DNA of 64,000 bases from assembly GCA_023381535.1 (NCBI GenBank), contig JAMCSN010000003.1:1-64000 (forward strand), in the 5' to 3' direction. Position 1 is the stretch's first letter, and every line of letters starts with the position of its first letter. This DNA is from Bacteroidota bacterium (GTDB lineage Bacteria > Bacteroidota > Ignavibacteria > Ignavibacteriales > Melioribacteraceae). A program made the translations under genes and the position numbers. Below the pieces are notes generated by a model that was not told the origin of the DNA, searched no databases, and worked only from the letters and a program-made list of their open reading frames with translations. Shown here piece after piece: positions 1 through 64,000 of the stretch.

Positions 1-1
1 A

Positions 2-67
2 GATCCTTTTGAATTACAGAGGATTATTCAAATGAAAATTTATGATATACTTACTCTTGTAAAGTAA
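2..67 (+). CDS. possible C-terminal tail of a gene cut by the window start
   Basis: An open frame enters from the left edge and stops at TAA (65-67), giving 21 residues ending in DILTLVK. It has ordinary residue composition but is too short to assign to any family. It may be the end of a real gene or a chance open frame; nothing else fills the first 220 bases. Confidence 0.25.
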   Translation, partial: DPFELQRIIQMKIYDILTLVK

Positions 68-224
68 TGTTATGTTCTACTATTGCCGTACGTTGATTAT
101 TTCTCTGCGCTTCCTTTATTTTGTTCGTTATAATATTTAGTCACCTAATGTTCTTTTTAATATTACAATAGTCAGATTTTATTATGAGGCAATGGGGTTC
201 TACCTCGAAACAAAACTAATTCTT

Positions 225-232
225 TATATTTG
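225..232 (+). promoter_or_regulatory. possible -10 element (TAnnTTTG type) for the HicB-like gene
   Basis: TATATTTG matches the TAnnTTTG -10 box described for Bacteroidetes-type primary sigma factors and lies 47 nt before the HicB-like start. No convincing -35 box is seen, so this is only a candidate. Confidence 0.25.
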
Positions 233-278
233 TTGTTAGAAAATGTAATATATAGCCGCTTAACCAAAGGATTTAATA

Positions 279-497
279 ATGCGTACAATTCAACAGTTTA
301 CTGCTTTAATTGAGCGTGAGGGAAACCAATACGTTGCTTTGTGTCCCGAATTAGATATTGCAAGTCAAGGCGATACTGTAGAGCAAGCGCGCAAAAATTT
401 ACATGAAGCTTTAGAACTCTTTTTTGAAACAGCTTCTGAGCAAGAGATTGAAGAACGATTGCACAATAATCTTTTTAATTTTGTCGATAGTAATTAA
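279..497 (+). CDS. HicB-like antitoxin (UPF0150 type), 72 aa
   Basis: The 72-residue protein is almost entirely one HicB-like fold: an N-terminal strand with IEREGNQYVALCPELDIAS (residues about 11-29), then the GDTVEQARKNLHEALELFFE helix region (31-50). In this family the domain neutralises the HicA mRNA interferase, and proteins lacking a DNA-binding extension are common. There is no C-terminal HTH or ribbon-helix-helix here. An AAAGGA ribosome site lies 8 nt before the ATG. No HicA (about 60-80 aa, double-stranded-RNA-binding-like) is recognisable on either side, so it appears to be an orphan or to act on a toxin elsewhere. Family assignment is firm; function as an antitoxin is inferred. 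Confidence 0.85.
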   Translation: MRTIQQFTALIEREGNQYVALCPELDIASQGDTVEQARKNLHEALELFFETASEQEIEERLHNNLFNFVDSN

Positions 498-623
498 AAT
501 TTATAAATGAGTCTACTCTAAAAAGGTATTTCAGTTGCCCAAAAGTTACGATTCCGGTATAAATTAGCAGCAGAAAAATTCGAAAATGACCTTTTTAGAT
601 TTGCCTCATAAATAGGAAGAAAA

Positions 624-833
624 ATGTCTAGGGAGCTTTCATTAGAAGTTAATTTAAGTCCATCACAGATAATTGAAGCCGTGATGCGCTTGAAAAAAGA
701 AGAAAGGGCTTCATTTGTTGAAGATCTCCTTGCTGCTGCAAGCCCAGAGTATGTTAAAAGCATCGCTGAAGCACGCGAAGACTATAAGAAAGGGCGTGTT
801 TATACGCATGATGAAGTATTCAAAGCCAAATGA
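624..833 (+). CDS. RelB/addiction-module-type antitoxin, 69 aa
   Basis: A short charged helical protein of the putative addiction-module-component type. The central part (MRLKKEERASFVEDLLAAA, about residues 21-39) resembles the LSxxERxxLxxxLL stretch of these antitoxins, and the C-terminal EDYKKGRVYTHDEVF is typical of the toxin-wrapping tail of RelB/ParD-like partners. GGAAG precedes the ATG. Its stop codon overlaps the start of a 27-codon frame in the ATGA arrangement usual for antitoxin-toxin pairs, but that frame is far too short for a RelE/ParE toxin. Probably an orphaned antitoxin. Family call is moderately sure; no cognate active toxin is seen. Confidence 0.7.
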   Translation: MSRELSLEVNLSPSQIIEAVMRLKKEERASFVEDLLAAASPEYVKSIAEAREDYKKGRVYTHDEVFKAK

Positions 834-913
834 ACTTCCAAGTCAAGTATTGGTCATCGAAAAGATATTTACAAAGGCAAATAGTTAAGAAAGAAAGTTG
901 GTTTGACCGCTAA
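830..913 (+). pseudogene. truncated RelE/ParE-like toxin remnant, 27 codons
   Basis: ATG at 830 overlaps the upstream antitoxin stop (ATGA) and opens a frame starting MNFQVKYWSSKRYLQRQIV before TAA at 911. RelE/ParE toxins commonly begin with a beta strand of the form MxxxVxxSxxAxxxLxxI, which this roughly matches, but the remaining 60 or so residues are absent. The position and overlap are the main arguments; the similarity is weak, so chance cannot be excluded. Confidence 0.4.
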
Positions 914-972
914 GTTTTGTCATAGTTTTTGCTTGCCGTATAAAATCATGTTTACAATTTAGAGAAAGTAAA

Positions 973-2073
973 GTGTTGAACGAGAAAAGAGTAATAGTAG
1001 CAATGAGCGGCGGAGTTGATTCATCCGTTGCTGCGGCGCTTTTGTATAAGCAAGGTTACGAAGTAATCGGCGTAACGATGAAGACATGGGGATTCATGGA
1101 AGTCGGCGGCGCTCCCAAACATGAATCGGGATGCTGTTCTCTCGATGCGATCTTCGATGCGAAGAACGTTGCAACATCGCTCGGCTTTCCGCACTACACG
1201 GTTGATTTCACAAAAGCGTTTGAAGAAACTGTGATAGATAATTTCGTCGATGAATATCTGAACGGTCGGACTCCGAATCCTTGCGTTGTCTGCAACAGAA
1301 AAATAAAATGGGAAGAACTTCTAAAGAAAGCTGATTCACTCGACGCAAAATATGTTGCCACCGGTCACTATGCAGTTGTAGAATACAACCCGGCATTGAA
1401 CCGCTACTCGCTCAAAAATTCGCACGATCAAAAGAAAGATCAGTCGTACGCGCTTTGGGGATTGACACAAGAAAGTTTGAGCCGTACAATTTTTCCTTTG
1501 GGCGGATATACAAAAGTTGAAGTGAGAAAACTGGCGGAAGAGTTCGGACTAAAAACAGCAAACAAACCGGACAGCCAGGAAATATGTTTCGTTGCCGATG
1601 ATAACTACGAAAGATTTTTGCGCGAAAGAATTCCCGGTATGATTGAAAAGATTGAAGGCGGGGATATGGTTTATCACGGCGATGTCGTCGGCAAGCACAG
1701 AGGTATTCCATTCTACACAGTCGGACAAAGGAAAGGTCTCGGCGTTTCATTTGAGAAACCGGTTTACGTGAAAAGCATCGATGAAAAGACAAACACAATC
1801 GAAATTGCCAATAAGGAAGAACTGTTCGAAAACATTTGTTCGGCATCGGATATAAATTTTGTGAGCAGAAAGGAATTCAAATCCGGAGAAATTGTTTTCG
1901 GGAAGATTCGCTACAATGATACAGCAGCTCCGGCTGAAATAGTTTCTGCCGATGAATCGGAAATCAAAATAAAATTTTTGGAACCGAAGAATGCAGTAAC
2001 GCCGGGCCAATCGTTGGTTTTGTATGACGAACAAGGCTACGTTCTTGCCGGGGGAATAATCCGGAAAATCTAA
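973..2073 (+). CDS. mnmA: tRNA-specific 2-thiouridylase MnmA
   Basis: MnmA uses ATP and persulfide sulfur to thiolate U34 of Glu, Gln and Lys tRNAs in the cytoplasm. The 366-residue protein has the usual length. The PP-loop ATP site SGGVDSSVA is at residues 12-20, the nucleophile-bearing NPCVVC motif gives Cys104 (with Cys107 nearby), GHYA is at 131-134, and the second catalytic cysteine is Cys205 in SQEICFV. The C-terminal third is the beta-barrel region. Translation most likely starts at GTG 973 after an AGAGAAAG ribosome site; TTG at 976 is an alternative. The gene is monocistronic, convergent with the catalase gene, and separated from it by a MITE-like inverted repeat that may also terminate transcription. 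Confidence 0.97.
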   Translation: MLNEKRVIVAMSGGVDSSVAAALLYKQGYEVIGVTMKTWGFMEVGGAPKHESGCCSLDAIFDAKNVATSLGFPHYTVDFTKAFEETVIDNFVDEYLNGRTPNPCVVCNRKIKWEELLKKADSLDAKYVATGHYAVVEYNPALNRYSLKNSHDQKKDQSYALWGLTQESLSRTIFPLGGYTKVEVRKLAEEFGLKTANKPDSQEICFVADDNYERFLRERIPGMIEKIEGGDMVYHGDVVGKHRGIPFYTVGQRKGLGVSFEKPVYVKSIDEKTNTIEIANKEELFENICSASDINFVSRKEFKSGEIVFGKIRYNDTAAPAEIVSADESEIKIKFLEPKNAVTPGQSLVLYDEQGYVLAGGIIRKI

Positions 2074-2085
2074 GTGTCTAAAAAA

Positions 2086-2256
2086 TAAGGAGGCTGTCAG
2101 AAGTAATTTTTCAAAAAATAAATCTGCGAAAATCCCCGCTTCACCGACCCGTCTCGCCGATGGCAAGCCGAGGCAGAAGCTTAGCGAGGCGAGTGTTATA
2201 ATCTGTGTCATCAGCGTGCTATTTTAAAAAAATAATGACTTCTGACAGCCTCCTTA
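2086..2256. repeat. MITE-like element with perfect 19-bp terminal inverted repeats
   Basis: The 19-base sequence taaggaggctgtcagaagt at 2086-2104 is repeated exactly, inverted, at 2238-2256. The 133 bases between contain no gene, include GC-rich short inverted segments (for example ctcgcc near 2153 and ggcgag near 2187) and are richer in GC than the flanks. This is the structure of a non-autonomous miniature transposable element. It lies exactly between the 3' ends of mnmA and katA, where the hairpin could serve as a bidirectional terminator. No transposase is encoded and no second copy was noticed in the window. Confidence 0.7.
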
Positions 2257-2266
2257 AAGTTTTTGA

Positions 2267-3766
2267 TTACTTAACTCCCAGTTCATCCATAATTGCTTTC
2301 ACATCAACTCCAAGACCTTTTGCAACAGCTTCTCCCAAACTAACATCAGCTCTGAACCAATGGCACAATTGGCGGTTAACTATTTCATTTCTTTTCGGTC
2401 CGTCAATTCCTTTCATTGCCCCGATGATATTACTAATTGTGTTTTTCCTTTCAGCATCTGTCATAACATTTCGGAATAACATTCCTGGCTGAGTATAATG
2501 GTCGTCTTCGCCCGGTTCATTTCTATCATACCAATCGGCTATGTTGGAATCGAGTTCCATTGGAGGAATTTTATAGTCTTCATCAGGAACAATATCATCA
2601 AAACTGTTCGGATGATAGTTGGGATTACTTCCGCCGTTTCCGTCAACGCGCATATATCCGTCCCGCTGATAATTGTTCACAGCGAACGGGCATTTATTAA
2701 CCGGAATCTGTTCGTAATTTGCACCAAGACGGTAGCGGTGCGCGTCGGGATAGGATAGCAATCTTCCTTGAAGCATTTTATCGGGTGAGTAACTAATTCC
2801 ATCCACAACATGTGCAGGAGCGAAAGCAGCTTGTTCAACATCTGCAAAATAATTGTCCGGAATTTTATTTAGCTCCATCACACCAACATCAATTAACGGA
2901 TATTCCTTATGCGGCCAAATCTTTGTCAGGTCAAACGGATTCCATCTAAAAGTTTTTGCCTGCTCTTTTGTCATTACCTGAATTTTGAGATTCCATTTTG
3001 GGAAATCACCTTTTTCAATTGCTTGAACTAAATCACGCTGAGCCCAGTCAGGATCTTTACCGCGTATTTCTTCTGCCAATGCGGCATCAAAATTTTTAAT
3101 TCCTTGCTGAGTTTTAAAATGAAATTTTACCCAAATCAATTCATTCTTAGCATTGATCATAGATAAAGTGTGACTGCTGTAGCCGTTCATATTTCTGTAT
3201 GAGAACGGAGTACCGCGGTCGGACATCAAGATCAATACTTGGTGAAGACTTTCCGGGTTGAGAGACCAATAATCCCACATCATAGTTGGGCTCTTGCAGT
3301 TTGTCTTTGGATCGCGCTTCTGAGTGTGAATAAAATCGTCAAATTTTTTCGGATCCTTGATAAAAAATACAGGCGTGTTGTTTCCAACAAGATCCCAATT
3401 TCCGTCTTCGGTATAGAACTTAACAGCGAATCCGCGGGGGTCTCTTTCCGTATCAGCCGATCCTTTTTCTCCGCCAACGGTTGAGAAACGAACAAAGACT
3501 TTCGTCTCTTTACCGATTTTATTAAAAAGTTTTGCCTTTGTGTATTTTGTAATATCATTTGTTACGGTAAACTTACCGAATGCGCCTGAACCTTTTGCGT
3601 GCACAATTCTTTCAGGTATTCTTTCACGGTTGAAGTGAGCCATCTTTTCGTGATAGATGTAATCCTGAAGTAAGAGCGGTCCGCGTGGCCCGACAGATTG
3701 CGTATTCTGGTGTTCGTAATACGGACTGCCGGAAGCGGTAGTTAATTTTTTCTTTTCGGTTCCCAT
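2267..3766 (-). CDS. katA: monofunctional haem catalase (small-subunit type)
   Basis: The enzyme converts hydrogen peroxide to water and oxygen. At 499 residues it matches the small-subunit catalases. Distal haem-pocket His56 lies in PERIVHAKGSGAFG, the distal Asn is in the NWDLVGNNTPVFF stretch (Asn129/130), and the proximal haem ligand Tyr339 is in RLLSYPDAHRYRLG (335-348). GSADTERDPRGFAVKFYTE (102-120) is also diagnostic. The ATG follows AGGAG closely. The gene is divergent from an OxyR-type regulator, so peroxide induction through OxyR is the natural inference. The long inverted repeat in the shared intergenic region lies within its probable leader or promoter. Confidence 0.97.
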   Translation of the reverse strand: MGTEKKKLTTASGSPYYEHQNTQSVGPRGPLLLQDYIYHEKMAHFNRERIPERIVHAKGSGAFGKFTVTNDITKYTKAKLFNKIGKETKVFVRFSTVGGEKGSADTERDPRGFAVKFYTEDGNWDLVGNNTPVFFIKDPKKFDDFIHTQKRDPKTNCKSPTMMWDYWSLNPESLHQVLILMSDRGTPFSYRNMNGYSSHTLSMINAKNELIWVKFHFKTQQGIKNFDAALAEEIRGKDPDWAQRDLVQAIEKGDFPKWNLKIQVMTKEQAKTFRWNPFDLTKIWPHKEYPLIDVGVMELNKIPDNYFADVEQAAFAPAHVVDGISYSPDKMLQGRLLSYPDAHRYRLGANYEQIPVNKCPFAVNNYQRDGYMRVDGNGGSNPNYHPNSFDDIVPDEDYKIPPMELDSNIADWYDRNEPGEDDHYTQPGMLFRNVMTDAERKNTISNIIGAMKGIDGPKRNEIVNRQLCHWFRADVSLGEAVAKGLGVDVKAIMDELGVK

Positions 3767-3790
3767 TGTTTCTCCTTCTATTGTTATTTA

Positions 3791-3935
3791 CTCACGTTAC
3801 GCAAAAATTATTATTATTCATGATCATGTTCTTGATCTTAATCATAATCTGCCGTTAAAATACTCAGAAGAGCAAGATCATGAGCATGATGAAGATCAAG
3901 AACAATTATACAAGTAAATATTGCGTAACATGAAT
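3791..3935. repeat. long imperfect inverted repeat between katA and oxyR
   Basis: GTTACGCAA at 3796-3804 pairs with TTGCGTAAC at 3921-3929, and gttcttgatctt at 3828-3839 pairs with aagatcaagaac at 3892-3903; further catgatcatg-type segments lie between them. The whole 145-base stretch can fold into one large interrupted hairpin. It looks like a second, unrelated miniature inverted-repeat element or a large regulatory hairpin in the catalase leader. It encodes no protein. Confidence 0.5.
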
Positions 3936-4016
3936 TATTAATTAAATTAAAATAAGTACGATAGATTTCTGGCATAAATTGCTCTAAACATTAGAATAAA
4001 TCAAATTGATATTATT

Positions 4017-4040
4017 TATCTTTGCATAGATAAAAACTAT
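4017..4040 (+). promoter_or_regulatory. oxyR promoter -10 with overlapping OxyR-type half operator
   Basis: TATCTTTG (4017-4024) fits the TAnnTTTG -10 box. Immediately downstream, ATAG-N7-CTAT (4026-4029 and 4037-4040) is a perfect half of the OxyR operator consensus (ATAGnnnnnnnCTAT, repeated twice in a full site). It ends 8 nt before the oxyR start, a position suited to autorepression. The second half site is poorly conserved in both directions and no clear -35 box is seen. Confidence 0.45.
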
Positions 4041-4048
4041 GGTGAGAT

Positions 4049-4990
4049 ATGACGCTCGTTCAGCTTGAGTATATCGTAATGCTTGATACATACAGAAAGT
4101 TTTCTGTTGCTGCCGAGAAATGTTTTGTTACTCAACCTACACTCAGCATGCAGGTGCAGAAGTTGGAAGAAGAACTCGGAATAAAAATTTTTGATAGAAG
4201 TAAGAAACCGTTGGTTGCAACTGAAGTAGGAAGAGAAATAATTGAATTGGGCAGAAGTGTTCTGAGCGGGACAAAATCTATAGCCGATATTGTTAGTGAA
4301 AGAAAAGGCGAGATAAAAGGTGAATTGCATATTGCGATCATTCCGACACTTGCGCCATATCTTCTTCCTCTTTTCCTGCATGGATTTTTGAAAAAATATA
4401 AAGACGTTAATTTGAAAGTAATCGAATTGACTACCGAACGGATCATCGAACAGTTAAAAAGGAATTTAATTGATGCGGCAATTTTAGTAACGCCATTGGA
4501 TTATACTTCTGTAAAAACAACGCCTTTATTTTTGGAAGAGTTTGTTCTGTATTCAAAAAGGTGGGGAAAATTAACACAGAATAAAGTAATTACTGTCGAT
4601 GAAATTGAGATAGATGAGCTTTGGCTCTTGGAAGAAGGACATTGTTTTCGTTCACAAATAATTAATCTGTGCGATCTTCAAAAATTATCGCAGCAGGAAA
4701 AAAGATTTTATTACGAAGCTGGCAGTATAGAAACATTAGTACGTATGGTTGAAAAAAACGGAGGAGTTACAATATTGCCGGAGCTTGCTCTGATGGACTT
4801 TAACCCCGCTCAGTTAAAATGTGTCAGACGATTCAAACCGCCTGTTCCTGTGAGAGAAGTAAGCTTAATTACACACCGGGATTTTGTTAAGCGCAGATTG
4901 GTAGAAGCTTTGAAGAACGAAATTATTTTAAATCTGCCGATTAAGCTTTTGAAAAAGAAAAAACACTTTGTCGTTAACATTGATAAATAG
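4049..4990 (+). CDS. oxyR: OxyR-type LysR family peroxide regulator
   Basis: A 313-residue LysR-type regulator with an N-terminal winged helix (residues 1-60, including FVTQPTLSMQVQKLEEELG) and a periplasmic-binding-like sensor domain. The sensor carries EEGHCFRSQIINLC, which places the two redox cysteines at residues 199 and 208, the same numbers as in E. coli OxyR, where they form the peroxide-induced disulfide. It is divergent from katA. These residues and the neighbour make the peroxide-sensor call strong. A half operator lies just upstream of its start, consistent with autoregulation. Confidence 0.93.
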   Translation: MTLVQLEYIVMLDTYRKFSVAAEKCFVTQPTLSMQVQKLEEELGIKIFDRSKKPLVATEVGREIIELGRSVLSGTKSIADIVSERKGEIKGELHIAIIPTLAPYLLPLFLHGFLKKYKDVNLKVIELTTERIIEQLKRNLIDAAILVTPLDYTSVKTTPLFLEEFVLYSKRWGKLTQNKVITVDEIEIDELWLLEEGHCFRSQIINLCDLQKLSQQEKRFYYEAGSIETLVRMVEKNGGVTILPELALMDFNPAQLKCVRRFKPPVPVREVSLITHRDFVKRRLVEALKNEIILNLPIKLLKKKKHFVVNIDK

Positions 4991-5231
4991 TGAAAGAGAT
5001 TACTGCATACTAACAAATATAAAATAGACTTTCATTATTAAATTCTAATTACGATATTTGCACCATAAATGAAGGAAAGAAACATTAACCCGGTATTGAA
5101 TTTACTCTTTAATTGTTTGGAGGTTAGTCTTCGAAAGGAAGTTCGGAAAAAACGGATCACTCAATGCGAAAGTTCTTCTCCTCAATCAAAGCTATGAGCC
5201 GCTCACAATTTGCAATGTTAAAAAAGCAGTA

Positions 5232-5663
5232 GTGCTTATTTTTCTCGGCAAAGCCGAGCTTGTTGTCAACAACGACAAAAAAGAAATTCACGCAGTATCC
5301 AAAGCGTACCCTTGGCCCAGCATTATTCGTCTCAACGATTATATAAAAGTCCCTTACAAAAAAATCATTCTCACTCGGCGTAACATTTTAAAACGCGACG
5401 GGCACAAGTGTGCATACTGCGGCAGAGCCGACCTTCCTCTAACAATCGATCATATAGTACCCCGTTCGAAAGGAGGAGACGACAGCTGGGAAAATCTTGT
5501 TGCTGCTTGCCTTCCTTGCAACAACAGAAAAGGGGACCGCTCTCCGGAAGAAGCCGGTATCAAACTGAAAATCAAACCGTACGCGCCGAATCATATTATG
5601 TTTATCCGAAACAATGCCGGAAGATTAGACGATACATGGAAGCGGTATCTTTTCCAGGCATAG
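5232..5663 (+). CDS. HNH endonuclease family protein
   Basis: The C-terminal half is a complete HNH nuclease module: CAYC (CxxC), the TIDHIVPRSKGG catalytic stretch, ENL, and a second CLPC pair followed by NNRKGD. Such stand-alone proteins are widespread in Bacteroidota, Chlorobi and actinobacteria; their role is not established. The GTG at 5232 is the first usual start codon in frame, but recognisable family sequence (AKVLLLNQSYEPLTICNV) reads in the same frame upstream to about 5142 with no ATG, GTG or TTG. The true N-terminus therefore uses a rare start codon, or a one-base error lies near the A6 run at 5147-5152. Domain call is firm, start is not. Confidence 0.85.
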   Translation: MLIFLGKAELVVNNDKKEIHAVSKAYPWPSIIRLNDYIKVPYKKIILTRRNILKRDGHKCAYCGRADLPLTIDHIVPRSKGGDDSWENLVAACLPCNNRKGDRSPEEAGIKLKIKPYAPNHIMFIRNNAGRLDDTWKRYLFQA

Positions 5664-5727
5664 TGATGTAAACTAATTTTTCTTTATTTTTACACATCAA
5701 ATTTCATAATCAACTTATTCGCGGTTA

Positions 5728-6708
5728 ATGGCAAAGAAAAGAATTCTAAGCGGAATGAGACCGACGGGCAAACTTCACATCGGGCATTATGTCGGCGCTC
5801 TTGAAAACTGGATAAAATTGCAAAACGAATATGAAAGCTATCATTTGATTGCCGACTATCATGTTTTGACAACCGATCTATCAACTGAAGAGATATATAA
5901 CAACACAATCGATATGCTAATTGATTGGCTTGCTTCCGGCTTGGATCCGGAAAAAGCACCAATGTTTCGTCAATCTCAAGTTAAGGAACACGCCGAGTTA
6001 TTTTTGATTTTTTCAATGTTGATAACTAAGGCACGCCTTGAACGAAATCCTACACTTAAAGAGCAAGTAAGGGATTTGAATATTGAAAACGTGATTTACG
6101 GTCACTTAGGTTATCCTGTTCTTCAAGCTGCCGATATTCTACTTTATAAAGGTGAAGCTGTTCCGGTTGGTGAAGACCAGGTACCGCATGTAGAAATAAC
6201 GAGAGAGATTGCGCGTAGGTTTAATAATCAATATGGCGAAGTATTCCGCGAACCGGAACCGTTGTTAACAAGATTTGCCAGGTTACCCGGTCTCGACGGC
6301 GATGCTAAGATGAGTAAATCTTTGGGAAATACAATTTTACTTTCGGACGATACGGAAACAGTAAAACAAAAACTTCGCAAAGCCGTTACCGATCCGCAGA
6401 AGATTAGAAAGAACGATCCCGGAAGACCGGAAATATGTTTGGTGTTTACATATCATCAAAAGTTTAACCCGGAAGAGACGGGTGAAATAGAAACAAATTG
6501 CAGAAGCGGTGCTTTGGGTTGTGTGGATTGCAAACTGAAATGCACGGCAAAGATAAATGAATTCTTGGCGCCGATACTCGAACGGAGAAAGAAATTGGAA
6601 GCCAATCCGGGTCACGTTAAAGATATTTTGATTGAAGGCGAAAAGAAAGCGCGCGTTGTAGCAGAAAAAACGATGGCAGAAGTTCGAAACAAAATGTTGA
6701 TTGGATAA
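5728..6708 (+). CDS. trpS: tryptophanyl-tRNA synthetase
   Basis: A class I aminoacyl-tRNA synthetase that charges tRNA-Trp. The 326-residue protein has the HIGH signature at 17-20 (GKLHIGHYVGALENW) and KMSKS at 194-198. PVGEDQVPHVEITREIARR (146-164) is the conserved TrpRS region. A Cys-rich segment near the C-terminus (GALGCVDCKLKC) is seen in one subgroup of bacterial enzymes. The gene overlaps the start of scpA by 8 nt, so the two are probably co-transcribed. Confidence 0.97.
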   Translation: MAKKRILSGMRPTGKLHIGHYVGALENWIKLQNEYESYHLIADYHVLTTDLSTEEIYNNTIDMLIDWLASGLDPEKAPMFRQSQVKEHAELFLIFSMLITKARLERNPTLKEQVRDLNIENVIYGHLGYPVLQAADILLYKGEAVPVGEDQVPHVEITREIARRFNNQYGEVFREPEPLLTRFARLPGLDGDAKMSKSLGNTILLSDDTETVKQKLRKAVTDPQKIRKNDPGRPEICLVFTYHQKFNPEETGEIETNCRSGALGCVDCKLKCTAKINEFLAPILERRKKLEANPGHVKDILIEGEKKARVVAEKTMAEVRNKMLIG

Positions 6709-7429
6709 ATTGTATAAGATAAGTCTAAAGGAATTTGAAGGTCCGCTTGATCTGCTTCTCTTTTTCCTTAAGAGAGACGAACTGGATATCTATGATATTC
6801 CGATCTCGCGCATCACAAAAGAATTTATGGAATACCTTCATCTGCTCGAGCAGCTCGATCTTGAAGTTGCCGGCGATTTTATTTTGATGGCTGCAACGCT
6901 GATGCAGATAAAAGTTAAAATGCTTCTGCCTCGTGAGATAGATGAAAAGGGTGAAGAGATTGATCCCCGCGCAGATCTCGTAAGAGCGCTTCTTGAATAC
7001 AAACGTTACAAAGAAATGTCCGAAGAGTTGTCGTTTATGGAAGCAACGATGCGCACGTATAACTACCGCGGCAATTTTGATTCCGACAGTAAAGAGACGC
7101 CGACCAATTACGATGTTCTGCTGAAAAATATTTCTATTTATGATTTGATTAAAGCGTTCAAGAAAGCGCTGCTAGATAGACCGGCTGAACCGGTTCATCA
7201 AATCAAAAAATGGAATGTCACGATTGACGAACAGATGGAATACATTATGGGCAAGATTTCCGAAAATAACAATGTCAGTTTTATCGAGTTGATGCTCGAT
7301 ATCCGCGACAAAATTCGAATTGTGGTAACGTTTATAGCAATGCTCGAAATGGTTAAAGCCGGAAGAATCGGTTTGAGGGAGTCACTTAACCTAAACGATT
7401 TCATCATTTATGGATTAGCGAATGGATAG
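6701..7429 (+). CDS. scpA: segregation and condensation protein A
   Basis: ScpA is the kleisin subunit that bridges the SMC dimer in the chromosome-condensing Smc-ScpAB complex. The 242-residue protein starts with FEGPLDLLLFFLKRDELDIYD, the SMC-neck-binding N-terminal region, followed by the helical stretch FILMAATLMQIKVKMLLP, and ends with the winged-helix C-terminal domain. The start is TTG at 6701, inside the end of trpS; the 3' end overlaps scpB by 8 nt, a coupling typical of this pair. No smc gene is in the window. Confidence 0.95.
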   Translation: MDKLYKISLKEFEGPLDLLLFFLKRDELDIYDIPISRITKEFMEYLHLLEQLDLEVAGDFILMAATLMQIKVKMLLPREIDEKGEEIDPRADLVRALLEYKRYKEMSEELSFMEATMRTYNYRGNFDSDSKETPTNYDVLLKNISIYDLIKAFKKALLDRPAEPVHQIKKWNVTIDEQMEYIMGKISENNNVSFIELMLDIRDKIRIVVTFIAMLEMVKAGRIGLRESLNLNDFIIYGLANG

Positions 7430-8108
7430 TATTTATAAATCAGTTATCGAAGCGCTCATTTTTGCTTCGGACGATCCGATTGCGTCGAAAGAAATTATTG
7501 ATTCCATCAAAGAGATCGACGGCAGCGATACGGAAATAACCGATGACGATATCGATCTGACTGTAAATGAGTTGAACGCAAACTATGAGCAGAACGGAAA
7601 CGCATTCGTGATTTTGAAAATTGCTCACGGGTACGTCCACGCTACCAAACCGGAACATGCGAAGTATGTCGGGTATCTTTCGTCTGAAAAAAGTAAACGG
7701 AGATTAAGCCCGGCGGCGTTGGAAACTCTTGCAATCATTGCTTACAAACAGCCGCTTACAAAACCGGAGCTCGAAACAATCCGCGGCGTTAATTCGGATT
7801 ATACTTTGAATACATTGCTCGAAAAAAATCTTATCACTATTCAAGGAAGAGCCGAGACAGTTGGTCGCCCGCTGTTGTACGTTACGACGGATGAGTTTTT
7901 AAAATATTTCGGATTGAACACGATTACCGATTTGCCGAAGCCGAGAGAGATTGAAGAGATAATGAAAGACGAAGACTTTCAAGAGCAGAAAAGACGAATA
8001 ATGATGAACGGTGTTGAAGAAACTGCCGAGGAAGAATTGTTAGAAGAGAACTCTGAAAACGAGAGTGAACTGGAATCCGATTTCGAAGATGAAACTGCGA
8101 CTGAATAG
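7422..8108 (+). CDS. scpB: segregation and condensation protein B
   Basis: ScpB dimers bind ScpA in the condensin complex. The 228-residue protein has two winged-helix domains, with the signature LSPAALETLAIIAYKQPLTK (about 91-110) and GRPLLYVTTDEFLKYFGL (about 149-166). The C-terminal 40 residues are an acidic tail (EEELLEENSENESELESDFE), a poorly conserved extension common in this protein. It overlaps scpA upstream and the pseudouridine synthase downstream. Confidence 0.95.
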   Translation: MDSIYKSVIEALIFASDDPIASKEIIDSIKEIDGSDTEITDDDIDLTVNELNANYEQNGNAFVILKIAHGYVHATKPEHAKYVGYLSSEKSKRRLSPAALETLAIIAYKQPLTKPELETIRGVNSDYTLNTLLEKNLITIQGRAETVGRPLLYVTTDEFLKYFGLNTITDLPKPREIEEIMKDEDFQEQKRRIMMNGVEETAEEELLEENSENESELESDFEDETATE

Positions 8109-8802
8109 ATATCTTGCCGAATGCGGTATTGCCTCCCGGAGAAAATCAGAAGAGTTTATTAAGGAAGGAAGGGTTAGCGTTAACGGGAAAGCCGTTATCG
8201 AACTTGCTTTCATAATTGATTCCGAAAACGATGTAATAAAAGTCGACGGCGAGAAACTGCATCAGCAGAGAAAAGTTTATTTCCTTCTGAATAAGCCGAA
8301 AGGATTTATTACATCCACGGCTGATGAAAAGGGAAGAAGAACTGTAGTTGATTTGATCGAGACAAAACAAAAGATTTTTCCCGTGGGCAGATTGGACTAC
8401 AATACTACCGGAGTACTTCTTCTTACGAACGACGGCGACTTCACAAATTTTCTTACTCATCCAAAGAATCATGTCTCGCGTGAGTACAAGGTGACGCTCA
8501 ATAGGGAATTAACCGAAGAAGATAAGCTGAAACTTTTAAAGGGAATAACTTTGGACGGCAGAAAAAGCCGTTTCAAAGAAATTAAATCCTTGAGTAGAAA
8601 AGATTGGAAAAGAATTTCGGTAACGACCGTCGAGGGAAGAAATCATTTTGTGAAGAATATGTTCTCCGCTCTCGGCTATTTCGTTGATCAGCTCGAACGG
8701 ATCAGTTTCGGAAATTTCACTGTTAAAGGAATACCGGCGGGCGGTTATAGAAAATTATCTTTCAGCGAGATCGAAAAAGTTTATGAAATATTTGGCAAGT
8801 AA
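8089..8802 (+). CDS. rluB: RluB/RsuA-family 23S rRNA or 16S rRNA pseudouridine synthase
   Basis: It isomerises a uridine in rRNA. The protein (237 residues from ATG 8089) begins with an S4 RNA-binding domain (RLNRYLAECGIASRRKSEE) and continues into the pseudouridine synthase domain with the catalytic Asp103 in PVGRLDYNTTGVLLLTNDGD. ATG 8089 is preferred because S4 domains of this family start immediately there; GTG 8065 in the same frame would add eight residues. It overlaps scpB by 20 nt and dacB by 20 nt. The scpA-scpB-rluB order is common in bacteria. RluB rather than RluE/F is inferred from context. Confidence 0.92.
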   Translation: MKLRLNRYLAECGIASRRKSEEFIKEGRVSVNGKAVIELAFIIDSENDVIKVDGEKLHQQRKVYFLLNKPKGFITSTADEKGRRTVVDLIETKQKIFPVGRLDYNTTGVLLLTNDGDFTNFLTHPKNHVSREYKVTLNRELTEEDKLKLLKGITLDGRKSRFKEIKSLSRKDWKRISVTTVEGRNHFVKNMFSALGYFVDQLERISFGNFTVKGIPAGGYRKLSFSEIEKVYEIFGK

Positions 8803-10288
8803 AACATTCGTCGTGCTTTTAGTTTTTACGTCGGTAGCTTTAGCGCAGAAAGATACACTGCTGACGAAGAAAAACAATCCGGGCATAAGCACATTGAGCG
8901 AACTTCGTGATCAGCTTGATGATTATTTTAATGATCCGAATTTCAACGATGCATTTATCGGCGTCATAATCAAATCACAGAAGACCGGCGAAGTTTTGTA
9001 TAAAAGAAATGCCGATAAACTTTTCATCCCGGCATCCAACATGAAACTTTTTACTTCGTCTGCTGCGTTAATACTGCTTGGTTCGGATTACCAGTACGAG
9101 ACAAATTTGTTTGTGAACGGAAAAATTAAAAAAGGCGTCTTACAGGGCGACTTGATTGTGCAAGGCTCCGGCGATCCGTCAATCTCCGGCAGATTTTACG
9201 ATGGAAACGTTACAAAAGTTTTTGAGAATTGGGCAGACACGCTTAAGTCCAAAGGAATTTGGGTAATCGATGGAAATATTTTCGGCGACGATTCTCTTTT
9301 CGATAACGTCGGTTTGGGTAAAGGTTGGGAATTGGACTACGAATCGGAATGGTTTGCGGCTCCAAGCGGAGCGTTGAGTTTCAACGATAATAATTTAGAA
9401 ATTAAAGTTGAACCTACCGAACCAAACTTCCCGGCGAATGTAGTTTTAACTCCCGATACAAAATATGTTACGCTCGCGGCAAAAGTCGTTACCGTTGAAG
9501 GCGAACCGGCAGCACCGATTTCGGCTTCCAGACTGCGCGGTACGAATTTAATCAGCATCACCGGAGAAATTAAGAAAGGCGCTCAACCTTTTGTCGATCG
9601 CATTTCCGTTTCCGATCCTACGATGTACTTCTTAACAGTGATGAAAGAAGTTTTCGAGAAGAAAGGGATTGTCGTTAAAGGAAAAGTTGGACCGATCGAA
9701 AGTTCTGATAAACCGATCGACTACGATGATCTTACCCCGATTCTTGATCACCGATCTTTGCCATTGAAAATGCTGATAAAGGAACTGAACAAGAACAGCA
9801 ATAATTTCTATGCCGAACAGATTCTTAAAACAATTGGTTCGGAAATTTACAATTACGGTTCAATTGATGAAGGTGTTAAAGCAAGTAAAGAAGTATTCAG
9901 CTCGATGGGAATTAATACCGACAACATGGTGATGGCAGACGGTTCCGGTTTATCGAGATTGGATTTGGTTACTCCGCGTCAAATTGTAAATTTGCTTTCG
10001 TACATGGCAAAGAGCGAAGTCTTCGACGAATTTTATGATTCACTGCCGATTGCCGGTGTTGACGGAACTTTGATAGACCGGATGAAAAAAAGTTCAGCTG
10101 AAAATAATGTTCACGCAAAAGCCGGTTACAACAATAACGTTTCGTCTCTTTCCGGCTACTTAACTACGGTTTCCGGCGAGCGGTTGATTTTTTCGATTAT
10201 CATAAATAATTTTTTAGCGCCGCCCGCATTAGCAAACTATATTATGGATAACGTTTGCAATCGGCTCGTAAATTTTTCAAGAAATTAA
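8783..10288 (+). CDS. dacB: D-alanyl-D-alanine carboxypeptidase/endopeptidase PBP4 (S13)
   Basis: A periplasmic peptidoglycan-trimming enzyme of about 501 residues. ATG 8783 gives a typical signal peptide (KYLASKTFVVLLVFTSVALA, then QKD), so this start is chosen over upstream in-frame codons within rluB. The SxxK motif is PASNMKLF with Ser85 and Lys88, and the SxN-type motif is NSNNFYAE. The third motif, normally KTG, reads KAG in NVHAKAGYNNNVSSLSGYL; the loss of Thr could alter substrate binding. The large inserted domain between SxxK and SxN is present, as usual for PBP4. Confidence 0.93.
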   Translation: MKYLASKTFVVLLVFTSVALAQKDTLLTKKNNPGISTLSELRDQLDDYFNDPNFNDAFIGVIIKSQKTGEVLYKRNADKLFIPASNMKLFTSSAALILLGSDYQYETNLFVNGKIKKGVLQGDLIVQGSGDPSISGRFYDGNVTKVFENWADTLKSKGIWVIDGNIFGDDSLFDNVGLGKGWELDYESEWFAAPSGALSFNDNNLEIKVEPTEPNFPANVVLTPDTKYVTLAAKVVTVEGEPAAPISASRLRGTNLISITGEIKKGAQPFVDRISVSDPTMYFLTVMKEVFEKKGIVVKGKVGPIESSDKPIDYDDLTPILDHRSLPLKMLIKELNKNSNNFYAEQILKTIGSEIYNYGSIDEGVKASKEVFSSMGINTDNMVMADGSGLSRLDLVTPRQIVNLLSYMAKSEVFDEFYDSLPIAGVDGTLIDRMKKSSAENNVHAKAGYNNNVSSLSGYLTTVSGERLIFSIIINNFLAPPALANYIMDNVCNRLVNFSRN

Positions 10289-10318
10289 TTTAGCTCAACC
10301 GATCATCTAGGAGGAAAT

Positions 10319-11851
10319 TTGGATAACACTAATCAGACGGTTCAACAGGCCGGCGGACAAGAACCCGATTACAACACTCTTGTTCAAAGACGGCATGAAG
10401 AATTGAACGAACTGCTCAACAAAGGTATTGTGCCGTTCGCATACAGCTACGACGTTGATAATTATTCTGCTGCGATCAAAAATAATTTTGAACAGTATGA
10501 AAACCAAACCGTAAAGATTGCCGGAAGAATTATGGCGATTAGGAGAATGGGAAAGGCTTCCTTTGCGCACATTCAAGATAAAGACGGAAAGATTCAGATT
10601 TACTTGAAGAAAGATGATGTTGGTGAGTACTACGACGTTTTTAAACTTTTGGATATCGGCGACATAATCGGCGTGGAAGGATTCGTCTTCAAAACCAAGA
10701 CTGGTGAAATTTCAGTTCATTCAAAATCGTTTGTGGTTCTTACTAAATCAATCCGTCCGATTCCCATCGCAAAGGAGACGGTTGACGAACAAGGAAATAA
10801 AATTGTTCACGACCAATTTGCGGACAAGGAACTACGCTACCGCCAACGCTATCTCGATTTGATTGTTAATCCGGAAGTGAAAGAAGTTTTTAAGACGCGT
10901 TCTAAAATTGTTACCGAGATTAGAAAATATTTGGATGAAAATAATTTGGTGGAAGTGGAGACGCCGATTCTGCAACCGTTATACGGCGGTGCAACCGCGC
11001 GACCGTTCGTCACGCATCATAATGCGCTCGACATTGAATTGTATTTGAGAATTGCAGACGAACTGTATCTCAAACGTTTGATCGTTGGAGGATTTGACGG
11101 CGTTTATGAAATCTCGAAAGATTTCAGAAACGAAGGAATGGATAGAACTCACAATCCCGAATTCACGATGCTTGAATTGTACGTCGCGTATAAGGATTAC
11201 GTTTGGATGATGGAATTTGTTGAGAACATGGTAGCAAAACTTGCGCAAAATGTTTTCGGCAAAACGGAATTCGAGATTGAAGGGAACAAAATCAATTTCA
11301 ATCCGCCATGGCAAAGAATTTCGATGGTTGACGAGTTGAAAAATAAAGTCGGCATCGATGTACTCGCAGCATCGAACAATGAGCTGATCAAAATTTTGAA
11401 AAGTAAGAACGTTGACCTCGAAGGAGTGGAGAGTAAAGGCAAGTTGATCGATCTGCTTTTCGAAGCAACGATTCAGCCGAATTTGATTCAGCCGACATTT
11501 GTCGTTGATTACCCGATTGAGCTTTCTCCTCTTGCGAAGAAGCACAGAAGCAGAGAAGGACTTGTTGAACGCTTTGAAGGTTTCGTTCTCGGCAGAGAGA
11601 TTTGCAACGCATTTAGCGAGCTTAACGATCCGATCGATCAGAGAAACCGTTTTGAAGCTCAGGTGAAAATGCGTGAGGAGGGCGATGATGAAGCGCAGCC
11701 GATTGACGAAGATTTTATTCGCGCTATGGAATACGGAATGCCTCCGACCGCTGGTTTAGGCATCGGAATAGATAGACTTGTTATGTTGTTCACGAATCAG
11801 TCGTCTATTCGTGACGTGTTGCTGTTCCCACAAATGCGTCCGCAAAAGTAA
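10319..11851 (+). CDS. lysS: lysyl-tRNA synthetase, class II
   Basis: It charges tRNA-Lys. The 510-residue protein has an OB-fold anticodon domain (about 60-165, with [20 protein letters not shown]) and a class II catalytic core: [13 protein letters not shown], motif 2 [20 protein letters not shown] and motif 3 [16 protein letters not shown]. Translation starts at TTG 10319, seven bases or so after a strong AGGAGG site. The N-terminal 35 residues form a charged helix as in other bacterial LysS. Confidence 0.97.
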
Positions 11852-11875
11852 ATTATCAAGTCATCAAAGGTTAAG

Positions 11876-13477
11876 ATGAAAAATATTTGGAAACAGCTGC
11901 CCATCTTTCTGCTAGTACTTGTGATCGGCGTTTATCTCGGCATCAGATTTTCAAATTCGTTTTCTAAAGAAAGAGGACAGCTGAATAAATTTGAAAAGAT
12001 TTTCGGCTACACAGAAGATTATTACGTTGATTCCGTAAAGAGCAAGAAGTTGGTTGAAGATGCGATACGAGGAATGTTTAGTGGACTTGATCCGCACACA
12101 GTTTACATTTCACCGGAAGAGGAGAAAATATCGGAAGAAGAATTCAGAGGAAACTTCAAAGGCATCGGCGTTGAATTTCAAATCATCAACGACTCTATCA
12201 CTGTAGTATCGCCAATTACGGGCGGACCAAGTGAAAGTGTCGGCATTATTTCCGGCGACCGCATAATAAAGATAGACGGAAAAAATTGTGTGGGCTGGAA
12301 GAATGATCAAGTAATGAAAACTCTTCGAGGCACAAAGGGAACGGGTGTCGATCTCACAATCTTCCGTCCATCCTCTAAGTCAACAATTAATTTTCACGTG
12401 GTGCGGGATAAAATTAATCTTTACTCAGTTGATGCATCGCTGCTGTATGACAACAAAACCGGGTATATCAACTTAACGCGTTTTTCCGAAACGACTACAG
12501 ATGAAATGACTGCTGCGTTAAAAGAATTAGCTTCTAAAGGTATGAAAAGACTGATCTTAGACTTACGGAACAATCCTGGTGGTTTAGAATACCAAGCAGC
12601 AGAAGTTGCAGATTTCTTTATTGACGGGAATAAAACTATCGTTACGAACAAAAGTCGTGTTAGAGATTTTGACAAAGAATATCACGCGAAAGTAGCATAT
12701 CCTTACGAGAAAATTCCATTAATTATTTTGGTGAATAGAGGTTCGGCTTCAGCAAGCGAGATTGTATCCGGTGCAATTCAAGATTGGGATAGGGGATTGA
12801 TAGTTGGTGAAACAACTTTTGGAAAAGGATTGGTACAACAACCGTTTCAATTTTCCGACGGTTCGGCAGTTAGGATTACTATTGCGAGGTACTACACGCC
12901 CTCCGGCAGGGAAATTCAGCGCAACTACAAAGACAAAAAGAAATATTTCGAAGAAGTTATGGATCGTCAAGAACTGCAAGGTGAAAATGTAGATCACAAA
13001 ACGGAAAAAGATTCTACCAAACCAAAGTATAAAACAGCGGGCGGAAGAATTGTTTACGGCGGCGGAGGAATAACACCGGATTATTTTGTGGAGAATAAGA
13101 AAGTTTCGAACTATTCTGTTGAGTTGAGAAAGAACAACGTTTATTACCAGTTCGTTAGAAAGTTGATGGACAAAAACGGTGCGCAGATCAAGAACAAGTA
13201 CCAAAACAATTTGCAGAAATTTGTGAAAGAATTTCAGCTAAGCGACGAACAGATGCAGAGCTTCATAAAATTTGCAGAATTTCTAAAAGTTAAGTACGAT
13301 CCTAAAGGTTACTCAGCCGACAAGGAAGAAATTCGCGCGCGGCTAAAAGCATTTGTTGCAAGAGACATGTTCAAAAACAACGGCTGGTATCTCACGCTTC
13401 TTCAACTCGACCCGCAGTTTCAGAAAGCAATGTCTTTGTTCGGAGAAGCTTCGCGAATAGCCGGACTTTCCAAATGA
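11876..13477 (+). CDS. ctpA: S41 family carboxy-terminal processing protease
   Basis: A periplasmic protease that cleaves substrates at their C-termini. The 533-residue protein has an N-terminal membrane anchor or signal segment (LPIFLLVLVIGVYLGIRF), a PDZ domain around residues 85-170 and the S41 catalytic domain. The Ser/Lys dyad is Ser292 in GSASASEIVSGAIQDWDRG and Lys317 in GETTFGKGLVQ, 25 residues apart as in E. coli Prc. The C-terminal 150 residues are a helical extension common to Bacteroidota/Chlorobi members. It stands between lysS and ybeY on the same strand. Confidence 0.94.
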   Translation: MKNIWKQLPIFLLVLVIGVYLGIRFSNSFSKERGQLNKFEKIFGYTEDYYVDSVKSKKLVEDAIRGMFSGLDPHTVYISPEEEKISEEEFRGNFKGIGVEFQIINDSITVVSPITGGPSESVGIISGDRIIKIDGKNCVGWKNDQVMKTLRGTKGTGVDLTIFRPSSKSTINFHVVRDKINLYSVDASLLYDNKTGYINLTRFSETTTDEMTAALKELASKGMKRLILDLRNNPGGLEYQAAEVADFFIDGNKTIVTNKSRVRDFDKEYHAKVAYPYEKIPLIILVNRGSASASEIVSGAIQDWDRGLIVGETTFGKGLVQQPFQFSDGSAVRITIARYYTPSGREIQRNYKDKKKYFEEVMDRQELQGENVDHKTEKDSTKPKYKTAGGRIVYGGGGITPDYFVENKKVSNYSVELRKNNVYYQFVRKLMDKNGAQIKNKYQNNLQKFVKEFQLSDEQMQSFIKFAEFLKVKYDPKGYSADKEEIRARLKAFVARDMFKNNGWYLTLLQLDPQFQKAMSLFGEASRIAGLSK

Positions 13478-13486
13478 ACAATTTGA

Positions 13487-13939
13487 GTGGTAATTGAATT
13501 GAAGAATGTTTTTGTTAACGTTGAAAAAGGTTTTACGCTGAATAAACGGAAAGTGCATCAAGTTTTGTCACTCGTGTGCAGCGAATTAAACGTCGGCATT
13601 TCGGAAATGGAAATTAATTTCGTTTCTTCCGAGACGATGCTCGCGGTTAACAAGAAGTTTTTGAATCATAACTATGACACCGACATAATCACCTTTGATT
13701 ATTCGAACGAAAGGGATAATTTAGACGGCGAAATTTTTATTTCTCTAGCACAAGCTGAAAAAAACGGCAAACTTTTTCGAGTTTCGACCGATAATGAATT
13801 GTTAAGATTAATCGTTCACGGTGTATTGCATTTGATTGGTTATGATGATAAAATTGCTGCTAGAAGAAAAATTATGAAAAAACGGGAAGACCAATTAGTC
13901 AAAAAGTTTCAAAAGAACGTTAGGAGTTTGATAAAGTAA
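13487..13939 (+). CDS. ybeY: endoribonuclease YbeY (rRNA maturation factor)
   Basis: A metal-dependent RNase needed for 16S rRNA 3'-end processing and ribosome quality control. The 150-residue protein has NHNYDTDIITFDYS-type central sequence (LNHNYDTDIITFDY) and the metal site VHGVLHLIGYDD. The usual HxxxHxxxxxH motif ends in Asp instead of the third His, as I recall for Bacteroidota homologues. Start is uncertain: GTG 13487 or TTG 13499 both give plausible N-termini. Confidence 0.9.
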   Translation: MVIELKNVFVNVEKGFTLNKRKVHQVLSLVCSELNVGISEMEINFVSSETMLAVNKKFLNHNYDTDIITFDYSNERDNLDGEIFISLAQAEKNGKLFRVSTDNELLRLIVHGVLHLIGYDDKIAARRKIMKKREDQLVKKFQKNVRSLIK

Positions 13940-13941
13940 GT

Positions 13942-14400
13942 ATGCATGCAAGAATTGTAGAAATACTAGCAAAGATTTTAGAAGGATTGAGCAATAACTC
14001 GTCACTTGAAGAAGTAAACCATACATTAGTGAGCAATCAACACTTTGATAAGAAAATTTTGGGTATCGCTTTTAGTCTGGTTTATGATAAAATACTTTCA
14101 AGGAAGAAGAGCGGGGCTAAAACAAATATTGAAGCCGAGAAAAATATAAGAATGTTGTCTGAAGATGAAAAGGAAATCCTCGGGATAGACAACTACAATT
14201 ATTTGTTGCATCTGATAAATGTCGGCTTGTTAGATTATTCCAATCTTGAATCAATATTAGAACAGATTGAAATGTTTCCCGAAAATAGAATCACGCGGAA
14301 AGAAATCAACTGGATTATTTTGCTTTCATTAGTAGAATACGATTCGAGTATCCTTCCGGGCAGCAGACGAACATTGTACTCATCAGATACTGTTAATTAA
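13942..14400 (+). CDS. smg: DUF494/Smg-family protein
   Basis: A 152-residue helical protein. The C-terminal half (RMLSEDEKEILGIDNYNYLL, then LLDYSNLESILEQIEMF and the KEINWIILLSLVE stretch) aligns by eye with the pattern of E. coli Smg, where RIYTPEECERL and DLKWVVLMVLF occupy the same places. The family has no established biochemical function. Its location two nucleotides after ybeY and 14 nt before topA supports the assignment, since smg genes are repeatedly found beside topA or dprA. Confidence 0.75.
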   Translation: MHARIVEILAKILEGLSNNSSLEEVNHTLVSNQHFDKKILGIAFSLVYDKILSRKKSGAKTNIEAEKNIRMLSEDEKEILGIDNYNYLLHLINVGLLDYSNLESILEQIEMFPENRITRKEINWIILLSLVEYDSSILPGSRRTLYSSDTVN

Positions 14401-14414
14401 AAGGTAATCCGGAA

Positions 14415-16640
14415 ATGAGCAAAGATCTTATTCTTGTCGAGTCGCCATCCAAGGCAAAGACAATCAATAAATACGTCGGCAAAAGTTACGTAGTTGAAGC
14501 TACTGTCGGTCATATCAGAAATCTTCCTAAGACAAAACTCGGGATTGATATCGAGAACGGATTTGAGCCTTCGCTGCTGAACATACGCGGCAAAGGAGAT
14601 GTGATTAAAAAAATAAAATCGCTCGCGGCGAAATCCGGAACGATTTATATCGCAACCGATCCTGACCGCGAGGGCGAAGCTATTGCGCAGGATGTTGTGG
14701 ACGTTTTGGGAAAAGGCGCCGAAGAAAAAATTAAACGCGTTCTATTTAATGAGATCACGAAAAAAGCCGTCAACGAAGCATTGAAAAATCCAATCCAAGT
14801 TGATACGCATTTAGTCATCTCCCAGCGGGCTCGCCGAGTTATGGATAGAATCATCGGTTACAAAGTCAGTCCGTTTCTATGGAAAGCTGTAATTGAAGCT
14901 TACGGCAGTTCGTTATCTGCCGGCAGAGTTCAGTCTGTAGCACTGAGGTTAATCTGCGAACGCGAAGAAGAAATTGAAAAATTTATTGCTACCGAATACT
15001 GGTCAATCATTGCCGTATTCACAACTGAAAAAGGGGAAGTAATAAAAGCAAAGTTGTACGAGGTAAACGGAAAACAAATTAAAGTTCCTCCTAAACCTCA
15101 AATGACAGCAGAAGATTGGGATGAATTTTTAAAGACAAACTTTGCAATAACGAAACAAGATTTAGCTTCTCAAATTGTTGAAAGCTTAAGACAGAAAAAC
15201 AATTACCGCATTTCCGATCTTACCAAAAAAGAAAGCCGTAGAAATCCGTATCCTCCGTTCATCACAAGCAGTCTGCAAGTTGAAGCTTCCCGGAAACTCA
15301 GGTACCGTCCCAGAAGAACAATGATGCTTGCGCAGCAGTTGTATGAAGGTATCGATCTTGGTCCGGAAGGAACAACCGGTTTGATTACTTACATGAGGAC
15401 CGACTCGACAAGGTTGAGTGAAGAAGTTGTAGCTGAGGCGCGGCAGTTTATCGGCGATAAATATGGAAAGAATTATCTTCCCGATGGACCAAAAAGTTAT
15501 GAACAGAAAAACAAAAAAAATGTTCAGGACGCGCACGAAGCAATAAGACCAACCTCGTTAAAGTACACGCCGGATTTTGTAAAAGAATATTTGGATGAAG
15601 CGCAGTTTAAACTGTACGAACTTATTTGGAAACGGTTTATTGCTTGCCAGATGGAAGCAGCGCGATTGGAGACAACTACCGTCAGCATTTCAGCAGATGA
15701 ATATGTTTTTAGAAGTTCCGGTACAACAATTTTGTTTGATGGATTTCTAACATTATACGATGAAGAGCTTGAGGATCAAAACGATCAGAACGGAAGCGAC
15801 GGATTAATTCCGGCGGGATTAGCGATCGATCAGAAGATGAATCTTCAAGAGCTTACGCCAAATCAACATTTTACAAAACCGCCTCCGCGTTATACCGAAA
15901 GTTCGCTGATAAAAGAGTTGGAAAGCAACGGCATTGGTCGTCCAAGTACTTATGCCATGATCATGGGAACAATTATCGATCGGAAATATGTCGAGCAGAT
16001 TGAACGGAAACTTGTTCCCACGCCGCTTGGTAGAAAGGTTAACGGAATTTTGGTTCAATATTTTTCAAATATTTTCAATGTGAATTTTACCGCAAAGATG
16101 GAAGATGAATTGGATTTGATTGCCGATGGGGAGATAGGTTACTTAAACGTGCTGAATGATTTCTACGAGCCGTTTTCGAAAACATTGAATGAAGTTGAAT
16201 CGAAACTTGAAAAAATAAAATGTGATAAGTGCGGCGGCGACATGGATATAAAAATAGGCCGTTACGGAAAATACCTCGCTTGCACTAATTATCCGGAATG
16301 TAAAAACATTAAATCATTGAAAGAATTTGGTCCCAACGGTGGCGAACCGGAATTCACCGGTGATATTTGTCCTAAGTGCGGCTCACGCACGGTATTTCGA
16401 AAAGGAAAATTCGGAAGGTTTATCGGCTGCGAAAAATATCCGGATTGTGATTTTACAAAAATCGTTACTCTTGGTTTGAAGTGCCCCAAGTGTAGTGAAG
16501 GCGAAGTAATAACCCGCAGAACAAAACGCGGAAAGATTTTTTACGGATGCAACAGATATCCGGATTGCGATTTTGCCAGCTGGACTCTTCCGAAAGCAAA
16601 AGAAGAGGAAGAAGCAAGTTATTCTGAAGAAGAATACTAA
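14415..16640 (+). CDS. topA: DNA topoisomerase I (type IA)
   Basis: It relaxes negative supercoils by single-strand passage. The 741-residue protein starts with the TOPRIM domain (ILVESPSKAKTINKYVG, and acidic DPDREGEA), carries the active-site Tyr326 in GLITYMRTDSTRLS, and has GIGRPSTYAMIM in domain I/III. The C-terminus holds three four-cysteine zinc-ribbon units, each ending NYPEC, KYPDC or RYPDC, and an acidic tail. All key residues are present. Confidence 0.97.
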   Translation: MSKDLILVESPSKAKTINKYVGKSYVVEATVGHIRNLPKTKLGIDIENGFEPSLLNIRGKGDVIKKIKSLAAKSGTIYIATDPDREGEAIAQDVVDVLGKGAEEKIKRVLFNEITKKAVNEALKNPIQVDTHLVISQRARRVMDRIIGYKVSPFLWKAVIEAYGSSLSAGRVQSVALRLICEREEEIEKFIATEYWSIIAVFTTEKGEVIKAKLYEVNGKQIKVPPKPQMTAEDWDEFLKTNFAITKQDLASQIVESLRQKNNYRISDLTKKESRRNPYPPFITSSLQVEASRKLRYRPRRTMMLAQQLYEGIDLGPEGTTGLITYMRTDSTRLSEEVVAEARQFIGDKYGKNYLPDGPKSYEQKNKKNVQDAHEAIRPTSLKYTPDFVKEYLDEAQFKLYELIWKRFIACQMEAARLETTTVSISADEYVFRSSGTTILFDGFLTLYDEELEDQNDQNGSDGLIPAGLAIDQKMNLQELTPNQHFTKPPPRYTESSLIKELESNGIGRPSTYAMIMGTIIDRKYVEQIERKLVPTPLGRKVNGILVQYFSNIFNVNFTAKMEDELDLIADGEIGYLNVLNDFYEPFSKTLNEVESKLEKIKCDKCGGDMDIKIGRYGKYLACTNYPECKNIKSLKEFGPNGGEPEFTGDICPKCGSRTVFRKGKFGRFIGCEKYPDCDFTKIVTLGLKCPKCSEGEVITRRTKRGKIFYGCNRYPDCDFASWTLPKAKEEEEASYSEEEY

Positions 16641-16657
16641 TCATTCAAACACTGCAC

Positions 16658-17554
16658 ATGAAGCAACTTGATTTAAAAACAGTTGCAGACGAGATGCTTT
16701 CGGAAATGTCGGGAATAACACGTGCATCCGAAAACACGCTCGCGGCATATACCCGCGACATCAATGAATTTGTGAATTTCTGTGGTGAGAAACAAATCAG
16801 CTCAATCGACCGGATTAGTGAACGCACGATTCGACATTTCATTATCCGGCTCAATGAAAATGAATCGACAAAAAGCACAATCTCAAGAAAACTTTCCTCT
16901 TTGCGGCGGCTGTTTTTATTCGCAATAAAAAACGAATACATCGAAAAGAATCCGATTGATAAAATTCCGAATCCAAAAGTGACGAGGAAATTACCGGAAA
17001 TCATTAATGTTGATTCTTATTTGGAAATTTTTAGTTTGGTTGATAAGGAAAATGAAGTTAAAGAATCGAGGCAGATCAAAGCCATTTTTGAATTATTGTA
17101 CGGTTGTGCATTGCGTGTTTCGGAATTATGCTCTTTAGATTTGGGCGATGTAGATTTTCATGGAATGAGCATTCGTGTTCTCGGTAAAGGTTCTAAAGTT
17201 CGAGTCGTTCCGTTGGGTTCAAAATCGGCAGATGTTCTAAAAAATTATATAGGCACGCTTTCAGCAAAATCGCATTCAGTTCCATTGTTTGCAGACGAGT
17301 ACGGGGAGCGCATCACGCGTCATTATGTTTATCGTTTAGTAAAAAAATATCTTTCAAAAGTAACGGACATTGATAAAAGAAGTCCTCACATTTTGCGTCA
17401 CAGCGCAGCAACGCATATGCTTGATAATGAAGCCGACATAATGGCAGTCAAAGAAATTCTTGGTCACGAAAATCTTTCAACAACACAAATTTATACCCAC
17501 GTAAGTGTGGAGCGATTGAAAAAATCATATAAGAAAGCACATCCAAAATCTTAA
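16658..17554 (+). CDS. xerD: tyrosine recombinase XerD/XerC
   Basis: A site-specific recombinase that resolves chromosome dimers at dif. The 298-residue protein has the N-terminal SAM-like core-binding domain (1-100) and the catalytic domain with Arg153 (ALRVSELCSLDL), Lys178, His244-x-x-Arg247 (HILRH), His270 (ILGHENL) and nucleophile Tyr279 (TQIYTHVS). It is the full size of chromosomal Xer proteins and sits among housekeeping genes, so it is unlikely to be a phage integrase. XerC versus XerD cannot be decided from sequence alone. Confidence 0.92.
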   Translation: MKQLDLKTVADEMLSEMSGITRASENTLAAYTRDINEFVNFCGEKQISSIDRISERTIRHFIIRLNENESTKSTISRKLSSLRRLFLFAIKNEYIEKNPIDKIPNPKVTRKLPEIINVDSYLEIFSLVDKENEVKESRQIKAIFELLYGCALRVSELCSLDLGDVDFHGMSIRVLGKGSKVRVVPLGSKSADVLKNYIGTLSAKSHSVPLFADEYGERITRHYVYRLVKKYLSKVTDIDKRSPHILRHSAATHMLDNEADIMAVKEILGHENLSTTQIYTHVSVERLKKSYKKAHPKS

Positions 17555-17564
17555 AGGAGCCGTC

Positions 17565-17876
17565 ATGAACATTCAAATAACATCCCGTAAGTTTCGTGCA
17601 AAAGATTCGCTAAAAGATTTTATTAAGAGCGAAGTGAAATCTCTGGAAAGATTTAACGATCAAATTTTAGACGTAAATGTTATATTGAGTTTTACACACC
17701 CAAAAGACAGTATTAAAACTTCGGAATTAGTGTTAGCTTTGCCGGGTAAAACAATTACAGTAATTGAATCTAGCGAAGAATTTGAAAAATCAGTCAGCAT
17801 AGCCGTCGAAAAAATAAAAAAACAATTAGGCAAAATTAAAACGAAGAAATTATCGCGCAAAAAGAATGAAGATTGA
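17565..17876 (+). CDS. hpf: ribosome hibernation-promoting factor, short HPF/RaiA type
   Basis: A 103-residue ribosome-binding protein that acts in stationary phase. MNIQITSRKFRAKDSLKDFI and the following helix (IKSEVKSLERF), then the strand and helix pattern to KKQLGKIKTKK, are typical; no long C-terminal dimerisation domain is present. A good AAAGGAG site precedes the ATG. It overlaps hprK by 11 nt. Confidence 0.93.
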   Translation: MNIQITSRKFRAKDSLKDFIKSEVKSLERFNDQILDVNVILSFTHPKDSIKTSELVLALPGKTITVIESSEEFEKSVSIAVEKIKKQLGKIKTKKLSRKKNED

Positions 17877-18876
17877 CGAAAAGAATATCACGCAAAAAGA
17901 GAGTATTACTGTAGAGTTCTTTTACAATAACACGAAGGACAGGTTTAAGATTAAGCTATTGAATGAGCGTGTCGGCTTTGATCGGGAAATCAGAGATCAA
18001 AATCTACACAGACCCGGTTTGCCGCTCGCGGGCTTTTTGCAATTGTTCTCATTCAACCGCATACAAGTTTTTGGTAATACTGAAATGCGGTATTTGAAAA
18101 GTCTCACTGTAAAAGATAGGATTAAAGCGCTTGAGAAAATTTTCAAATACGATATTCCTTGTTTTATCATTACAAATGATAATGCACCGTCAAAGGAAAT
18201 GATTGAACTGGCTAACAAGTCGGGCATACCGGTTTTTGGAACAAGCTACTCTACAACTAAACTAATTTATGTTATCTCTGATTTTTTGGATGATCAGTTC
18301 GCGCCACGACTCACAATACATGGATCTCTCGTTGACGTGTATGGCGTCGGAATGTTATTCGTCGGTAAATCCGGAATTGGAAAAAGCGAAGTTGCCCTTG
18401 ACTTAGTAGAAAGGGGACACCGTTTAGTTGCCGATGATGTTGTAATACTAACGAAAAAAGGGGAGGGTATATTGATGGGTGCCGGAACCGACCTGGTTAA
18501 ACATTTTATGGAGTTGAGAGGCATTGGTATCATAGATATTAAAAGCATGTTCGGTGTGCGAGCGATTAGATTCCAGAAACGGTTGGAAGTCATTATTGAA
18601 TTGGAAATTTGGGATGACAAAGCAGAATATACAAGGACAGGTCTTGACGATTCATTCCTCGCCGTTATGGATGTCGATATACCTTACATCAAACTTCCGA
18701 TTATTCCCGGCAAGAATATCACAGTTATTTCGGAAATAATTGCTTTGAACTATTTGCTGAAACACTATGGATACGATGCAGCTAAGGTTCTTCAAGAAAG
18801 AATTACTGAAAAAATTCGCAAAAAAACGGATGAAATGAATCGCGCGGTTGATTATTTTGAGCACGATTTTGAATAG
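17866..18876 (+). CDS. hprK: HPr kinase/phosphorylase
   Basis: HprK phosphorylates and dephosphorylates a serine of HPr in carbon regulation. The 336-residue protein has the N-terminal domain and a C-terminal P-loop at Gly167-Ser174 (GKSGIGKS), then GHRLVADDVV and the family signature MELRGIGIIDIKSMFG. No ptsH or other PTS gene lies in the window; in Bacteroidota/Chlorobi relatives hprK often occurs without a sugar PTS, so its substrate here is uncertain. The hpf-hprK pairing is recurrent in bacteria. Confidence 0.94.
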   Translation: MKIDEKNITQKESITVEFFYNNTKDRFKIKLLNERVGFDREIRDQNLHRPGLPLAGFLQLFSFNRIQVFGNTEMRYLKSLTVKDRIKALEKIFKYDIPCFIITNDNAPSKEMIELANKSGIPVFGTSYSTTKLIYVISDFLDDQFAPRLTIHGSLVDVYGVGMLFVGKSGIGKSEVALDLVERGHRLVADDVVILTKKGEGILMGAGTDLVKHFMELRGIGIIDIKSMFGVRAIRFQKRLEVIIELEIWDDKAEYTRTGLDDSFLAVMDVDIPYIKLPIIPGKNITVISEIIALNYLLKHYGYDAAKVLQERITEKIRKKTDEMNRAVDYFEHDFE

Positions 18877-18895
18877 AATTCCGGTATGTTTAAGC

Positions 18896-18926
18896 TTGAC
18901 TACAGGAGCTTGTTTTATTATCTTCG
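18896..18926 (+). promoter_or_regulatory. promoter for the M23 peptidase gene
   Basis: TTGACT (18896-18901) and TATCTTCG (18919-18926) are separated by 17 bases. The -35 box is near consensus and the -10 also fits the TAnnTTTG form. The expected transcription start is about ten bases before the ATG at 18941, giving a very short leader. Confidence 0.5.
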
Positions 18927-18940
18927 CACCCTAATTTGAT

Positions 18941-19867
18941 ATGAAAAAATTTTATTACTTTTCAAAATCTAAACTGAAATTCGTGGAAATACGAAGTTTC
19001 TACAAGAAATTCGTATTCCTCGTCTTATTCTTTTCAGTGCTAGTTTCATTCTTCGTCTTTGGGACGTTCGTTGTGTTCAACGAATTTATCAATCCTGATT
19101 CTGAAGTTAAAGTGTTGAAGAAGAATAACGCAGTGCTAAGAGATCAGTTTGATCTGCTTTTAGAAAAATATAAAAAGCTTGATGAAAGAATTACAGCCCT
19201 TTCCGATCAGAGCCATGATCTAAGGCTTAAAGCTGATCTTGATCCTATGCCTAAAGATGATCAATTATATGGTACCGGCGGTAGCGTCTTTGAACCCATC
19301 AAAACTGCAAGCATCGGCAACCTTGATAATTACCTCAACGATTTAAACTCATATGTAAATAAAGTTTCTCTCAAAGTAAAACTTGAAACCAATAACTACG
19401 ACGAGATCGAAAAAACTCTAAAAGATAACGAACAATTATATAATAACATTCCGGCAATAAGACCATGTGAAGGTACGATCGAGAACGATTTCGGAATGCG
19501 GATGCATCCGATTCTGAAGATTATGCGTATGCACAACGGTGTTGATATTGTTACGGATGCGGGGACAAAAGTTTACGCGCCGGGTGCCGGTGTTGTGGAT
19601 TTTGCTGGATGGCGCGGCGGATACGGACTTACTGTTGAAATTGATCACGGCTTTGGTTATCGAACCGTTTACGCTCATCTTGAAAAAACTAATGTTAAGC
19701 AAGGACAAAAAGTTGCGAGAGGGGATATAATTGCTTTCACCGGAAATTCCGGAAGACTTTCCACAGGTCCGCATCTGCATTATGAAGTTAGGCACGATGG
19801 AATACCTTTGGACCCAAGAAATTTCATATTTGATGATGTAAGTATTTTCGAAATTGTCAAAAAATAA
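18941..19867 (+). CDS. membrane-anchored M23 (LytM-type) metallopeptidase
   Basis: A 308-residue cell-wall hydrolase or hydrolase activator. It has a short cytoplasmic N-terminus, one membrane segment (23-47), a coiled-coil region (about 55-95 and 130-165), and a C-terminal LytM domain with zinc ligands His198 and Asp202 (HNGVD), and His278/His280 in GPHLHYEVR. All metal ligands are intact, so it is probably an active endopeptidase rather than an EnvC-like activator. The neighbouring small acidic protein is on the same strand. Confidence 0.93.
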   Translation: MKKFYYFSKSKLKFVEIRSFYKKFVFLVLFFSVLVSFFVFGTFVVFNEFINPDSEVKVLKKNNAVLRDQFDLLLEKYKKLDERITALSDQSHDLRLKADLDPMPKDDQLYGTGGSVFEPIKTASIGNLDNYLNDLNSYVNKVSLKVKLETNNYDEIEKTLKDNEQLYNNIPAIRPCEGTIENDFGMRMHPILKIMRMHNGVDIVTDAGTKVYAPGAGVVDFAGWRGGYGLTVEIDHGFGYRTVYAHLEKTNVKQGQKVARGDIIAFTGNSGRLSTGPHLHYEVRHDGIPLDPRNFIFDDVSIFEIVKK

Positions 19868-19890
19868 AAACCATTTCAGGAGAATTGACA

Positions 19891-20121
19891 ATGATTTGGA
19901 CCGTCGAATTAGCATCTTATCTAGATGACGCTCCGTGGCCTGCTACAAAAGAAGAATTATTAGATTACGCAGAACGTATTGGTGCACCGCTCGAAGTTGT
20001 TGAAAATCTGCTAGAGCTTGAAGACTCGGATGAGCCGTATGAATCTATTGAAGATATATGGCCTGACTACCCGAGCGACGAGGATTTCTTTTATACTGAT
20101 GATGATGAATTCAAATCGTAA
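19891..20121 (+). CDS. small acidic DUF2795-like protein, 76 aa
   Basis: A very acidic small protein with the segment LDDAPWPATKEELLDYAERI and SIEDIWPDYPSDEDFF. The pattern of a Pro-rich start, a helix pair and a Trp/Asp-rich tail is typical of the DUF2795-like proteins conserved in Bacteroidota/Chlorobi. Function unknown. ATG 19891 follows AGGAGAA closely and is preferred over TTG 19885. It lies between the M23 peptidase and holB. Confidence 0.8.
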   Translation: MIWTVELASYLDDAPWPATKEELLDYAERIGAPLEVVENLLELEDSDEPYESIEDIWPDYPSDEDFFYTDDDEFKS

Positions 20122-20132
20122 CATTTTAAAAC

Positions 20133-21254
20133 ATGATAAGTGAGTTTTTGTCAGATATAGTTGAACAAGAAAAAGCGAAAGCTATCTTAACAAGAATTTA
20201 TCGATCGAGGCGTGTACCACACGCCTTTCTTTTTTGCGGTAAAGACGGCGTAGGCAAGTTTAACACTGCAATTCAATTTGCAAAACTTTTGAATACCGGA
20301 GAAGATCAATCTGATTTCAACACAGCGCTGAATGCAAAGATATCATCCCTAAACGAACCTTATATAAAGCTTATTATGCCTTTGCCTCGCGGTAAAGGAG
20401 AGGGGGGTGACGATTCTGCATTCGATAAACTGCCCAAAGAGATTATCGAAAACGTTGCTCAAGAAATCAAAAAGAAAGCAGCAAATCCATATCACAAAAT
20501 CTCCATCGAAGATGCCAATACAATCAAGATAAGCAGCATACGCGAGGTTAAAAAATTCGTTTCAGTTCAACTGGATGATGTAAAATTCCGTGTAGTAATA
20601 ATTCTTGATGCACATTTGATGAACGATCAAGCGCAAAACGCACTACTTAAAAATTTAGAAGAACCTCCGGAAGGAATTGTCTTCATACTGATTACTTCTG
20701 ACAAAGAAAAATTACTGCATACAATCCAGTCACGATGCTGGACAATAAACTTCGAACCGCTGTCTGAAGCGTCGGTAACTTCAATAATGAAAAAGTATTT
20801 TCTTATTGATGACGCCGTTGCATCCAAAGTTGCTCACTTTGCAGATGGGTCGGTTACAGATGCCTTATTATTAACTGTTAGAGAATTTGACAGTATCCTT
20901 GAGAAAACAATTTCAATACTTCGGTTTTCTTTAGCGAAAAGATATAATTCTGCTTATAAAGAATTGTATAATTTTTTGAAGGACAACTCGAACGATTCAA
21001 TTACAATGCTGGTTAGAATGATCAAGACGTGGACACGCGACGTTGCTAAGAATAAATCCAATATAGAAAACTACTATTTTGAAAAGTATGCTGATACACT
21101 GTCCAAGTTTAATAGTAGATTTAGTGAAGTAAACCTTTCTAAACTATTTTCAACTTTGGATTCCTTAGATGAAAACTACTCCAAGAAAGTTAACTTGAAT
21201 GTATTATCCCTTAATCTTATATTTGAAATAAGTTCAGTATCTATTGGGAATTAG
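20133..21254 (+). CDS. holB: DNA polymerase III delta-prime-like subunit
   Basis: A clamp-loader subunit of 373 residues. It has the RFC-like start (VEQEKAKAILTRIYRSRRVPHAFLF region), a degenerate P-loop GKDGVGKFNT in which the Ser/Thr after Lys is Phe, the LLKNLEEPPEG stretch and the SRC motif in TIQSRCWTINF. The degenerate P-loop distinguishes delta-prime from the ATP-binding DnaX subunits. A Gly/Arg-rich loop (PRGKGEGGDDSAF) interrupts the domain at about residues 89-101. The gene pairs with ricT, a common order. Confidence 0.88.
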   Translation: MISEFLSDIVEQEKAKAILTRIYRSRRVPHAFLFCGKDGVGKFNTAIQFAKLLNTGEDQSDFNTALNAKISSLNEPYIKLIMPLPRGKGEGGDDSAFDKLPKEIIENVAQEIKKKAANPYHKISIEDANTIKISSIREVKKFVSVQLDDVKFRVVIILDAHLMNDQAQNALLKNLEEPPEGIVFILITSDKEKLLHTIQSRCWTINFEPLSEASVTSIMKKYFLIDDAVASKVAHFADGSVTDALLLTVREFDSILEKTISILRFSLAKRYNSAYKELYNFLKDNSNDSITMLVRMIKTWTRDVAKNKSNIENYYFEKYADTLSKFNSRFSEVNLSKLFSTLDSLDENYSKKVNLNVLSLNLIFEISSVSIGN

Positions 21255-21257
21255 ACA

Positions 21258-22103
21258 ATGTTTCGAAATGCTATAGATCAAGAAGTTATTGCTAACTTTC
21301 AAAATAAGTTATCAACATCCTCTGAGATTAAACCAATCGATAATCTTTTCACAAACATGATTGTTCGAAATATAAGTGAAAGACATCATAACGTAAGCAG
21401 TTGTCTCTCTTGCGATTGGAATACTTGCGATAGATTGTTAACTGAGGATAGGACGATTGTAGAGATATCGTGCAAAGGATTACTACCTTGTAACTTCAGT
21501 GAAGTTCCTGTTGAAAAAAATCTTGAGCTTTTTCCTGAAGACTTTATTATTGTCCAACATGACGAAGCCTACGAGATAGCTCAAGTTAAGCTAATTGGCG
21601 AGCTCGTAAAACTTAAAAGACATTACCTTGGGCTGTATAATGAAAACTTGCCGAAAGTTGTAAGAAAAACATCTGTTGAAGATCTTGATCGCGTAAGAAA
21701 AAATTTGCAAGATGAAGAAAGAGCAATACCGATATTCAAAAAATCTGTTGCTAAATGTAAACTGGATATGAAACTTGTAAGTATTCATTACCAGTTTGAT
21801 AGGAAACGACTTTTTTTCTTTTATACCGCAGACGGAAGAGTTGATTTTCGTGAACTGGCAAAAGAACTTGCGTCAGAATTTAAAACTCGTATTGAATTAC
21901 GACAGATTGGTGTACGTGATGAAGCGAAGAAGGTTGGTGGTGTGGGTACTTGTGGTAGGGAGTACTGCTGTATTTCGTTTCTGTCCAGCTTTAAGAGAAT
22001 TACAACTCAACTTGCAAATGAACAGAACCTTATTTCTAGTATGGGCAAGCTAAGTGGACCATGCGGCAAACTGAAGTGTTGTCTCTCTTTTGAAGTCGAC
22101 TAA
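21258..22103 (+). CDS. ricT: PSP1-domain protein, RicT/YaaT type
   Basis: A 281-residue protein with the PSP1 domain. Cys-rich motifs GTCGREYCCISF and CGKLKCCLSFE near the C-terminus are the signature; in B. subtilis the Ric complex binds iron-sulfur clusters and supports RNA processing by RNase Y. A further Cys pair pattern lies near the N-terminus (SSCLSCDWNTCD). It begins 3 nt after holB, the usual neighbour. Confidence 0.9.
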   Translation: MFRNAIDQEVIANFQNKLSTSSEIKPIDNLFTNMIVRNISERHHNVSSCLSCDWNTCDRLLTEDRTIVEISCKGLLPCNFSEVPVEKNLELFPEDFIIVQHDEAYEIAQVKLIGELVKLKRHYLGLYNENLPKVVRKTSVEDLDRVRKNLQDEERAIPIFKKSVAKCKLDMKLVSIHYQFDRKRLFFFYTADGRVDFRELAKELASEFKTRIELRQIGVRDEAKKVGGVGTCGREYCCISFLSSFKRITTQLANEQNLISSMGKLSGPCGKLKCCLSFEVD

Positions 22104-22142
22104 AATCTACCTTAAATAATCAGAACATTTCGAAAGGCAATT

Positions 22143-23324
22143 ATGAGAAAAGTTGTAATAATTGAAGCGAAGAGAACTCCTATTGGATCCTTTCAAGGCG
22201 CCTTATCATCGCTTTCAGCACCGCAGTTGGGGTCACTGGTAATCAAAGACTTACTTGAAAGAACCAAAATTAATCCTAATGAAATTGATGAAGTGATAAT
22301 GGGAAATGTTCTATCTGCTGGAGTAGGACAAGCACCAGCCAGACAAGCTGCTTTACTTGCTGGATTACCTGAAAAAACCGAGTGCCTTACTATTAACAAA
22401 GTTTGCGGCAGTGGTTTAAAAGCCGTTATGCTAGCTCAGCAAGCTATTATGTGTGGTGATGCAGACGTCATAATTGCTGGCGGGATGGAGAGTATGTCTA
22501 ATGTACCATATTTGCTTCAAGACGCTAGAAACGGATATCGTTTGGGTCACGGAAAGGTAATAGACTCAATAATTAAAGATGGATTATGGGATGTGTACAA
22601 CAACATTCACATGGGTAGTTGTGCAGAATCATGTGCTAAAGAACAGAAAATAACCAGAGAAGAAGTAGATAACTTCACAGTGGAATCGTACAAAAGAGCA
22701 CTGCAAGCGCAAGAAAACAAGGTATTCGAGAGAGAGATAACGTCAGTTACAATCCAGGGGAAAAAAGAGTTAATTCAAGTTACGGAAGATGAAGAACCGA
22801 AAAAAGTAAAGTTTGATAGATTACCAACTTTGAAACCCACCTTTGAAAAGGATGGAATAATTACAGCAGCAAATGCATCTAGTCTTAATGATGGAGCTGC
22901 GGCTGTCTTAATGATGTCGGAAGAAAAGGCAAAAAGTCTTGGATTAAATCCTTTAGTTGAAATCATAGGGCAAAGTTCAGCAGCAAAGAAACCAATTGAA
23001 TTTCCAATTGCACCGGTAGATGCCATTACTAAAGTGCTTTCTAAGTTAGGTATGAGTATTAATGAGATTGATCTTTTTGAAATTAATGAAGCCTTCGCAG
23101 TAGTATCCGTAGCCGTCAATAGATTACTTAATTTGGATCCTTATAAGGTTAATGTAAATGGTGGTGCGATTGCTTTGGGCCATCCCATCGGAGCTAGCGG
23201 TGCACGAATTCTTTCAACGTTAATACATGAACTGCGAAGAAAAAATTTACGTTATGGTCTGGCATCATTGTGTATTGGCGGTGGGGAAGCTTCCGCAGTT
23301 GTAATTAAGAACTCTATAAAATAG
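22143..23324 (+). CDS. thlA: acetyl-CoA acetyltransferase (thiolase)
   Basis: It condenses two acetyl-CoA to acetoacetyl-CoA or runs in reverse in fatty-acid breakdown. The 393-residue protein has nucleophile Cys88 in NKVCGSGLKAVM, His347 in ALGHPIGASGAR and the general acid/base Cys377 in CIGGGEASAVV. NEAFAVV is also present. It forms a pair with a 3-hydroxyacyl-CoA dehydrogenase 15 nt downstream. No crotonase or acyl-CoA dehydrogenase gene is in the window, so direction (butyrate-type synthesis versus beta-oxidation) is open. Confidence 0.95.
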   Translation: MRKVVIIEAKRTPIGSFQGALSSLSAPQLGSLVIKDLLERTKINPNEIDEVIMGNVLSAGVGQAPARQAALLAGLPEKTECLTINKVCGSGLKAVMLAQQAIMCGDADVIIAGGMESMSNVPYLLQDARNGYRLGHGKVIDSIIKDGLWDVYNNIHMGSCAESCAKEQKITREEVDNFTVESYKRALQAQENKVFEREITSVTIQGKKELIQVTEDEEPKKVKFDRLPTLKPTFEKDGIITAANASSLNDGAAAVLMMSEEKAKSLGLNPLVEIIGQSSAAKKPIEFPIAPVDAITKVLSKLGMSINEIDLFEINEAFAVVSVAVNRLLNLDPYKVNVNGGAIALGHPIGASGARILSTLIHELRRKNLRYGLASLCIGGGEASAVVIKNSIK

Positions 23325-23339
23325 AATTGAAAGGTTTAT

Positions 23340-24200
23340 ATGAACTTCGAAAAAATTGCTGTTGTAGGTGCTGGAACAATGGGAAACGGAATTGCTCATG
23401 TTTTTGCGCAAAACAATTTCAAAGTTACTTTAGTTGATAAGGAGCAAGCTTTTGTAGATCGTGGGTTATCCATAATATCTGCAAATCTTGATCGCCAGAT
23501 AAAGAAGAATATGATCGGTTTAGAAGATAAACAACGCATTCTCGATAATATACAAGTACAAACACAATTAAGTCTGATTCCCAAAGATGTTGATTTATTA
23601 ATAGAGGCAATCTACGAGAACAAGGATGCCAAGTTATTAATTTTCAATGAGTTAGAGAAAACAATTGAATATGAATGTATCTTCGCGACCAATACCTCTT
23701 CAATATCAATCACTGAACTTGCAGCCACTTCGCGTGCAGACCGTTTTATCGGTATGCATTTTATGAACCCAGTTCCTGTAATGCAGTTAGTCGAAGTGAT
23801 TCGGGGTTACTCGACAAGCCAACAGACGTTTGATGCTATTGTGCAGTTGTCCATTGCCATAGGGAAAACACCTGTCGAAGTGAATGACTATCCTGGCTTT
23901 ATTGCGAATAGAATTTTAATGCCAATGATCAACGAGGCTGTTTATAGCCTGTACGAGAATGTTGCTTCTGCAAAGGATATTGACACTGTTATGAAGTTGG
24001 GTATGAATCACCCTATGGGGCCACTAACATTAGCTGACTTTATAGGATTGGATGTGTGCTTGTCCATTATGGAAGTTTTGTATAACGGTTTTAATGACTC
24101 CAAATATCGACCTTGTCCGTTGCTTAAGAAGATGGTTTCTGCTGGTAAACTTGGCAGAAAGTCTGGTGAAGGTTTTTTTATCTACACAGAAAAGAAATAG
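23340..24200 (+). CDS. hbd: 3-hydroxybutyryl-CoA dehydrogenase
   Basis: It interconverts acetoacetyl-CoA and 3-hydroxybutyryl-CoA with NAD(P). The 286-residue single-domain-pair enzyme has the Rossmann motif GAGTMG (Gly10, Gly12, Gly15), FIGMHFMNPVPVMQLVEVI with the catalytic His, PGFIANRILMPMINEA, and a C-terminal GRKSGEGFFIY. Length and motifs match the stand-alone bacterial enzymes. Likely co-transcribed with the thiolase. Confidence 0.95.
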   Translation: MNFEKIAVVGAGTMGNGIAHVFAQNNFKVTLVDKEQAFVDRGLSIISANLDRQIKKNMIGLEDKQRILDNIQVQTQLSLIPKDVDLLIEAIYENKDAKLLIFNELEKTIEYECIFATNTSSISITELAATSRADRFIGMHFMNPVPVMQLVEVIRGYSTSQQTFDAIVQLSIAIGKTPVEVNDYPGFIANRILMPMINEAVYSLYENVASAKDIDTVMKLGMNHPMGPLTLADFIGLDVCLSIMEVLYNGFNDSKYRPCPLLKKMVSAGKLGRKSGEGFFIYTEKK

Positions 24201-24340
24201 AATACGCATAATGTATATTATGTAAACTATTAAAATCGGTTTTCTTTAGTTTATTCCATTTCCAAATTGTTAGTACTCCCCAACGATTATTCAATCTAAG
24301 TAACGGTGGTTTCTAAATTAACCTGGCTATGTTGCAAGAT

Positions 24341-25291
24341 TTATTCTTGTGGGACTGGTTCAGAAAAAATGGCACGAATATAATTTGAAACGGAAAACTC
24401 TTGAATATCTTCAGTTGCTTCACCAACGCCGATAAAACAAACGGGAAGTTTCTTCATTTCGCAAATCTGAAATACTATTCCACCTTTAGCAGTGCCGTCA
24501 AGTTTGGTTAAAATAAGTCCTGTCAGGTCAACGAAGCTGTTAAATTCGTTTGCTTGAATAAGAGCGTTTTGCCCAGAGTTTCCATCTATTACAAGAAATG
24601 TATCATGAGGTGCTTCAGGTATTAACGTGGTAATTACTTTTTTGATTTTACTTAATTCATTCATTAGGTTTTTGTTATTGTGAAGCCGGCCAGCAGTATC
24701 GATGAGGACTACATCGGCATTATCTTCAAGAGCTGCTTTAATGGAGTCGTATGCAACCGAGGCAGGATCAGTTGAGGTTGCTTCAATTAATCGTACTTCA
24801 GCTCGTTCAGCCCACACCTTTAATTGATCATTTGCCGCCGCACGAAAGGTATCGGCTGATCCAATAATTACTTTCAAACCATCGGATCTTAATTTGCTTG
24901 CAAGTTTACCAACAGTAGTGGTCTTCCCGGAACCATTGATCCCGACAACAAGAATAACATACGGTTTCTTACTATTCAAAATCCTATCGAAAAGATTATA
25001 ATCAGAAAAAGGAAGCAACGAAGTCAGCTCACTTTTTATTATCTCAATAATTGCCAAAACCGATCTATCGGATTGTGTTAAAATTCTTTTTCGGGCATTG
25101 CTGATAAGTTTTTCAGTTAAGTCCAACCCCATGTCGCAACTTATTAGCGTTTCTTCAAGTGCTTCTATTGTGCTTTCATCGACCGATGCCCTTCTCGTAA
25201 TGGTTTCAGAAATTTTGTTCAATATGTTGTTTCGAGTTTTAGCAAGTCCGTTTTTCAACTTACTAAAGTCAATTCGAGGAATGAGTTTCAT
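24341..25291 (-). CDS. ftsY: signal recognition particle receptor FtsY
   Basis: The 316-residue NG-domain GTPase receives SRP-ribosome complexes at the membrane. Visible motifs: P-loop GINGSGKTTTVGKLA, SADTFRAAANDQLKVWAERA, DTAGRLHNN and TKLDGTAKGG. It begins directly with the N domain and lacks the long acidic A domain of E. coli, as in many other phyla. Its start overlaps the end of pgsA by 23 nt. Confidence 0.96.
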   Translation of the reverse strand: MKLIPRIDFSKLKNGLAKTRNNILNKISETITRRASVDESTIEALEETLISCDMGLDLTEKLISNARKRILTQSDRSVLAIIEIIKSELTSLLPFSDYNLFDRILNSKKPYVILVVGINGSGKTTTVGKLASKLRSDGLKVIIGSADTFRAAANDQLKVWAERAEVRLIEATSTDPASVAYDSIKAALEDNADVVLIDTAGRLHNNKNLMNELSKIKKVITTLIPEAPHDTFLVIDGNSGQNALIQANEFNSFVDLTGLILTKLDGTAKGGIVFQICEMKKLPVCFIGVGEATEDIQEFSVSNYIRAIFSEPVPQE

Positions 25292-25859
25292 GTTCTTTCT
25301 TGTTCAAGAATTCGTGTGCCCTAATAGTATACCCAAAAATTGATAAAACGCTCAAGGTTAGACTTAAATACAAGGATCCCAAGTATATCAGGCTACCCTC
25401 TTGAGCATTTAGCAGAATTGCAATAAAGAATATTCCAATTGAAAAAACCGTGGCTTTACCCAATAGGTTAGACGGGAGTATTTTACCTATTTTTTTACTC
25501 ACATATACCCCACCAATAAAAATTATGACGTCGCGCAAAATTATTGTGTAGAAATAAAAGAGAGGGATCTTGTTCATAAGAAACAGATATATAACAATTA
25601 TGGCAACTAACGTTTTGTCTGCTAGCGGGTCAATAAGTTTTCCTAGTTCGGTTATCTGATTCGTTCGGCGAGCAATATACCCATCTAGAATATCTGAAAT
25701 GAAAGCAAGTAATATCAAGTAAACTATAAATGCAAAATATGAAGCGTCGTGTCGAGCCATTTCAAAACAATAGATGAAAGGTATAGCGAGTATTAGCCGA
25801 AACAGACTGATAAGATTAGGCGTTGCTAATATTTCTTTGGAATTAATTTTCATAAACAT
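25269..25859 (-). CDS. pgsA: CDP-diacylglycerol-glycerol-3-phosphate phosphatidyltransferase
   Basis: It makes phosphatidylglycerol phosphate at the membrane. The 196-residue protein has several hydrophobic segments and the complete CDP-alcohol phosphatidyltransferase motif DGYIARR...G...D...D (DGxxARx8GxxxDxxxD). ATG 25859 or the next Met two codons on may be the start; both overlap the end of purF. PgsA rather than another CDP-alcohol transferase is inferred from length and similarity. Confidence 0.88.
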   Translation of the reverse strand: MFMKINSKEILATPNLISLFRLILAIPFIYCFEMARHDASYFAFIVYLILLAFISDILDGYIARRTNQITELGKLIDPLADKTLVAIIVIYLFLMNKIPLFYFYTIILRDVIIFIGGVYVSKKIGKILPSNLLGKATVFSIGIFFIAILLNAQEGSLIYLGSLYLSLTLSVLSIFGYTIRAHEFLNKKEHETHSSN

Positions 25860-27321
25860 CTTTAGTTATTCCAAGCGAAACAGGAATCGGATAATTTCCA
25901 GAAAAACATGCCGTACAAAAATCATCCGGTGAATGATCAGTCATAGCCTCGAGCAATTCATTTTCAGTGAGATATTCTAAAGAATCGACCTCAAGGTAAT
26001 CGCGAATCTTATTTATGTCCTCATTGTACTTGTGAGCAATAAGTTCATCTTTCGAAGGAAAATCCATTCCATAATAGCAAGGACTGATGATTGGGGGTGA
26101 TGAGATACGAAGATGAATTTCTTTAGGATTTGCTTCCCTAATAAGTCGGACCAACTGCTTGGAGGTAGTACCTCTTACAATAGAATCATCCACCAAGACA
26201 ACAGTCTTATTCTCCAGCACTCCTTTGACAGTATTAAATTTTATTTTTACACCAATCTCTCGCGCTTTTTGTCCTGGAAGAATAAAAGTTCTACCGATAT
26301 AGTGACTTCGAATTAATCCGATTTCTAAGCGGGATGCAATTCCTTGTTTTACTAATTGACTCTGAAAGCCGATCGCCGCAGTGTTAGAACTATCGGGCAC
26401 ACTAATAACAATCACCTTCTCCCCATCCTTATCAACTACCGGATGGTTTTGAGCTAACACCTTACCAAGTTTTCTGCGCATCTTATCAACGTTAGAACCA
26501 AATATTTTGCTGTCTGGCCTCGAAAAATAAATGTACTCGAAGATACAATGTTTCTTTGGTGATTCTTCAGTAAAAATTTTTTCCGATTTGAATGTATTGC
26601 TTTTAATCCCCTCTTCATCAATTATTATAATCTCACCTGGCTCTACATCTCGAATGTATTCTGCAGAATTGATATCGAGGGCACAAGTTTCGGATGTGAC
26701 TATGAATGATCCGTTAAGCTTTCCTATGCATAAAGGTCTGAAGCCATTGGGGTCGCGAGCTGCAACCAAATAATTGTTTGTCATAATTACAAAGCTATAA
26801 GCGCCGCGAATCTTCTGTAGAGCTTCTCTAATTTGGTCAATCTGATTTTGCAGTCGACTCCTTGCAACCAAATGAAGTACTACTTCAGAGTCGCTTGTTG
26901 TCTGAAAAATCGCTCCATCATTCACAAGTTCGTCGCGCAGTTCTTTTGCGTTTGTAAGATTACCATTGTGGGCAATTGCTATGTTTCCCAATCGGTAATT
27001 AACAAAAAATGGCTGGATGTTTTTTGATGAATCGGAAGCTCCTGTAGTGGAGTACCTGTTGTGACCAATTGCAAAGTTGCCAACAAGTTTGTTTTCGAAA
27101 ATATTTGGATCTCCAAATACTTCCGAAACTAAACCAAGATCCTTGTGGATATTGAAAACAGTTTTCTGATTCTTTCTCTCGGCGGCAATAATTCCGGCAG
27201 CTTCTTGTCCCCTATGCTGTAGCGAGTGCAGCCCGTAGTAGGTGGTCAAAGCTGCATCTTTGTTGCTTGCAATTCCGAAGATGCCGCAATTGCATCTAGG
27301 TTTATCCAAATCTATATTCAT
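25843..27321 (-). CDS. purF: amidophosphoribosyltransferase
   Basis: The first enzyme of purine synthesis, forming phosphoribosylamine from PRPP and glutamine. The 492-residue protein has an 11-residue propeptide before the catalytic Cys12 (CGIFGIASNKD), the PRPP site VVLVDDSIVRGTTSKQLV, and four cysteines (in HCIFEYIYF, SPCYYGMDF and FCTACFSGN) matching the [4Fe-4S] ligands of the B. subtilis-type enzyme. This is therefore the iron-sulfur, self-processing form. It heads a minus-strand purF-pgsA-ftsY series. Confidence 0.96.
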   Translation of the reverse strand: MNIDLDKPRCNCGIFGIASNKDAALTTYYGLHSLQHRGQEAAGIIAAERKNQKTVFNIHKDLGLVSEVFGDPNIFENKLVGNFAIGHNRYSTTGASDSSKNIQPFFVNYRLGNIAIAHNGNLTNAKELRDELVNDGAIFQTTSDSEVVLHLVARSRLQNQIDQIREALQKIRGAYSFVIMTNNYLVAARDPNGFRPLCIGKLNGSFIVTSETCALDINSAEYIRDVEPGEIIIIDEEGIKSNTFKSEKIFTEESPKKHCIFEYIYFSRPDSKIFGSNVDKMRRKLGKVLAQNHPVVDKDGEKVIVISVPDSSNTAAIGFQSQLVKQGIASRLEIGLIRSHYIGRTFILPGQKAREIGVKIKFNTVKGVLENKTVVLVDDSIVRGTTSKQLVRLIREANPKEIHLRISSPPIISPCYYGMDFPSKDELIAHKYNEDINKIRDYLEVDSLEYLTENELLEAMTDHSPDDFCTACFSGNYPIPVSLGITKDVYEN

Positions 27322-27342
27322 TTATCTTCAAATCGAATTAAT

Positions 27343-27366
27343 AAAAAAGGCACCCGTAATGTGCCC
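27343..27366 (-). terminator. Rho-independent terminator after tRNA-Pro
   Basis: On the minus strand GGCAC and GTGCC pair around a 7-nt loop and are followed directly by six T. It lies between the tRNA and purF and would end the merR-tRNA transcript. Confidence 0.6.
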
Positions 27367-27370
27367 CGAG

Positions 27371-27444
27371 TCGGAACGGCGGGATTTGAACCCGCGACCC
27401 CTTGAACCCCATTCAAGTGCGCTACCGGGCTGCGCTACGTTCCG
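27371..27444 (-). tRNA. tRNA-Pro (GGG anticodon)
   Basis: A 74-nt cloverleaf: acceptor CGGAACG pairs with CGTTCCG, the D arm is GCGC/GCGC, the anticodon stem CTTGA/TCAAG encloses loop ATGGGGT with anticodon GGG, and the T arm GCGGG-TTCAAAT-CCCGC is canonical. The discriminator is A, as for tRNA-Pro. CCA is not encoded. It starts four bases after the merR stop. Confidence 0.95.
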
Positions 27445-27447
27445 TTT

Positions 27448-27819
27448 TTAAAACGTTGCTTGGATATATTGTAAAAAGGCTTTTACTTCTTCTAAATCTT
27501 TTTTCAACGAACGAGGTGCAGTTGATTTCTGTTTATCAACGCTCTCATGTGATGAAGTAATCAGAACATTTGGATCGAAATCGGTTAAAATCTTTTTTGC
27601 TCCTTCAATTGTATATTTTTCTTCCCGAAGTAATCTCTTAATCTGCAAAATCAGTTTTATATCTTTGTTTGTATAGATTCTATTTCCCGCACGGTTTTTA
27701 CCAGGTTTCAACTGTTCAAATTCTGTTTCCCAATATCGTAATATGTATTGCTCTAATCCGGTTAGCTTACTCACTTCGCTAATTGAATAGTATAACTTTT
27801 TTAATCCAAAGTCCTTCAT
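27448..27819 (-). CDS. MerR family transcriptional regulator
   Basis: A 123-residue protein with an N-terminal MerR winged helix: YSISEVSKLTGLEQYILRYW, then the wing NRAGNRIYTNKDIKLILQIK, followed by a short coiled coil and a Ser/Lys-rich tail. No ligand-binding domain or Cys cluster is present, so the effector is unknown. This minimal type is conserved in Bacteroidota/Chlorobi. Its gene runs directly into tRNA-Pro. Confidence 0.88.
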   Translation of the reverse strand: MKDFGLKKLYYSISEVSKLTGLEQYILRYWETEFEQLKPGKNRAGNRIYTNKDIKLILQIKRLLREEKYTIEGAKKILTDFDPNVLITSSHESVDKQKSTAPRSLKKDLEEVKAFLQYIQATF

Positions 27820-27921
27820 AGCAATAACCTCTAATTTGCACGAGGTAAAATAAATTATTGTGGAGTGAGTATCAAGATTTTATACGGAATACAAGAATGA
27901 AAACAATTTGTCCGTGATCGA

Positions 27922-28344
27922 TTATAAAATTTTTCTAAGAACATAAACAGCTGCTAAGTAGCTATTCTCCTTAAAACCGGCTATGTAACCACTGGCTTTG
28001 GAAGCTGTTATTAAATTTTTTCTAAAACTGTCTCTATTAGAAATATTTGATAGATGAACTTCAATTATCGGAATCTTCAGCAATTCTACCGCGTCTCTTA
28101 TAGCTACAGAATAATGAGAATAAGCCCCCGGATTAAAAACAATGCCGTGATAATTCTTGTTAGCTAATGATAATTTTTCAATAACTTGCTCCTCGGAACC
28201 CGATTGAAAAAAATCGAAATCAATAGTAGGATACTCTCCTTTAATTTCTTTTTCAATATCAGTCCACCCTTTCCCACCGTAAAGCAACGGATCTCTCTCA
28301 CCGAGCCTGTTTAAGTTTGGACCATTGATTACTAGAATCTTCAT
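27922..28344 (-). CDS. aroQ: 3-dehydroquinate dehydratase, type II
   Basis: The third step of the shikimate pathway. The 140-residue protein has GPNLNRLGERDPLLYG with the catalytic Arg/Tyr region, NPGAYSHYSVAIRDA with the catalytic His, and VHLSNISNRDSFR. Small departures from the common consensus (HT to HY, IHxRE to ISNRD) are noted but the catalytic His and Tyr remain. It overlaps the next upstream gene by 4 nt. Confidence 0.93.
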   Translation of the reverse strand: MKILVINGPNLNRLGERDPLLYGGKGWTDIEKEIKGEYPTIDFDFFQSGSEEQVIEKLSLANKNYHGIVFNPGAYSHYSVAIRDAVELLKIPIIEVHLSNISNRDSFRKNLITASKASGYIAGFKENSYLAAVYVLRKIL

Positions 28345-28613
28345 TGAACCTCGGAGATTTCCTCTATTACTTCGCGTATTTTAGGCGTGAGATATTTATC
28401 GTCCACACCTAATTCTTTCAAAGCATTTGTTAAGATTATTACTTTACGCTGAAGCGTTGACAATTTATTGATGACGATTGTTCGATCGTCTTTAAGAATG
28501 CAATAACCGCCTTTGAAATCACCTCTTTCAAATCTAACTTTAGCACCCATCTCTTGTGCGATTTGCCTTAAGTCTTGAAGCAGCTTCTCAAACTCTCTTT
28601 CTTTAATTTTCAT
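28341..28613 (-). CDS. conserved protein of unknown function, 90 aa
   Basis: A small charged protein with an N-terminal helix (EFEKLLQDLRQIAQEMG), a beta segment FKGGYCILKDDRTIVINKL and a C-terminal helix. The GGYC-LKDxRxIVINK pattern suggests a compact alpha/beta fold. I do not recognise a named family. It overlaps aroQ by 4 nt and the membrane protein upstream by 11 nt, so the three genes are translated together. Confidence 0.75.
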   Translation of the reverse strand: MKIKEREFEKLLQDLRQIAQEMGAKVRFERGDFKGGYCILKDDRTIVINKLSTLQRKVIILTNALKELGVDDKYLTPKIREVIEEISEVQ

Positions 28614-29118
28614 TTTTTCTCAACGGTTTGAAAATGGCGATAAATATGGCAGCGACATAACTAAAGACTTCAATCATAGGAAAACTGCTTAGTGCCGTTA
28701 TTCTCTTCCTAAGCAGATCAACCACAGCATTGGAATCAAACGAACTTTCGTAAAGCAGTTTCACTACCTTATAATCAAGAAAAGAAAGATAAAGTTCAAA
28801 AGGAGCCGTAATTATTACCAACATCAAAATTATAAATAACCAACCTTCATTTTTTATTTTTATTTTTGAACTGAAAATAAAGACAAAGAACAAAATCAAG
28901 AATGCCGGGTAGCTGATTAAATTCAGCATAAGAATCGGAAAGATTGTTTCCAGAACACTTGTCAAGTTCTGGACATTGTACAAATTTTTTAAGTCTAAAT
29001 TGATCGGCTCAAATAGTTGATACACAACCAGTTGCCTTGCAACATAACTTCCCAGCCAAATCGTGAACGAAGTTATTGCAAGTGATAAAATTATTTTAGA
29101 GAGTGCATTTTGCTTCAT
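28603..29118 (-). CDS. integral membrane protein of unknown function
   Basis: A 171-residue protein with about four membrane segments: near residues 8-28, 60-82, 92-112 and 148-165. No catalytic motif is visible. It is the first gene of the aroQ operon and is divergent from the Ppx/GppA gene with only 35 bases between starts. Function is not assignable. Confidence 0.7.
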   Translation of the reverse strand: MKQNALSKIILSLAITSFTIWLGSYVARQLVVYQLFEPINLDLKNLYNVQNLTSVLETIFPILMLNLISYPAFLILFFVFIFSSKIKIKNEGWLFIILMLVIITAPFELYLSFLDYKVVKLLYESSFDSNAVVDLLRKRITALSSFPMIEVFSYVAAIFIAIFKPLRKNEN

Positions 29119-29153
29119 GGGAGAATTTTTTTGAACGAAAATAGTGAAAAATT

Positions 29154-30092
29154 ATGACTGTTGCTTCGATTGATATCGGCTCAAATACTGTTTTACTTCT
29201 AATTGCGAAAGTGTCTAGTGTAACATTTGAAATCCTGAACTCAAGTACAATCTACAGTGTCCCACGCGTATCGGAGGGTGTTAGAGAGCATCTCATCATA
29301 AATAGTACTCGTGAGGCACTCTTGTTCGCAACTCTCAAAGAGTATCAAAACGTGATTGAACAAAATAATTGCAAAATTGTTCTGCCGGTTGCTACTAATG
29401 CCTTTAGAATTGCCCAGAATGCCGAACAAATTATCAACCAAATTAGGACAACTTTTGGTTGGGATACTAAAATCATTTCCGGCGAAAAAGAAGCACAACT
29501 AACTTTTCTTGGTGCTGCTTCACCATTTCATGATAACTCAAAAAAAGGTGTAATTGATATCGGCGGCGGGAGTACAGAAATTGTTTCCGGCAATAAAGAC
29601 TCTATCGAATACAAAAACAGTTTTGCATTGGGTGTCGTATCATTAACAGAAAAATTCTTCAAACATAATCCGCCACTCATCGATGAAATTGACAAGGCAA
29701 TTGCTGAGATTGATGTTACAATTAAGCCGATCTTAGATTTACCCAATCCGAATGATGTCATCGCTGTTGCCGGGACGCCAACAACCTTAGCGTGTATCAA
29801 GAATAGCATTCGAATTTATGATGACTCTCTGGTTGATAATGCAGTGCTGACAGATAGTGAAGTAAAATTGATGCGCGTTAAATTAATGACGATGACTCAC
29901 GAGCAAATAAAAGAAAAGTATGGCGATGTTGTTTCTGGTCGTGAAGATGTTCTGCTTGCCGGAACATTAATACTGGAAAGAATTATTAACGCAATGCGTT
30001 TAAATCAAATTACCGTGAGTTCGAAAGGACTAAGGTATGGCATCGTATATGACTACTTAATGAGTATTAACAATTCGCCGGGCAAAAAATAA
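29154..30092 (+). CDS. Ppx/GppA family phosphatase
   Basis: Members hydrolyse polyphosphate or pppGpp. The 312-residue protein has the actin-like fold motifs ASIDIGSNTVLLLIAKV at the N-terminus and GVIDIGGGSTEIVSG at about 133-147, plus VAGTPTTLACI. At this length it is the short form without the C-terminal HD-like domain, so polyphosphatase versus pppGpp phosphatase cannot be decided. Its 3' end overlaps the convergent Yip1-like gene by 40 nt. Confidence 0.9.
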   Translation: MTVASIDIGSNTVLLLIAKVSSVTFEILNSSTIYSVPRVSEGVREHLIINSTREALLFATLKEYQNVIEQNNCKIVLPVATNAFRIAQNAEQIINQIRTTFGWDTKIISGEKEAQLTFLGAASPFHDNSKKGVIDIGGGSTEIVSGNKDSIEYKNSFALGVVSLTEKFFKHNPPLIDEIDKAIAEIDVTIKPILDLPNPNDVIAVAGTPTTLACIKNSIRIYDDSLVDNAVLTDSEVKLMRVKLMTMTHEQIKEKYGDVVSGREDVLLAGTLILERIINAMRLNQITVSSKGLRYGIVYDYLMSINNSPGKK

Positions 30093-30770
30093 ATTATAGC
30101 GAGAATTGCGACGGACATGCAAATTGCAACTACAACCGAATATGCTTTGTTTTTAGTCTGCGCAAAGGTAAACGATCCCGCATTGACCATACTCCAAAGG
30201 AATAGTAACACATCAATTACCAACAGAACATAAGCCGCCATTGGTTTTATCAAGAAAGGACTTGGATTAAAAGTTAAAAAATACTCGCCAAACAGTGCAA
30301 ACTGGATTGGTGTTAAAATTAAAAATCCTAACAGCTGAGGTATGAAACAATAGGTATAAAGTGCAATATTATCCGCTACCCTATTCTTTATGCCGAAAGA
30401 GTTGTTCAACAATTTTATGATAATAGAGGCAAGCAATAAAAACAGAATAACCGGAATGCCGCCGGTGATAAATGCTTGAGGAAAAACGTTCATCGATTCG
30501 GTGCTGCCGTAAACCGAATTATGAATCATCTCTGAAAGTATTGCGTATTTTATTCCGATTAGAATGAGCAGCCATATAACAAAATTTTTATGATCGGAAT
30601 GAATAATCTTTTCGCCTGCCATAATCGGAGATTCAAATTCTTGCCATGTGGTCTGCCACAAGTCGATGTTTGAAACACGGATACGTAAATACGAGTCGCA
30701 TTTTGTGCAATTCTATTGAATAGAAAGGGTTCTCGGTACCGCAGTTCTTACACACCAAAACATTTTTCAT
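30053..30770 (-). pseudogene. frameshifted zinc-ribbon plus Yip1-like membrane protein
   Basis: A 202-codon frame (30053-30661, TTG start) encodes five hydrophobic segments of a Yip1-like protein beginning LWQTTWQEFESPIMAGEKI. Reading upstream in the same frame gives CTKCDSYLRIRVSNID before a stop at about 30713. A different frame starts at ATG 30770 with MKNVLVCKNCGTENPFYSIE, a zinc-ribbon first half. Joining the two by removing one T near 30709-30712 gives a perfect CxxC...CxxC ribbon followed by the membrane domain, the usual architecture. So the gene carries a one-base insertion, real or a sequencing error. ATG 30770 is 9 nt after the DUF5683 gene. Confidence 0.7.
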
Positions 30771-30779
30771 AGGCAACAA

Positions 30780-31292
30780 CTAGAATTTTATTTTCATCGA
30801 AAGCTGAACTGTTTGTCCAAACTGATTTTCCTTCACATTGAAATCGAACAGCTGTGCATCGACATAAGCGTCAACAAGATTTAAGAAGTATGTCAGTCCC
30901 AAGTACACGGCAAAAAGATCACGCTGATCTTTGTAAAATTCTCTCGCCCTCAAGTATGAAGAATTTCCATTAGGATTATCCTTCGTAATACTCTGACTGA
31001 ACAAGTCCCTATACTGAACATAAGAATTATTAGTGGTATTCCACGTATAAATAAAATACCCCATGAAGCCCCAAACAACCGGTATCTTCCAATACGATTC
31101 ATTATAGAACTGACCGAAACCGGGGACCAAGGCGCTTCTCAATACCGCGCCCCAAGGAGATTTTTTCATTACAAATTTGGAAGTATCGATTTGTGAAGAA
31201 GCTGAGTTGACTTTTTCTTGAGCCGGTGTGCTAGTTGTGAAGACAATCAAAAGTAACAGTGAAAGGAATATTTTAGTTATAATTTTTACCAA
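30780..31292 (-). CDS. DUF5683 family protein
   Basis: A secreted or membrane protein of about 170 residues. The TTG at 31292 gives a good signal peptide ([20 protein letters not shown], cut near AQE); an upstream start would add 13 residues inside parB. The body has SPWGAVLRSALVPGFGQFYN, a hydrophobic helix and YLGLTYFLNLVDAYVDAQL, typical of the family, which is conserved beside parAB in Bacteroidota/Chlorobi. Function unknown. It overlaps the end of parB by 20 nt. Confidence 0.85.
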   Translation of the reverse strand: MVKIITKIFLSLLLLIVFTTSTPAQEKVNSASSQIDTSKFVMKKSPWGAVLRSALVPGFGQFYNESYWKIPVVWGFMGYFIYTWNTTNNSYVQYRDLFSQSITKDNPNGNSSYLRAREFYKDQRDLFAVYLGLTYFLNLVDAYVDAQLFDFNVKENQFGQTVQLSMKIKF

Positions 31293-32220
31293 TGGTTTCC
31301 AGCATTTCAAATAATCGTTCAAGTTCTGCAAGAGAATAAAATTCTATTATTATTTCTCCGGCGCCGTTTTTTTTCTGTTTACAAATTACTTTTGTACCTA
31401 GAATGCTTTGCATTTTCTCTTCCAGATCTTTCTGTGATAAACTTGCAAGATCTCTGGCAGCCGGAATTGATTTTTGACCCTTGTGGATTTTGGGATTGAT
31501 AAGTTTTCTTACAATATCTTCTACTTTACGCACGGAAAGATTGTGCTTCAGAATTTTATCCAGCAATTCCAATTGAACAAGCTCATTCGGCAAATTAATC
31601 AGTGCGCGAGCGTGACCGGAAGTAATCTCGTCCTTCACCAAACTTTGTTGAATCTTTTGAGGAAGTTTTAGTAATCGTATCGTGTTGGTTACGGTTGTAC
31701 GATCCTTCCCTACTTTAACCGCAATTTCTTCTTGAGAAAGATTGCATTCATCCATAAGTCTTTTGTAAGCAAACGCAATCTCGATGGCATTCAATTTTTC
31801 CCGCTGAATATTTTCTATCAACGATAACTCCAGCATTTCTTCTTTGGTATCAACTTTTATGATGTATGCCGGAATTTCATGGTAGCCGATGTCCTTGCAT
31901 GAGCGGAGGCGTCGTTCACCGGAAATTAATTCATAATGATCTTGCTGTACTCTCCTAACTGTAATCGGTTGAATTAACCCGTTCTCGAGAATTGATTTTC
32001 TTAATTCTTCCTGTGCTACTGGATCAAATTCTGTTCGCGGCTGGAACGGATTGGGTGAAATATTGTTAACCGGAATTTTTGCGAGGATACCGTATGAAAT
32101 GCCGTCATCTTTCTGAATGTCTTTCGTTGATACCGCAACGGGTGCGTCGATCTTATCTTTTAACTGAGGATTAATTAATGCGTCAAGACCTCTGCCGAGT
32201 CCAGGTTTCATCTTTGTCAA
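31273..32220 (-). CDS. parB: chromosome partitioning protein ParB
   Basis: A DNA-binding CTP hydrolase that loads at parS and spreads. The 315-residue protein starts with [10 protein letters not shown], has the ParB/Srx motif region [13 protein letters not shown] and the box [16 protein letters not shown] (about 103-118), a helix-turn-helix near [20 protein letters not shown], and a C-terminal dimer domain. It overlaps parA by 4 nt. No full parS palindrome was found in this window. Confidence 0.95.
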
Positions 32221-32999
32221 TTCTCGCTTTCCTTCTTAGCTAAATTATTTCTCTGAATCAATTCCGACGCAAGCGAAATATAGTTCTGAGCGCCGATAGA
32301 ACTTGCATCATACAATATCACTGGTTTAGAATGACTGGGTGCTTCGGATAATCTTACGTTTCTATGAATGATGGTCTTAAAAACTTTTTCGCCAAAATAT
32401 TTTTTCACTTCATCCACAACCTGGTGAGACAGTCTTAAACGTGTATCGAACATTGTAAGCAGAACACCTTCAATCGCAAGAGATTCATTCAAGTTTTTCT
32501 TTACGATGTTGATTGTATTGAGCAATTGTCCCAATCCCTCCAACGCAAAGTACTCGCACTGAACCGGGATCAAAACAGAATCTGCCGATGTAAGAGCATT
32601 TAGCGTAAGCAACCCTAGCGAAGGCGGACAATCGATAAAAATGAATTCATATTTTTCATCGATAGATTGCATTGCTTTCTTCAATAAGAATTCACGTTCT
32701 TCCATCGAAACCATTTCCACTTCCGCACCTACAAGATCAATAGTGGAAGGAAGAATGTCGAGATACGGCATGTAGCTGTTGACGATGCAGTCTTCCGGTT
32801 TTTCTATGCCGATAAGAGTTTGGTAAACCGACATACTGTTGTTCTCGACTCCAAGTCCAGATGTTGAGTTCGCTTGAGGATCAATGTCGATCAGCAAAGT
32901 CTTAAATTCTGCAGCGGCTACCGAAGCAGAAAGATTTATTGCAGTGGTTGTTTTTCCTACTCCACCTTTTTGATTCGCGATTACAATTTTTCTTGCCAT
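32217..32999 (-). CDS. parA: chromosome partitioning ATPase ParA (Soj)
   Basis: A 260-residue ParA-type ATPase with the deviant Walker [14 protein letters not shown] at residues 11-23, [15 protein letters not shown], and Walker [19 protein letters not shown]. It lacks the N-terminal DNA-binding extension of plasmid ParA proteins, consistent with the chromosomal Soj type. First gene of the parA-parB-DUF5683-Yip1-like series. Confidence 0.96.
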
Positions 33000-33030
33000 A
33001 AAGGATCAAAAACCTAAATAAGAGAATAAT

Positions 33031-33708
33031 TTATAATTCAATTTCTTCACCGAAATTTAGAACTCTTGCTTTCTTTCCTATTTGCTCAACTTTTTTCTTG
33101 AACTCTAAAGGATCGGCAGCGATAACGGGAAATGTGTTGTAGTGCATTGGTATAGCAAGTTTCGGATTCGCCAATTCTACTGCTTTTACTGCGTCGTTAA
33201 TTCCCATTGTGAAATTGTCGCCGATCGGCATGCACATGCAATCAATCGGCGTCATCTCGCCGATCAATTTCATGTCGTAAAATAATCCCGTATCACCGGT
33301 GTGATAAAGATTTTTACCGTCAATCGAAAGAATTACTCCCGACGGTTCTCCGGCATAAGTTCCATCCGGTGTCATTGAACCGTGATGAGCTATCGTAAAC
33401 TTAACTCGCCCAAATTCAAAATTGTATCCGCCGCCGATGTGCATGTTATGTGCTTTGAATCCTTTGGACGCGCAGTAGTTAGCCAATTCGTTCACGGCAA
33501 TGAAAAGCGAGTCGCATCTTTTTGCAATGTTAAAAGCGTCTCCTATATGATCGCCGTGCGCGTGAGTCAGAATTATATAATCGGCTTTTACTTCATTTGA
33601 CTTCACCGGTGAAGTCGGGTTTCCGTCTAGAAACGGATCAATAAGAATAATTTTGCCAGACTTTGTTGTTACCTGGAATGCCGAATGTGAAAAATATTTA
33701 AGCTTCAT
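33031..33708 (-). CDS. UPF0173-type metal-dependent hydrolase
   Basis: A 225-residue metallo-beta-lactamase-fold protein with the metal site THAHGDHIGDA (about 48-58), HHGSMTPDGTYAG, HTGDTGLFYDM and a late AIPMHYNTFP. Related proteins are annotated YtkL/UPF0173 and have no firmly known substrate. It is transcribed alone 31 nt upstream of parA and on the same strand. Confidence 0.9.
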   Translation of the reverse strand: MKLKYFSHSAFQVTTKSGKIILIDPFLDGNPTSPVKSNEVKADYIILTHAHGDHIGDAFNIAKRCDSLFIAVNELANYCASKGFKAHNMHIGGGYNFEFGRVKFTIAHHGSMTPDGTYAGEPSGVILSIDGKNLYHTGDTGLFYDMKLIGEMTPIDCMCMPIGDNFTMGINDAVKAVELANPKLAIPMHYNTFPVIAADPLEFKKKVEQIGKKARVLNFGEEIEL

Positions 33709-33857
33709 TTCGGGTCCTCCGTGTAATTAAAAATCATTTTATGAGCGTCTTTACTGCGGATTAATTTAATCAATTCTTGCTTAATATTTTGATATGCAAA
33801 AGCTTTTCTAAAATAATCTTTTAACCGGAATATTTCAGCAGAGACACTGACATTTCA

Positions 33858-34691
33858 TCAATCTCTTTCGTGTAGATTTCTCTTCCTAAAATTTTTCAAC
33901 ATGTTTTGAAACTTATTCTCTTTCGATTTTTTCAATGATGAAGTGAGATAGTTTCGTAATTGATCTCTCGATAGCCCGGTCTTGAAGCGACCGTTCTCTG
34001 CAATTGAAATACTTCCGGTTTCTTCGGAAACAATAACGCTTATAACGTCGGCTTGCTCAGAGATTCCAATTCCCGCTCTATGCCGCATACCCAACGGTCT
34101 TCCCTCTTTGCTTGTCTCAGCAGATAAAGGAAGTGTACACCGCGCGGCTTCGATTACGTCGCCCTTGATTATTACAGCGCCGTCATGCAACGGAGAATTC
34201 GGGAAAAAGATTGACCGAAGCAAATTTTTGCTGACTTTTGAATCTATCATCTCGCCTGTTTCCGTTACGCCGCGGATACCAACAGATTTTACAATCACGA
34301 TTAGTGCGCCGTGTTGGTGCTGGGATAACTCGAACGCTGTCTCCGCAATTATATTCTCGGTGTCGGATCTATCATCTTTGATGAACAATCTTATGATTGG
34401 AGTTCTTCCGAGAAGAACAAGAAACCTCCGTATTTCCGGCTGAAACAAAATGATGAATGCAATCACCCAAATATCGGAAAGCAATTTTAACAGCCAGCCC
34501 AACGCTTTGAAATTTGCCGCTTGAGCAAAAAACGAAAGTATAAGAACAATAATAAGACCGTAAAAAATTTGCGCTGCAATTGTCCCGCGAATAACGGTGT
34601 AGAGCTTATAAAAAATGAGAGTAACGAGAAGAATATCAACGATATCCAAAAATGTTACAGTGAGAAAACCGATTCGAAATAATTCAAACAT
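33858..34691 (-). CDS. cdaA: diadenylate cyclase CdaA
   Basis: It makes c-di-AMP from two ATP at the membrane. The 277-residue protein has three N-terminal membrane segments (about 10-30, 36-58, 68-85) and the DisA_N/DAC domain with DGA at 170-172 and RHR at 203-205, plus TLPLSAETSKEGRPLGMRH. All catalytic motifs are intact. Its start overlaps the end of folP by 8 nt, so c-di-AMP and folate synthesis genes are co-transcribed. CdaR and GlmM are not adjacent. Confidence 0.95.
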   Translation of the reverse strand: MFELFRIGFLTVTFLDIVDILLVTLIFYKLYTVIRGTIAAQIFYGLIIVLILSFFAQAANFKALGWLLKLLSDIWVIAFIILFQPEIRRFLVLLGRTPIIRLFIKDDRSDTENIIAETAFELSQHQHGALIVIVKSVGIRGVTETGEMIDSKVSKNLLRSIFFPNSPLHDGAVIIKGDVIEAARCTLPLSAETSKEGRPLGMRHRAGIGISEQADVISVIVSEETGSISIAENGRFKTGLSRDQLRNYLTSSLKKSKENKFQNMLKNFRKRNLHERD

Positions 34692-35865
34692 TATTAAGTT
34701 GTTCCGGATTATCGATAAAACTATTTAGCTTTGCCGCAAAGATAGCTTGTTTAACATTGTGAGTTCTAATAAATCTGGCGCCGTTTTTTATAGCAACCGT
34801 TTCCGTTATAACCGTCGGGACAACTCTTTCATCAATATTTATTTCCAAAGCTTTGCCCAAGAATGATTTGTTAGAAAGCCCCGTGAGAATAGGGTGACCA
34901 ATTGCCTTGAACTCATTTAGTCGCTTTAACAATTCGTAATTATCGGTAAGCCGTTTGCCGAAGCCAATACCGGGATCGACAATGATGTTTTTTATTCCAT
35001 GTTTCTTCGCCATCTCAACTTTTTCGATAAGATAGTCGAAAACTTCCGATACTACATCATCATAGTAAGGATTCTCTTGCATGGTTTTCGGATTACCTTT
35101 CATGTGCATCAAAATAACTGTAGCGCTGTGCCGCTTTGCAACCTCGATCATTTTCGGATCAGTGCTAAAAGAACTGATATCGTTTACAATTTTTGCACCG
35201 CGCAATAAACATTCCTCAGCAACTTTAGATTTTGTCGTGTCGATTGAGATTATTACTTTTGGATTTTGCTTTAGTATTTCTTCTACTACCGGAACTACAC
35301 GTCTTAGCTCTTCCTCTTCGGAAATCGGTTCGGAACCTGGACGGCTTGATTCGCCGCCAATATCAAGTATCTCGGCGCCGTCTTCCAAAAGTCTTAAACC
35401 GTGCGCAACAGCCGCATCTTTTTCAAAAAATTTTCCGCCGTCGGAAAATGAGTCCGGTGTTACGTTAAGAATTCCAACTATGTGAGCTTTGTCTTGAGGG
35501 AAACTAATTTCTCCTATCAAAAAAGAATTATTATCGTAATCGTTAATTTTTTGGAGAGTCCGAAGAACATTCCTTCCACAATCTTCATTTCCTATTGCAA
35601 TTATTGCTTTTGCGAGTTCCTTAAATACTACAAACGAACCGAGAGCAAGAAGGTCTGAAAACTTATCACCCCTGATGCCGGTGGTGTAGCAAATTTCTTT
35701 GTTGCTTAGAATAATTTTTTTAATTCGCTGTGCCAGCTTAAAATCAATTTCTCGGATCTCCAACGCATGTAAATCCTTTTCGTGAAGGTCGCGGTAAATG
35801 TTATACTTTGTACTATAACGCTTAAAAACATTGGGATAGAAAATATCAACCAGTTGAATTGTCAA
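34684..35865 (-). CDS. folP: dihydropteroate synthase with long N-terminal extension
   Basis: It joins p-aminobenzoate to a pterin in folate synthesis. The DHPS domain (about 127-393) has GILNVTPDSFSDGGKF, GAEILDIGGESSRPGSEPIS, SIDTTKSKVAEECL and IIVDPGIGFGKRLTDN, so the enzyme looks complete. In front are about 125 residues with no motif I recognise (LALGSFVVFKELAKAIIAIG is its most hydrophobic stretch). Normal FolP is near 280 residues; extended forms are known in archaea and some bacteria but the role of this part is unclear. Confidence 0.93.
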   Translation of the reverse strand: MTIQLVDIFYPNVFKRYSTKYNIYRDLHEKDLHALEIREIDFKLAQRIKKIILSNKEICYTTGIRGDKFSDLLALGSFVVFKELAKAIIAIGNEDCGRNVLRTLQKINDYDNNSFLIGEISFPQDKAHIVGILNVTPDSFSDGGKFFEKDAAVAHGLRLLEDGAEILDIGGESSRPGSEPISEEEELRRVVPVVEEILKQNPKVIISIDTTKSKVAEECLLRGAKIVNDISSFSTDPKMIEVAKRHSATVILMHMKGNPKTMQENPYYDDVVSEVFDYLIEKVEMAKKHGIKNIIVDPGIGFGKRLTDNYELLKRLNEFKAIGHPILTGLSNKSFLGKALEINIDERVVPTVITETVAIKNGARFIRTHNVKQAIFAAKLNSFIDNPEQLNNV

Positions 35866-35960
35866 TCATAACCTCGATGATTGATTGTTAGAAAACGAAC
35901 ACATTAGAAACGTTTCTAAAATAAGTATTTTGATAGGGTTCTACAAAGCAAGAATAAATT

Positions 35961-36623
35961 TTAAGAAACGGAATTTACAAACTCTACAGTAGCTGCCGTG
36001 ATGTTGTCCTTGCTGTAAATTGCATTGCCGATAACGAAAACATTGCATCCCGCTTTGGAAACTTCTTTAACGTTTTGAATGTCTATTCCTCCGTCAACTT
36101 CGATAAGAAATTTTGCAGAGCGCTTTTCTCTAATTTCCGCCAGGTCTTTTATTTTGCGAACGGAGCTTTCAATAAAACGCTGCCCGCCGAATCCCGGGTT
36201 AACTGACATCACAAGTACCAAATCAACAATTTCTAAAATCTCATCGAGAGTATTTAACGGCGTAGCTGGATTTATGGCAACACCGGCTTTCGCCCCGAGT
36301 TCTTTTATTTTTGTGATTGTGCGATTCAAATGCACAACTTCTTCTTGATGAACTGTTAACGAATTGGCTCCGGCACTGACAAAGTTCTCTAGCAAAGCAT
36401 CTGGATTCTTAATCATTAGGTGCGCGTCGATTGGAAGTTTTGTTACTTTTTTAATTGCTTTAACAACAGTAGGACCAAATGTTAGGTTTGGAACGAACTG
36501 CCCGTCCATAATATCGCAGTGAATCCATTTAGCTCCGCCGAGTTCAACATATCGTATTTGCTGCGACAGATTCGAAAAATCTGCTGTAAGAATTGAAGGA
36601 GCTATTATTTTTTGGCTGTTCAT
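35961..36623 (-). CDS. rpe: ribulose-phosphate 3-epimerase
   Basis: A pentose-phosphate-pathway TIM barrel of 220 residues. Motifs: APSILTADFSNL, HCDIMDGQFVPNLTFGP with a metal His and Asp, DAHLMIKNPDALL, VMSVNPGFGGQRF and EVDGGIDIQNV. All metal ligands are present. It overlaps the PASTA-domain gene by 4 nt. Confidence 0.96.
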   Translation of the reverse strand: MNSQKIIAPSILTADFSNLSQQIRYVELGGAKWIHCDIMDGQFVPNLTFGPTVVKAIKKVTKLPIDAHLMIKNPDALLENFVSAGANSLTVHQEEVVHLNRTITKIKELGAKAGVAINPATPLNTLDEILEIVDLVLVMSVNPGFGGQRFIESSVRKIKDLAEIREKRSAKFLIEVDGGIDIQNVKEVSKAGCNVFVIGNAIYSKDNITAATVEFVNSVS

Positions 36624-37363
36624 CTTTTGTCACCAAACTTAGTTTGCGTTAGAACTACATTCACGCTATCGCCAAGACTCACCAAACTATTTTCCGCCGG
36701 TTGCTGATCAACAATCGTGTTCGGCAAAAGTGTCGGTGAATTAATAAATGTTTTATTGCCAACCTTCAAAGATAAGCCTCTTAAGATTCCTTCTGCTTCA
36801 ACCAAAGATTTACCGAGCAAGTTCGGCACTCTTATCATTCCGACCTTAGGACCAACGCTGACTTTCAGATTAACAATTGTTCCCTTGGCAATTTCTTTTC
36901 CTTCAAAATATTGCTGCTCTACAATTGTATTAAGCGGAAATTCCGATTCAACCGAATCAACTTTACCGAGATTTAGTCCCGTTCTTGCCAGCGTTAACTG
37001 TGCTTCACGAAAACTTTTTGTTATTAACGAAGGCATCTTAACCATCGGTTCGCCGCCGCTGACTGTAAGATAAACTCTGCGGTTAACCTTAACAACCGTG
37101 TTTGCATTCGGTTTTTGGTAAATGACTTGATCTTTCTGGTACTTGTCATCGAATCGCGATGTCTCTACGATAGGATTTAACCCGGCATTTGTTAGTATTC
37201 TGATTGCTTCGTCTTTGTTCTTCCCGACAACGTTCGGCACTGCTTCCTCTTTGCCGCTGACGTACAGAGGGAAAATTACGTCATCAAGAACAACTAAGAA
37301 TGCAACAAATCCTATAAAACAAACTAATAATATTTTCCAAAATTTTTTTGACGGCTTTTTCAT
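36620..37363 (-). CDS. membrane-anchored PASTA-domain protein
   Basis: A 247-residue protein with one membrane segment (about 9-31) and three PASTA domains outside the membrane: near 40-106 (VPNVVGKNKDEAIRIL), 108-176 (MPSLITKSFREAQLTL) and 177-244 (VPNLLGKSLVEAEGIL). PASTA domains bind peptidoglycan fragments and usually sit on Ser/Thr kinases or PBPs; here they stand alone, as in many Bacteroidota/Chlorobi. A cell-wall-sensing or scaffolding role is inferred. Linked to rpe by overlap. Confidence 0.9.
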   Translation of the reverse strand: MKKPSKKFWKILLVCFIGFVAFLVVLDDVIFPLYVSGKEEAVPNVVGKNKDEAIRILTNAGLNPIVETSRFDDKYQKDQVIYQKPNANTVVKVNRRVYLTVSGGEPMVKMPSLITKSFREAQLTLARTGLNLGKVDSVESEFPLNTIVEQQYFEGKEIAKGTIVNLKVSVGPKVGMIRVPNLLGKSLVEAEGILRGLSLKVGNKTFINSPTLLPNTIVDQQPAENSLVSLGDSVNVVLTQTKFGDKR

Positions 37364-37401
37364 AACTGAAATATATTAAACCTATTTCTTATGACAAAAT
37401 T

Positions 37402-37475
37402 AAGAGTCTCTTGATTGCAGATACTTTGCTTCTTGGTAATTTTTTTGATTAATTTCTCACTGCAATCAAACTCTT
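37402..37475. repeat. inverted repeat in a divergent promoter region
   Basis: TTGATTGCAG (37411-37420) is repeated inverted as CTGCAATCAA (37460-37469), with outer AAGAG (37402-37406) and CTCTT (37471-37475) also paired. The pair lies between the divergent PASTA and GlmU-like genes. It may be a regulator binding site or a hairpin in the leader. Confidence 0.4.
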
Positions 37476-37497
37476 ATTCAAACAAGTGTAGAAACCC

Positions 37498-38742
37498 ATG
37501 AAAAACATACTTTGTATTTTCGAAGACGAAGGATTCAAAAATTTCTTGCCGCTCACATATTTGCGCCCGGTTTATGATCTTCGCTGCGGTATTCTTACGT
37601 TAAGAGAGAAAATATCTTTACGCTTCCCTTCCAAATCGTTGGTACTACATTCCCGGAGTTACCTGAATTCTGTTTTAAGAGAACGCTACCCAAAGTTTGC
37701 TGTGAATGAGTTTGATCCATCGGAAATATTATTTGTCAATGGCAGTATCATCCTTACAAAAGAAAACGCAAAACAAATTGCCAAGCTCGAGCTCAACAAG
37801 GTTTTAGTTACAAACGACGGTTCGGTTGCGGCTGCTCGACTCTCACCAGATAAACTAAAGAACTTAAAAAATTCCGACTCCGGATTTTTGCAATTTGATT
37901 CGCTCTCTGACGTAAAGCGAGTTAACACAAATATTAATCTTCTTAACTATCCATGGGATTTGGTAAATCTTAACGGCGAAGAAATCAAAAATGATTTTGC
38001 TTTGTTGGTTAAAAGATCATCCGATAGTAATCTTAAGAAGTTGCGCGCAGTAGAGTTTAAGAACAAAAAAAATATTTTTATTTCAAGCGGAGCTGTGATT
38101 GACCCTTTCGTTTTTATGGACGCATCGAACGGGCCAATCTACATCGGAAAAAATGCGTATGTAATGTCTCACACGGTAATCCAAGGTCCCGCATTCATCG
38201 GAAACGATACGTTGGTTAAATCGCACGCCGCAATTTATCATAACACCAGCATCGGCGAAGTTTGTAAAGTCGGCGGCGAAGTTGAATCGTCTATAATTCA
38301 TTCTTATTCAAACAAACAGCATGAAGGATTTCTCGGCCACTCGTATCTTGGAAGCTGGGTGAATCTTGGTGCGAGCACAAACAACAGTGATTTGAAAAAC
38401 AATTATTCCAATGTCTCTGTTCTGCTTAACGGAAAACCGATCGACACAAATTCTCAATTTGTCGGATTGATAATGGGCGATCACTCGAAGACCGCTATCA
38501 ACACGATGTTCAACACAGGTACGGTTATTGGCGTTTCATGTAATGTTTTCGGAGCGGGATTTCCATCGCGTTATCTTCCTTCGTTCAGCTGGGGCGGTTC
38601 CGATTTATTGCAAACCTACGACATAAACAAGTCGATAGAAGCAGCAAAAGTTGTGACGGCTCGTAGAGGCATTGCTATGTCGGAAAACGAAATCAATTTG
38701 TTGAAATATATATTTGAGTTGACTGCAGCCGAACGAAAATGA
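37498..38742 (+). CDS. GlmU-like sugar nucleotidyltransferase/acetyltransferase
   Basis: A 414-residue protein of the alternative GlmU type. It starts NILCIFEDEGFKNFLPLTYL with the diverged nucleotidyltransferase half (PVYDLRCGILTLREKI), and the C-terminal half is a left-handed beta-helix of hexapeptide repeats (GPIYIGKNAYVMSHTVIQGP, VGGEVESSIIHSYSNKQHEG). Such proteins replace canonical GlmU in Bacteroidota and are expected to make UDP-GlcNAc for peptidoglycan and LPS. The N-terminal half lacks the usual GlmU LAAGxGTRM motif, so its reaction is inferred. Confidence 0.85.
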   Translation: MKNILCIFEDEGFKNFLPLTYLRPVYDLRCGILTLREKISLRFPSKSLVLHSRSYLNSVLRERYPKFAVNEFDPSEILFVNGSIILTKENAKQIAKLELNKVLVTNDGSVAAARLSPDKLKNLKNSDSGFLQFDSLSDVKRVNTNINLLNYPWDLVNLNGEEIKNDFALLVKRSSDSNLKKLRAVEFKNKKNIFISSGAVIDPFVFMDASNGPIYIGKNAYVMSHTVIQGPAFIGNDTLVKSHAAIYHNTSIGEVCKVGGEVESSIIHSYSNKQHEGFLGHSYLGSWVNLGASTNNSDLKNNYSNVSVLLNGKPIDTNSQFVGLIMGDHSKTAINTMFNTGTVIGVSCNVFGAGFPSRYLPSFSWGGSDLLQTYDINKSIEAAKVVTARRGIAMSENEINLLKYIFELTAAERK

Positions 38743-38787
38743 ACTACCGATTTACAACACTCTCATTCGAAACCGTTTTGATTAAAA

Positions 38788-40398
38788 ATGTATAAGAATT
38801 ATTTCTACTTATCCCGTTGCGTTGATGAATTGAAATTACTTCTCACCGGCAAACGAATTTTAGAAGCGTACACACAAGAGAAGGGCAAATTATTTCTTCA
38901 CGTACCGGATAACGATAATCCTTATTTTCATATTATCATCTCGGTTAATCCGCAGCAACCATACATTACTTTTAAGCATGAACACCACAAGGCGAAAAAG
39001 AATACAGCCGGTTTCTTTGCTGAAGATTTTCCCGCTTTAATCCGTTCAATCAACATCGCATTCGGTGATAGAATTATTCTAATGGAATTGGAGAATGCTC
39101 GGCTTTTCATTTTTTTCAGAGGAGCCCAAAGCAATATTTACTTTGTTAATAATGACGGTAATGTTAAATCGTTTAAGAAGATCACGGGCAAAGAAAACAA
39201 AGAGATAGTTGAGGAAATCGATTGTCTCGAGTTTATGGATTCCGCGAAAGCAGTTTTAGACAAGATTGTCACCGGTTTCGATGAGACTCAAATGAGGAAA
39301 ATGAATTCAATCGGAAAAGAAATTATAAGAGAAGCGGAATTACGCGAAGGTGCGTTCACAGAAAAAGTTTTAGATACTCTGAACGAAGTAAACAATTCGA
39401 AAATCGCTGTGTACTTTGATCCGGAATCAAACAAGCCGCGATTTCATCCATCAACATTCAAAACATTCCATTTGCCGGAAGATCATTTTGAGTTTGAAAG
39501 ATACTCCGACGCTCTAAGCAAATATTTCTCGCTTACCTTCACAAAAAATAAAGAAGTTGATATCAGAAAACAGATTGAGAAATATTTGAAAGTTGAAATA
39601 GAACGACTTGCAAATAAGTTGAACAATTTGAAGGCGAGAGTGGAAAATGGCTCGAAGGAAAATGTTTACAGACGAAACGCCGATTTACTTTTAGCGAACA
39701 TTCACCGGCTCCGAAAAGGGATGAAAGAAATCGCATTGGAAGAATTTCCGGCGAACAAAGAAACTTTGATTACACTTGATGAGAAACTCTCGCCTAGTAA
39801 AAATGTTGAAAAGTATTATGACAAAGCGCGATCGGAAAAAATTGAATTTGAAAAATCAAAACAGCTTTTGCTAACCGCTTCCAAAGAATACGGAAGACTA
39901 ATCGGTTTGCGTGAAAAACTCGATAAGACGGATAATCAAGAAGATATTTTAGCAATCAAAAAAGAATTGAAGATGAAAACACAACACTCACCTAGCGAAG
40001 ATAAATCCGAGAAATTTTCTTTTCGGCACTACTTACTTGCCGGGAAGTATCACATTTATGTCGGTAAGGATAGCAAGAACAATGACCAGCTTACTACAAA
40101 ATTTGCGAAACAAAACGATTTCTGGTTTCATGCGCGATCTGTTTCGGGATCGCATGTTGTATTGAGAGTGGAGAACACAAAAGAAGTGATTCCCAAAAAC
40201 ATTTTACAGAATGTAGCTTCCGTTGCGGCATTCTACAGCAAAGCAAAGACATCTAAGCTGGCATCTGTTACATACACACTAAAAAAATATGTGATAAAAA
40301 ATCAAAGACACGAACCGGGACAGGTAACCGTTACCAAAGAAAATGTTCTGCTCGTCAAACCCGAAATTCCAAAAGACTGCGAACCGGTAACGGAATAA
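38788..40398 (+). CDS. rqcH: NFACT-family ribosome quality control protein RqcH-like
   Basis: RqcH binds obstructed 50S subunits and adds Ala tails to stalled chains. The 536-residue protein has the NFACT-N region (1 to about 200, MYKNYFYLSRCVDELKLLL), a coiled-coil middle (about 265-405) and the C-terminal NFACT-R domain with DFWFHARSVSGSHVVLRVE (about 451-469) and KTSKLASVTYTLKKYV. Domain order is standard. Start at ATG 38788 is reasonable; the stop lies three bases from the convergent SDR gene. Confidence 0.9.
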   Translation: MYKNYFYLSRCVDELKLLLTGKRILEAYTQEKGKLFLHVPDNDNPYFHIIISVNPQQPYITFKHEHHKAKKNTAGFFAEDFPALIRSINIAFGDRIILMELENARLFIFFRGAQSNIYFVNNDGNVKSFKKITGKENKEIVEEIDCLEFMDSAKAVLDKIVTGFDETQMRKMNSIGKEIIREAELREGAFTEKVLDTLNEVNNSKIAVYFDPESNKPRFHPSTFKTFHLPEDHFEFERYSDALSKYFSLTFTKNKEVDIRKQIEKYLKVEIERLANKLNNLKARVENGSKENVYRRNADLLLANIHRLRKGMKEIALEEFPANKETLITLDEKLSPSKNVEKYYDKARSEKIEFEKSKQLLLTASKEYGRLIGLREKLDKTDNQEDILAIKKELKMKTQHSPSEDKSEKFSFRHYLLAGKYHIYVGKDSKNNDQLTTKFAKQNDFWFHARSVSGSHVVLRVENTKEVIPKNILQNVASVAAFYSKAKTSKLASVTYTLKKYVIKNQRHEPGQVTVTKENVLLVKPEIPKDCEPVTE

Positions 40399-40400
40399 AT

Positions 40401-41225
40401 TTATGCTCTACCCTTCCACGTTTCCATACTTCTGTTAACGCCCAATAAGATCATCAGTTTCTGAAACCAAACGTCCGGCAGAATTCCTCTAAGAATTATC
40501 GTCAGCCTCAAACTTCGTGGACGTCTAACGGAATATTTTCCTTTTTTTAAGGCGCCGTCAACAATCGCACGTGCGATTACGTCATGACTTTTTACCAGCG
40601 GTACGATTAAGTTGCCGAGAAATCCAAGTTTGGCGCCTTCAAACATTCCTTTCGCTAAGTAGCTCGGATGAATTGACGACCACCGAACTCCGTGCTTTCC
40701 ATTATTCCAAGACTCGAATCGCATTGATTCAGTTAAGCCCCACACGCCCCATTTCGTTGCGTCATAAACCGATAAACCGGCAACACCTACCAATGCACTC
40801 GCTGAAGAAATATTAACAATGTGGCCGGAATTTCTTTCATACATTTCTGGGAGGACTGCTCTAATCGTGTAGAGCATTGATGTCAGATTGACTTGAATTG
40901 TTTTTTCCCAAACTTCGTCAGTTTGATCAAGAAGTTCTCCTCCTTTTACGTAACCCGCATTGTTGATCAAAATGTCCGTTCCGCCCATTTCTTTTTTTGC
41001 TTTCTTAGCTAAGTCGTAAACTTTTTCCTTGTCTGTTACATCGCAGATGTGAGTAAATACTTTTCCGCCGAGACTTTCCAATTCAGATTTAGCCCGTTTG
41101 AGTTCTTTCCCGTTAATATCCCAGATAGTAACAGTGCATTTTTCTTTGATGAGAAGCTTGGCGGTTGCAAAGCCGATTCCCATTGCGCCGCCGGTTACAA
41201 TTGCACGTTTGCCGCTTAGATCCAT
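40401..41225 (-). CDS. short-chain dehydrogenase/reductase
   Basis: A classical SDR of 274 residues. The nucleotide motif TGGAMGIG is at 11-18, NNAG at 88-91, Ser141, and the catalytic YxxxK gives Tyr154 and Lys158 (VYDATKWG). An Asp (WDING) after the second strand suggests NAD preference. The C-terminal 45 residues are basic and hydrophobic, possibly membrane-associated. Substrate unknown. Confidence 0.92.
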   Translation of the reverse strand: MDLSGKRAIVTGGAMGIGFATAKLLIKEKCTVTIWDINGKELKRAKSELESLGGKVFTHICDVTDKEKVYDLAKKAKKEMGGTDILINNAGYVKGGELLDQTDEVWEKTIQVNLTSMLYTIRAVLPEMYERNSGHIVNISSASALVGVAGLSVYDATKWGVWGLTESMRFESWNNGKHGVRWSSIHPSYLAKGMFEGAKLGFLGNLIVPLVKSHDVIARAIVDGALKKGKYSVRRPRSLRLTIILRGILPDVWFQKLMILLGVNRSMETWKGRA

Positions 41226-41367
41226 TTTATCTCCATTTATAAATTGACTTCTCTCAACGCTTCATTGATGGAGTATCATATTCTTTGTAAATTGAAATAG
41301 TAATTAACTCAGTGAAATGTAATTTTTATTCACTTTGATATCAATTTCTTTTTCCCATGAGTAGAAT

Positions 41368-42414
41368 TTGGCTGAGACTAAGATAGACAAAGAAAAAGTT
41401 AAAAAAATACTAGTCATCAAGCTGAGAGGCATTGGTGATGTTGTCCTTTCGACCGTTGTTTTGAATAATCTTAGAAAAGATTTTCCAAACACGCAGATAG
41501 ATTATTTGGTGGAAGCGCCTTCCATGCCAGGTTTAGCCGGACTAAAAGACGTAAACCAAGTTCTGATTTTTGAAAGGAAGGACTTTTGGAAAAAGGTTTC
41601 GCTTATTAGCCGGATCAGAAAAAACCATTATGATCTCGTGTTAGATTTCTTTACTAATCCATCAACAGCAATAATTACTTTCTTAAGTGGAGCAAAATAC
41701 AGAGTTGGTTTTCCATACAGAGGAAGAACTTACGCATACAACATTTTCGGACCGGCTGAAAGAGGTAAATATCATGCGGCACAACTTCACCTTGAAACAC
41801 TGAAGCTTCTCGGACTTAGTCATGAAGAAAAAGAACTTCATTACTTTATCAGTTCATCTGCCTTATCGTTTGCTGATAAATATTTTAGTACAATTTTTTC
41901 AGATAAAGATTTTGTTGTTGGTGTATGTCCTACTGGCGGATGGGCATCCAAAAAATGCGACCTGGAAAAGTTTGCTGAAATTTCCGATGCGATCAAATCA
42001 AAGTACAACTTCAAGATACTCATCTTATGGGGACATTCTGATGAAGACGATGCTAGGAAAATCCAGCAGATGATGAAACACGAATCATTTCTTGCTCCTT
42101 TTACTTCAATTCAAGAATTGGCTGCTCTAATTTCAAAATGCAAAGTATTAATCGCTAACGATAGCGGCCCGATGCATATTTCTACTGCAGTAGGCACACC
42201 GGTTCTGAGTCTTCATGGTCCGACAAATCCATTAATGCAAGGACCATTTGGAGAAAAACACGAATGGATTCAACTGACCGGGTTGGAGTGTATTAACTGT
42301 AACTTGTTGGTTTGTCCGCGCAAGCACGAATGCTTTCTTGAAATGCCAACAGATAAAATTTTAGCTAAAGTAACTAACTTACTTCATAAAAATAATTTGT
42401 ATCCATTACCTTGA
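41368..42414 (+). CDS. glycosyltransferase family 9 protein (heptosyltransferase-like)
   Basis: A 348-residue GT-B enzyme of the ADP-heptose:LPS heptosyltransferase superfamily. It has ILVIKLRGIGDVVLSTVVL at the N-terminus (about 14-32) and LIANDSGPMHISTAVGTPVL (about 262-281) with the donor-binding site, plus GLECINCNLLVCPRKHEC. TTG 41368 is the start; there is no ATG nearby. First of three GT9 genes that overlap end to end, so an LPS-core or surface-glycan assembly role is inferred. Confidence 0.88.
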   Translation: MAETKIDKEKVKKILVIKLRGIGDVVLSTVVLNNLRKDFPNTQIDYLVEAPSMPGLAGLKDVNQVLIFERKDFWKKVSLISRIRKNHYDLVLDFFTNPSTAIITFLSGAKYRVGFPYRGRTYAYNIFGPAERGKYHAAQLHLETLKLLGLSHEEKELHYFISSSALSFADKYFSTIFSDKDFVVGVCPTGGWASKKCDLEKFAEISDAIKSKYNFKILILWGHSDEDDARKIQQMMKHESFLAPFTSIQELAALISKCKVLIANDSGPMHISTAVGTPVLSLHGPTNPLMQGPFGEKHEWIQLTGLECINCNLLVCPRKHECFLEMPTDKILAKVTNLLHKNNLYPLP

Positions 42415-43490
42415 AAGATATAGAAATTCTTCTTAGACGTTTTTTGCTTAAGTTGCTTTTGTTGGTGAAACAAAAACCAAAGCGTTTGTCGCTTCCTGTA
42501 TTTGGCAGGGAATCAAAGATTTTGTTTATCCGTCTCAACCGAATTGGCGATGCACTTGTAACTACCCCACTTCTCTCAGAAATTAAGAAACAGATCGGTT
42601 GCAAAGTTTTTGTTCTTTCTTCTAACAGTAACTACTTTATTTTTGAAAATCCTAAATTAGCCGACGAAATAATTGTTTATCGGAAAAAGGTTAACGGAAT
42701 TTTTTCTTTAATTAAGATGATTAACAAAATTGGATTTGATGCAGTTGTTGATCTTCACGATGATGTTTCATCAACAGTGAGCTATTTAATTGCTTTTAGC
42801 AAAGTGAATTACAAGTTTGGATTGAACAAGAAGAACGCAAAGTTATTCACACACACTGTAGAAAAATTAGATCCAGCAAAATATCATGTTGTTGATCGTG
42901 TGATGGAATTCGGCAAGCTTTTCAATCTAAATCTTGATCGCTCAAGAATTAACATTGTATATGACGCTACATCCGATGCATCAACAAAGGCTGAAGCATT
43001 TATAGAAAAGCATTATGCAAACAAGAAATTTTTGTTGGGGATCAACATTTCTGCCGGTAGTGATGCACGATTCTGGGGCAAGCAAAATTTTAAGCGTTTA
43101 GTTGCTGATCTATCCGGATATGAGTTAAATCTACTTTTGATGTGTGCCGAAAGAGATCTAAAAACTGCAATAGAAATTGCCGAAGGCAAAATTCCAATAT
43201 TTTACCGACCCGTCTTCGATCAATTTTGCGCCATGATCCATAAACTTGATTTTATATTGACACCTGATACTTCGATTGTTCATATTGCCTCGGCATTTAA
43301 TAAACCGTTGTTTGGTATTTATGTAAAGTATAACACCAGAGACATAATCTGGTCGCCTTATCGCTCTCCGTTTGAACGTATTATTACAGAAGAACCGACA
43401 TTAGAGAATGTTTCTTACGAGTCAGTTAAAGAAAAATTTTTCCCATTTTTTGAGAAATACTATTATGGATACAAAAATCAAAACATGTAA
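42411..43490 (+). CDS. glycosyltransferase family 9 protein
   Basis: The second GT9 gene, 359 residues, TTG start overlapping the previous stop by 4 nt. It has KILFIRLNRIGDALVTTPLL near the N-terminus and FILTPDTSIVHIASAFNKPL (about 282-301). A basic N-terminal helix (LRRFLLKLLLLVKQKPKR) could touch the membrane. Substrate unknown; its partners make surface-glycan work likely. Confidence 0.87.
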   Translation: MKDIEILLRRFLLKLLLLVKQKPKRLSLPVFGRESKILFIRLNRIGDALVTTPLLSEIKKQIGCKVFVLSSNSNYFIFENPKLADEIIVYRKKVNGIFSLIKMINKIGFDAVVDLHDDVSSTVSYLIAFSKVNYKFGLNKKNAKLFTHTVEKLDPAKYHVVDRVMEFGKLFNLNLDRSRINIVYDATSDASTKAEAFIEKHYANKKFLLGINISAGSDARFWGKQNFKRLVADLSGYELNLLLMCAERDLKTAIEIAEGKIPIFYRPVFDQFCAMIHKLDFILTPDTSIVHIASAFNKPLFGIYVKYNTRDIIWSPYRSPFERIITEEPTLENVSYESVKEKFFPFFEKYYYGYKNQNM

Positions 43491-44601
43491 AAACTTTAGC
43501 GGCTATAAGCCATGTTTTCCAGATCACGATTGCTTAAAAGATGGCTGCAAAGAATATAACCCAATGGGAACGCGGATTCTTATCATCAACCTCGACGCTA
43601 TGGGAGATGTTTTGATGACAACTGCGCAGCTTCCGGCAATTAAAAGAAAATTTCCGCAGTCAACTATTTATTGGATTACACTGAAAAATGCCGTTGGTCT
43701 GCTGGAATTTAATCCCTACATCGATAGAGTACTTCCATATGACTTCGAAAGTTTGTCTGTTCTTAGCTCTCTTCAGTTTGATATTGTCATGAACGTGGAC
43801 AAGTCTTTACGCTCTGGGGCATTAACAATGCAAATAGATGCTAAAGAAAAGCTGGGTTTCGGAATCAACGAGCATGGGCAGATAATCCCACTCAACAAAG
43901 GTGCTGAATACAACTATCAACTTGGAATGGACGATCATCTGAAGTTTAAGGTCAATCAGAGACTGGGACAAGATTATCTTGCCGAGACATTCGACTTGGG
44001 TTATGCACAGGATGAATATGTTTTTAATTTTTCAGAAGCTGAAAAAGAATTTATAGAGGAATATAAATCATCACTTGGAATAACCGGTGAAGATGAAATA
44101 ATCGGTTTCAACACCGGCTGTTCTGAATTGTATCCAAACAAAAAAATGATGGTGGAACAACACATAACGCTAATCGAAAAGTTTCTTTCTTATAAACGTT
44201 TTAAGATTATGCTCCTGGGCGGACCAGAAGACGAAGAAAGGAACAACACGATTGCCTCCCTATTCCCCGGACAAGTAATAAACACACCGACGCGAGACGG
44301 CGTTCGACGAGGCGCGTGTTATGAGAACATTCCCAACGTTATAATCACAGGCGATTCATTCGGAATGCATCTTGCAATCGCTCTTAAGAAATTTACAATT
44401 GCTTGGTTCGGATTAAGCTGCTGGACTGAAATTGATTTGTATGATAGAGGCGTTAAGTTATTTCCTGAAGGTTTGTTTTGTGCGCCTTGCTGGAAAAAAG
44501 TTTGCCCATACAATCTTGAATGTGTTCAAATGATTGATTTGGAAAAAATCGTGAAAGAAACGGTGGGTTATTTTGATCGAAGCCGAAACAAAAAAAAATA
44601 A
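43465..44601 (+). CDS. glycosyltransferase family 9 protein with Cys-rich N-terminus
   Basis: Third GT9 gene. ATG 43465 gives 378 residues and overlaps the previous gene by 26 nt. Before the GT9 core (ILIINLDAMGDVLMTTAQLP) is a short Cys-rich segment, CKNFSGYKPCFPDHDCLKDG followed by C, with four cysteines in 24 residues, possibly a metal site. GDSFGMHLAIALKKFTIAWF is the donor site. More cysteines occur near the C-terminus (CAPCWKKVCPYNLEC). Confidence 0.86.
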   Translation: MDTKIKTCKNFSGYKPCFPDHDCLKDGCKEYNPMGTRILIINLDAMGDVLMTTAQLPAIKRKFPQSTIYWITLKNAVGLLEFNPYIDRVLPYDFESLSVLSSLQFDIVMNVDKSLRSGALTMQIDAKEKLGFGINEHGQIIPLNKGAEYNYQLGMDDHLKFKVNQRLGQDYLAETFDLGYAQDEYVFNFSEAEKEFIEEYKSSLGITGEDEIIGFNTGCSELYPNKKMMVEQHITLIEKFLSYKRFKIMLLGGPEDEERNNTIASLFPGQVINTPTRDGVRRGACYENIPNVIITGDSFGMHLAIALKKFTIAWFGLSCWTEIDLYDRGVKLFPEGLFCAPCWKKVCPYNLECVQMIDLEKIVKETVGYFDRSRNKKK

Positions 44602-45481
44602 AATTGATTTTCTATCATTTCAAAAAGAAAAAAATCGGCCATTGATTTTAGATGGTGCTGTTGGAACTCTGCTCCTTCAGAGAAATCTGCCGTCAGATAC
44701 AAATCTTTGGTCTTCCATTTCTAATGTAACCTTTCCCGAAGAAATTATTCGTCTTCATAAGGAATATATTTCTGCTGGTGCCGAAATAATTACAACAAAT
44801 ACTTTTAGGACCAACCCGGCTGCTTATAAGCTGGCCAGTCTGGCAATTTCTAATGAAGAATTTGTAAGGAACAGCGTTCAACTTGCCCTTAGAGCTTGCG
44901 GAGATAGTAAAGTTATTGTTGCCGGATCAAACGCCCCGGCTGAAGATTGCTACCAGTCGGAAAGAACAATTTCAAAAACTGAATTGGAGTATAACCACAA
45001 AAAACATATTGAGTGGCTCTGGGAATCCGGTTGCGACATAATCTGGAATGAAACACAAAGTCATATAGATGAAATCGAAATAATCTCAAAGTTCTGTTCG
45101 CAGAATTCGATCCCATTTGTCATAAATTTATATTTTGATAATGATCTTAACCTATTAAGCGGTGAGCCGTTACAGCAAACAATTGAATTTATAAAAAGCT
45201 ACTCTCCTTCTTCCATCGGATTCAACTGTATTAAGCCGGAATTGTTTCTAAAATTTGCCGATTCAAATCCTTTGCCGGATCGATTTGGTTTTTATTTTAA
45301 TTGTGGTGCCGGGCAAGTATCCGACCGGAACATTTCATGTGGTATTGATCCGGCGGCTTATGTAGAATTGGTAAAACCTTTGCTGAGTCATAAACCGATG
45401 TTCGCTGGTTCGTGCTGCGGCTCAAATCCTAATCATACTAGAGCAATTAAGGAATACTTTTGTGAAGTCTATGGAAGTTAA
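44573..45481 (+). CDS. homocysteine S-methyltransferase family protein
   Basis: A 302-residue TIM-barrel methyltransferase, TTG start 29 nt inside the previous gene. N-terminal LILDGAVGTLLLQ, NTFRTNPAA and the zinc cysteines (Cys in GFNC at about 219 and the pair in GSCCGSNPNH at about 283-284) match homocysteine or S-methylmethionine methyltransferases. The methyl donor is not clear from sequence. Tucked between glycosyltransferases and ispE, its relation to them is unclear. Confidence 0.87.
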   Translation: MIEAETKKNKIDFLSFQKEKNRPLILDGAVGTLLLQRNLPSDTNLWSSISNVTFPEEIIRLHKEYISAGAEIITTNTFRTNPAAYKLASLAISNEEFVRNSVQLALRACGDSKVIVAGSNAPAEDCYQSERTISKTELEYNHKKHIEWLWESGCDIIWNETQSHIDEIEIISKFCSQNSIPFVINLYFDNDLNLLSGEPLQQTIEFIKSYSPSSIGFNCIKPELFLKFADSNPLPDRFGFYFNCGAGQVSDRNISCGIDPAAYVELVKPLLSHKPMFAGSCCGSNPNHTRAIKEYFCEVYGS

Positions 45482-46304
45482 AGCACCGGCTAAAATTAAT
45501 ATTGGCTTAAAGATTTTATCTAAGCGACCGGATGGATTTCATAATCTCTCTACGCTGTTCTATCCGCTCAATGATTTGTATGATGTGCTGACTTTTGAGC
45601 CTTCCGACCGATTCGAATTCTTTTGTGATTCCGAATCGGCACCAAAGGATGAGTCTAACTTGGTTGTTAAAGCGAAAAAACTATTAAGTAAAACAACCGG
45701 CAGCATAATAAATGTCAAAATCACACTCGATAAGAAAATTCCATCGCAAGCCGGTTTGGGCGGAGGAAGTTCCGATGCGGCTGCGACGCTGAAATCGTTA
45801 AACGAACTCTTTAAGCTCGAACTGAATCATCAGCAACTTATGAATTTAGCATTACAACTTGGGTCAGATGTTCCGTTCTTTATAGATGCAACACCTTCGA
45901 TTGGGAAATCTCGAGGCGAAATACTACACAATATAAATCTTCACATCGATGAACCGATGCTAATTGTTAATCCGATGATTAACATCTCAACGAAAGAAGC
46001 ATTTCAAAATATTTCTGTTCATAGTATTGCGATAGAGTACAACAATTTTATCAGAAACGGGCGTTTAGATTATGCGAAGATGCGTGAAAAAGTCGAAAAT
46101 GATTTTGAGAAGTATGTTTTTGGAAAGTACCCTGAGATCAGCAGCATTAAATCTTTGATGTATGAAAATGGTGCGTTATTTTCTCTTATGTCGGGCAGCG
46201 GCTCAACAGTGTATGGAATGTTTTCAAACTTAGAATCGGCAGTTTTGGCAGCGCAGAAAATTCCACCTGAATATTTTGTATTTATCAGTAATCCTCGCGA
46301 CTGA
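45471..46304 (+). CDS. ispE: 4-diphosphocytidyl-2-C-methyl-D-erythritol kinase
   Basis: A GHMP kinase of the MEP isoprenoid pathway. From ATG 45471 it has 277 residues with PAKINIGLKILSKRPDGFHN, the ATP loop PSQAGLGGGSSDAAATL and SGSGSTVYGMF. GTG 45462 would add three residues. It overlaps the preceding gene by 11 nt and the convergent histidine kinase by 20 nt. Confidence 0.95.
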   Translation: MEVKAPAKINIGLKILSKRPDGFHNLSTLFYPLNDLYDVLTFEPSDRFEFFCDSESAPKDESNLVVKAKKLLSKTTGSIINVKITLDKKIPSQAGLGGGSSDAAATLKSLNELFKLELNHQQLMNLALQLGSDVPFFIDATPSIGKSRGEILHNINLHIDEPMLIVNPMINISTKEAFQNISVHSIAIEYNNFIRNGRLDYAKMREKVENDFEKYVFGKYPEISSIKSLMYENGALFSLMSGSGSTVYGMFSNLESAVLAAQKIPPEYFVFISNPRD

Positions 46305-47709
46305 TTTCTTCCGGTTCAATTTCAGATGTAATCTTGTATGGCAGTTTTATCGTCACTGTGGTGCCGGGATATTTTGCATTGCCAATTTTTGATGGACTTG
46401 TCGCTTCGATGGTTCCTTTGTGACGGTCGATGATTTCTTTCACAATTGCCAACCCCATTCCACTTCCTTCCATTTTGGTTTTGTCAATGTTTGATGCGCG
46501 GTAAAACTGATTGAAAATTTTATTTATGTCATGTTGCGGAATTCCAATGCCTGTATCTGAAACTTCAATCAGAATGTTTTCCGCATCTTTGTCGGATAGT
46601 GTAATTTCAACCTTACTGTCATCGGGCGAATATTTTATTGAGTTGCTTATAAGGTTTGAGAAAGCCAACTCAAGCAAGATCTTATCTCCCATCACCGCTT
46701 TTTTATTCTCACGTTGATCGAAAAGTTGAAACTCAATTTTTCTCTGTTTTGTCTCCTCAAAATGATTTTCGATTAAGCTGCGGATAAGATCGTCAATCAT
46801 AATCTCTTCGGAAGAAGTTATATCAAGCAATTTCAATTTTGAAAATCTGAGAATGTTGTTGATCAATGCCAATGCCTCATCCGTTCTAATCTTCGCACGC
46901 TGCAGTTTCTTTTCAACTTCAACATCAATTGGTCCGACCAATCTTTCCAGCAAAAGTTGAATGATAGACTGCAAAGCTGCAATCGGCGATTTTATTTCGT
47001 GCACTACTCCGATCGTATATTTCTGTTTCGATTCTTCGGCATCCTCAAGCTTTTCCAACGTACGCCGCAATTGCTGTTCCCTACGGTAAAGCTGTCTGGC
47101 AATTTTGTTGGTAAGATATACACTTACAAAGAGCATAAAACCGAACACCATTATAATTAGAACATCGTATGTAACTTCGTGTACGTAACCTTTGCTAACT
47201 AATCCAAATATGGGATAAGAATTTAACACATCAACTCGCTGGAGATAATCAAGAACCGCAAAAACAAATGTGATAGCAGCTGCGCAAACATAGACTATAT
47301 ATCCCGGCAGTATTAAACTTCCGATAATCATGTGAAATATGAATAGCATGTACAGCGGGGAATCTATCATTCCAGTGAAGTAAACGAGAAGCATCAGCGA
47401 GATCATATCCAAAATAATTTGCAGCAGCGAAAAATGCAGACAATTGAATTTGCCAGGTACGTCGCCAATCTTATCCTTCACAGACTGAAGGATTACATTG
47501 TAAAGAAAAATGGTTATCGAAATAAAAGCTATTGCAACGATTTGAGTTTTAGATAGGCTAAGATTGAGAATCAATTCGCCAAACAAAAGAAAGCCGATAA
47601 GAATTACAACAGCGATATATCGGAGTCGTATGAACCATCGGTTCCTAAGTCTGATAGCTTTCCAGAACTCGCCGTAATGCTGTGCCCATTGAGGTACTAA
47701 AACGAACAT
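46285..47709 (-). CDS. membrane sensor histidine kinase
   Basis: A 474-residue kinase. About six membrane segments (from 30 to 200) form an input domain without a large extracytoplasmic loop; HisKA follows with phosphoacceptor His237 (VVHEIKSPIAALQSII), and the ATPase has NLISNSIKYSPD (N box), DTGIGIP and GSGMGLAIVKEII. It is alone, with no response regulator adjacent; the nearest is the CheY-like protein heading the hydrogenase operon about 3.8 kb away on the same strand. Partnership with it is only a possibility. Confidence 0.92.
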   Translation of the reverse strand: MFVLVPQWAQHYGEFWKAIRLRNRWFIRLRYIAVVILIGFLLFGELILNLSLSKTQIVAIAFISITIFLYNVILQSVKDKIGDVPGKFNCLHFSLLQIILDMISLMLLVYFTGMIDSPLYMLFIFHMIIGSLILPGYIVYVCAAAITFVFAVLDYLQRVDVLNSYPIFGLVSKGYVHEVTYDVLIIMVFGFMLFVSVYLTNKIARQLYRREQQLRRTLEKLEDAEESKQKYTIGVVHEIKSPIAALQSIIQLLLERLVGPIDVEVEKKLQRAKIRTDEALALINNILRFSKLKLLDITSSEEIMIDDLIRSLIENHFEETKQRKIEFQLFDQRENKKAVMGDKILLELAFSNLISNSIKYSPDDSKVEITLSDKDAENILIEVSDTGIGIPQHDINKIFNQFYRASNIDKTKMEGSGMGLAIVKEIIDRHKGTIEATSPSKIGNAKYPGTTVTIKLPYKITSEIEPEEISREDY

Positions 47710-47877
47710 AATCTATTCAATTAAATGGTCATTCAACATCAACTGATGGAATACATCCACAATGACCTTACAACCCGTTGTTAATATAATAAAAATGGTT
47801 ACTGTTATTCTACGAATTACCTCAGTGTTGATCCTAACCGCTCATCTTCAAAAAAAGTCAGCATAACGAAAATTTTT

Positions 47878-47910
47878 TAAAAATGAAGCCGGACAACCCA
47901 ATCCGGCTTC
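47878..47910 (-). terminator. Rho-independent terminator of the hydrogenase operon
   Basis: Nine-base arms GAAGCCGGA (47885-47893) and TCCGGCTTC (47902-47910) enclose an 8-nt loop; on the minus strand the stem is followed by ATTTTT. It lies 24 nt past the hydA stop. Confidence 0.8.
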
Positions 47911-47933
47911 ACTAAGGAGTGTGCATGAAAAAC

Positions 47934-49850
47934 TTAAGCTATATAGCTTCCCCGTTTAACATAATGAGTGTGTAAAAGTTTATGGGATAGCTGTCCGCTG
48001 GGTCCTTCCGTTAGAAATTCCTCATAGATTCTTTGAACATGCGGGTTATCGTGCGACTTTCTGATTTCCAACGATTCATCTTCGGAATAAATTGCTTGAG
48101 CGCGTTTTTGTCTTATCTCAGGAGTTGTAGGAATTGGTTGACCTCCGCCGCCCAAACATCCGCCCGGACAAGCCATGAATTCAATGAAATGACATTCGGA
48201 GAATTTTCCGCCGGCTTTTATGTCGTCCATAATTTTTTTTGCGTTTGCGGTTCCGTGTGCAACAGCAATTTTCAGTGTAGCGCCTTTCAGCCAGTTCCAA
48301 TCATGAATAAGATGTTTTAAAATTGCCGGTACCGGTCCCACATGATCGCCGATAGGAATTTCCATGTATTTAGTTCCTTCAAATCCGCGCAACGGAATTA
48401 TGTTTGCATTCGCGAAGATGTCTTCTGTCTTTTTGCCCAATACAAATTCAACAACAGAGCGAATTGCTGCTTCCATAACTCCGCCAGTTGCACCGAATAT
48501 TAATCCAGCGCCAGATGCTTCGCCGAACGGAGAATCAAAATCGCTCTTTGGCATTTCCGGTAAATTGATACCGGCTTCTTTAATCATTCTGGCAAGTTCG
48601 CGGGTTGTCAATCCGTAATCGACATCTTTGAATCCGCTTGCATGCATCTCCGGTCTATTGCATTCGAATTTTTTTGCAGAACACGGCATTACGGCAACAG
48701 AAATGATATCTGCCGGATCAATTCCGTTTTTCTCGGCATAAAATGTTTTTATCAATGCGCCAAACATTTGCTGCGGAGATTTTGCAGTTGATAAGTTTTC
48801 AATGTACTCGGGATAGTAATGTTCCAAAAATTTTACCCAGCCCGGCGAACATGAAGTAAACTGCGGCAATGCAACATCTTGTTTTTTGACCAACGCTTTG
48901 TACAAGCGAGTTATTAGTTCGGTGCCTTCTTCTATAATGGTTAAGTCGGCAGTAAAATTCGTATCGAACACTTTATTAAAACCGATTCTTCGTAAAGCCG
49001 TATTCATTTCGCGAGTCATCGAAGTTCCGGCGGGCAAACCGAACTCCTCTCCAATTGCAGCGCGAGGTGAAGGCGCAGTTTGAATCACAACATGTTTCTT
49101 CGGGTCGTCAATAGCAGCCCAAATGCGGTCCGAGGGATCGTTAGCACGCAATGCTGATGTGGGACAGCGGTTAATGCATTGACCGCAATTAATACATATA
49201 ACATCCGCCAACGGTTTGTTCATGAACGTGCTTATGTGAGTTTTGGAACCTCTATCGATTGCCTCAAGAACACCAACCTCTTGCAGATCGATGCAAGTTC
49301 TTACGCACCGTTTACAAAGGACGCATTTGTTCATATCTCTAACTACAGAGAAAGATGAATTATCAATTTCGTATTTCGGTTTTTCGATGTGACCAAATGT
49401 TAGGTTATCAACTCCGTATTCTTTTGCCAACGCTTGAAGTTCACACTTCCCGTTTCTGAAACACGAATAACATTCTCCGTAATGTTCGCTCAGCATCAAA
49501 TCGATTATGTGTCTGCGCGCTTTACGCACCATTGGCGTGGAAGTTTTTATTTTAATCGGAGAAGTAATTGGAAATGCACACGATGCTTGCAGAGTTCTCA
49601 TCCCTTCAACTTCAACGACACAAATTCTGCAAACACCAGCAACGCACAAATCTTCATGATGACAAAGTGTTGGAATACTTATCCCGTTTTGTTTGCATGC
49701 TTCAAGAATTGTTGTGCCGAGCGGAACGACAACTTTCTTTTCATTTATCTGAACCGAAACAGTTCCTCCGATTGTAGTGAGGTCTGTTGGTTTTTCAATC
49801 TTCAATGGCTTTTGACTTACCGGTGCTCTCAGTTTGTTTTTACTTTCCAT
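47934..49850 (-). CDS. hydA: [FeFe] hydrogenase catalytic subunit, NuoG/HydA type
   Basis: A 638-residue hydrogenase with four N-terminal clusters: a [2Fe-2S] site (Cys63, 74, 77, 91), a His-Cys3 [4Fe-4S] site (His123, Cys127, 130, 136), and two ferredoxin-type [4Fe-4S] sites (Cys176-186 and 219-229). The H-cluster motifs are TSCSPGW (Cys334), MPCSAKKFECNRPE (Cys390) and FMACPGGCLGGGGQP (Cys561, 565). The first normally reads TSCCPxW; here the second Cys is Ser. ATG 49850 is chosen because GGAGG lies just upstream. It overlaps the NuoF-like gene by 11 nt. Group A3-like, NAD-linked or bifurcating activity is inferred. Confidence 0.94.
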   Translation of the reverse strand: MESKNKLRAPVSQKPLKIEKPTDLTTIGGTVSVQINEKKVVVPLGTTILEACKQNGISIPTLCHHEDLCVAGVCRICVVEVEGMRTLQASCAFPITSPIKIKTSTPMVRKARRHIIDLMLSEHYGECYSCFRNGKCELQALAKEYGVDNLTFGHIEKPKYEIDNSSFSVVRDMNKCVLCKRCVRTCIDLQEVGVLEAIDRGSKTHISTFMNKPLADVICINCGQCINRCPTSALRANDPSDRIWAAIDDPKKHVVIQTAPSPRAAIGEEFGLPAGTSMTREMNTALRRIGFNKVFDTNFTADLTIIEEGTELITRLYKALVKKQDVALPQFTSCSPGWVKFLEHYYPEYIENLSTAKSPQQMFGALIKTFYAEKNGIDPADIISVAVMPCSAKKFECNRPEMHASGFKDVDYGLTTRELARMIKEAGINLPEMPKSDFDSPFGEASGAGLIFGATGGVMEAAIRSVVEFVLGKKTEDIFANANIIPLRGFEGTKYMEIPIGDHVGPVPAILKHLIHDWNWLKGATLKIAVAHGTANAKKIMDDIKAGGKFSECHFIEFMACPGGCLGGGGQPIPTTPEIRQKRAQAIYSEDESLEIRKSHDNPHVQRIYEEFLTEGPSGQLSHKLLHTHYVKRGSYIA

Positions 49851-51045
49851 AAGATCCTCCGTTGCCATCGAAAATTTCCTCCTTAAAATTATCCAGTATT
49901 GATATGAACGAGTTTGGACTCGACTGACCCAACCCGCATTTGGACGCAATCTGCATCGTTCTGCCAAGTTCTTTAAGCTGGTTTAGATATGAGAAAGTGC
50001 ACTCGCCTCTTTCAAGCTTCTCTATGCCTTCCAATAATTTTACATTCCCAATTCTGCACGGCGTACATTGGCCGCACGATTCTTCAACAAAAAATTCCAT
50101 AAAATTTTTTAGTACATGAAGCATGTTTCTGCTTTCGTTAAAAATCATAATTGACCCGCCGGTTGCAGCGTCTTCGTATGCGAGGACTCTGTTGAATCCC
50201 GATTTCGGAATGCAAGTACCTGAGGCTCCGCCGACTTGCACTGCTTTAGCATTCTTCGCTCCAACGATTTCCAGCAATTCCGTTATGCGCGTTCCCCACG
50301 GAAGTTCATACACACCGGGTTTCTCGCAATCGCCGGAAACGGAAAACAATTTTGATCCGGTAGATTTATCGGTCCCGTATTTCTTGAACCACAATCCGCC
50401 TTTTGTAATTATATGTGGTACTGACGCCAATGTTTCTACGTTGTTAACCACTGTCGGTGCACCCATAAAACCAGTGTTAACTGGATACGGTGGGCGGTTG
50501 CGGGCTTCGCCTCTATTTCCTTCAAGTGATTCAATCAATGCGGTTTCCTCGCCGCATACGTATGCGCCACTGCCCATTCGAATGGTAATATCAAAATTGA
50601 AATTCTTTTTGTTCAGAATTTCTCTGCCGAGCAGTTTATCTTTTCTCATTTCTTGCAGATAATCTTCAAGAGATTTTTTCATGTATTCGTATTCGCCACG
50701 AAGATAAATTATTCCGTTCTCGGCGCCGATCGTGTATCCGGCTACTACCATTCCGTCGAGTACCAGTTCGGGAAATTCTAAAAGCAAAACTCTATCTTTG
50801 AAAGTACCGGGCTCACCCTCGTCGGCATTACAGATAACATATTTCGTTTTCGAAGTTGCAGCTGCAACGATTGTCCATTTTGTTGCCGTTGGGAATCCCG
50901 CGCCGCCTCTTCCTTTCAATTTCGATTCGCGCAGTTCGAATAAAATATCTTCACGCGATTGCGATAAAGCTTTTTTAATCGCTTCACCTCTTGCGTATTT
51001 CGAAAAGAGAACTGTCCCTTTTCTATCTTTTTTTTCTTGGTTCAT
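49840..51045 (-). CDS. hydB: NuoF-like flavoprotein subunit of the hydrogenase
   Basis: A 401-residue subunit expected to bind FMN, NAD(P)H and one [4Fe-4S] cluster. Motifs: GRGGAGFPTATKW near the N-terminus (NADH site), CNADEGEPGTFKDR (FMN), GAYVCGEETALIESLEG, and ESCGQCTPCRIG with a fourth Cys in SKCGLGQ. Unlike HydB of Thermotoga it lacks the N-terminal thioredoxin-like [2Fe-2S] domain and the C-terminal ferredoxin domain, so it is the minimal NuoF form. Translation overlaps hydC by one base. Confidence 0.92.
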   Translation of the reverse strand: MNQEKKDRKGTVLFSKYARGEAIKKALSQSREDILFELRESKLKGRGGAGFPTATKWTIVAAATSKTKYVICNADEGEPGTFKDRVLLLEFPELVLDGMVVAGYTIGAENGIIYLRGEYEYMKKSLEDYLQEMRKDKLLGREILNKKNFNFDITIRMGSGAYVCGEETALIESLEGNRGEARNRPPYPVNTGFMGAPTVVNNVETLASVPHIITKGGLWFKKYGTDKSTGSKLFSVSGDCEKPGVYELPWGTRITELLEIVGAKNAKAVQVGGASGTCIPKSGFNRVLAYEDAATGGSIMIFNESRNMLHVLKNFMEFFVEESCGQCTPCRIGNVKLLEGIEKLERGECTFSYLNQLKELGRTMQIASKCGLGQSSPNSFISILDNFKEEIFDGNGGSYGK

Positions 51046-51518
51046 TATTTCACCTCGCCAAGAATCTGAATCGCTTTTTCCGGCGTCACTTTTGAATAGA
51101 CTCTTTCATTTATCAACAACACTGGTCCTTGATCGCACATACCAAGACAATTAACATATTCGAGAGTGAACTTGCCGTCTTTTGTTGTCTCGCCGAATGT
51201 AATTCCCAATTCCCGTTCAACAGCTTTAACAACGGATTTTTTTCCAAAAAGATCACACGCAATTGTCTGGCAAAGACGCACAATGTTTCGTCCTTTCGGC
51301 TGCGTATTCAAGAAAGAATAAAAACTGATTACACTGTAAACTTCAACGGGATGGATTCCCAGCAAACGTGCAACTTCCTGCTGCGCGAAATCTGGAATGT
51401 GTTTATGCTTTCTATGAATATCCTGAAGAATAGGAAGCAGCGAAGATCTATTATTGCCGTACTTCGCAACGAGTTGTTCGATCTCTTCTGTCATAGCATT
51501 TTTTTCGAAGACTAACAT
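51045..51518 (-). CDS. hydC: NuoE-like [2Fe-2S] subunit of the hydrogenase
   Basis: A 157-residue thioredoxin-like ferredoxin. LVAKYGNNRSSLLPILQDIH leads to ligands in RLCQTIACDLFG (Cys-x5-Cys region) and NCLGMCDQGP. It should carry electrons between the flavin subunit and HydA. It overlaps the response-regulator gene and hydB by a base each. Confidence 0.92.
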   Translation of the reverse strand: MLVFEKNAMTEEIEQLVAKYGNNRSSLLPILQDIHRKHKHIPDFAQQEVARLLGIHPVEVYSVISFYSFLNTQPKGRNIVRLCQTIACDLFGKKSVVKAVERELGITFGETTKDGKFTLEYVNCLGMCDQGPVLLINERVYSKVTPEKAIQILGEVK

Positions 51519-51901
51519 TAGCGTACCTCCTCAACTCTTTGCAGCAAGTTTGTAACCTTAGCTATCAGTTCTTCAGGTGAAATTGGTTTCTCAACAAAAT
51601 CATCGACCGGCACCATTTCGCTTTTCCCGAAATCCATTCCAATCGCTTTCGAAACAGAAGTGTACATCAGAATCGGCGTTTTTATTTTTTCCTTACGAAG
51701 TTTTTGTGCCATAAAAAATCCATCGTCGGGTTCATCCATCATAACATCAAGAATTATCAGATCGGGTTTTTTCTCCATTATAATTTTGTATCCGTCCTCC
51801 GGATTTGTAGCCGTAACAATATCATATCCCTTTGACCTTAACACCAAACTGCTGGCATCCACGATATCCGGATCGTCATCAATAACTGCTATTAGCGCCA
51901 T
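51518..51901 (-). CDS. CheY-like single-domain response regulator
   Basis: A 127-residue receiver domain without an output domain. Acidic pocket Asp8-Asp10, phosphoacceptor Asp52 (LIILDVMMDEPDD), the Ser/Thr in MYTSVSK and Lys in VEKPISPEE are present. It is the first gene of the hydrogenase operon and overlaps hydC by one base. The coupling suggests redox or post-translational control of the enzyme or its regulation through a partner, but no partner kinase is proven. Confidence 0.9.
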   Translation of the reverse strand: MALIAVIDDDPDIVDASSLVLRSKGYDIVTATNPEDGYKIIMEKKPDLIILDVMMDEPDDGFFMAQKLRKEKIKTPILMYTSVSKAIGMDFGKSEMVPVDDFVEKPISPEELIAKVTNLLQRVEEVR

Positions 51902-52025
51902 CTTTTTTCTCCTCTAATAGTTCGTTTTGTTAGAATCCATGAGCATATTCCAAAATGACTATGCCCACTTGAAAAAATGATTTTATGTCTGTTACTCCGA
52001 ATTTTCTAAGTCCGTTTACAATAGT

Positions 52026-52041
52026 TGCATTTTATATGCCA
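52026..52041 (-). promoter_or_regulatory. sigma-54-like -24/-12 promoter for the hydrogenase operon
   Basis: On the minus strand TGGCATATAAAATGCA has GG and GC exactly 12 bases apart, the strict spacing of sigma-54 promoters (TGGCAC-N5-TTGC). Two positions differ from consensus. It is about 125 nt before the response-regulator start. No enhancer-binding protein or rpoN is in the window. Confidence 0.35.
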
Positions 52042-52072
52042 CTAAGATTTTTGTTTTAAGAAAGGAATTTCA

Positions 52073-52267
52073 ATGATTTTTATTCAATCTGTACCTCAGC
52101 AAAAAGGCTTTCCTAACAGTGAGAAAAGATTTCTTTTATTTCTGAATTTTATGGTACCGATTTTTTTAAACGAATATTTCTGGTTTAAATTGATCTTCAA
52201 TACATGGAGTATTGAAAGTATGGTTGGCGACCCGATTTATATTGCGTTGGGAAAACGAAATGCTTGA
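52073..52267 (+). CDS. short hypothetical protein, doubtful
   Basis: A 64-codon frame with an AAAGGA site 6 nt before the ATG and a hydrophobic, aromatic composition (FLLFLNFMVPIFL). It lies alone between the hydrogenase promoter and the convergent purE and matches nothing I recognise. It may be a chance frame. Confidence 0.25.
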   Translation: MIFIQSVPQQKGFPNSEKRFLLFLNFMVPIFLNEYFWFKLIFNTWSIESMVGDPIYIALGKRNA

Positions 52268-52765
52268 TTACTTTTTACTTCGAGGAAGATTCTTGTCCTT
52301 CTTAAGAACTTCCTTTTCCATATTCTTTCTGTAAGCAATTAGTTTTTTCTTGAGACCAGAATCAGAAACCGCAAGTATTTGAACTGCCAATAAAGCAGCG
52401 TTCTTGGCACCATCAATTGAAACTGTAGCTACCGGAACGCCGGGAGGCATCTGTACAATCGACAGCAACGAATCTAATCCGTTAGTTGACTTACCGAGAA
52501 TCGGAACACCGATCACAGGTAACTCAGTATGTGCTGCAATAATTCCAGGAAGATGAGCTGCGCCACCCGCTCCAGCTATGAATACTTTTGTCCCAAGCTT
52601 GACTGAATCTGAAATGAATTGGATTGTCTGTCTCGGAGTTCTGTGTGCTGATAGAACGCGGGTTTCGAAATCTATATTAAATTCTTCGAATACGTTTTCA
52701 GCTTTTTGCATCACCGGGTAATCCGAATCACTACCCATAAGTATTGCGACTTGAGTTCTTTTCAT
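52268..52765 (-). CDS. purE: N5-carboxyaminoimidazole ribonucleotide mutase
   Basis: A purine-synthesis enzyme of 165 residues from ATG 52765 (a TTG six codons upstream is possible). MGSDSDYPVMQKA, LSAHRTPRQTIQFI and the GAGGAAHLPGIIAAHTELP active-site region are typical class I PurE. The C-terminal tail is basic. No purK is adjacent. Confidence 0.95.
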   Translation of the reverse strand: MKRTQVAILMGSDSDYPVMQKAENVFEEFNIDFETRVLSAHRTPRQTIQFISDSVKLGTKVFIAGAGGAAHLPGIIAAHTELPVIGVPILGKSTNGLDSLLSIVQMPPGVPVATVSIDGAKNAALLAVQILAVSDSGLKKKLIAYRKNMEKEVLKKDKNLPRSKK

Positions 52766-52842
52766 GAATTTATTTCCTATCAATCAGTTACAAAATTTAT
52801 TTTAAAAATAGTTCACGCAGATGATAAAACAAAATCCGAAAA

Positions 52843-52880
52843 ACAAAAAAGGCGGAATCGAACTAAACCAATTCCGCCTT
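52843..52880 (-). terminator. Rho-independent terminator of the DUF2807 gene
   Basis: AAGGCGGAAT (52849-52858) and ATTCCGCCTT (52871-52880) form a 10-bp stem; on the minus strand it is followed by TTTTTTGTTTTT (the stem's last two T pair the start of this run). It lies 20 nt past the DUF2807 stop. Confidence 0.85.
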
Positions 52881-52899
52881 CTTGACATAAGTAACTAAC

Positions 52900-53547
52900 T
52901 TATTTTCGTGATATCGATCCGACACCTGAAACATTCGTTCTTGTTTTCTGAGGATCACCGTAATAATCGATTGACCCGACACCTGAAACTGACGCATCTA
53001 AAGATTCTTTCGCAAAAACATCCGCACTAGCAGCACCGCTTACGCTTACTCTCACAATATTAGCTTTCAAATCTTTCGCATCAAGACTTCCAGCACCCGA
53101 TAGCTCCACATCAAATCTGTCAGCAGTGCCGTCAACATAAACGTGTCCTGCTCCGCTCAGATCGATTGAAAAATTATCTGTGTTCACACCGATGACTGAA
53201 ATATTATTCGCGCCGGAAACATCAACAGATCTTAAATCGGGAGTTGTAACATCAATAAGAATTTCTTTTCGCGGAGAGATGTTTTTCTTCGTATCAATAG
53301 ACAAGGTATTACCTTTTACATTGGTTCGAATGAAATACAAAAGATTTTCTTCAGCAGAAATCTTAAGTGATGGCGCAGAACCGACATGCACACGGATTGT
53401 AAAAGCTCCGCCAGCATCCAAGTTTTGAAATTCCTGAATGTTTCTGGTTTCTTGTTTCACTTTCCCGTTGCCTCTTATACCCCAAAAACCACAACCACTA
53501 ACAACGAATCCTAAAATCAATGAGACGGCAATCAATTTAGCTTTCAT
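52900..53547 (-). CDS. DUF2807 (head GIN domain) lipoprotein
   Basis: A 215-residue secreted lipoprotein: signal peptide AKLIAVSLILGFVVSGC with lipobox VSGC, so Cys19 would be lipidated. The body is a series of beta strands punctuated by DVSGANNI, DLSGAGHV, ELSGAGSL, SVSGAAS, SVSGVGS turns, the pattern of this domain, expected to form a beta-helix. Function unknown; common in Bacteroidota. It has its own terminator and is flanked by unrelated genes. Confidence 0.9.
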   Translation of the reverse strand: MKAKLIAVSLILGFVVSGCGFWGIRGNGKVKQETRNIQEFQNLDAGGAFTIRVHVGSAPSLKISAEENLLYFIRTNVKGNTLSIDTKKNISPRKEILIDVTTPDLRSVDVSGANNISVIGVNTDNFSIDLSGAGHVYVDGTADRFDVELSGAGSLDAKDLKANIVRVSVSGAASADVFAKESLDASVSGVGSIDYYGDPQKTRTNVSGVGSISRK

Positions 53548-53644
53548 GATAGTTTCCTCAAATCTTTACTTTTTTAGACGTAAAGAATGCTTTATGGTTT
53601 CATATAAAAATGACCAAATTCACTTATAGCAATTCTTTAGTTAA

Positions 53645-53671
53645 TTGTCTTAACTTATTATATTAAGTTTG
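53645..53671 (+). promoter_or_regulatory. possible promoter of the TPR-AAA gene
   Basis: TAAGTTTG (53664-53671) fits the TAnnTTTG box and lies 37 nt before the GTG start; TTG at 53645 is about the right distance upstream for a weak -35. An AACTTA/TAAGTT inverted pair overlaps it. Confidence 0.3.
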
Positions 53672-53707
53672 TAAAATTAATAAAGCAAATTATTCCGATA
53701 AACTATT

Positions 53708-56700
53708 GTGTTCGATGAAGAATTAAATAAGCTGCAATCAGAAGCGTACGAGCATCTGTGGAACGGACGCTTCCGTTTGGCACTTAATGCGGCTGAGAAA
53801 GTTTATCAATCGAGACCGGACGACAGCGAGTCTGCCATCTGCTTGGCTTGGGCGTTGCTCGAAAACGGTAACCCCATGAAAGCGATGGAATACGCCAATC
53901 TTGCAGTTGAACTGAAAGGCGATTCCATCAAAGCAAAAGTCTATAGAGCTTACCTACTCTACCGCATGAGCATCTTCGAAGGCGCCATTGCTGATATTGA
54001 TCAATCCATCGAACAGCAGAAATCAATTCTCACCTGGACATACTTGAACAAGTCGAAATCGCTCGCCGGACTTCGGAAATTTGAAGAAGCTTACGACGCT
54101 ATTAAACTTGGGATTTCAATCGACCCTAACAAGAAAAAAACTTTTGATGAGATTAAAGATTTAATTAAGGAAGCTGAAGCCCTCTATGCCTATTCGAAAG
54201 ATTTCAACGCCAAAGACGTAGCACGTTATTTAGCTCTTGCTAACAGGGCGATTAAATCCAAAGAGTATTGGTTTTCTCTTCTTGTCACGCGTAAGATTCT
54301 TGAAAAGGTGAAAAATGACGAAGCTGAATTGATTGAACTTGAATCCATGCTTCACCTTTTCCAGTTAAAACCGGCATTGAAAAAAGCAGAAATTCTTTTT
54401 AACAAGCACAAAAAGAATCCCCGGTTCAACAATATTTACAATGCTCTCAAAAAGTATTCACAACTTGAACAAGAGTACGAAATAGTTCCGCAACCGAAAC
54501 GAAAAACCTCGGATAGAAAAACTGATGAAACTAGAAAAACGCCTACTCATGAAATTGCATCTTTTAAACATCATTCAGCTTTTTACCCGAACGATTACGT
54601 AGATGTGTTTTCAATAAAAATGTTCGATGTGGATGAAGAAACCAATACCGGCAGACGCAGCTATTACAAAACTTTGGATACGAGGGTTCCTGTAATTGGT
54701 GCGGAAGTTATTTTTAACAATCCGTTCTTCAGAAAACTAGATAAGAATTACAGCGGAACAGCAGTTTGGTATCTCAACGATTTTGAAATTGCTCGCAACG
54801 ACTTCAAACTTAATGTGCATAAAGATTGGGATTCGGTAATCTTCGTACAAACTATTGGTTCCGATAACTCTACATGGAAAATTGGACAAGCTAGAGTCGA
54901 GATTTATATAAATCATTTTAAGATTGCGGAAAAATATTTTGGTATAAATACTCAGAAGATTGTTGAAACAACCGAACCACCATTCGCACCGGAGACAAAA
55001 TCGGAAAAACCGGCGGTAGAGAAAACACAAATCGTAGAGAAAAAACCGCGCGAAGTAAAACCGTTACCCGAATTATTGGCTGACTTGGATAAGTTCATAG
55101 GTCTTTCGAGCATCAAAGAAGCTGTTAAAAGTTTTGTCGCTTATCTCGAATTTTTGAAAGAAAGAAAACGCCTCGGCTTGAAAGCTGAGGATAAAATTGC
55201 TATCAATGCAGTGTTTCTTGGAAATCCCGGCACGGGTAAAACTACAATTGCACGAATGCTCGGCGATATTTTTTACGCGATGGGAATTTTACCAAGCGGT
55301 CACGTAATCGAGGTCGATCGTTCCGCGCTCGTTGGTCAATACATCGGCGAGACAGCACAAAAGACAGAAAAAATTATTAACGATGCAATCGGCGGTATTT
55401 TGTTTATCGATGAAGCGTACACGCTGATCAAGAAAGGCGGCAGTCAAGATTTTGGTCAAGAAGCAATCGACATACTTCTCAAACGCATGGAAGACCGCAA
55501 AGGCGAATTCGTTGTTATCGTTGCCGGCTACCCGGAAGAAATGAATTCGTTTCTCACTTCCAACCCCGGGTTAAAATCCAGATTTAATCACACATTTGTT
55601 TTTGAAGATTACACACCGGATGAACTGCTTGCAATTTTCAAACTGCAGCTCTTAAAGGAAGAATATAAAGCAAACGAAGAAGCTGAAGAAATAATTAAGA
55701 AGGAACTTGTTTCCTTATACAGAGGACGTGATAAATCGTTCGGGAACGCGCGCATCGCGAAAAAACTTTTCGAAGATTTGAAAATCACACTCAGCAAATT
55801 ATATCTAGAACTGCCGGAAGAAAAACGAACGAAAGAATTTCTAACTACATTCAACAAAGATGTGGTAGAACGAATACTTATCAAGAGCGCTGCAAAACAA
55901 GTCAAAATTCCTATTAACGAAGAAGCGTTGAAAGAAGCTCTTGATGAACTTCAAAAACTTGTCGGACTGTCGGCAATCAAAAAACAAATTGACGAAATGG
56001 TAAAACTTGCCCGCTACCTTGACGAGCAGGGCGAAGACATAAAAAAAATATTCACCGAACACATTTTGTTTTTAGGCAATCCCGGCACTGGTAAAACAAC
56101 GGTTGCAAGAATTTACGGAAAAATCTATTCGGCATTGGGAATTCTTCCCAAAGGACATTTAGTTGAAACTGACCGACAAGGTTTGGTTGCCGGTTACGTT
56201 GGACAGACAGCGGAAAAAACAACTGCGATCATCGACAAGTCGATCGGCGGAATGCTTTTCCTCGATGAAGCGTACGCACTCATTAAATCCGGCGATTCAG
56301 GAAATGATTTCGGCAAAGAAGCGATTGACATACTTCTGAAGAGAATGGAAGACGACCGGGGCAAGTTCATTGTGATTGCCGCCGGATACACAGACGAAAT
56401 GAACCGTTTCATTGCGAGTAATCCCGGTATGCAGTCGCGGTTCAGCAAATCATTTTTCTTCGAAGACTACTCCCCTTCCGAATTGATGGAAATTGCAAAA
56501 CGTTCTCTTGCAAGAGACAAAAAAGTTTTATCCGGAAGCGCCGAAGAGAAGTTGTTTAAACACTTTGAGGATTTGTTTAAGAACCGCGACAAGAAATTCG
56601 GCAACGCAAGAATTGTACGCAACATTCTCGAAGCGGTAAAACAAAAAATGCTACTGCGTCTTTCCGATTTGCCTGCAACTGAAAGAACAGAAGAAAAGCA

Positions 56701-57592
56701 CTACACTGTTGAAGGAACCGACATATCGGAAGTTCTCACACAAGAAATTGAAGCTAAACAGTTTGAAGTGAAGGGCGATCCGCTTATTCTTCAAGAGCAC
56801 ATAAACGAACTGAACAAACTGATCGGTCTCGAAGATGTTAAAAAAGAAATTTACAAGCTGATAAGCTTTTTCAAAATATCCCAGTTAAAAAAAGAAAAGG
56901 GATTACATTCCGTAGAGCGAAATTTAAATTCTATTTTCATTGGCAACGAAGGCGTAGGCAAACGAACCGTTGTGAATATTCTAGCAAAGATTCTTAAAGA
57001 ACTTGGCGTGCTAAAGAAAGAACAGGTTGTTGAAGTTGAACGCCATGATTTGATAGGCGGTTATCCCGGACAAACTGAAATTAAAACCGACAAAGTGATT
57101 CAGCAGGCTTTCGGCGGAATTTTATTTGTAAAAGATGCAAAAGCACTTTTCGACGACAATTCATTCGGCAAAGAAGCCGTTGATACAATCTTCAAAAGGT
57201 TGTACGATTATAAAAGCAAATTCATACTTATTTTGTCCGGCACTAAAAGTGAAATGGAATTAATTTTTAAAGCCGATCCTTCAATTAAGGCAAAGCTTCC
57301 AAACCATTTTTATTTTGAAGATTTTACACCGCGTGAGATGCTTGGAATCGCATCAAACATTGCCGAGAAAAAGGGCTATTGCTTGGACGAAGGTGCTTTG
57401 CAAGAACTGCTGGATTTATTTTCGAAACTCTCCAATTCCACCAAAGAACATTTTAAGAACGTCGTATTGGCTAAGCATTTGTTCTATGCCGCAGTTACCA
57501 ACCAGGAAGAAAGAATTTTCAATATGTACGAACAAAACGATGTTGACCTCACTACAATAACGTTGGAAGACGTTGAAAATATAAATTTATAA
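53708..57592 (+). CDS. TPR protein with three CbxX/SpoVK-type AAA+ domains
   Basis: A 1294-residue protein. Residues 1 to about 250 are TPR helices (AMEYANLAVELKGD, FEEAYDAIKLGISIDPN). Residues about 290-420 form a beta-rich unit of unknown family (GTAVWYLNDFEIARNDFKLN). Then come three AAA+ modules of the CbxX/CfqX type. Module 1: Walker A GNPGTGKT 505-512, Walker B Asp568-Glu569, arginine finger in KSRFN. Module 2: Walker A 790-797, Asp853-Glu854, QSRFS. Module 3: GNEGVGKR 1079-1086, but Lys1142-Asp1143 replaces Asp-Glu and the finger is lost (AKLPN), so it is probably inactive. EccA of type VII secretion and SpoVK share the TPR-AAA or AAA type. GTG 53708 is the start. A two-gene ABC exporter follows. 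Confidence 0.9.
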   Translation: MFDEELNKLQSEAYEHLWNGRFRLALNAAEKVYQSRPDDSESAICLAWALLENGNPMKAMEYANLAVELKGDSIKAKVYRAYLLYRMSIFEGAIADIDQSIEQQKSILTWTYLNKSKSLAGLRKFEEAYDAIKLGISIDPNKKKTFDEIKDLIKEAEALYAYSKDFNAKDVARYLALANRAIKSKEYWFSLLVTRKILEKVKNDEAELIELESMLHLFQLKPALKKAEILFNKHKKNPRFNNIYNALKKYSQLEQEYEIVPQPKRKTSDRKTDETRKTPTHEIASFKHHSAFYPNDYVDVFSIKMFDVDEETNTGRRSYYKTLDTRVPVIGAEVIFNNPFFRKLDKNYSGTAVWYLNDFEIARNDFKLNVHKDWDSVIFVQTIGSDNSTWKIGQARVEIYINHFKIAEKYFGINTQKIVETTEPPFAPETKSEKPAVEKTQIVEKKPREVKPLPELLADLDKFIGLSSIKEAVKSFVAYLEFLKERKRLGLKAEDKIAINAVFLGNPGTGKTTIARMLGDIFYAMGILPSGHVIEVDRSALVGQYIGETAQKTEKIINDAIGGILFIDEAYTLIKKGGSQDFGQEAIDILLKRMEDRKGEFVVIVAGYPEEMNSFLTSNPGLKSRFNHTFVFEDYTPDELLAIFKLQLLKEEYKANEEAEEIIKKELVSLYRGRDKSFGNARIAKKLFEDLKITLSKLYLELPEEKRTKEFLTTFNKDVVERILIKSAAKQVKIPINEEALKEALDELQKLVGLSAIKKQIDEMVKLARYLDEQGEDIKKIFTEHILFLGNPGTGKTTVARIYGKIYSALGILPKGHLVETDRQGLVAGYVGQTAEKTTAIIDKSIGGMLFLDEAYALIKSGDSGNDFGKEAIDILLKRMEDDRGKFIVIAAGYTDEMNRFIASNPGMQSRFSKSFFFEDYSPSELMEIAKRSLARDKKVLSGSAEEKLFKHFEDLFKNRDKKFGNARIVRNILEAVKQKMLLRLSDLPATERTEEKHYTVEGTDISEVLTQEIEAKQFEVKGDPLILQEHINELNKLIGLEDVKKEIYKLISFFKISQLKKEKGLHSVERNLNSIFIGNEGVGKRTVVNILAKILKELGVLKKEQVVEVERHDLIGGYPGQTEIKTDKVIQQAFGGILFVKDAKALFDDNSFGKEAVDTIFKRLYDYKSKFILILSGTKSEMELIFKADPSIKAKLPNHFYFEDFTPREMLGIASNIAEKKGYCLDEGALQELLDLFSKLSNSTKEHFKNVVLAKHLFYAAVTNQEERIFNMYEQNDVDLTTITLEDVENINL

Positions 57593-57612
57593 TTTCTCTC
57601 CGCCTCTAAATT

Positions 57613-58359
57613 ATGCTTGAACTCGCAAACTTGGAAAAACGATTCGGCGATTTTACTGCCGTAAACAAGATCAATCTTAAAATTGCCGAAGGACAGTTGT
57701 ATGGATTTCTTGGTCCGAACGGAGCCGGAAAAACCACTACGATAAAAATGATTACCGGATTGCTTGCGCCGACTTCCGGAAACATTTTTCTCGACGGCGA
57801 AAACATTCTGCATCGTCCGCTCGAATCAAAAATGAAAATCGGTTACATACCAGATCAGCCGTATCTATACGATAAACTTACCGGGCGAGAATATCTTTAC
57901 TTCAGCGGCGGACTGTTCAACATCACAAAAGAAAAGCTAACAAAAGAAATTAATGAGCTTATACGCCAGCTTAAGATCGGCGATTGGATTGACAAGCGTA
58001 CCGAAGAATATTCTCAAGGAATGAAACAAAGAATTGTAATTGCATCGGCATTTTTACATAACCCGAAACTTTTAATTATTGATGAGCCGATGATCGGACT
58101 CGATCCTCAAAGCGCTTACATTGTAAAAAAACTGCTCAAAGATAAAGTCAGCGAAGGTCTAACCATTTTCATGTCAACGCACAGTTTGAATGTTGTAGAA
58201 GAAATCTGCACGCACGTGGGAATTATAAACAACGGCAATATTATTTTCGACGGCACAATTGAAATGCTTTTAAGAATGAAACAAGAGCACAACAGGAACC
58301 TTGAGAAAATATTTATCGAACTTACCGAAGAAAATGAATCAGATTATTCACATACTTAA
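57613..58359 (+). CDS. ABC transporter ATP-binding protein
   Basis: A 248-residue ATPase with Walker A GPNGAGKTTTIKMI (about 36-49), Q-loop IPDQPYLY, signature YSQGMKQRIVIASAFL, Walker B LLIIDEPMIGLD and switch His in MSTHSLNVVEE. This is an export-type (drug or Na/multidrug-like) ATPase. It precedes and overlaps its permease. Substrate unknown. Confidence 0.95.
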   Translation: MLELANLEKRFGDFTAVNKINLKIAEGQLYGFLGPNGAGKTTTIKMITGLLAPTSGNIFLDGENILHRPLESKMKIGYIPDQPYLYDKLTGREYLYFSGGLFNITKEKLTKEINELIRQLKIGDWIDKRTEEYSQGMKQRIVIASAFLHNPKLLIIDEPMIGLDPQSAYIVKKLLKDKVSEGLTIFMSTHSLNVVEEICTHVGIINNGNIIFDGTIEMLLRMKQEHNRNLEKIFIELTEENESDYSHT

Positions 58360-60022
58360 GCACAAGCTCTTAATTTTTCTCCGGCTCGAATCCAAAATTA
58401 CGCTTGCCAACACAATAAAAAATCTTGCCAGCGGATTAACTTATACCGCATTTGCAGTCGGTGCATTTCTTTTTGCCCAGCGCTTTATATGGTTTCTTCT
58501 TGTTCGAATCAAACTTGGGCTTTTTCTTTTTCACGAATTCATTTCGATAACACTCTTCATTTTCTTCTTGTCTGTAAATGTGGGAAACATAATCGTTGCA
58601 TATTCCACGTTGTACAAATCGAGTGAAGTGAATTTCTTTTTAACAAAGCCGGTTTCCCCTTCCAAAATATTTTTCATAAAATATTTGGATAATTTTTTCT
58701 ACAGTTCATCCACGTTGCTTTTGATTTTGTACGCTTCCCTAATCGGTTATGCATATTATTTTAGACTCAGTCCGCTGCAATTCATTTTACTCGCTGCCGA
58801 TTATTTCTTTTTCATTTTCAGCGCAAGCGCGCTCGGTGTCATTGTTCTTATGATTCTAGTGCGTCTTTCTCACCGTTTCGGATGGAGAAAAATCGTTTAC
58901 GCATTGGCTATCGTTTATTCGGCAATTATTTTGATTTTCTTTGCAGTCAATTCTCCAGGCACGCTTGTCAATACTGTAATCAAACTTGGCTTTGCTGTCG
59001 ATAGAGACAGATACTACGGCGAACTAATTTCGCCAATACTAACCTATCTTCCGAATCACTGGCTGTCTCAAACCGGCTACAATATTATCACCGGCAATCT
59101 TATCGAAGCGTGGAGACTTACATTGATGCAACTTGGTTTGTCGTTTATTCTGTTTGTCTCGGTAATGTTTTTAGGAAGCAGATGGTATTTATCGAGCTGG
59201 CTTTCAAATCAAAATGTTAAAACGAAAAAACAATCGGCGTCCAAGAAGATAAATCTGTTGGTCTCGTTCGGTAATAAATCCGGTTTCTTGCCCCAGACTG
59301 AATCGATAATCAAACGCGACGTTTTGGTTTTTCTCAGAGAACCGACGCAAGTAATTCATTTCTTTGTTCTTCTTTTTCTGATAATAATTTTTGTCGCTAA
59401 TGTAGCACGAACGGAATTTATCGGCACCGGAAATTTTTATCTGCAGACAATCATTTACCTTGCGACCTTCACTTTCAATCTGCTTTTGGTTACAACACTT
59501 TCGTTAAGATTTGTTTTCCCGCTGATCAGTCTCGAAGGATTGGCGTTCTGGAAAATTAAATCAGCGCCCGTCAACGCCGATTTTCTTTTGAAGAAAAAAA
59601 TTTCAGTCATCGGAATAATAATTATTTTCATCAGCATTTCGCTTGGAGTTATCACCAATCTAAAATTCGGATTACTCGTAACATCGTTTGCGCTGCTTAC
59701 AACTATTCTTGCGGCGTTGAGTATAATTTCAATCAACTTGGGAATGGGCGGTTTGTTCGCAAACTACAAGGAGAAAAACGCCATCAGGCTGGCTTCGTCG
59801 CAAGGCGCAACGCTTTCTTTCCTCTTGAGTGTTCTCTACATCGTTTTTCTAATTGTTATTGTGTTCAAACCATCGAGTGAGTTGTTTCTCTCCATAACGG
59901 TTATGCAGCCTCTTTCATTCGGTCAATTCTTCTGGCTTATAATTCCGATTTCGGTTGTATCGCTTATTATCGTAGCGGTATTTCAAAAGATGGCGTACAA
60001 ATCACTGCTAAAAGATTTTTAG
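58334..60022 (+). CDS. ABC transporter permease
   Basis: From ATG 58334 a 562-residue polytopic protein with about twelve hydrophobic segments, overlapping the ATPase by 26 nt. It starts with a basic segment MNQIIHILKHKLLIFLRL and has repeated long loops; residues around 310-330 (FLPQTESIIKRDVLVFLREP) recall the loop before the second half of ABC-2-like exporters. It resembles two fused permease halves. Substrate unknown. Confidence 0.88.
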   Translation: MNQIIHILKHKLLIFLRLESKITLANTIKNLASGLTYTAFAVGAFLFAQRFIWFLLVRIKLGLFLFHEFISITLFIFFLSVNVGNIIVAYSTLYKSSEVNFFLTKPVSPSKIFFIKYLDNFFYSSSTLLLILYASLIGYAYYFRLSPLQFILLAADYFFFIFSASALGVIVLMILVRLSHRFGWRKIVYALAIVYSAIILIFFAVNSPGTLVNTVIKLGFAVDRDRYYGELISPILTYLPNHWLSQTGYNIITGNLIEAWRLTLMQLGLSFILFVSVMFLGSRWYLSSWLSNQNVKTKKQSASKKINLLVSFGNKSGFLPQTESIIKRDVLVFLREPTQVIHFFVLLFLIIIFVANVARTEFIGTGNFYLQTIIYLATFTFNLLLVTTLSLRFVFPLISLEGLAFWKIKSAPVNADFLLKKKISVIGIIIIFISISLGVITNLKFGLLVTSFALLTTILAALSIISINLGMGGLFANYKEKNAIRLASSQGATLSFLLSVLYIVFLIVIVFKPSSELFLSITVMQPLSFGQFFWLIIPISVVSLIIVAVFQKMAYKSLLKDF

Positions 60023-60816
60023 CTCTGAGCCGCCTTCTTGCTGTACAACGCCGATGTAATCCAGCCGGAAATAATCACGGTTAATTTTCTTGTTGAAAAC
60101 TTCGACGAAACTGAAAGCGCTTTGTTGTAAAATCCATCTACCACACTTGTCTTTTTGCCCAACGCCTTCAACGCAGTTGTAACAACTTGTTCCGCCGTTC
60201 TCGGCACGGAACCCATCGCCGAATTTGCTATTCTATGAAATTCCGTTGCGGTTCCTCCCGGGTTCAGCGAAAGCACATCGATGTTATGTTTCCTTAATTC
60301 ATACCAAAGTGACTCGCCAAGATAAGCGTTGAATACTTTAGTAGCGGAGTACGTTGCCATGAATGGTGTCGGCTGAAAAGCGACCAAACTTCCAAGAAAA
60401 ATTACGGCTCCTTTTTTCCTTTTAACCATTTTCGGCACAAAATGATGAGTTAAAATTGTCGGCGCAACACAATTTACTTTTACCATTTTCGTTTCGTGGT
60501 CGGCATCCGCATTGATAAATTCTCCGTTGGAGCCGAAACCGGCGTTGTTAATTAAAATTCCGACTTCCCTATTGCCGACTTTTTCTTTTAGTGCCGTCAA
60601 AAAATCATCTTGAGATAAATCAACCGGCGCTATTACCGTTTCTATACCGTATGCTTTGCTCAACTCCGCTGAAAGTTTTTCCAGACGCTCTCTTCTTCTG
60701 GCAACGAGAATTAAATTTATTTTTTCTTTCGCGAGTCTTTTCGTAAACTCTTCACCAATACCGGATGATGCGCCGGTAATCAGTGCCCAATCGCCGTATT
60801 TTTCTTTCATTGTCAT
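60019..60816 (-). CDS. short-chain dehydrogenase/reductase
   Basis: A 265-residue SDR with TGASSGIG (14-21), LVARRRERLEKL (Arg after the second strand suggests NADP), NNAG (90-93) and Tyr156-Lys160 in YSATK. Related to the DltE/YqjQ-like oxidoreductases. Substrate unknown. ATG 60810 is an alternative start. Its stop overlaps the convergent permease by 4 nt. Confidence 0.92.
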   Translation of the reverse strand: MTMKEKYGDWALITGASSGIGEEFTKRLAKEKINLILVARRRERLEKLSAELSKAYGIETVIAPVDLSQDDFLTALKEKVGNREVGILINNAGFGSNGEFINADADHETKMVKVNCVAPTILTHHFVPKMVKRKKGAVIFLGSLVAFQPTPFMATYSATKVFNAYLGESLWYELRKHNIDVLSLNPGGTATEFHRIANSAMGSVPRTAEQVVTTALKALGKKTSVVDGFYNKALSVSSKFSTRKLTVIISGWITSALYSKKAAQS

Positions 60817-60985
60817 TTAATCGCCTTTTTATTACAGAACTTTTATAAGCTGATAACTAAATTAGCAAATCATAAGTTCCTATTGGTAAAGAAATATATG
60901 ATGAATTAATTTACATTTAATCTTAGCTTGCACTGTAGTTGCAGAGCATTCATCTAATAATAAACTTTTCTCTTGCGGGGACGAA

Positions 60986-61684
60986 GTGTTCGAGAATTGG
61001 CAGCAAAGATATCGCAAAAATTTTACTATCGGAATTATCATCAGCATAGTTGTTCACTGCATAGTTTTATTCTCAATTCGTTTTTTGCCGGAAATATCGG
61101 GGAAAGAAATTCAAAGAGAATACATCAATACCTACACTGCTAAGATGCAATTCATCAATATCGGTGAAGTTATTCCCGGTGACGGTTCGTTTGGCAATGG
61201 GATAGACGAAACAGGAAACGGCGGTGTTCCATTGCAAACAATTTCCGGCACGCCGGTACCTTCTATGGATTCCACTTTGATATCATTCGGTAAAGAAACC
61301 ATCTTGTTCGATAAAAAAGATTCGCTCAAAATTTCTTCCGGTGTTGGAACCGGAAAAGGAATCGGAGGAAGTGGCGGCGTTGGAAAAGGTTACGGTTATG
61401 GAAGCGGACTTGGGAAAGATTACACTCCACTTCCATTTATACCGCGACAAATTCTTGAAGTCATTCCGCAAAATGTTGAAGGCACCAACGGCGAGATAGT
61501 TCTTCTGCTCAAGATAGGCATAGACGGAATTGTTAAGGAACACAAAATTGTTATGAACACGACCGGCGATAACGCAGTTCTGAAACATGTTTTGGATGCT
61601 GCGTACAAATCGCGCTGGGAGAAAATTAAAATGGAGGGGCGCCAAGTCGAATACTGGATAGAGAAAACGTACAGATACAATTGA
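60986..61684 (+). CDS. TonB-like energy-transduction protein
   Basis: A 232-residue protein with one N-terminal membrane segment (about 14-33, NFTIGIIISIVVHCIVLFSI), a Gly/Ser-rich linker (GTGKGIGGSGGVGKGYGYGS) and a C-terminal TonB-type domain (GEIVLLLKIGIDGIVKEHKI to ARG-WEKI). The GTG 60986 start is chosen since the membrane segment follows closely. No exbBD or receptor gene is near, so partners are unknown. Confidence 0.8.
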   Translation: MFENWQQRYRKNFTIGIIISIVVHCIVLFSIRFLPEISGKEIQREYINTYTAKMQFINIGEVIPGDGSFGNGIDETGNGGVPLQTISGTPVPSMDSTLISFGKETILFDKKDSLKISSGVGTGKGIGGSGGVGKGYGYGSGLGKDYTPLPFIPRQILEVIPQNVEGTNGEIVLLLKIGIDGIVKEHKIVMNTTGDNAVLKHVLDAAYKSRWEKIKMEGRQVEYWIEKTYRYN

Positions 61685-61821
61685 AATGACTGTCGTTAGC
61701 AGTTAGTCGTTAGTAATTAGATGTTTGGATTGTTGATTAATTGTAGAACGCTTGCCATATTGTTTTTGGAAATCGAACGAACATTATCACATTAAAACAG
61801 TTTCATCACAATTGGGAAAAA

Positions 61822-61977
61822 ATGAAACCACTTATAAATATCACATTCAGATGTTCTTCCTATGCTGTGTTTTTTGCTGTCGGAGTTTTCGGCGGATTAA
61901 CGGCGAAGCGTTCGATACTTTATACACAAGCTTTGCCCGCGCTTATTACTTTGGCGCTTCTCTATTTTTCTGCTTAA
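61822..61977 (+). CDS. possible small membrane protein, 51 aa
   Basis: ATG 61822 opens a 51-codon frame, MKPLINITFRCSSYAVFFAV, then a second hydrophobic helix (ALPALITLALLYFSA) and TAA. Two membrane segments separated by a basic turn (TAKRS) look natural, and the upstream GGGAAAA could serve as a weak ribosome site. A longer overlapping frame (61752-62036) has poor composition and was rejected. Unknown function. Confidence 0.35.
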   Translation: MKPLINITFRCSSYAVFFAVGVFGGLTAKRSILYTQALPALITLALLYFSA

Positions 61978-62001
61978 GTTATATCGGCAATCGGGGTAAA
62001 T

Positions 62002-62133
62002 ATGAAAAAGACTTTCTTACTTTTCCTTTTTTGTGAATTCGATAAACACAAACCGGCGCGCTCAACCGTTCAAGTCGCGCGTTTGCCCAAAGATGCTTTG
62101 ATTGAGATTGAGTGTGTAGTTTCGGCAAAATAA
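62002..62133 (+). pseudogene. C-terminal fragment of a RidA/YjgF-family gene
   Basis: The frame ends in [20 protein letters not shown] followed by [10 protein letters not shown] and TAA. This is the typical RidA C-terminus (HKPARSxVQVxxLPKxxxIEIEA), including the conserved Arg and Glu of the imine site. The first 100 or so residues of a RidA protein are missing; [10 protein letters not shown] in front is unrelated. The fragment is therefore a decayed gene. Confidence 0.65.
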
Positions 62134-62190
62134 AGAATTGTAGACATGGCAGCATTTACAAACTATCTGGCGGGTTAACTAATAGATATT

Positions 62191-62775
62191 ATGAAAAAAC
62201 ACTTATCAATTATTTCAGCAGTATGTATCGGCATTGCTTCTTTAGGATTTCTATTAATAACACAGATATTTGAAAAAATATTAAATCGATTGAAGGATAC
62301 TAATGATGAGATAATATCTAGACAAAAAGAAGCAAGAGATTATCTCTATGAGGCAATCTATTCTCGTCATACACTTTTATTGTTAAATGATCACTACGAC
62401 ATTCTTTCTAAAGTAATACAAAGTGATAAGACATATTTTGCTGAAAGAGAAAAACGGCTAATTAGCGTTAGCTCGGGTTCTGCACAAGACTCTTTGAATG
62501 CCGCTTTAGCATCCGAAGTTATAGATCAAACATCTTTTAATGCTGAATCTGAGAAAGTAAAAAAGAGTGTCAGCATCCCTTATCATTATGAAATATATAA
62601 ACGCTATACTGAAAAAGCTGGTGAAGGGACAAAGCTGCTTGATATGAAACGATTGAAAAATCAAAGTAGAATTAGGAATATAACTTCTGTTAAGAATGCA
62701 TTGTTGAGCTTATTTTTTTTGCTCCAATCAGTTGGATTAGCAATAGCAGTTTATGTAATTGGCACTAATGATTAG
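62191..62775 (+). CDS. hypothetical protein with two membrane segments
   Basis: A 194-residue protein with an N-terminal (SIISAVCIGIASLGFLLI, about 6-23) and a C-terminal (ALLSLFFLLQSVGLAIAVYV, about 170-189) hydrophobic helix flanking a charged helical middle (RLKDTNDEIISRQKEARDYL). It has a distinctive AT-rich composition and no recognised family. It may be an accessory gene. Confidence 0.6.
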   Translation: MKKHLSIISAVCIGIASLGFLLITQIFEKILNRLKDTNDEIISRQKEARDYLYEAIYSRHTLLLLNDHYDILSKVIQSDKTYFAEREKRLISVSSGSAQDSLNAALASEVIDQTSFNAESEKVKKSVSIPYHYEIYKRYTEKAGEGTKLLDMKRLKNQSRIRNITSVKNALLSLFFLLQSVGLAIAVYVIGTND

Positions 62776-62872
62776 TTGATAAAACGCTAATAAACACTTC
62801 TGTATCGTCAGACTCTTCGATGCGGTTGTGATAATATGAGCACTATGATTTACAAAACACCTTGGTGATAAA

Positions 62873-63268
62873 ATGTTACTCAAATATTTTTTACTTTGGT
62901 TTCCGATGGTGATAATTGCGGTCATCAACGGAACAATTAGAGTTGCGTTCCTTAAAGATTATTTGGGAGAGCTTCCGGCTCATCAAGTTTCCGTGTTCAC
63001 CGGACTAATTCTCTTCGGCATTTACATTATGGTTGTAACGCGCATCTGGCAAATTAAATCCGGCGCTCAAGCATTGCTAATCGGTTTCATGTGGCTCTGC
63101 TTAACCGTCGCGTTCGAGTTTGTGGGTGGTCATTATCTTTTCGGCAACTCGTGGGAAAAACTTTTTCACGACTACAACATCACGCAAGGACGCTTATGGA
63201 TTTTAATTTTGGTGTGGGTTACATTCGCTCCTTATCTTTTCTACAAATGGAAATCTTACGCGGAATAA
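62873..63268 (+). CDS. membrane protein of unknown function, 131 aa
   Basis: A 131-residue protein with four hydrophobic segments (about 5-23, 41-58, 66-88, 108-124) and the short sequence GGHYLFGNSWEKLFHDYNIT between the last two. A conserved hypothetical by its look, without catalytic residues I can name. The cupin gene follows 12 nt later. Confidence 0.7.
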   Translation: MLLKYFLLWFPMVIIAVINGTIRVAFLKDYLGELPAHQVSVFTGLILFGIYIMVVTRIWQIKSGAQALLIGFMWLCLTVAFEFVGGHYLFGNSWEKLFHDYNITQGRLWILILVWVTFAPYLFYKWKSYAE

Positions 63269-63280
63269 TTTGGGATTGCA

Positions 63281-63625
63281 ATGAACAAAGTTGTTAAAAA
63301 AGAAAACGCTCTGCACTACATCTGGGGAGAAATCTGCGACGGCTGGCATTTGCTTAACGATGATAAGTTAAGCGTAATAATGGAAAGTGTGCCGCCGGGA
63401 AAATCTGAAAAGATGCATTACCACAACGAGTCGCGCCAATTCTTTTTTATCCTTAACGGAAAAGCTGCAATCGAAATAGAGGGACAAATTCATGACCTCA
63501 CCGCCAACGAAGGAATTGAAGTTGAACCGAAACAAGTTCACCAGTTCAGAAATGAAAGCAGTGAAGACGTAACATTCATCGTGATCTCTTCTCCTAAAAG
63601 TCATGGAGACCGTGTAGAAGTATAA
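63281..63625 (+). CDS. cupin-domain protein
   Basis: A 114-residue single-cupin protein. Cupin motif 1 (SEKMHYHNESRQFFFILNGK) provides the two His and a Glu/Gln position, and motif 2 (VEPKQVHQFRNES) the third His, so a metal site is likely. Substrate or enzymatic role cannot be told; many such proteins bind or isomerise small sugars or act as regulators. Confidence 0.88.
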   Translation: MNKVVKKENALHYIWGEICDGWHLLNDDKLSVIMESVPPGKSEKMHYHNESRQFFFILNGKAAIEIEGQIHDLTANEGIEVEPKQVHQFRNESSEDVTFIVISSPKSHGDRVEV

Positions 63626-63671
63626 TACCTTTCTTCCTTAAATAATTTTTCAACAAAAACGGGGATTAAGA

Positions 63672-64000
63672 ATGCTTGCCAAAATTCACAAAGAAATGGC
63701 TTACAAAGTTATCTCGGATTATCCGAAGACAAACGCGCTGAATTTTTTGCTGAACGGAATTGCCAAACCGGAATGGAAAACCGACGGGAAAACAAAAATC
63801 AAATGGCTTAAGGAATGGATGGATATGCCGGATGATTCGCGCCACAGCTCCAAACTGAAAAATGATCATTCGTATAAGTTGACCAAGGAGAAAGGAAGAT
63901 TCAGAATTGTTTTTGCGAAGACCGGTGCGGATCAGGCAACGGTAATTGCCAGATTAAAATATGCCGCACGCGATCTAAAGGAATGGCAAGTTGAAGAAGA
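63672..64000 (+). CDS. unidentified gene cut by the window end
   Basis: ATG 63672 opens a frame still running at 64000 (109 codons). It begins MLAKIHKEMAYKVISDYPKT and continues with charged helices and RFRIVFAKTGADQATVIARL. Ribosome site GGGGATTAAGA lies upstream. No family recognised. Confidence 0.65.
   Translation, partial: MLAKIHKEMAYKVISDYPKTNALNFLLNGIAKPEWKTDGKTKIKWLKEWMDMPDDSRHSSKLKNDHSYKLTKEKGRFRIVFAKTGADQATVIARLKYAARDLKEWQVEE

Follow-up and report, generated by a model that had tools for sequence, protein, structure and literature searches.

The EccA plan consists of a TPR region and a CbxX-type AAA+ module, the latter present as a single copy. In RNF213, Yta7 and other proteins with dead AAA+ modules, the inactivation of the module is, as far as is known, old and fixed. 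The triple protein described here shares with EccA and EccA1 the N-terminal TPR region and the AAA+ type, but it has three AAA+ modules. It also differs from CbbX, the red-type Rubisco activase, which has one module and neither TPR region nor beta sandwich. According to excerpts of PMC10659427, SpoVK is a MurG chaperone of Bacillus from a clade of dedicated chaperones; unlike the triple protein, it has one module and a short N-terminal domain, and it is confined to sporulating firmicutes. The same excerpts give as signatures of the SpoVK/CbbX/EccA clade a GY at sensor 1, a second arginine finger, and an Asn that precedes the first such finger by 4 residues.

Dead AAA+ modules are already known from RNF213, Yta7 and others (excerpts of PMC7311170 and PMC9898759). 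The triple protein would resemble Yta7, Abo1 and ATAD2, in which one protein builds an active AAA1 tier over an inactive AAA2 tier (excerpts of PMC9898759), but these carry a bromodomain and their inactive tier has neither nucleotide nor pore loops. RNF213 and dynein likewise have several AAA+ modules per chain, some of them dead (excerpts of PMC7311170). They differ in forming one covalent ring of six modules, with the Arg finger coming from the adjacent module.

Judging by titles and the beginnings of abstracts, no paper on the triple protein was found among the matches listed, although figure 3A of PMC10659427, which gives selected architectures, may contain one. In the family studied here, relatives differ repeatedly in whether the same module (M3, the third) is live or dead, while the protein is otherwise conserved and the neighbouring modules are intact. 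Live and dead versions can therefore be compared directly, and it becomes possible to test whether multi-module AAA+ rings form from like or unlike modules. Since the dead M3 of the window's clade is kept and still bears its substrate-gripping residue, it offers a natural experiment on the purpose of a dead motor unit.

Domain architecture and catalytic motifs

The window, i.e. the whole stretch of 64,000 nucleotides analysed, contains the gene as a single unbroken open reading frame from the GTG at 53708 to a stop at 57592, and this start matches the N-termini of relatives in the alignment (Table 1).

Table 1. Positions in the window of the AAA+ gene, its domains and motifs, and its neighbours.
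Feature	Residues	Position	Strand	Description
DUF2807 protein		52900..53547	-	Divergent; lies upstream in some family members
AAA+ gene		53708..57592	+	Encodes 1294 aa from a GTG: TPR, beta sandwich, three AAA+ modules
TPR solenoid	3-259	53714..54484	+	Pfam ANAPC3/TPR; model helices 3-259; structural matches to TPR proteins
Beta sandwich	about 288-419	54569..54964	+	Strands 290-414 in model; no Pfam family
M1 AAA+	452-700	55061..55807	+	Every scored catalytic motif present
M2 AAA+	737-985	55916..56662	+	Every scored catalytic motif present
M3 AAA+	1026-1270	56783..57517	+	Dead by catalytic motifs
M3 P-loop GNEGVGKRT	1079-1087	56942..56968	+	Lys present; next Thr of M1/M2 is Arg1086
M3 pore-loop Tyr	1119	57062..57064	+	Column matches the CbbX pore-loop Tyr, Tyr114 by our own numbering count
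M3 Walker B site	1142-1143	57131..57136	+	Lys-Asp versus Asp-Glu; motif comparison
M3 Arg-finger site	1196-1199	57293..57304	+	KLPN versus SRF; motif comparison
ABC transporter ATPase		57613..58359	+	20 bases past the AAA+ gene
ABC permease		58334..60022	+	PF16949; alternative start TTG at 58301, upstream

The sequence-only reading had claimed a fusion of a TPR region, a beta-rich domain and three CbxX-type AAA+ modules, which is borne out by Pfam (AAA three times, AAA_lid_6 three times, and TPR), NCBIfam and the structure model. The top NCBIfam model, spore_V_K (E=5e-207), covers three stretches of the protein, and relatives align along its entire length; the domain signal and the full-length relatives lie far beyond chance. 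As clade trait we chose AAA together with AAA_lid_6, a criterion of our own. Each is found in three stretches, and the last third searched alone against Pfam is still recognised as AAA (E=6.9e-8) and, barely above the cut-off of 24.3 bits, as AAA_lid_6 (24.4 bits). The triple-AAA+ observation is thus confirmed as real.

The beta-rich region is a confidently predicted sandwich (block pLDDT 87-96), Ig-like by our reading, while no Pfam family matched residues 275-440 at E 10. With the longer N-terminal model as query, Foldseek matched the domain to UNC119 chains (E 3.3e-5 to 1.6e-4) at an rmsd of 4.8-10.8 Å and 10-13% identity, so that an UNC119/PDE-delta-like sandwich is a candidate fold. In the VIA structural comparison of the N-terminal model, TPR proteins took up the list, which hardly probed the sandwich.

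M1 and M2 share GNPGTGKTT, DE, GY and FGNAR, with KSRF in M1 and QSRF in M2, so that the Walker A, the Asp-Glu Walker B and the Arg finger attributed to both on first inspection are indeed there. The corresponding motifs of M3 are GNEGVGKRT, KD, GT, KAKL and FKNVV. M3 is therefore without Walker B, sensor-1 Tyr, Arg finger and sensor 2, which supports the claim of a dead third module. Both the GY signature and the second arginine finger (sensor 2, FGNAR) of the SpoVK/CbbX/EccA clade are present in M1 and M2, where M3 has GT and FKNVV. By our own count, an Asn of M1 and M2 lies 6 residues upstream of the Arg, versus the spacing of 4 given in the excerpts of PMC10659427. For M3, the sequence-only reading located the changed Walker B and Arg-finger sites correctly, but not the GxxxxGK loop, which it ended at 1086: the P-loop core spans 1079-1085, its Lys being followed by Arg.

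State of the third module across relatives

The triple architecture is widespread among Ignavibacteria-type genomes and is no isolated duplication; a consistent lack of this architecture among homologues, one of two observations that had been named as telling against the first interpretation, was not seen. The other, homologues with an intact third Walker B, was. Besides the query, our alignment of 198 rows comprised 80 locus ORFs and 117 of 120 listed proteins (three above 1500 aa being dropped); some rows are the same gene via two sources, and four have a gap at the M3 Walker B site. As the row lists hold the best-scoring relatives, the counts lean to close relatives: DE is present in 89 of the 194 scorable rows and changed in 105. 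Deadness is thus not a property of the family. In the clade of the window's protein, M3 is scorable in 63 of 66 rows and its Walker B is changed in all 63.

Here 'live' means Walker B DE and nothing more. Sensor 1, Arg finger and sensor 2 are all intact in 79 of the 89 live rows; seven rows have none of them (six changed, one gapped) and three have lost sensor 1 alone. A few of the 'live' rows may therefore be dead. Two trees were used for the history of these states. The first, with 186 rows (81 live, 102 dead, three undetermined), requires 12 state changes, of which nine are forced by starred branches, and the second requires 10, of which seven are forced. M3 was therefore inactivated repeatedly. 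A count of irreversible losses gave 15 at every support threshold, where the collapsing of weak branches may have failed, and we relied on the values of 12 and 10.

Dead M3 could be a decaying remnant without function: the GY, the Arg finger and the sensor-2 Arg are jointly gone in 84 of the 105 rows without Walker B DE. In the same direction, the mean pairwise identity of M3 is 0.53 among dead rows versus 0.69 among live rows, with no such drop in M1 and M2, and one draft genome (L138) has M3 in its own frame past a stop. However, the dN/dS of M3 is 0.04-0.16 in pairs from the dead clade versus 0.03-0.05 in live pairs (0.030, 0.046, 0.039 and 0.037), four of the five pairs tried having a finite dS in each case. 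Moreover, the window's clade keeps the P-loop Lys in 62/63 rows and the pore-loop aromatic in 63/63, has replaced the Walker B Asp by Lys or Arg in 54/63, and shows residues fixed clade-specifically in M3, which, like the 63 of 66 rows in which the module can be scored, argues against decay. A functionless remnant is therefore highly improbable.

Ring arrangement and proposed mechanism

We give about an even chance to the whole reading of the protein as a dedicated AAA+ remodelling (threading) chaperone of the SpoVK/CbbX/EccA clade, with a passive but still gripping third tier. Its client, oligomer and tier arrangement are what we infer. The TPR solenoid and the beta sandwich would recruit the client, and the protein would probably be a homo-hexamer in which each module builds its own tier. 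Judging by their motifs, M1 and M2 would be ATP-burning threading rings. M3, once a third motor and later inactivated, would be kept as a passive tier in the window's clade. With its nucleotide P-loop and its pore-loop aromatic still in place, it likely serves to hold or guide the chain being threaded and to stabilise the ring, without pulling. The changes from Walker B Asp to Lys/Arg and from P-loop Thr to Arg/Lys/Ser suggest that its nucleotide may be held without Mg, as structural glue. More specific, and only tentatively proposed, is a three-tier chaperone whose third ring repeatedly turned, the entire module at once, from motor into passive gripper; in this clade, basic residues would replace Mg, the nucleotide would be permanent and the pore Tyr would hold the client. 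Relatives with intact M3 would then be natural controls. The inactive tier of Yta7, without nucleotide or pore loops, is unlike the proposed M3. In dead pairs, M3 changes faster than M1, which together with its lower identity in dead rows speaks against the proposed chaperone reading.

The sequence-only reading had proposed a built-in asymmetric ring or pseudo-hexamer. In such an in-line ring, two proteins would close as M1-M2-M3-M1-M2-M3, with M3 as a permanent member that does not hydrolyse ATP, comparable to dynein or RNF213. Precedents exist in excerpts of two papers: the hetero-hexamer of red algal CbbX, with alternating subunits, tolerates that one isoform loses its Walker B (PMC5437159), and in RNF213 a single chain forms a ring that includes a dead module with bound ATP (PMC7311170). 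Relatives with 4, 5, 6 and 8 modules also occur, those with 6 and 8 being compatible with such a ring, and in the proteins with at least four modules (n=9) all eight dead modules retain the Arg finger, as it needs; seven of these eight are N-terminal modules and probably go back to one inherited event. In dead M3, by contrast, the Arg-finger position is R in only 10 of 105 rows (another residue in 94, a gap in one), while the scored catalytic residues of M1 and M2, Arg fingers included, are complete in 105/105; a mixed ring would predict the reverse. The in-line ring is thus disfavoured and we regard it as unlikely, and stacked one-module rings with a passive third tier fit better. The Arg-finger argument is indirect, as a dead module could drop its finger for other reasons, and relatives with 4, 5, 6 and 8 modules fit one tier per module poorly. 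The three-module model reaches a pTM of 0.40, and p97-type structures matched to it superpose at 19-27 Å; at this pTM, its inter-module geometry was rejected as evidence.

Candidate systems and gene neighbourhood

An EccA-type secretion ATPase of a type VII-like system is what the TPR plus CbxX-type AAA+ plan recalls (excerpts of PMC10659427), the NCBIfam model T7SS_EccA matches three stretches (E=9.5e-181) and EccA1 is the best PDB match by sequence. Nevertheless, spore_V_K outscores T7SS_EccA. EccC was above cut-off in none of 14 relatives' genomes (weak matches in 13, none in one), a weak test since none of 14 control genomes was above cut-off either, and EccB matched neither in relatives nor in controls. 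The type VII link thus gained no support, and we consider it very unlikely. Two other roles were rejected. For a Rubisco activase, the RuBisCO large subunit was found in 0/14 relatives' genomes (perhaps incomplete), with 5/14 controls positive. For anti-phage defence, the PADLOC matches (IetA, TRIP13 and mad8, best 60 bits) did not go beyond the AAA level, and NCBIfam IteA reached 48 bits versus a cut-off of 510.

The ABC ATPase probably belongs to the same operon as the AAA+ gene. Between 53400 and 60200, the promoter scan (13 promoter-like sites versus 13.6 expected) and the terminator scan (3 versus 7.1 expected) gave no information. The ABC pair, from which envelope or secretion work had been suggested, is retained downstream in about 30 of the 70 relatives surveyed, a sizeable share of the family, and DUF2807 lies upstream in 33 of the 71 loci having at least 700 bases there. 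As the adjacent gene encodes an ABC transporter, the client may be this transporter or an envelope partner of it, the weakest step of the proposal. The AAA+ protein also has work without the transporter, since an adjacent ATPase is missing at 40 of 70 loci and, at E 1e-8, a PF16949-type permease is missing in 5 of 14 genomes.

In some relatives, the AAA+ gene and the ABC pair sit behind groES-groEL. It is possible, although we find it rather doubtful, that the ABC pair and groES-groEL are passengers of a stable gene order with no bearing on what the AAA+ protein does, and that the chaperone serves a cytosolic client. In two genomes examined that have no such AAA+ gene (L157 and L159), the ABC pair comes straight after groEL, and hydrogenase-like genes and purE are likewise conserved as neighbours. 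On the other hand, the permease adjoins the AAA+ gene in 9/9 of the permease-holding genomes among the 14 and in 13/15 of a phylum sample, and it reappears at loci with differing upstream neighbours.

Distribution and age of the triple protein

The search of genome contigs returned 494 pattern matches, of which 465 encode a relative, and the best 80 formed the contig set. Their record titles name Ignavibacteria, Melioribacteraceae, Bacteroidetes or the Chlorobi group (one merely "bacterium"), nearly all come from MAGs, and the closest (L001) shares 96% identity. The protein search gave 7972 matches from 8000 scored candidates, the best 120 of which were taken. With the SpoVK model at E 1e-25, we found matches in 35 of 296 genomes sampled from the phylum of Stygiobacter (L013); among 14 control genomes, Bacillus subtilis was the sole positive. 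The plan TPR-beta-A-A-A, i.e. a TPR solenoid, a beta sandwich and AAA+ modules M1 to M3, is present in 81 of the 115 module-bearing ORFs counted, the others being truncated at locus ends or having another number of modules. The sequence-only reading had left open an isolated duplication; given this wide occurrence among relatives, the triple architecture is old rather than an isolated duplication, and the triple AAA+ chaperone is confirmed as widespread. In one draft genome (L138), a stop splits the gene into a 1103 aa frame that holds M1-M2 and a 192 aa frame that holds a degenerate M3, possibly through an assembly error.

Coordinates of the features discussed (window, unless a locus is named)
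Feature	Position	Strand
Hydrogenase-like gene set with response regulator	47934-51901	-
DUF2807 gene	52900..53547	-
Triple AAA+ gene (1294 aa)	53708..57592	+
ABC ATPase	57613..58359	+
PF16949 permease	58334..60022	+
Interrupted triple gene	L138:3276-7163	-
Paralogue with signalling genes	L056:139-7702	

Inactivation and retention of M3

In our alignment of 198 rows, which includes some genes twice and leans to close relatives, the M3 Walker B motif reads DE in 89 rows (live), differs in 105 (dead) and is gapped in 4. M1 has DE in 197 of the 198 rows, and M2 in all 197 ungapped ones. Sensor-1 GY, the Arg finger and the sensor-2 Arg are also all gone in 84 of the 105 dead rows. On a midpoint-rooted tree built from TPR to M2, with M3 excluded, the live/dead label requires 12 changes, 9 of them forced by well-supported branches; a second tree of 88 rows requires 10 and forces 7. 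The window's clade comprises 66 rows (63 dead, none live, 3 undetermined). Because of the midpoint root, the tree itself cannot tell gain from loss; we infer that live M3 is ancestral, since live rows occur to either side of the root and several lost motifs are unlikely to be regained. M3 was switched off repeatedly and retained.

M3 is kept, with no decay. Its dN/dS in four dead-clade pairs was 0.043, 0.161, 0.040 and 0.066 (M1 in the same pairs: 0.013, 0.065, 0.018 and 0.014), and four pairs with live M3 gave 0.030 to 0.046. Among the 63 dead rows of the window's clade, the P-loop Lys is retained in 62, and the Walker B Asp is replaced by Lys (42 rows) or Arg (12 rows); the P-loop Thr position holds Arg (34), Ser (16), Lys (10), Thr (2) or Asn (1). 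The basic residues at the dead site would take the place of Mg. Elsewhere in the tree set, one of 39 other dead rows has a basic residue at the Walker B Asp. A pore-loop aromatic is present in all 63 clade rows and in 99 of the 105 dead rows, in the column aligned with the pore-loop Tyr of CbbX (Tyr114 by our own count), whose change is described as abolishing activase function while ATPase activity stays (PMC5437159).

Proposed arrangement of the modules in rings

The adjacent unit of an AAA+ ring is described as supplying the Arg finger (PMC7311170). The in-line asymmetric ring proposed from sequence alone, with M1, M2 and M3 alternating, thus predicts that dead M3 retains its finger, serving its live neighbour, and that the neighbour facing the dead site is free to lose its own. 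The opposite was found: the M3 finger is Arg in 10 of the 105 dead rows, while the fingers and all other scored catalytic residues of M1 and M2 are intact in all 105. On the other side, nine proteins with at least four modules (49 modules) retain the Arg finger in all 8 of their dead modules. By the models used, they have neither TPR nor sandwich, and their build may differ from that of the triple; seven of the eight dead modules are N-terminal and probably share a single origin. Overall, we regard the alternating ring as rather unlikely. Finger loss in dead M3 with intact M1 and M2 favours stacked rings of like modules, for which the stacked rings reported for Yta7 (PMC9898759) are a parallel. 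The best explanation, held with about even confidence, would be a dedicated AAA+ threading chaperone with tiers of like modules and a passive third tier.

The triple protein was found in 21 of 40 further genome regions (13 already among the 198 rows, 8 new). M1 or M2 is degenerate in 3 of the resulting 206 rows, the other modules of each being intact: M1 in part at L044 (Walker B reads DD, with an altered finger and an altered sensor 2), M2 with sensor 2 retained at L113, and M2 together with M3 at L142 (these two align poorly).

Among the matches of the protein search, P0059 (2233 aa) has 8 in-line CbxX-type modules, and P0049 (2205 aa) and P0058 (2202 aa) have 6 each, all spaced by about 275-280 residues; in the last two, a stretch at the N-terminus also seems, by eye, to span the membrane. 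At six loci (L115, L119, L122, L125, L146, L149), the encoded protein has 4, 5 or 6 modules; the models used show neither TPR nor sandwich in it, and its N-terminal module reads DN at Walker B but retains the Arg finger.

Gene neighbourhoods and the beta domain

In the window, the ABC ATPase starts 20 bases past the AAA+ stop and precedes the permease; this pair presumably exports something. Among the best 80 loci, the ATPase adjoins on the same strand in 30 of the 70 where the downstream sequence is 900 bases or longer (dead M3, 15/23; live, 14/46; undetermined, 1/1), and both genes occur in 29 of the 68 with at least 1800 bases. Of 14 genomes searched, the permease was found in 9, in one copy adjoining the AAA+ gene by coordinates, and not in 5. 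In the phylum sample, it occurs in 15 of 35 AAA-positive vs. 18 of 261 AAA-negative genomes (raw counts, uncorrected for kinship). The arrangement lines place groES-groEL immediately upstream on the same strand in eight loci (Pfam-checked for L029 alone). One of them, L032, reads groES-groEL-[AAA]-ABC-permease, as does L137, whose encoded relative lacks TPR and is built as beta-A-A(dead); two AAA-negative genomes (L157, L159) have groEL-ABC-permease. This neighbourhood suggests that the chaperone may partner an envelope transporter. The same pair stands behind GMP synthase in AAA-negative L160 and L163, and at L160 ahead of a periplasmic-binding-type protein.

In our own reading of the model, the beta domain is a predicted Ig-like sandwich that may bind a peptide or a lipid-peptide. 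Among the 50 Foldseek rows shown for the N-terminal model, UNC119 chains are the only matches assignable to the sandwich alone (E 3.3e-5 to 1.6e-4, rmsd 4.8-10.8 A, identity 10-13%), and we do not claim UNC119 family membership. AlkC ranked first, with an alignment spanning the entire model at an rmsd of about 20 A.

A paralogous group of the triple protein adjoins signalling genes. At L056, the paralogue lies beside a multi-PAS histidine kinase, hemerythrin, a SpoIIE-type response regulator, DUF6272 and SiaC, a partner-switch-like cluster; five loci (L040, L048, L052, L063, L073) have two gene clusters in common with it. The window's hydrogenase-like set is trimeric, with names given by eye from sequence, and the gene order that it forms with purE, DUF2807 and the AAA+ gene is conserved in several relatives.
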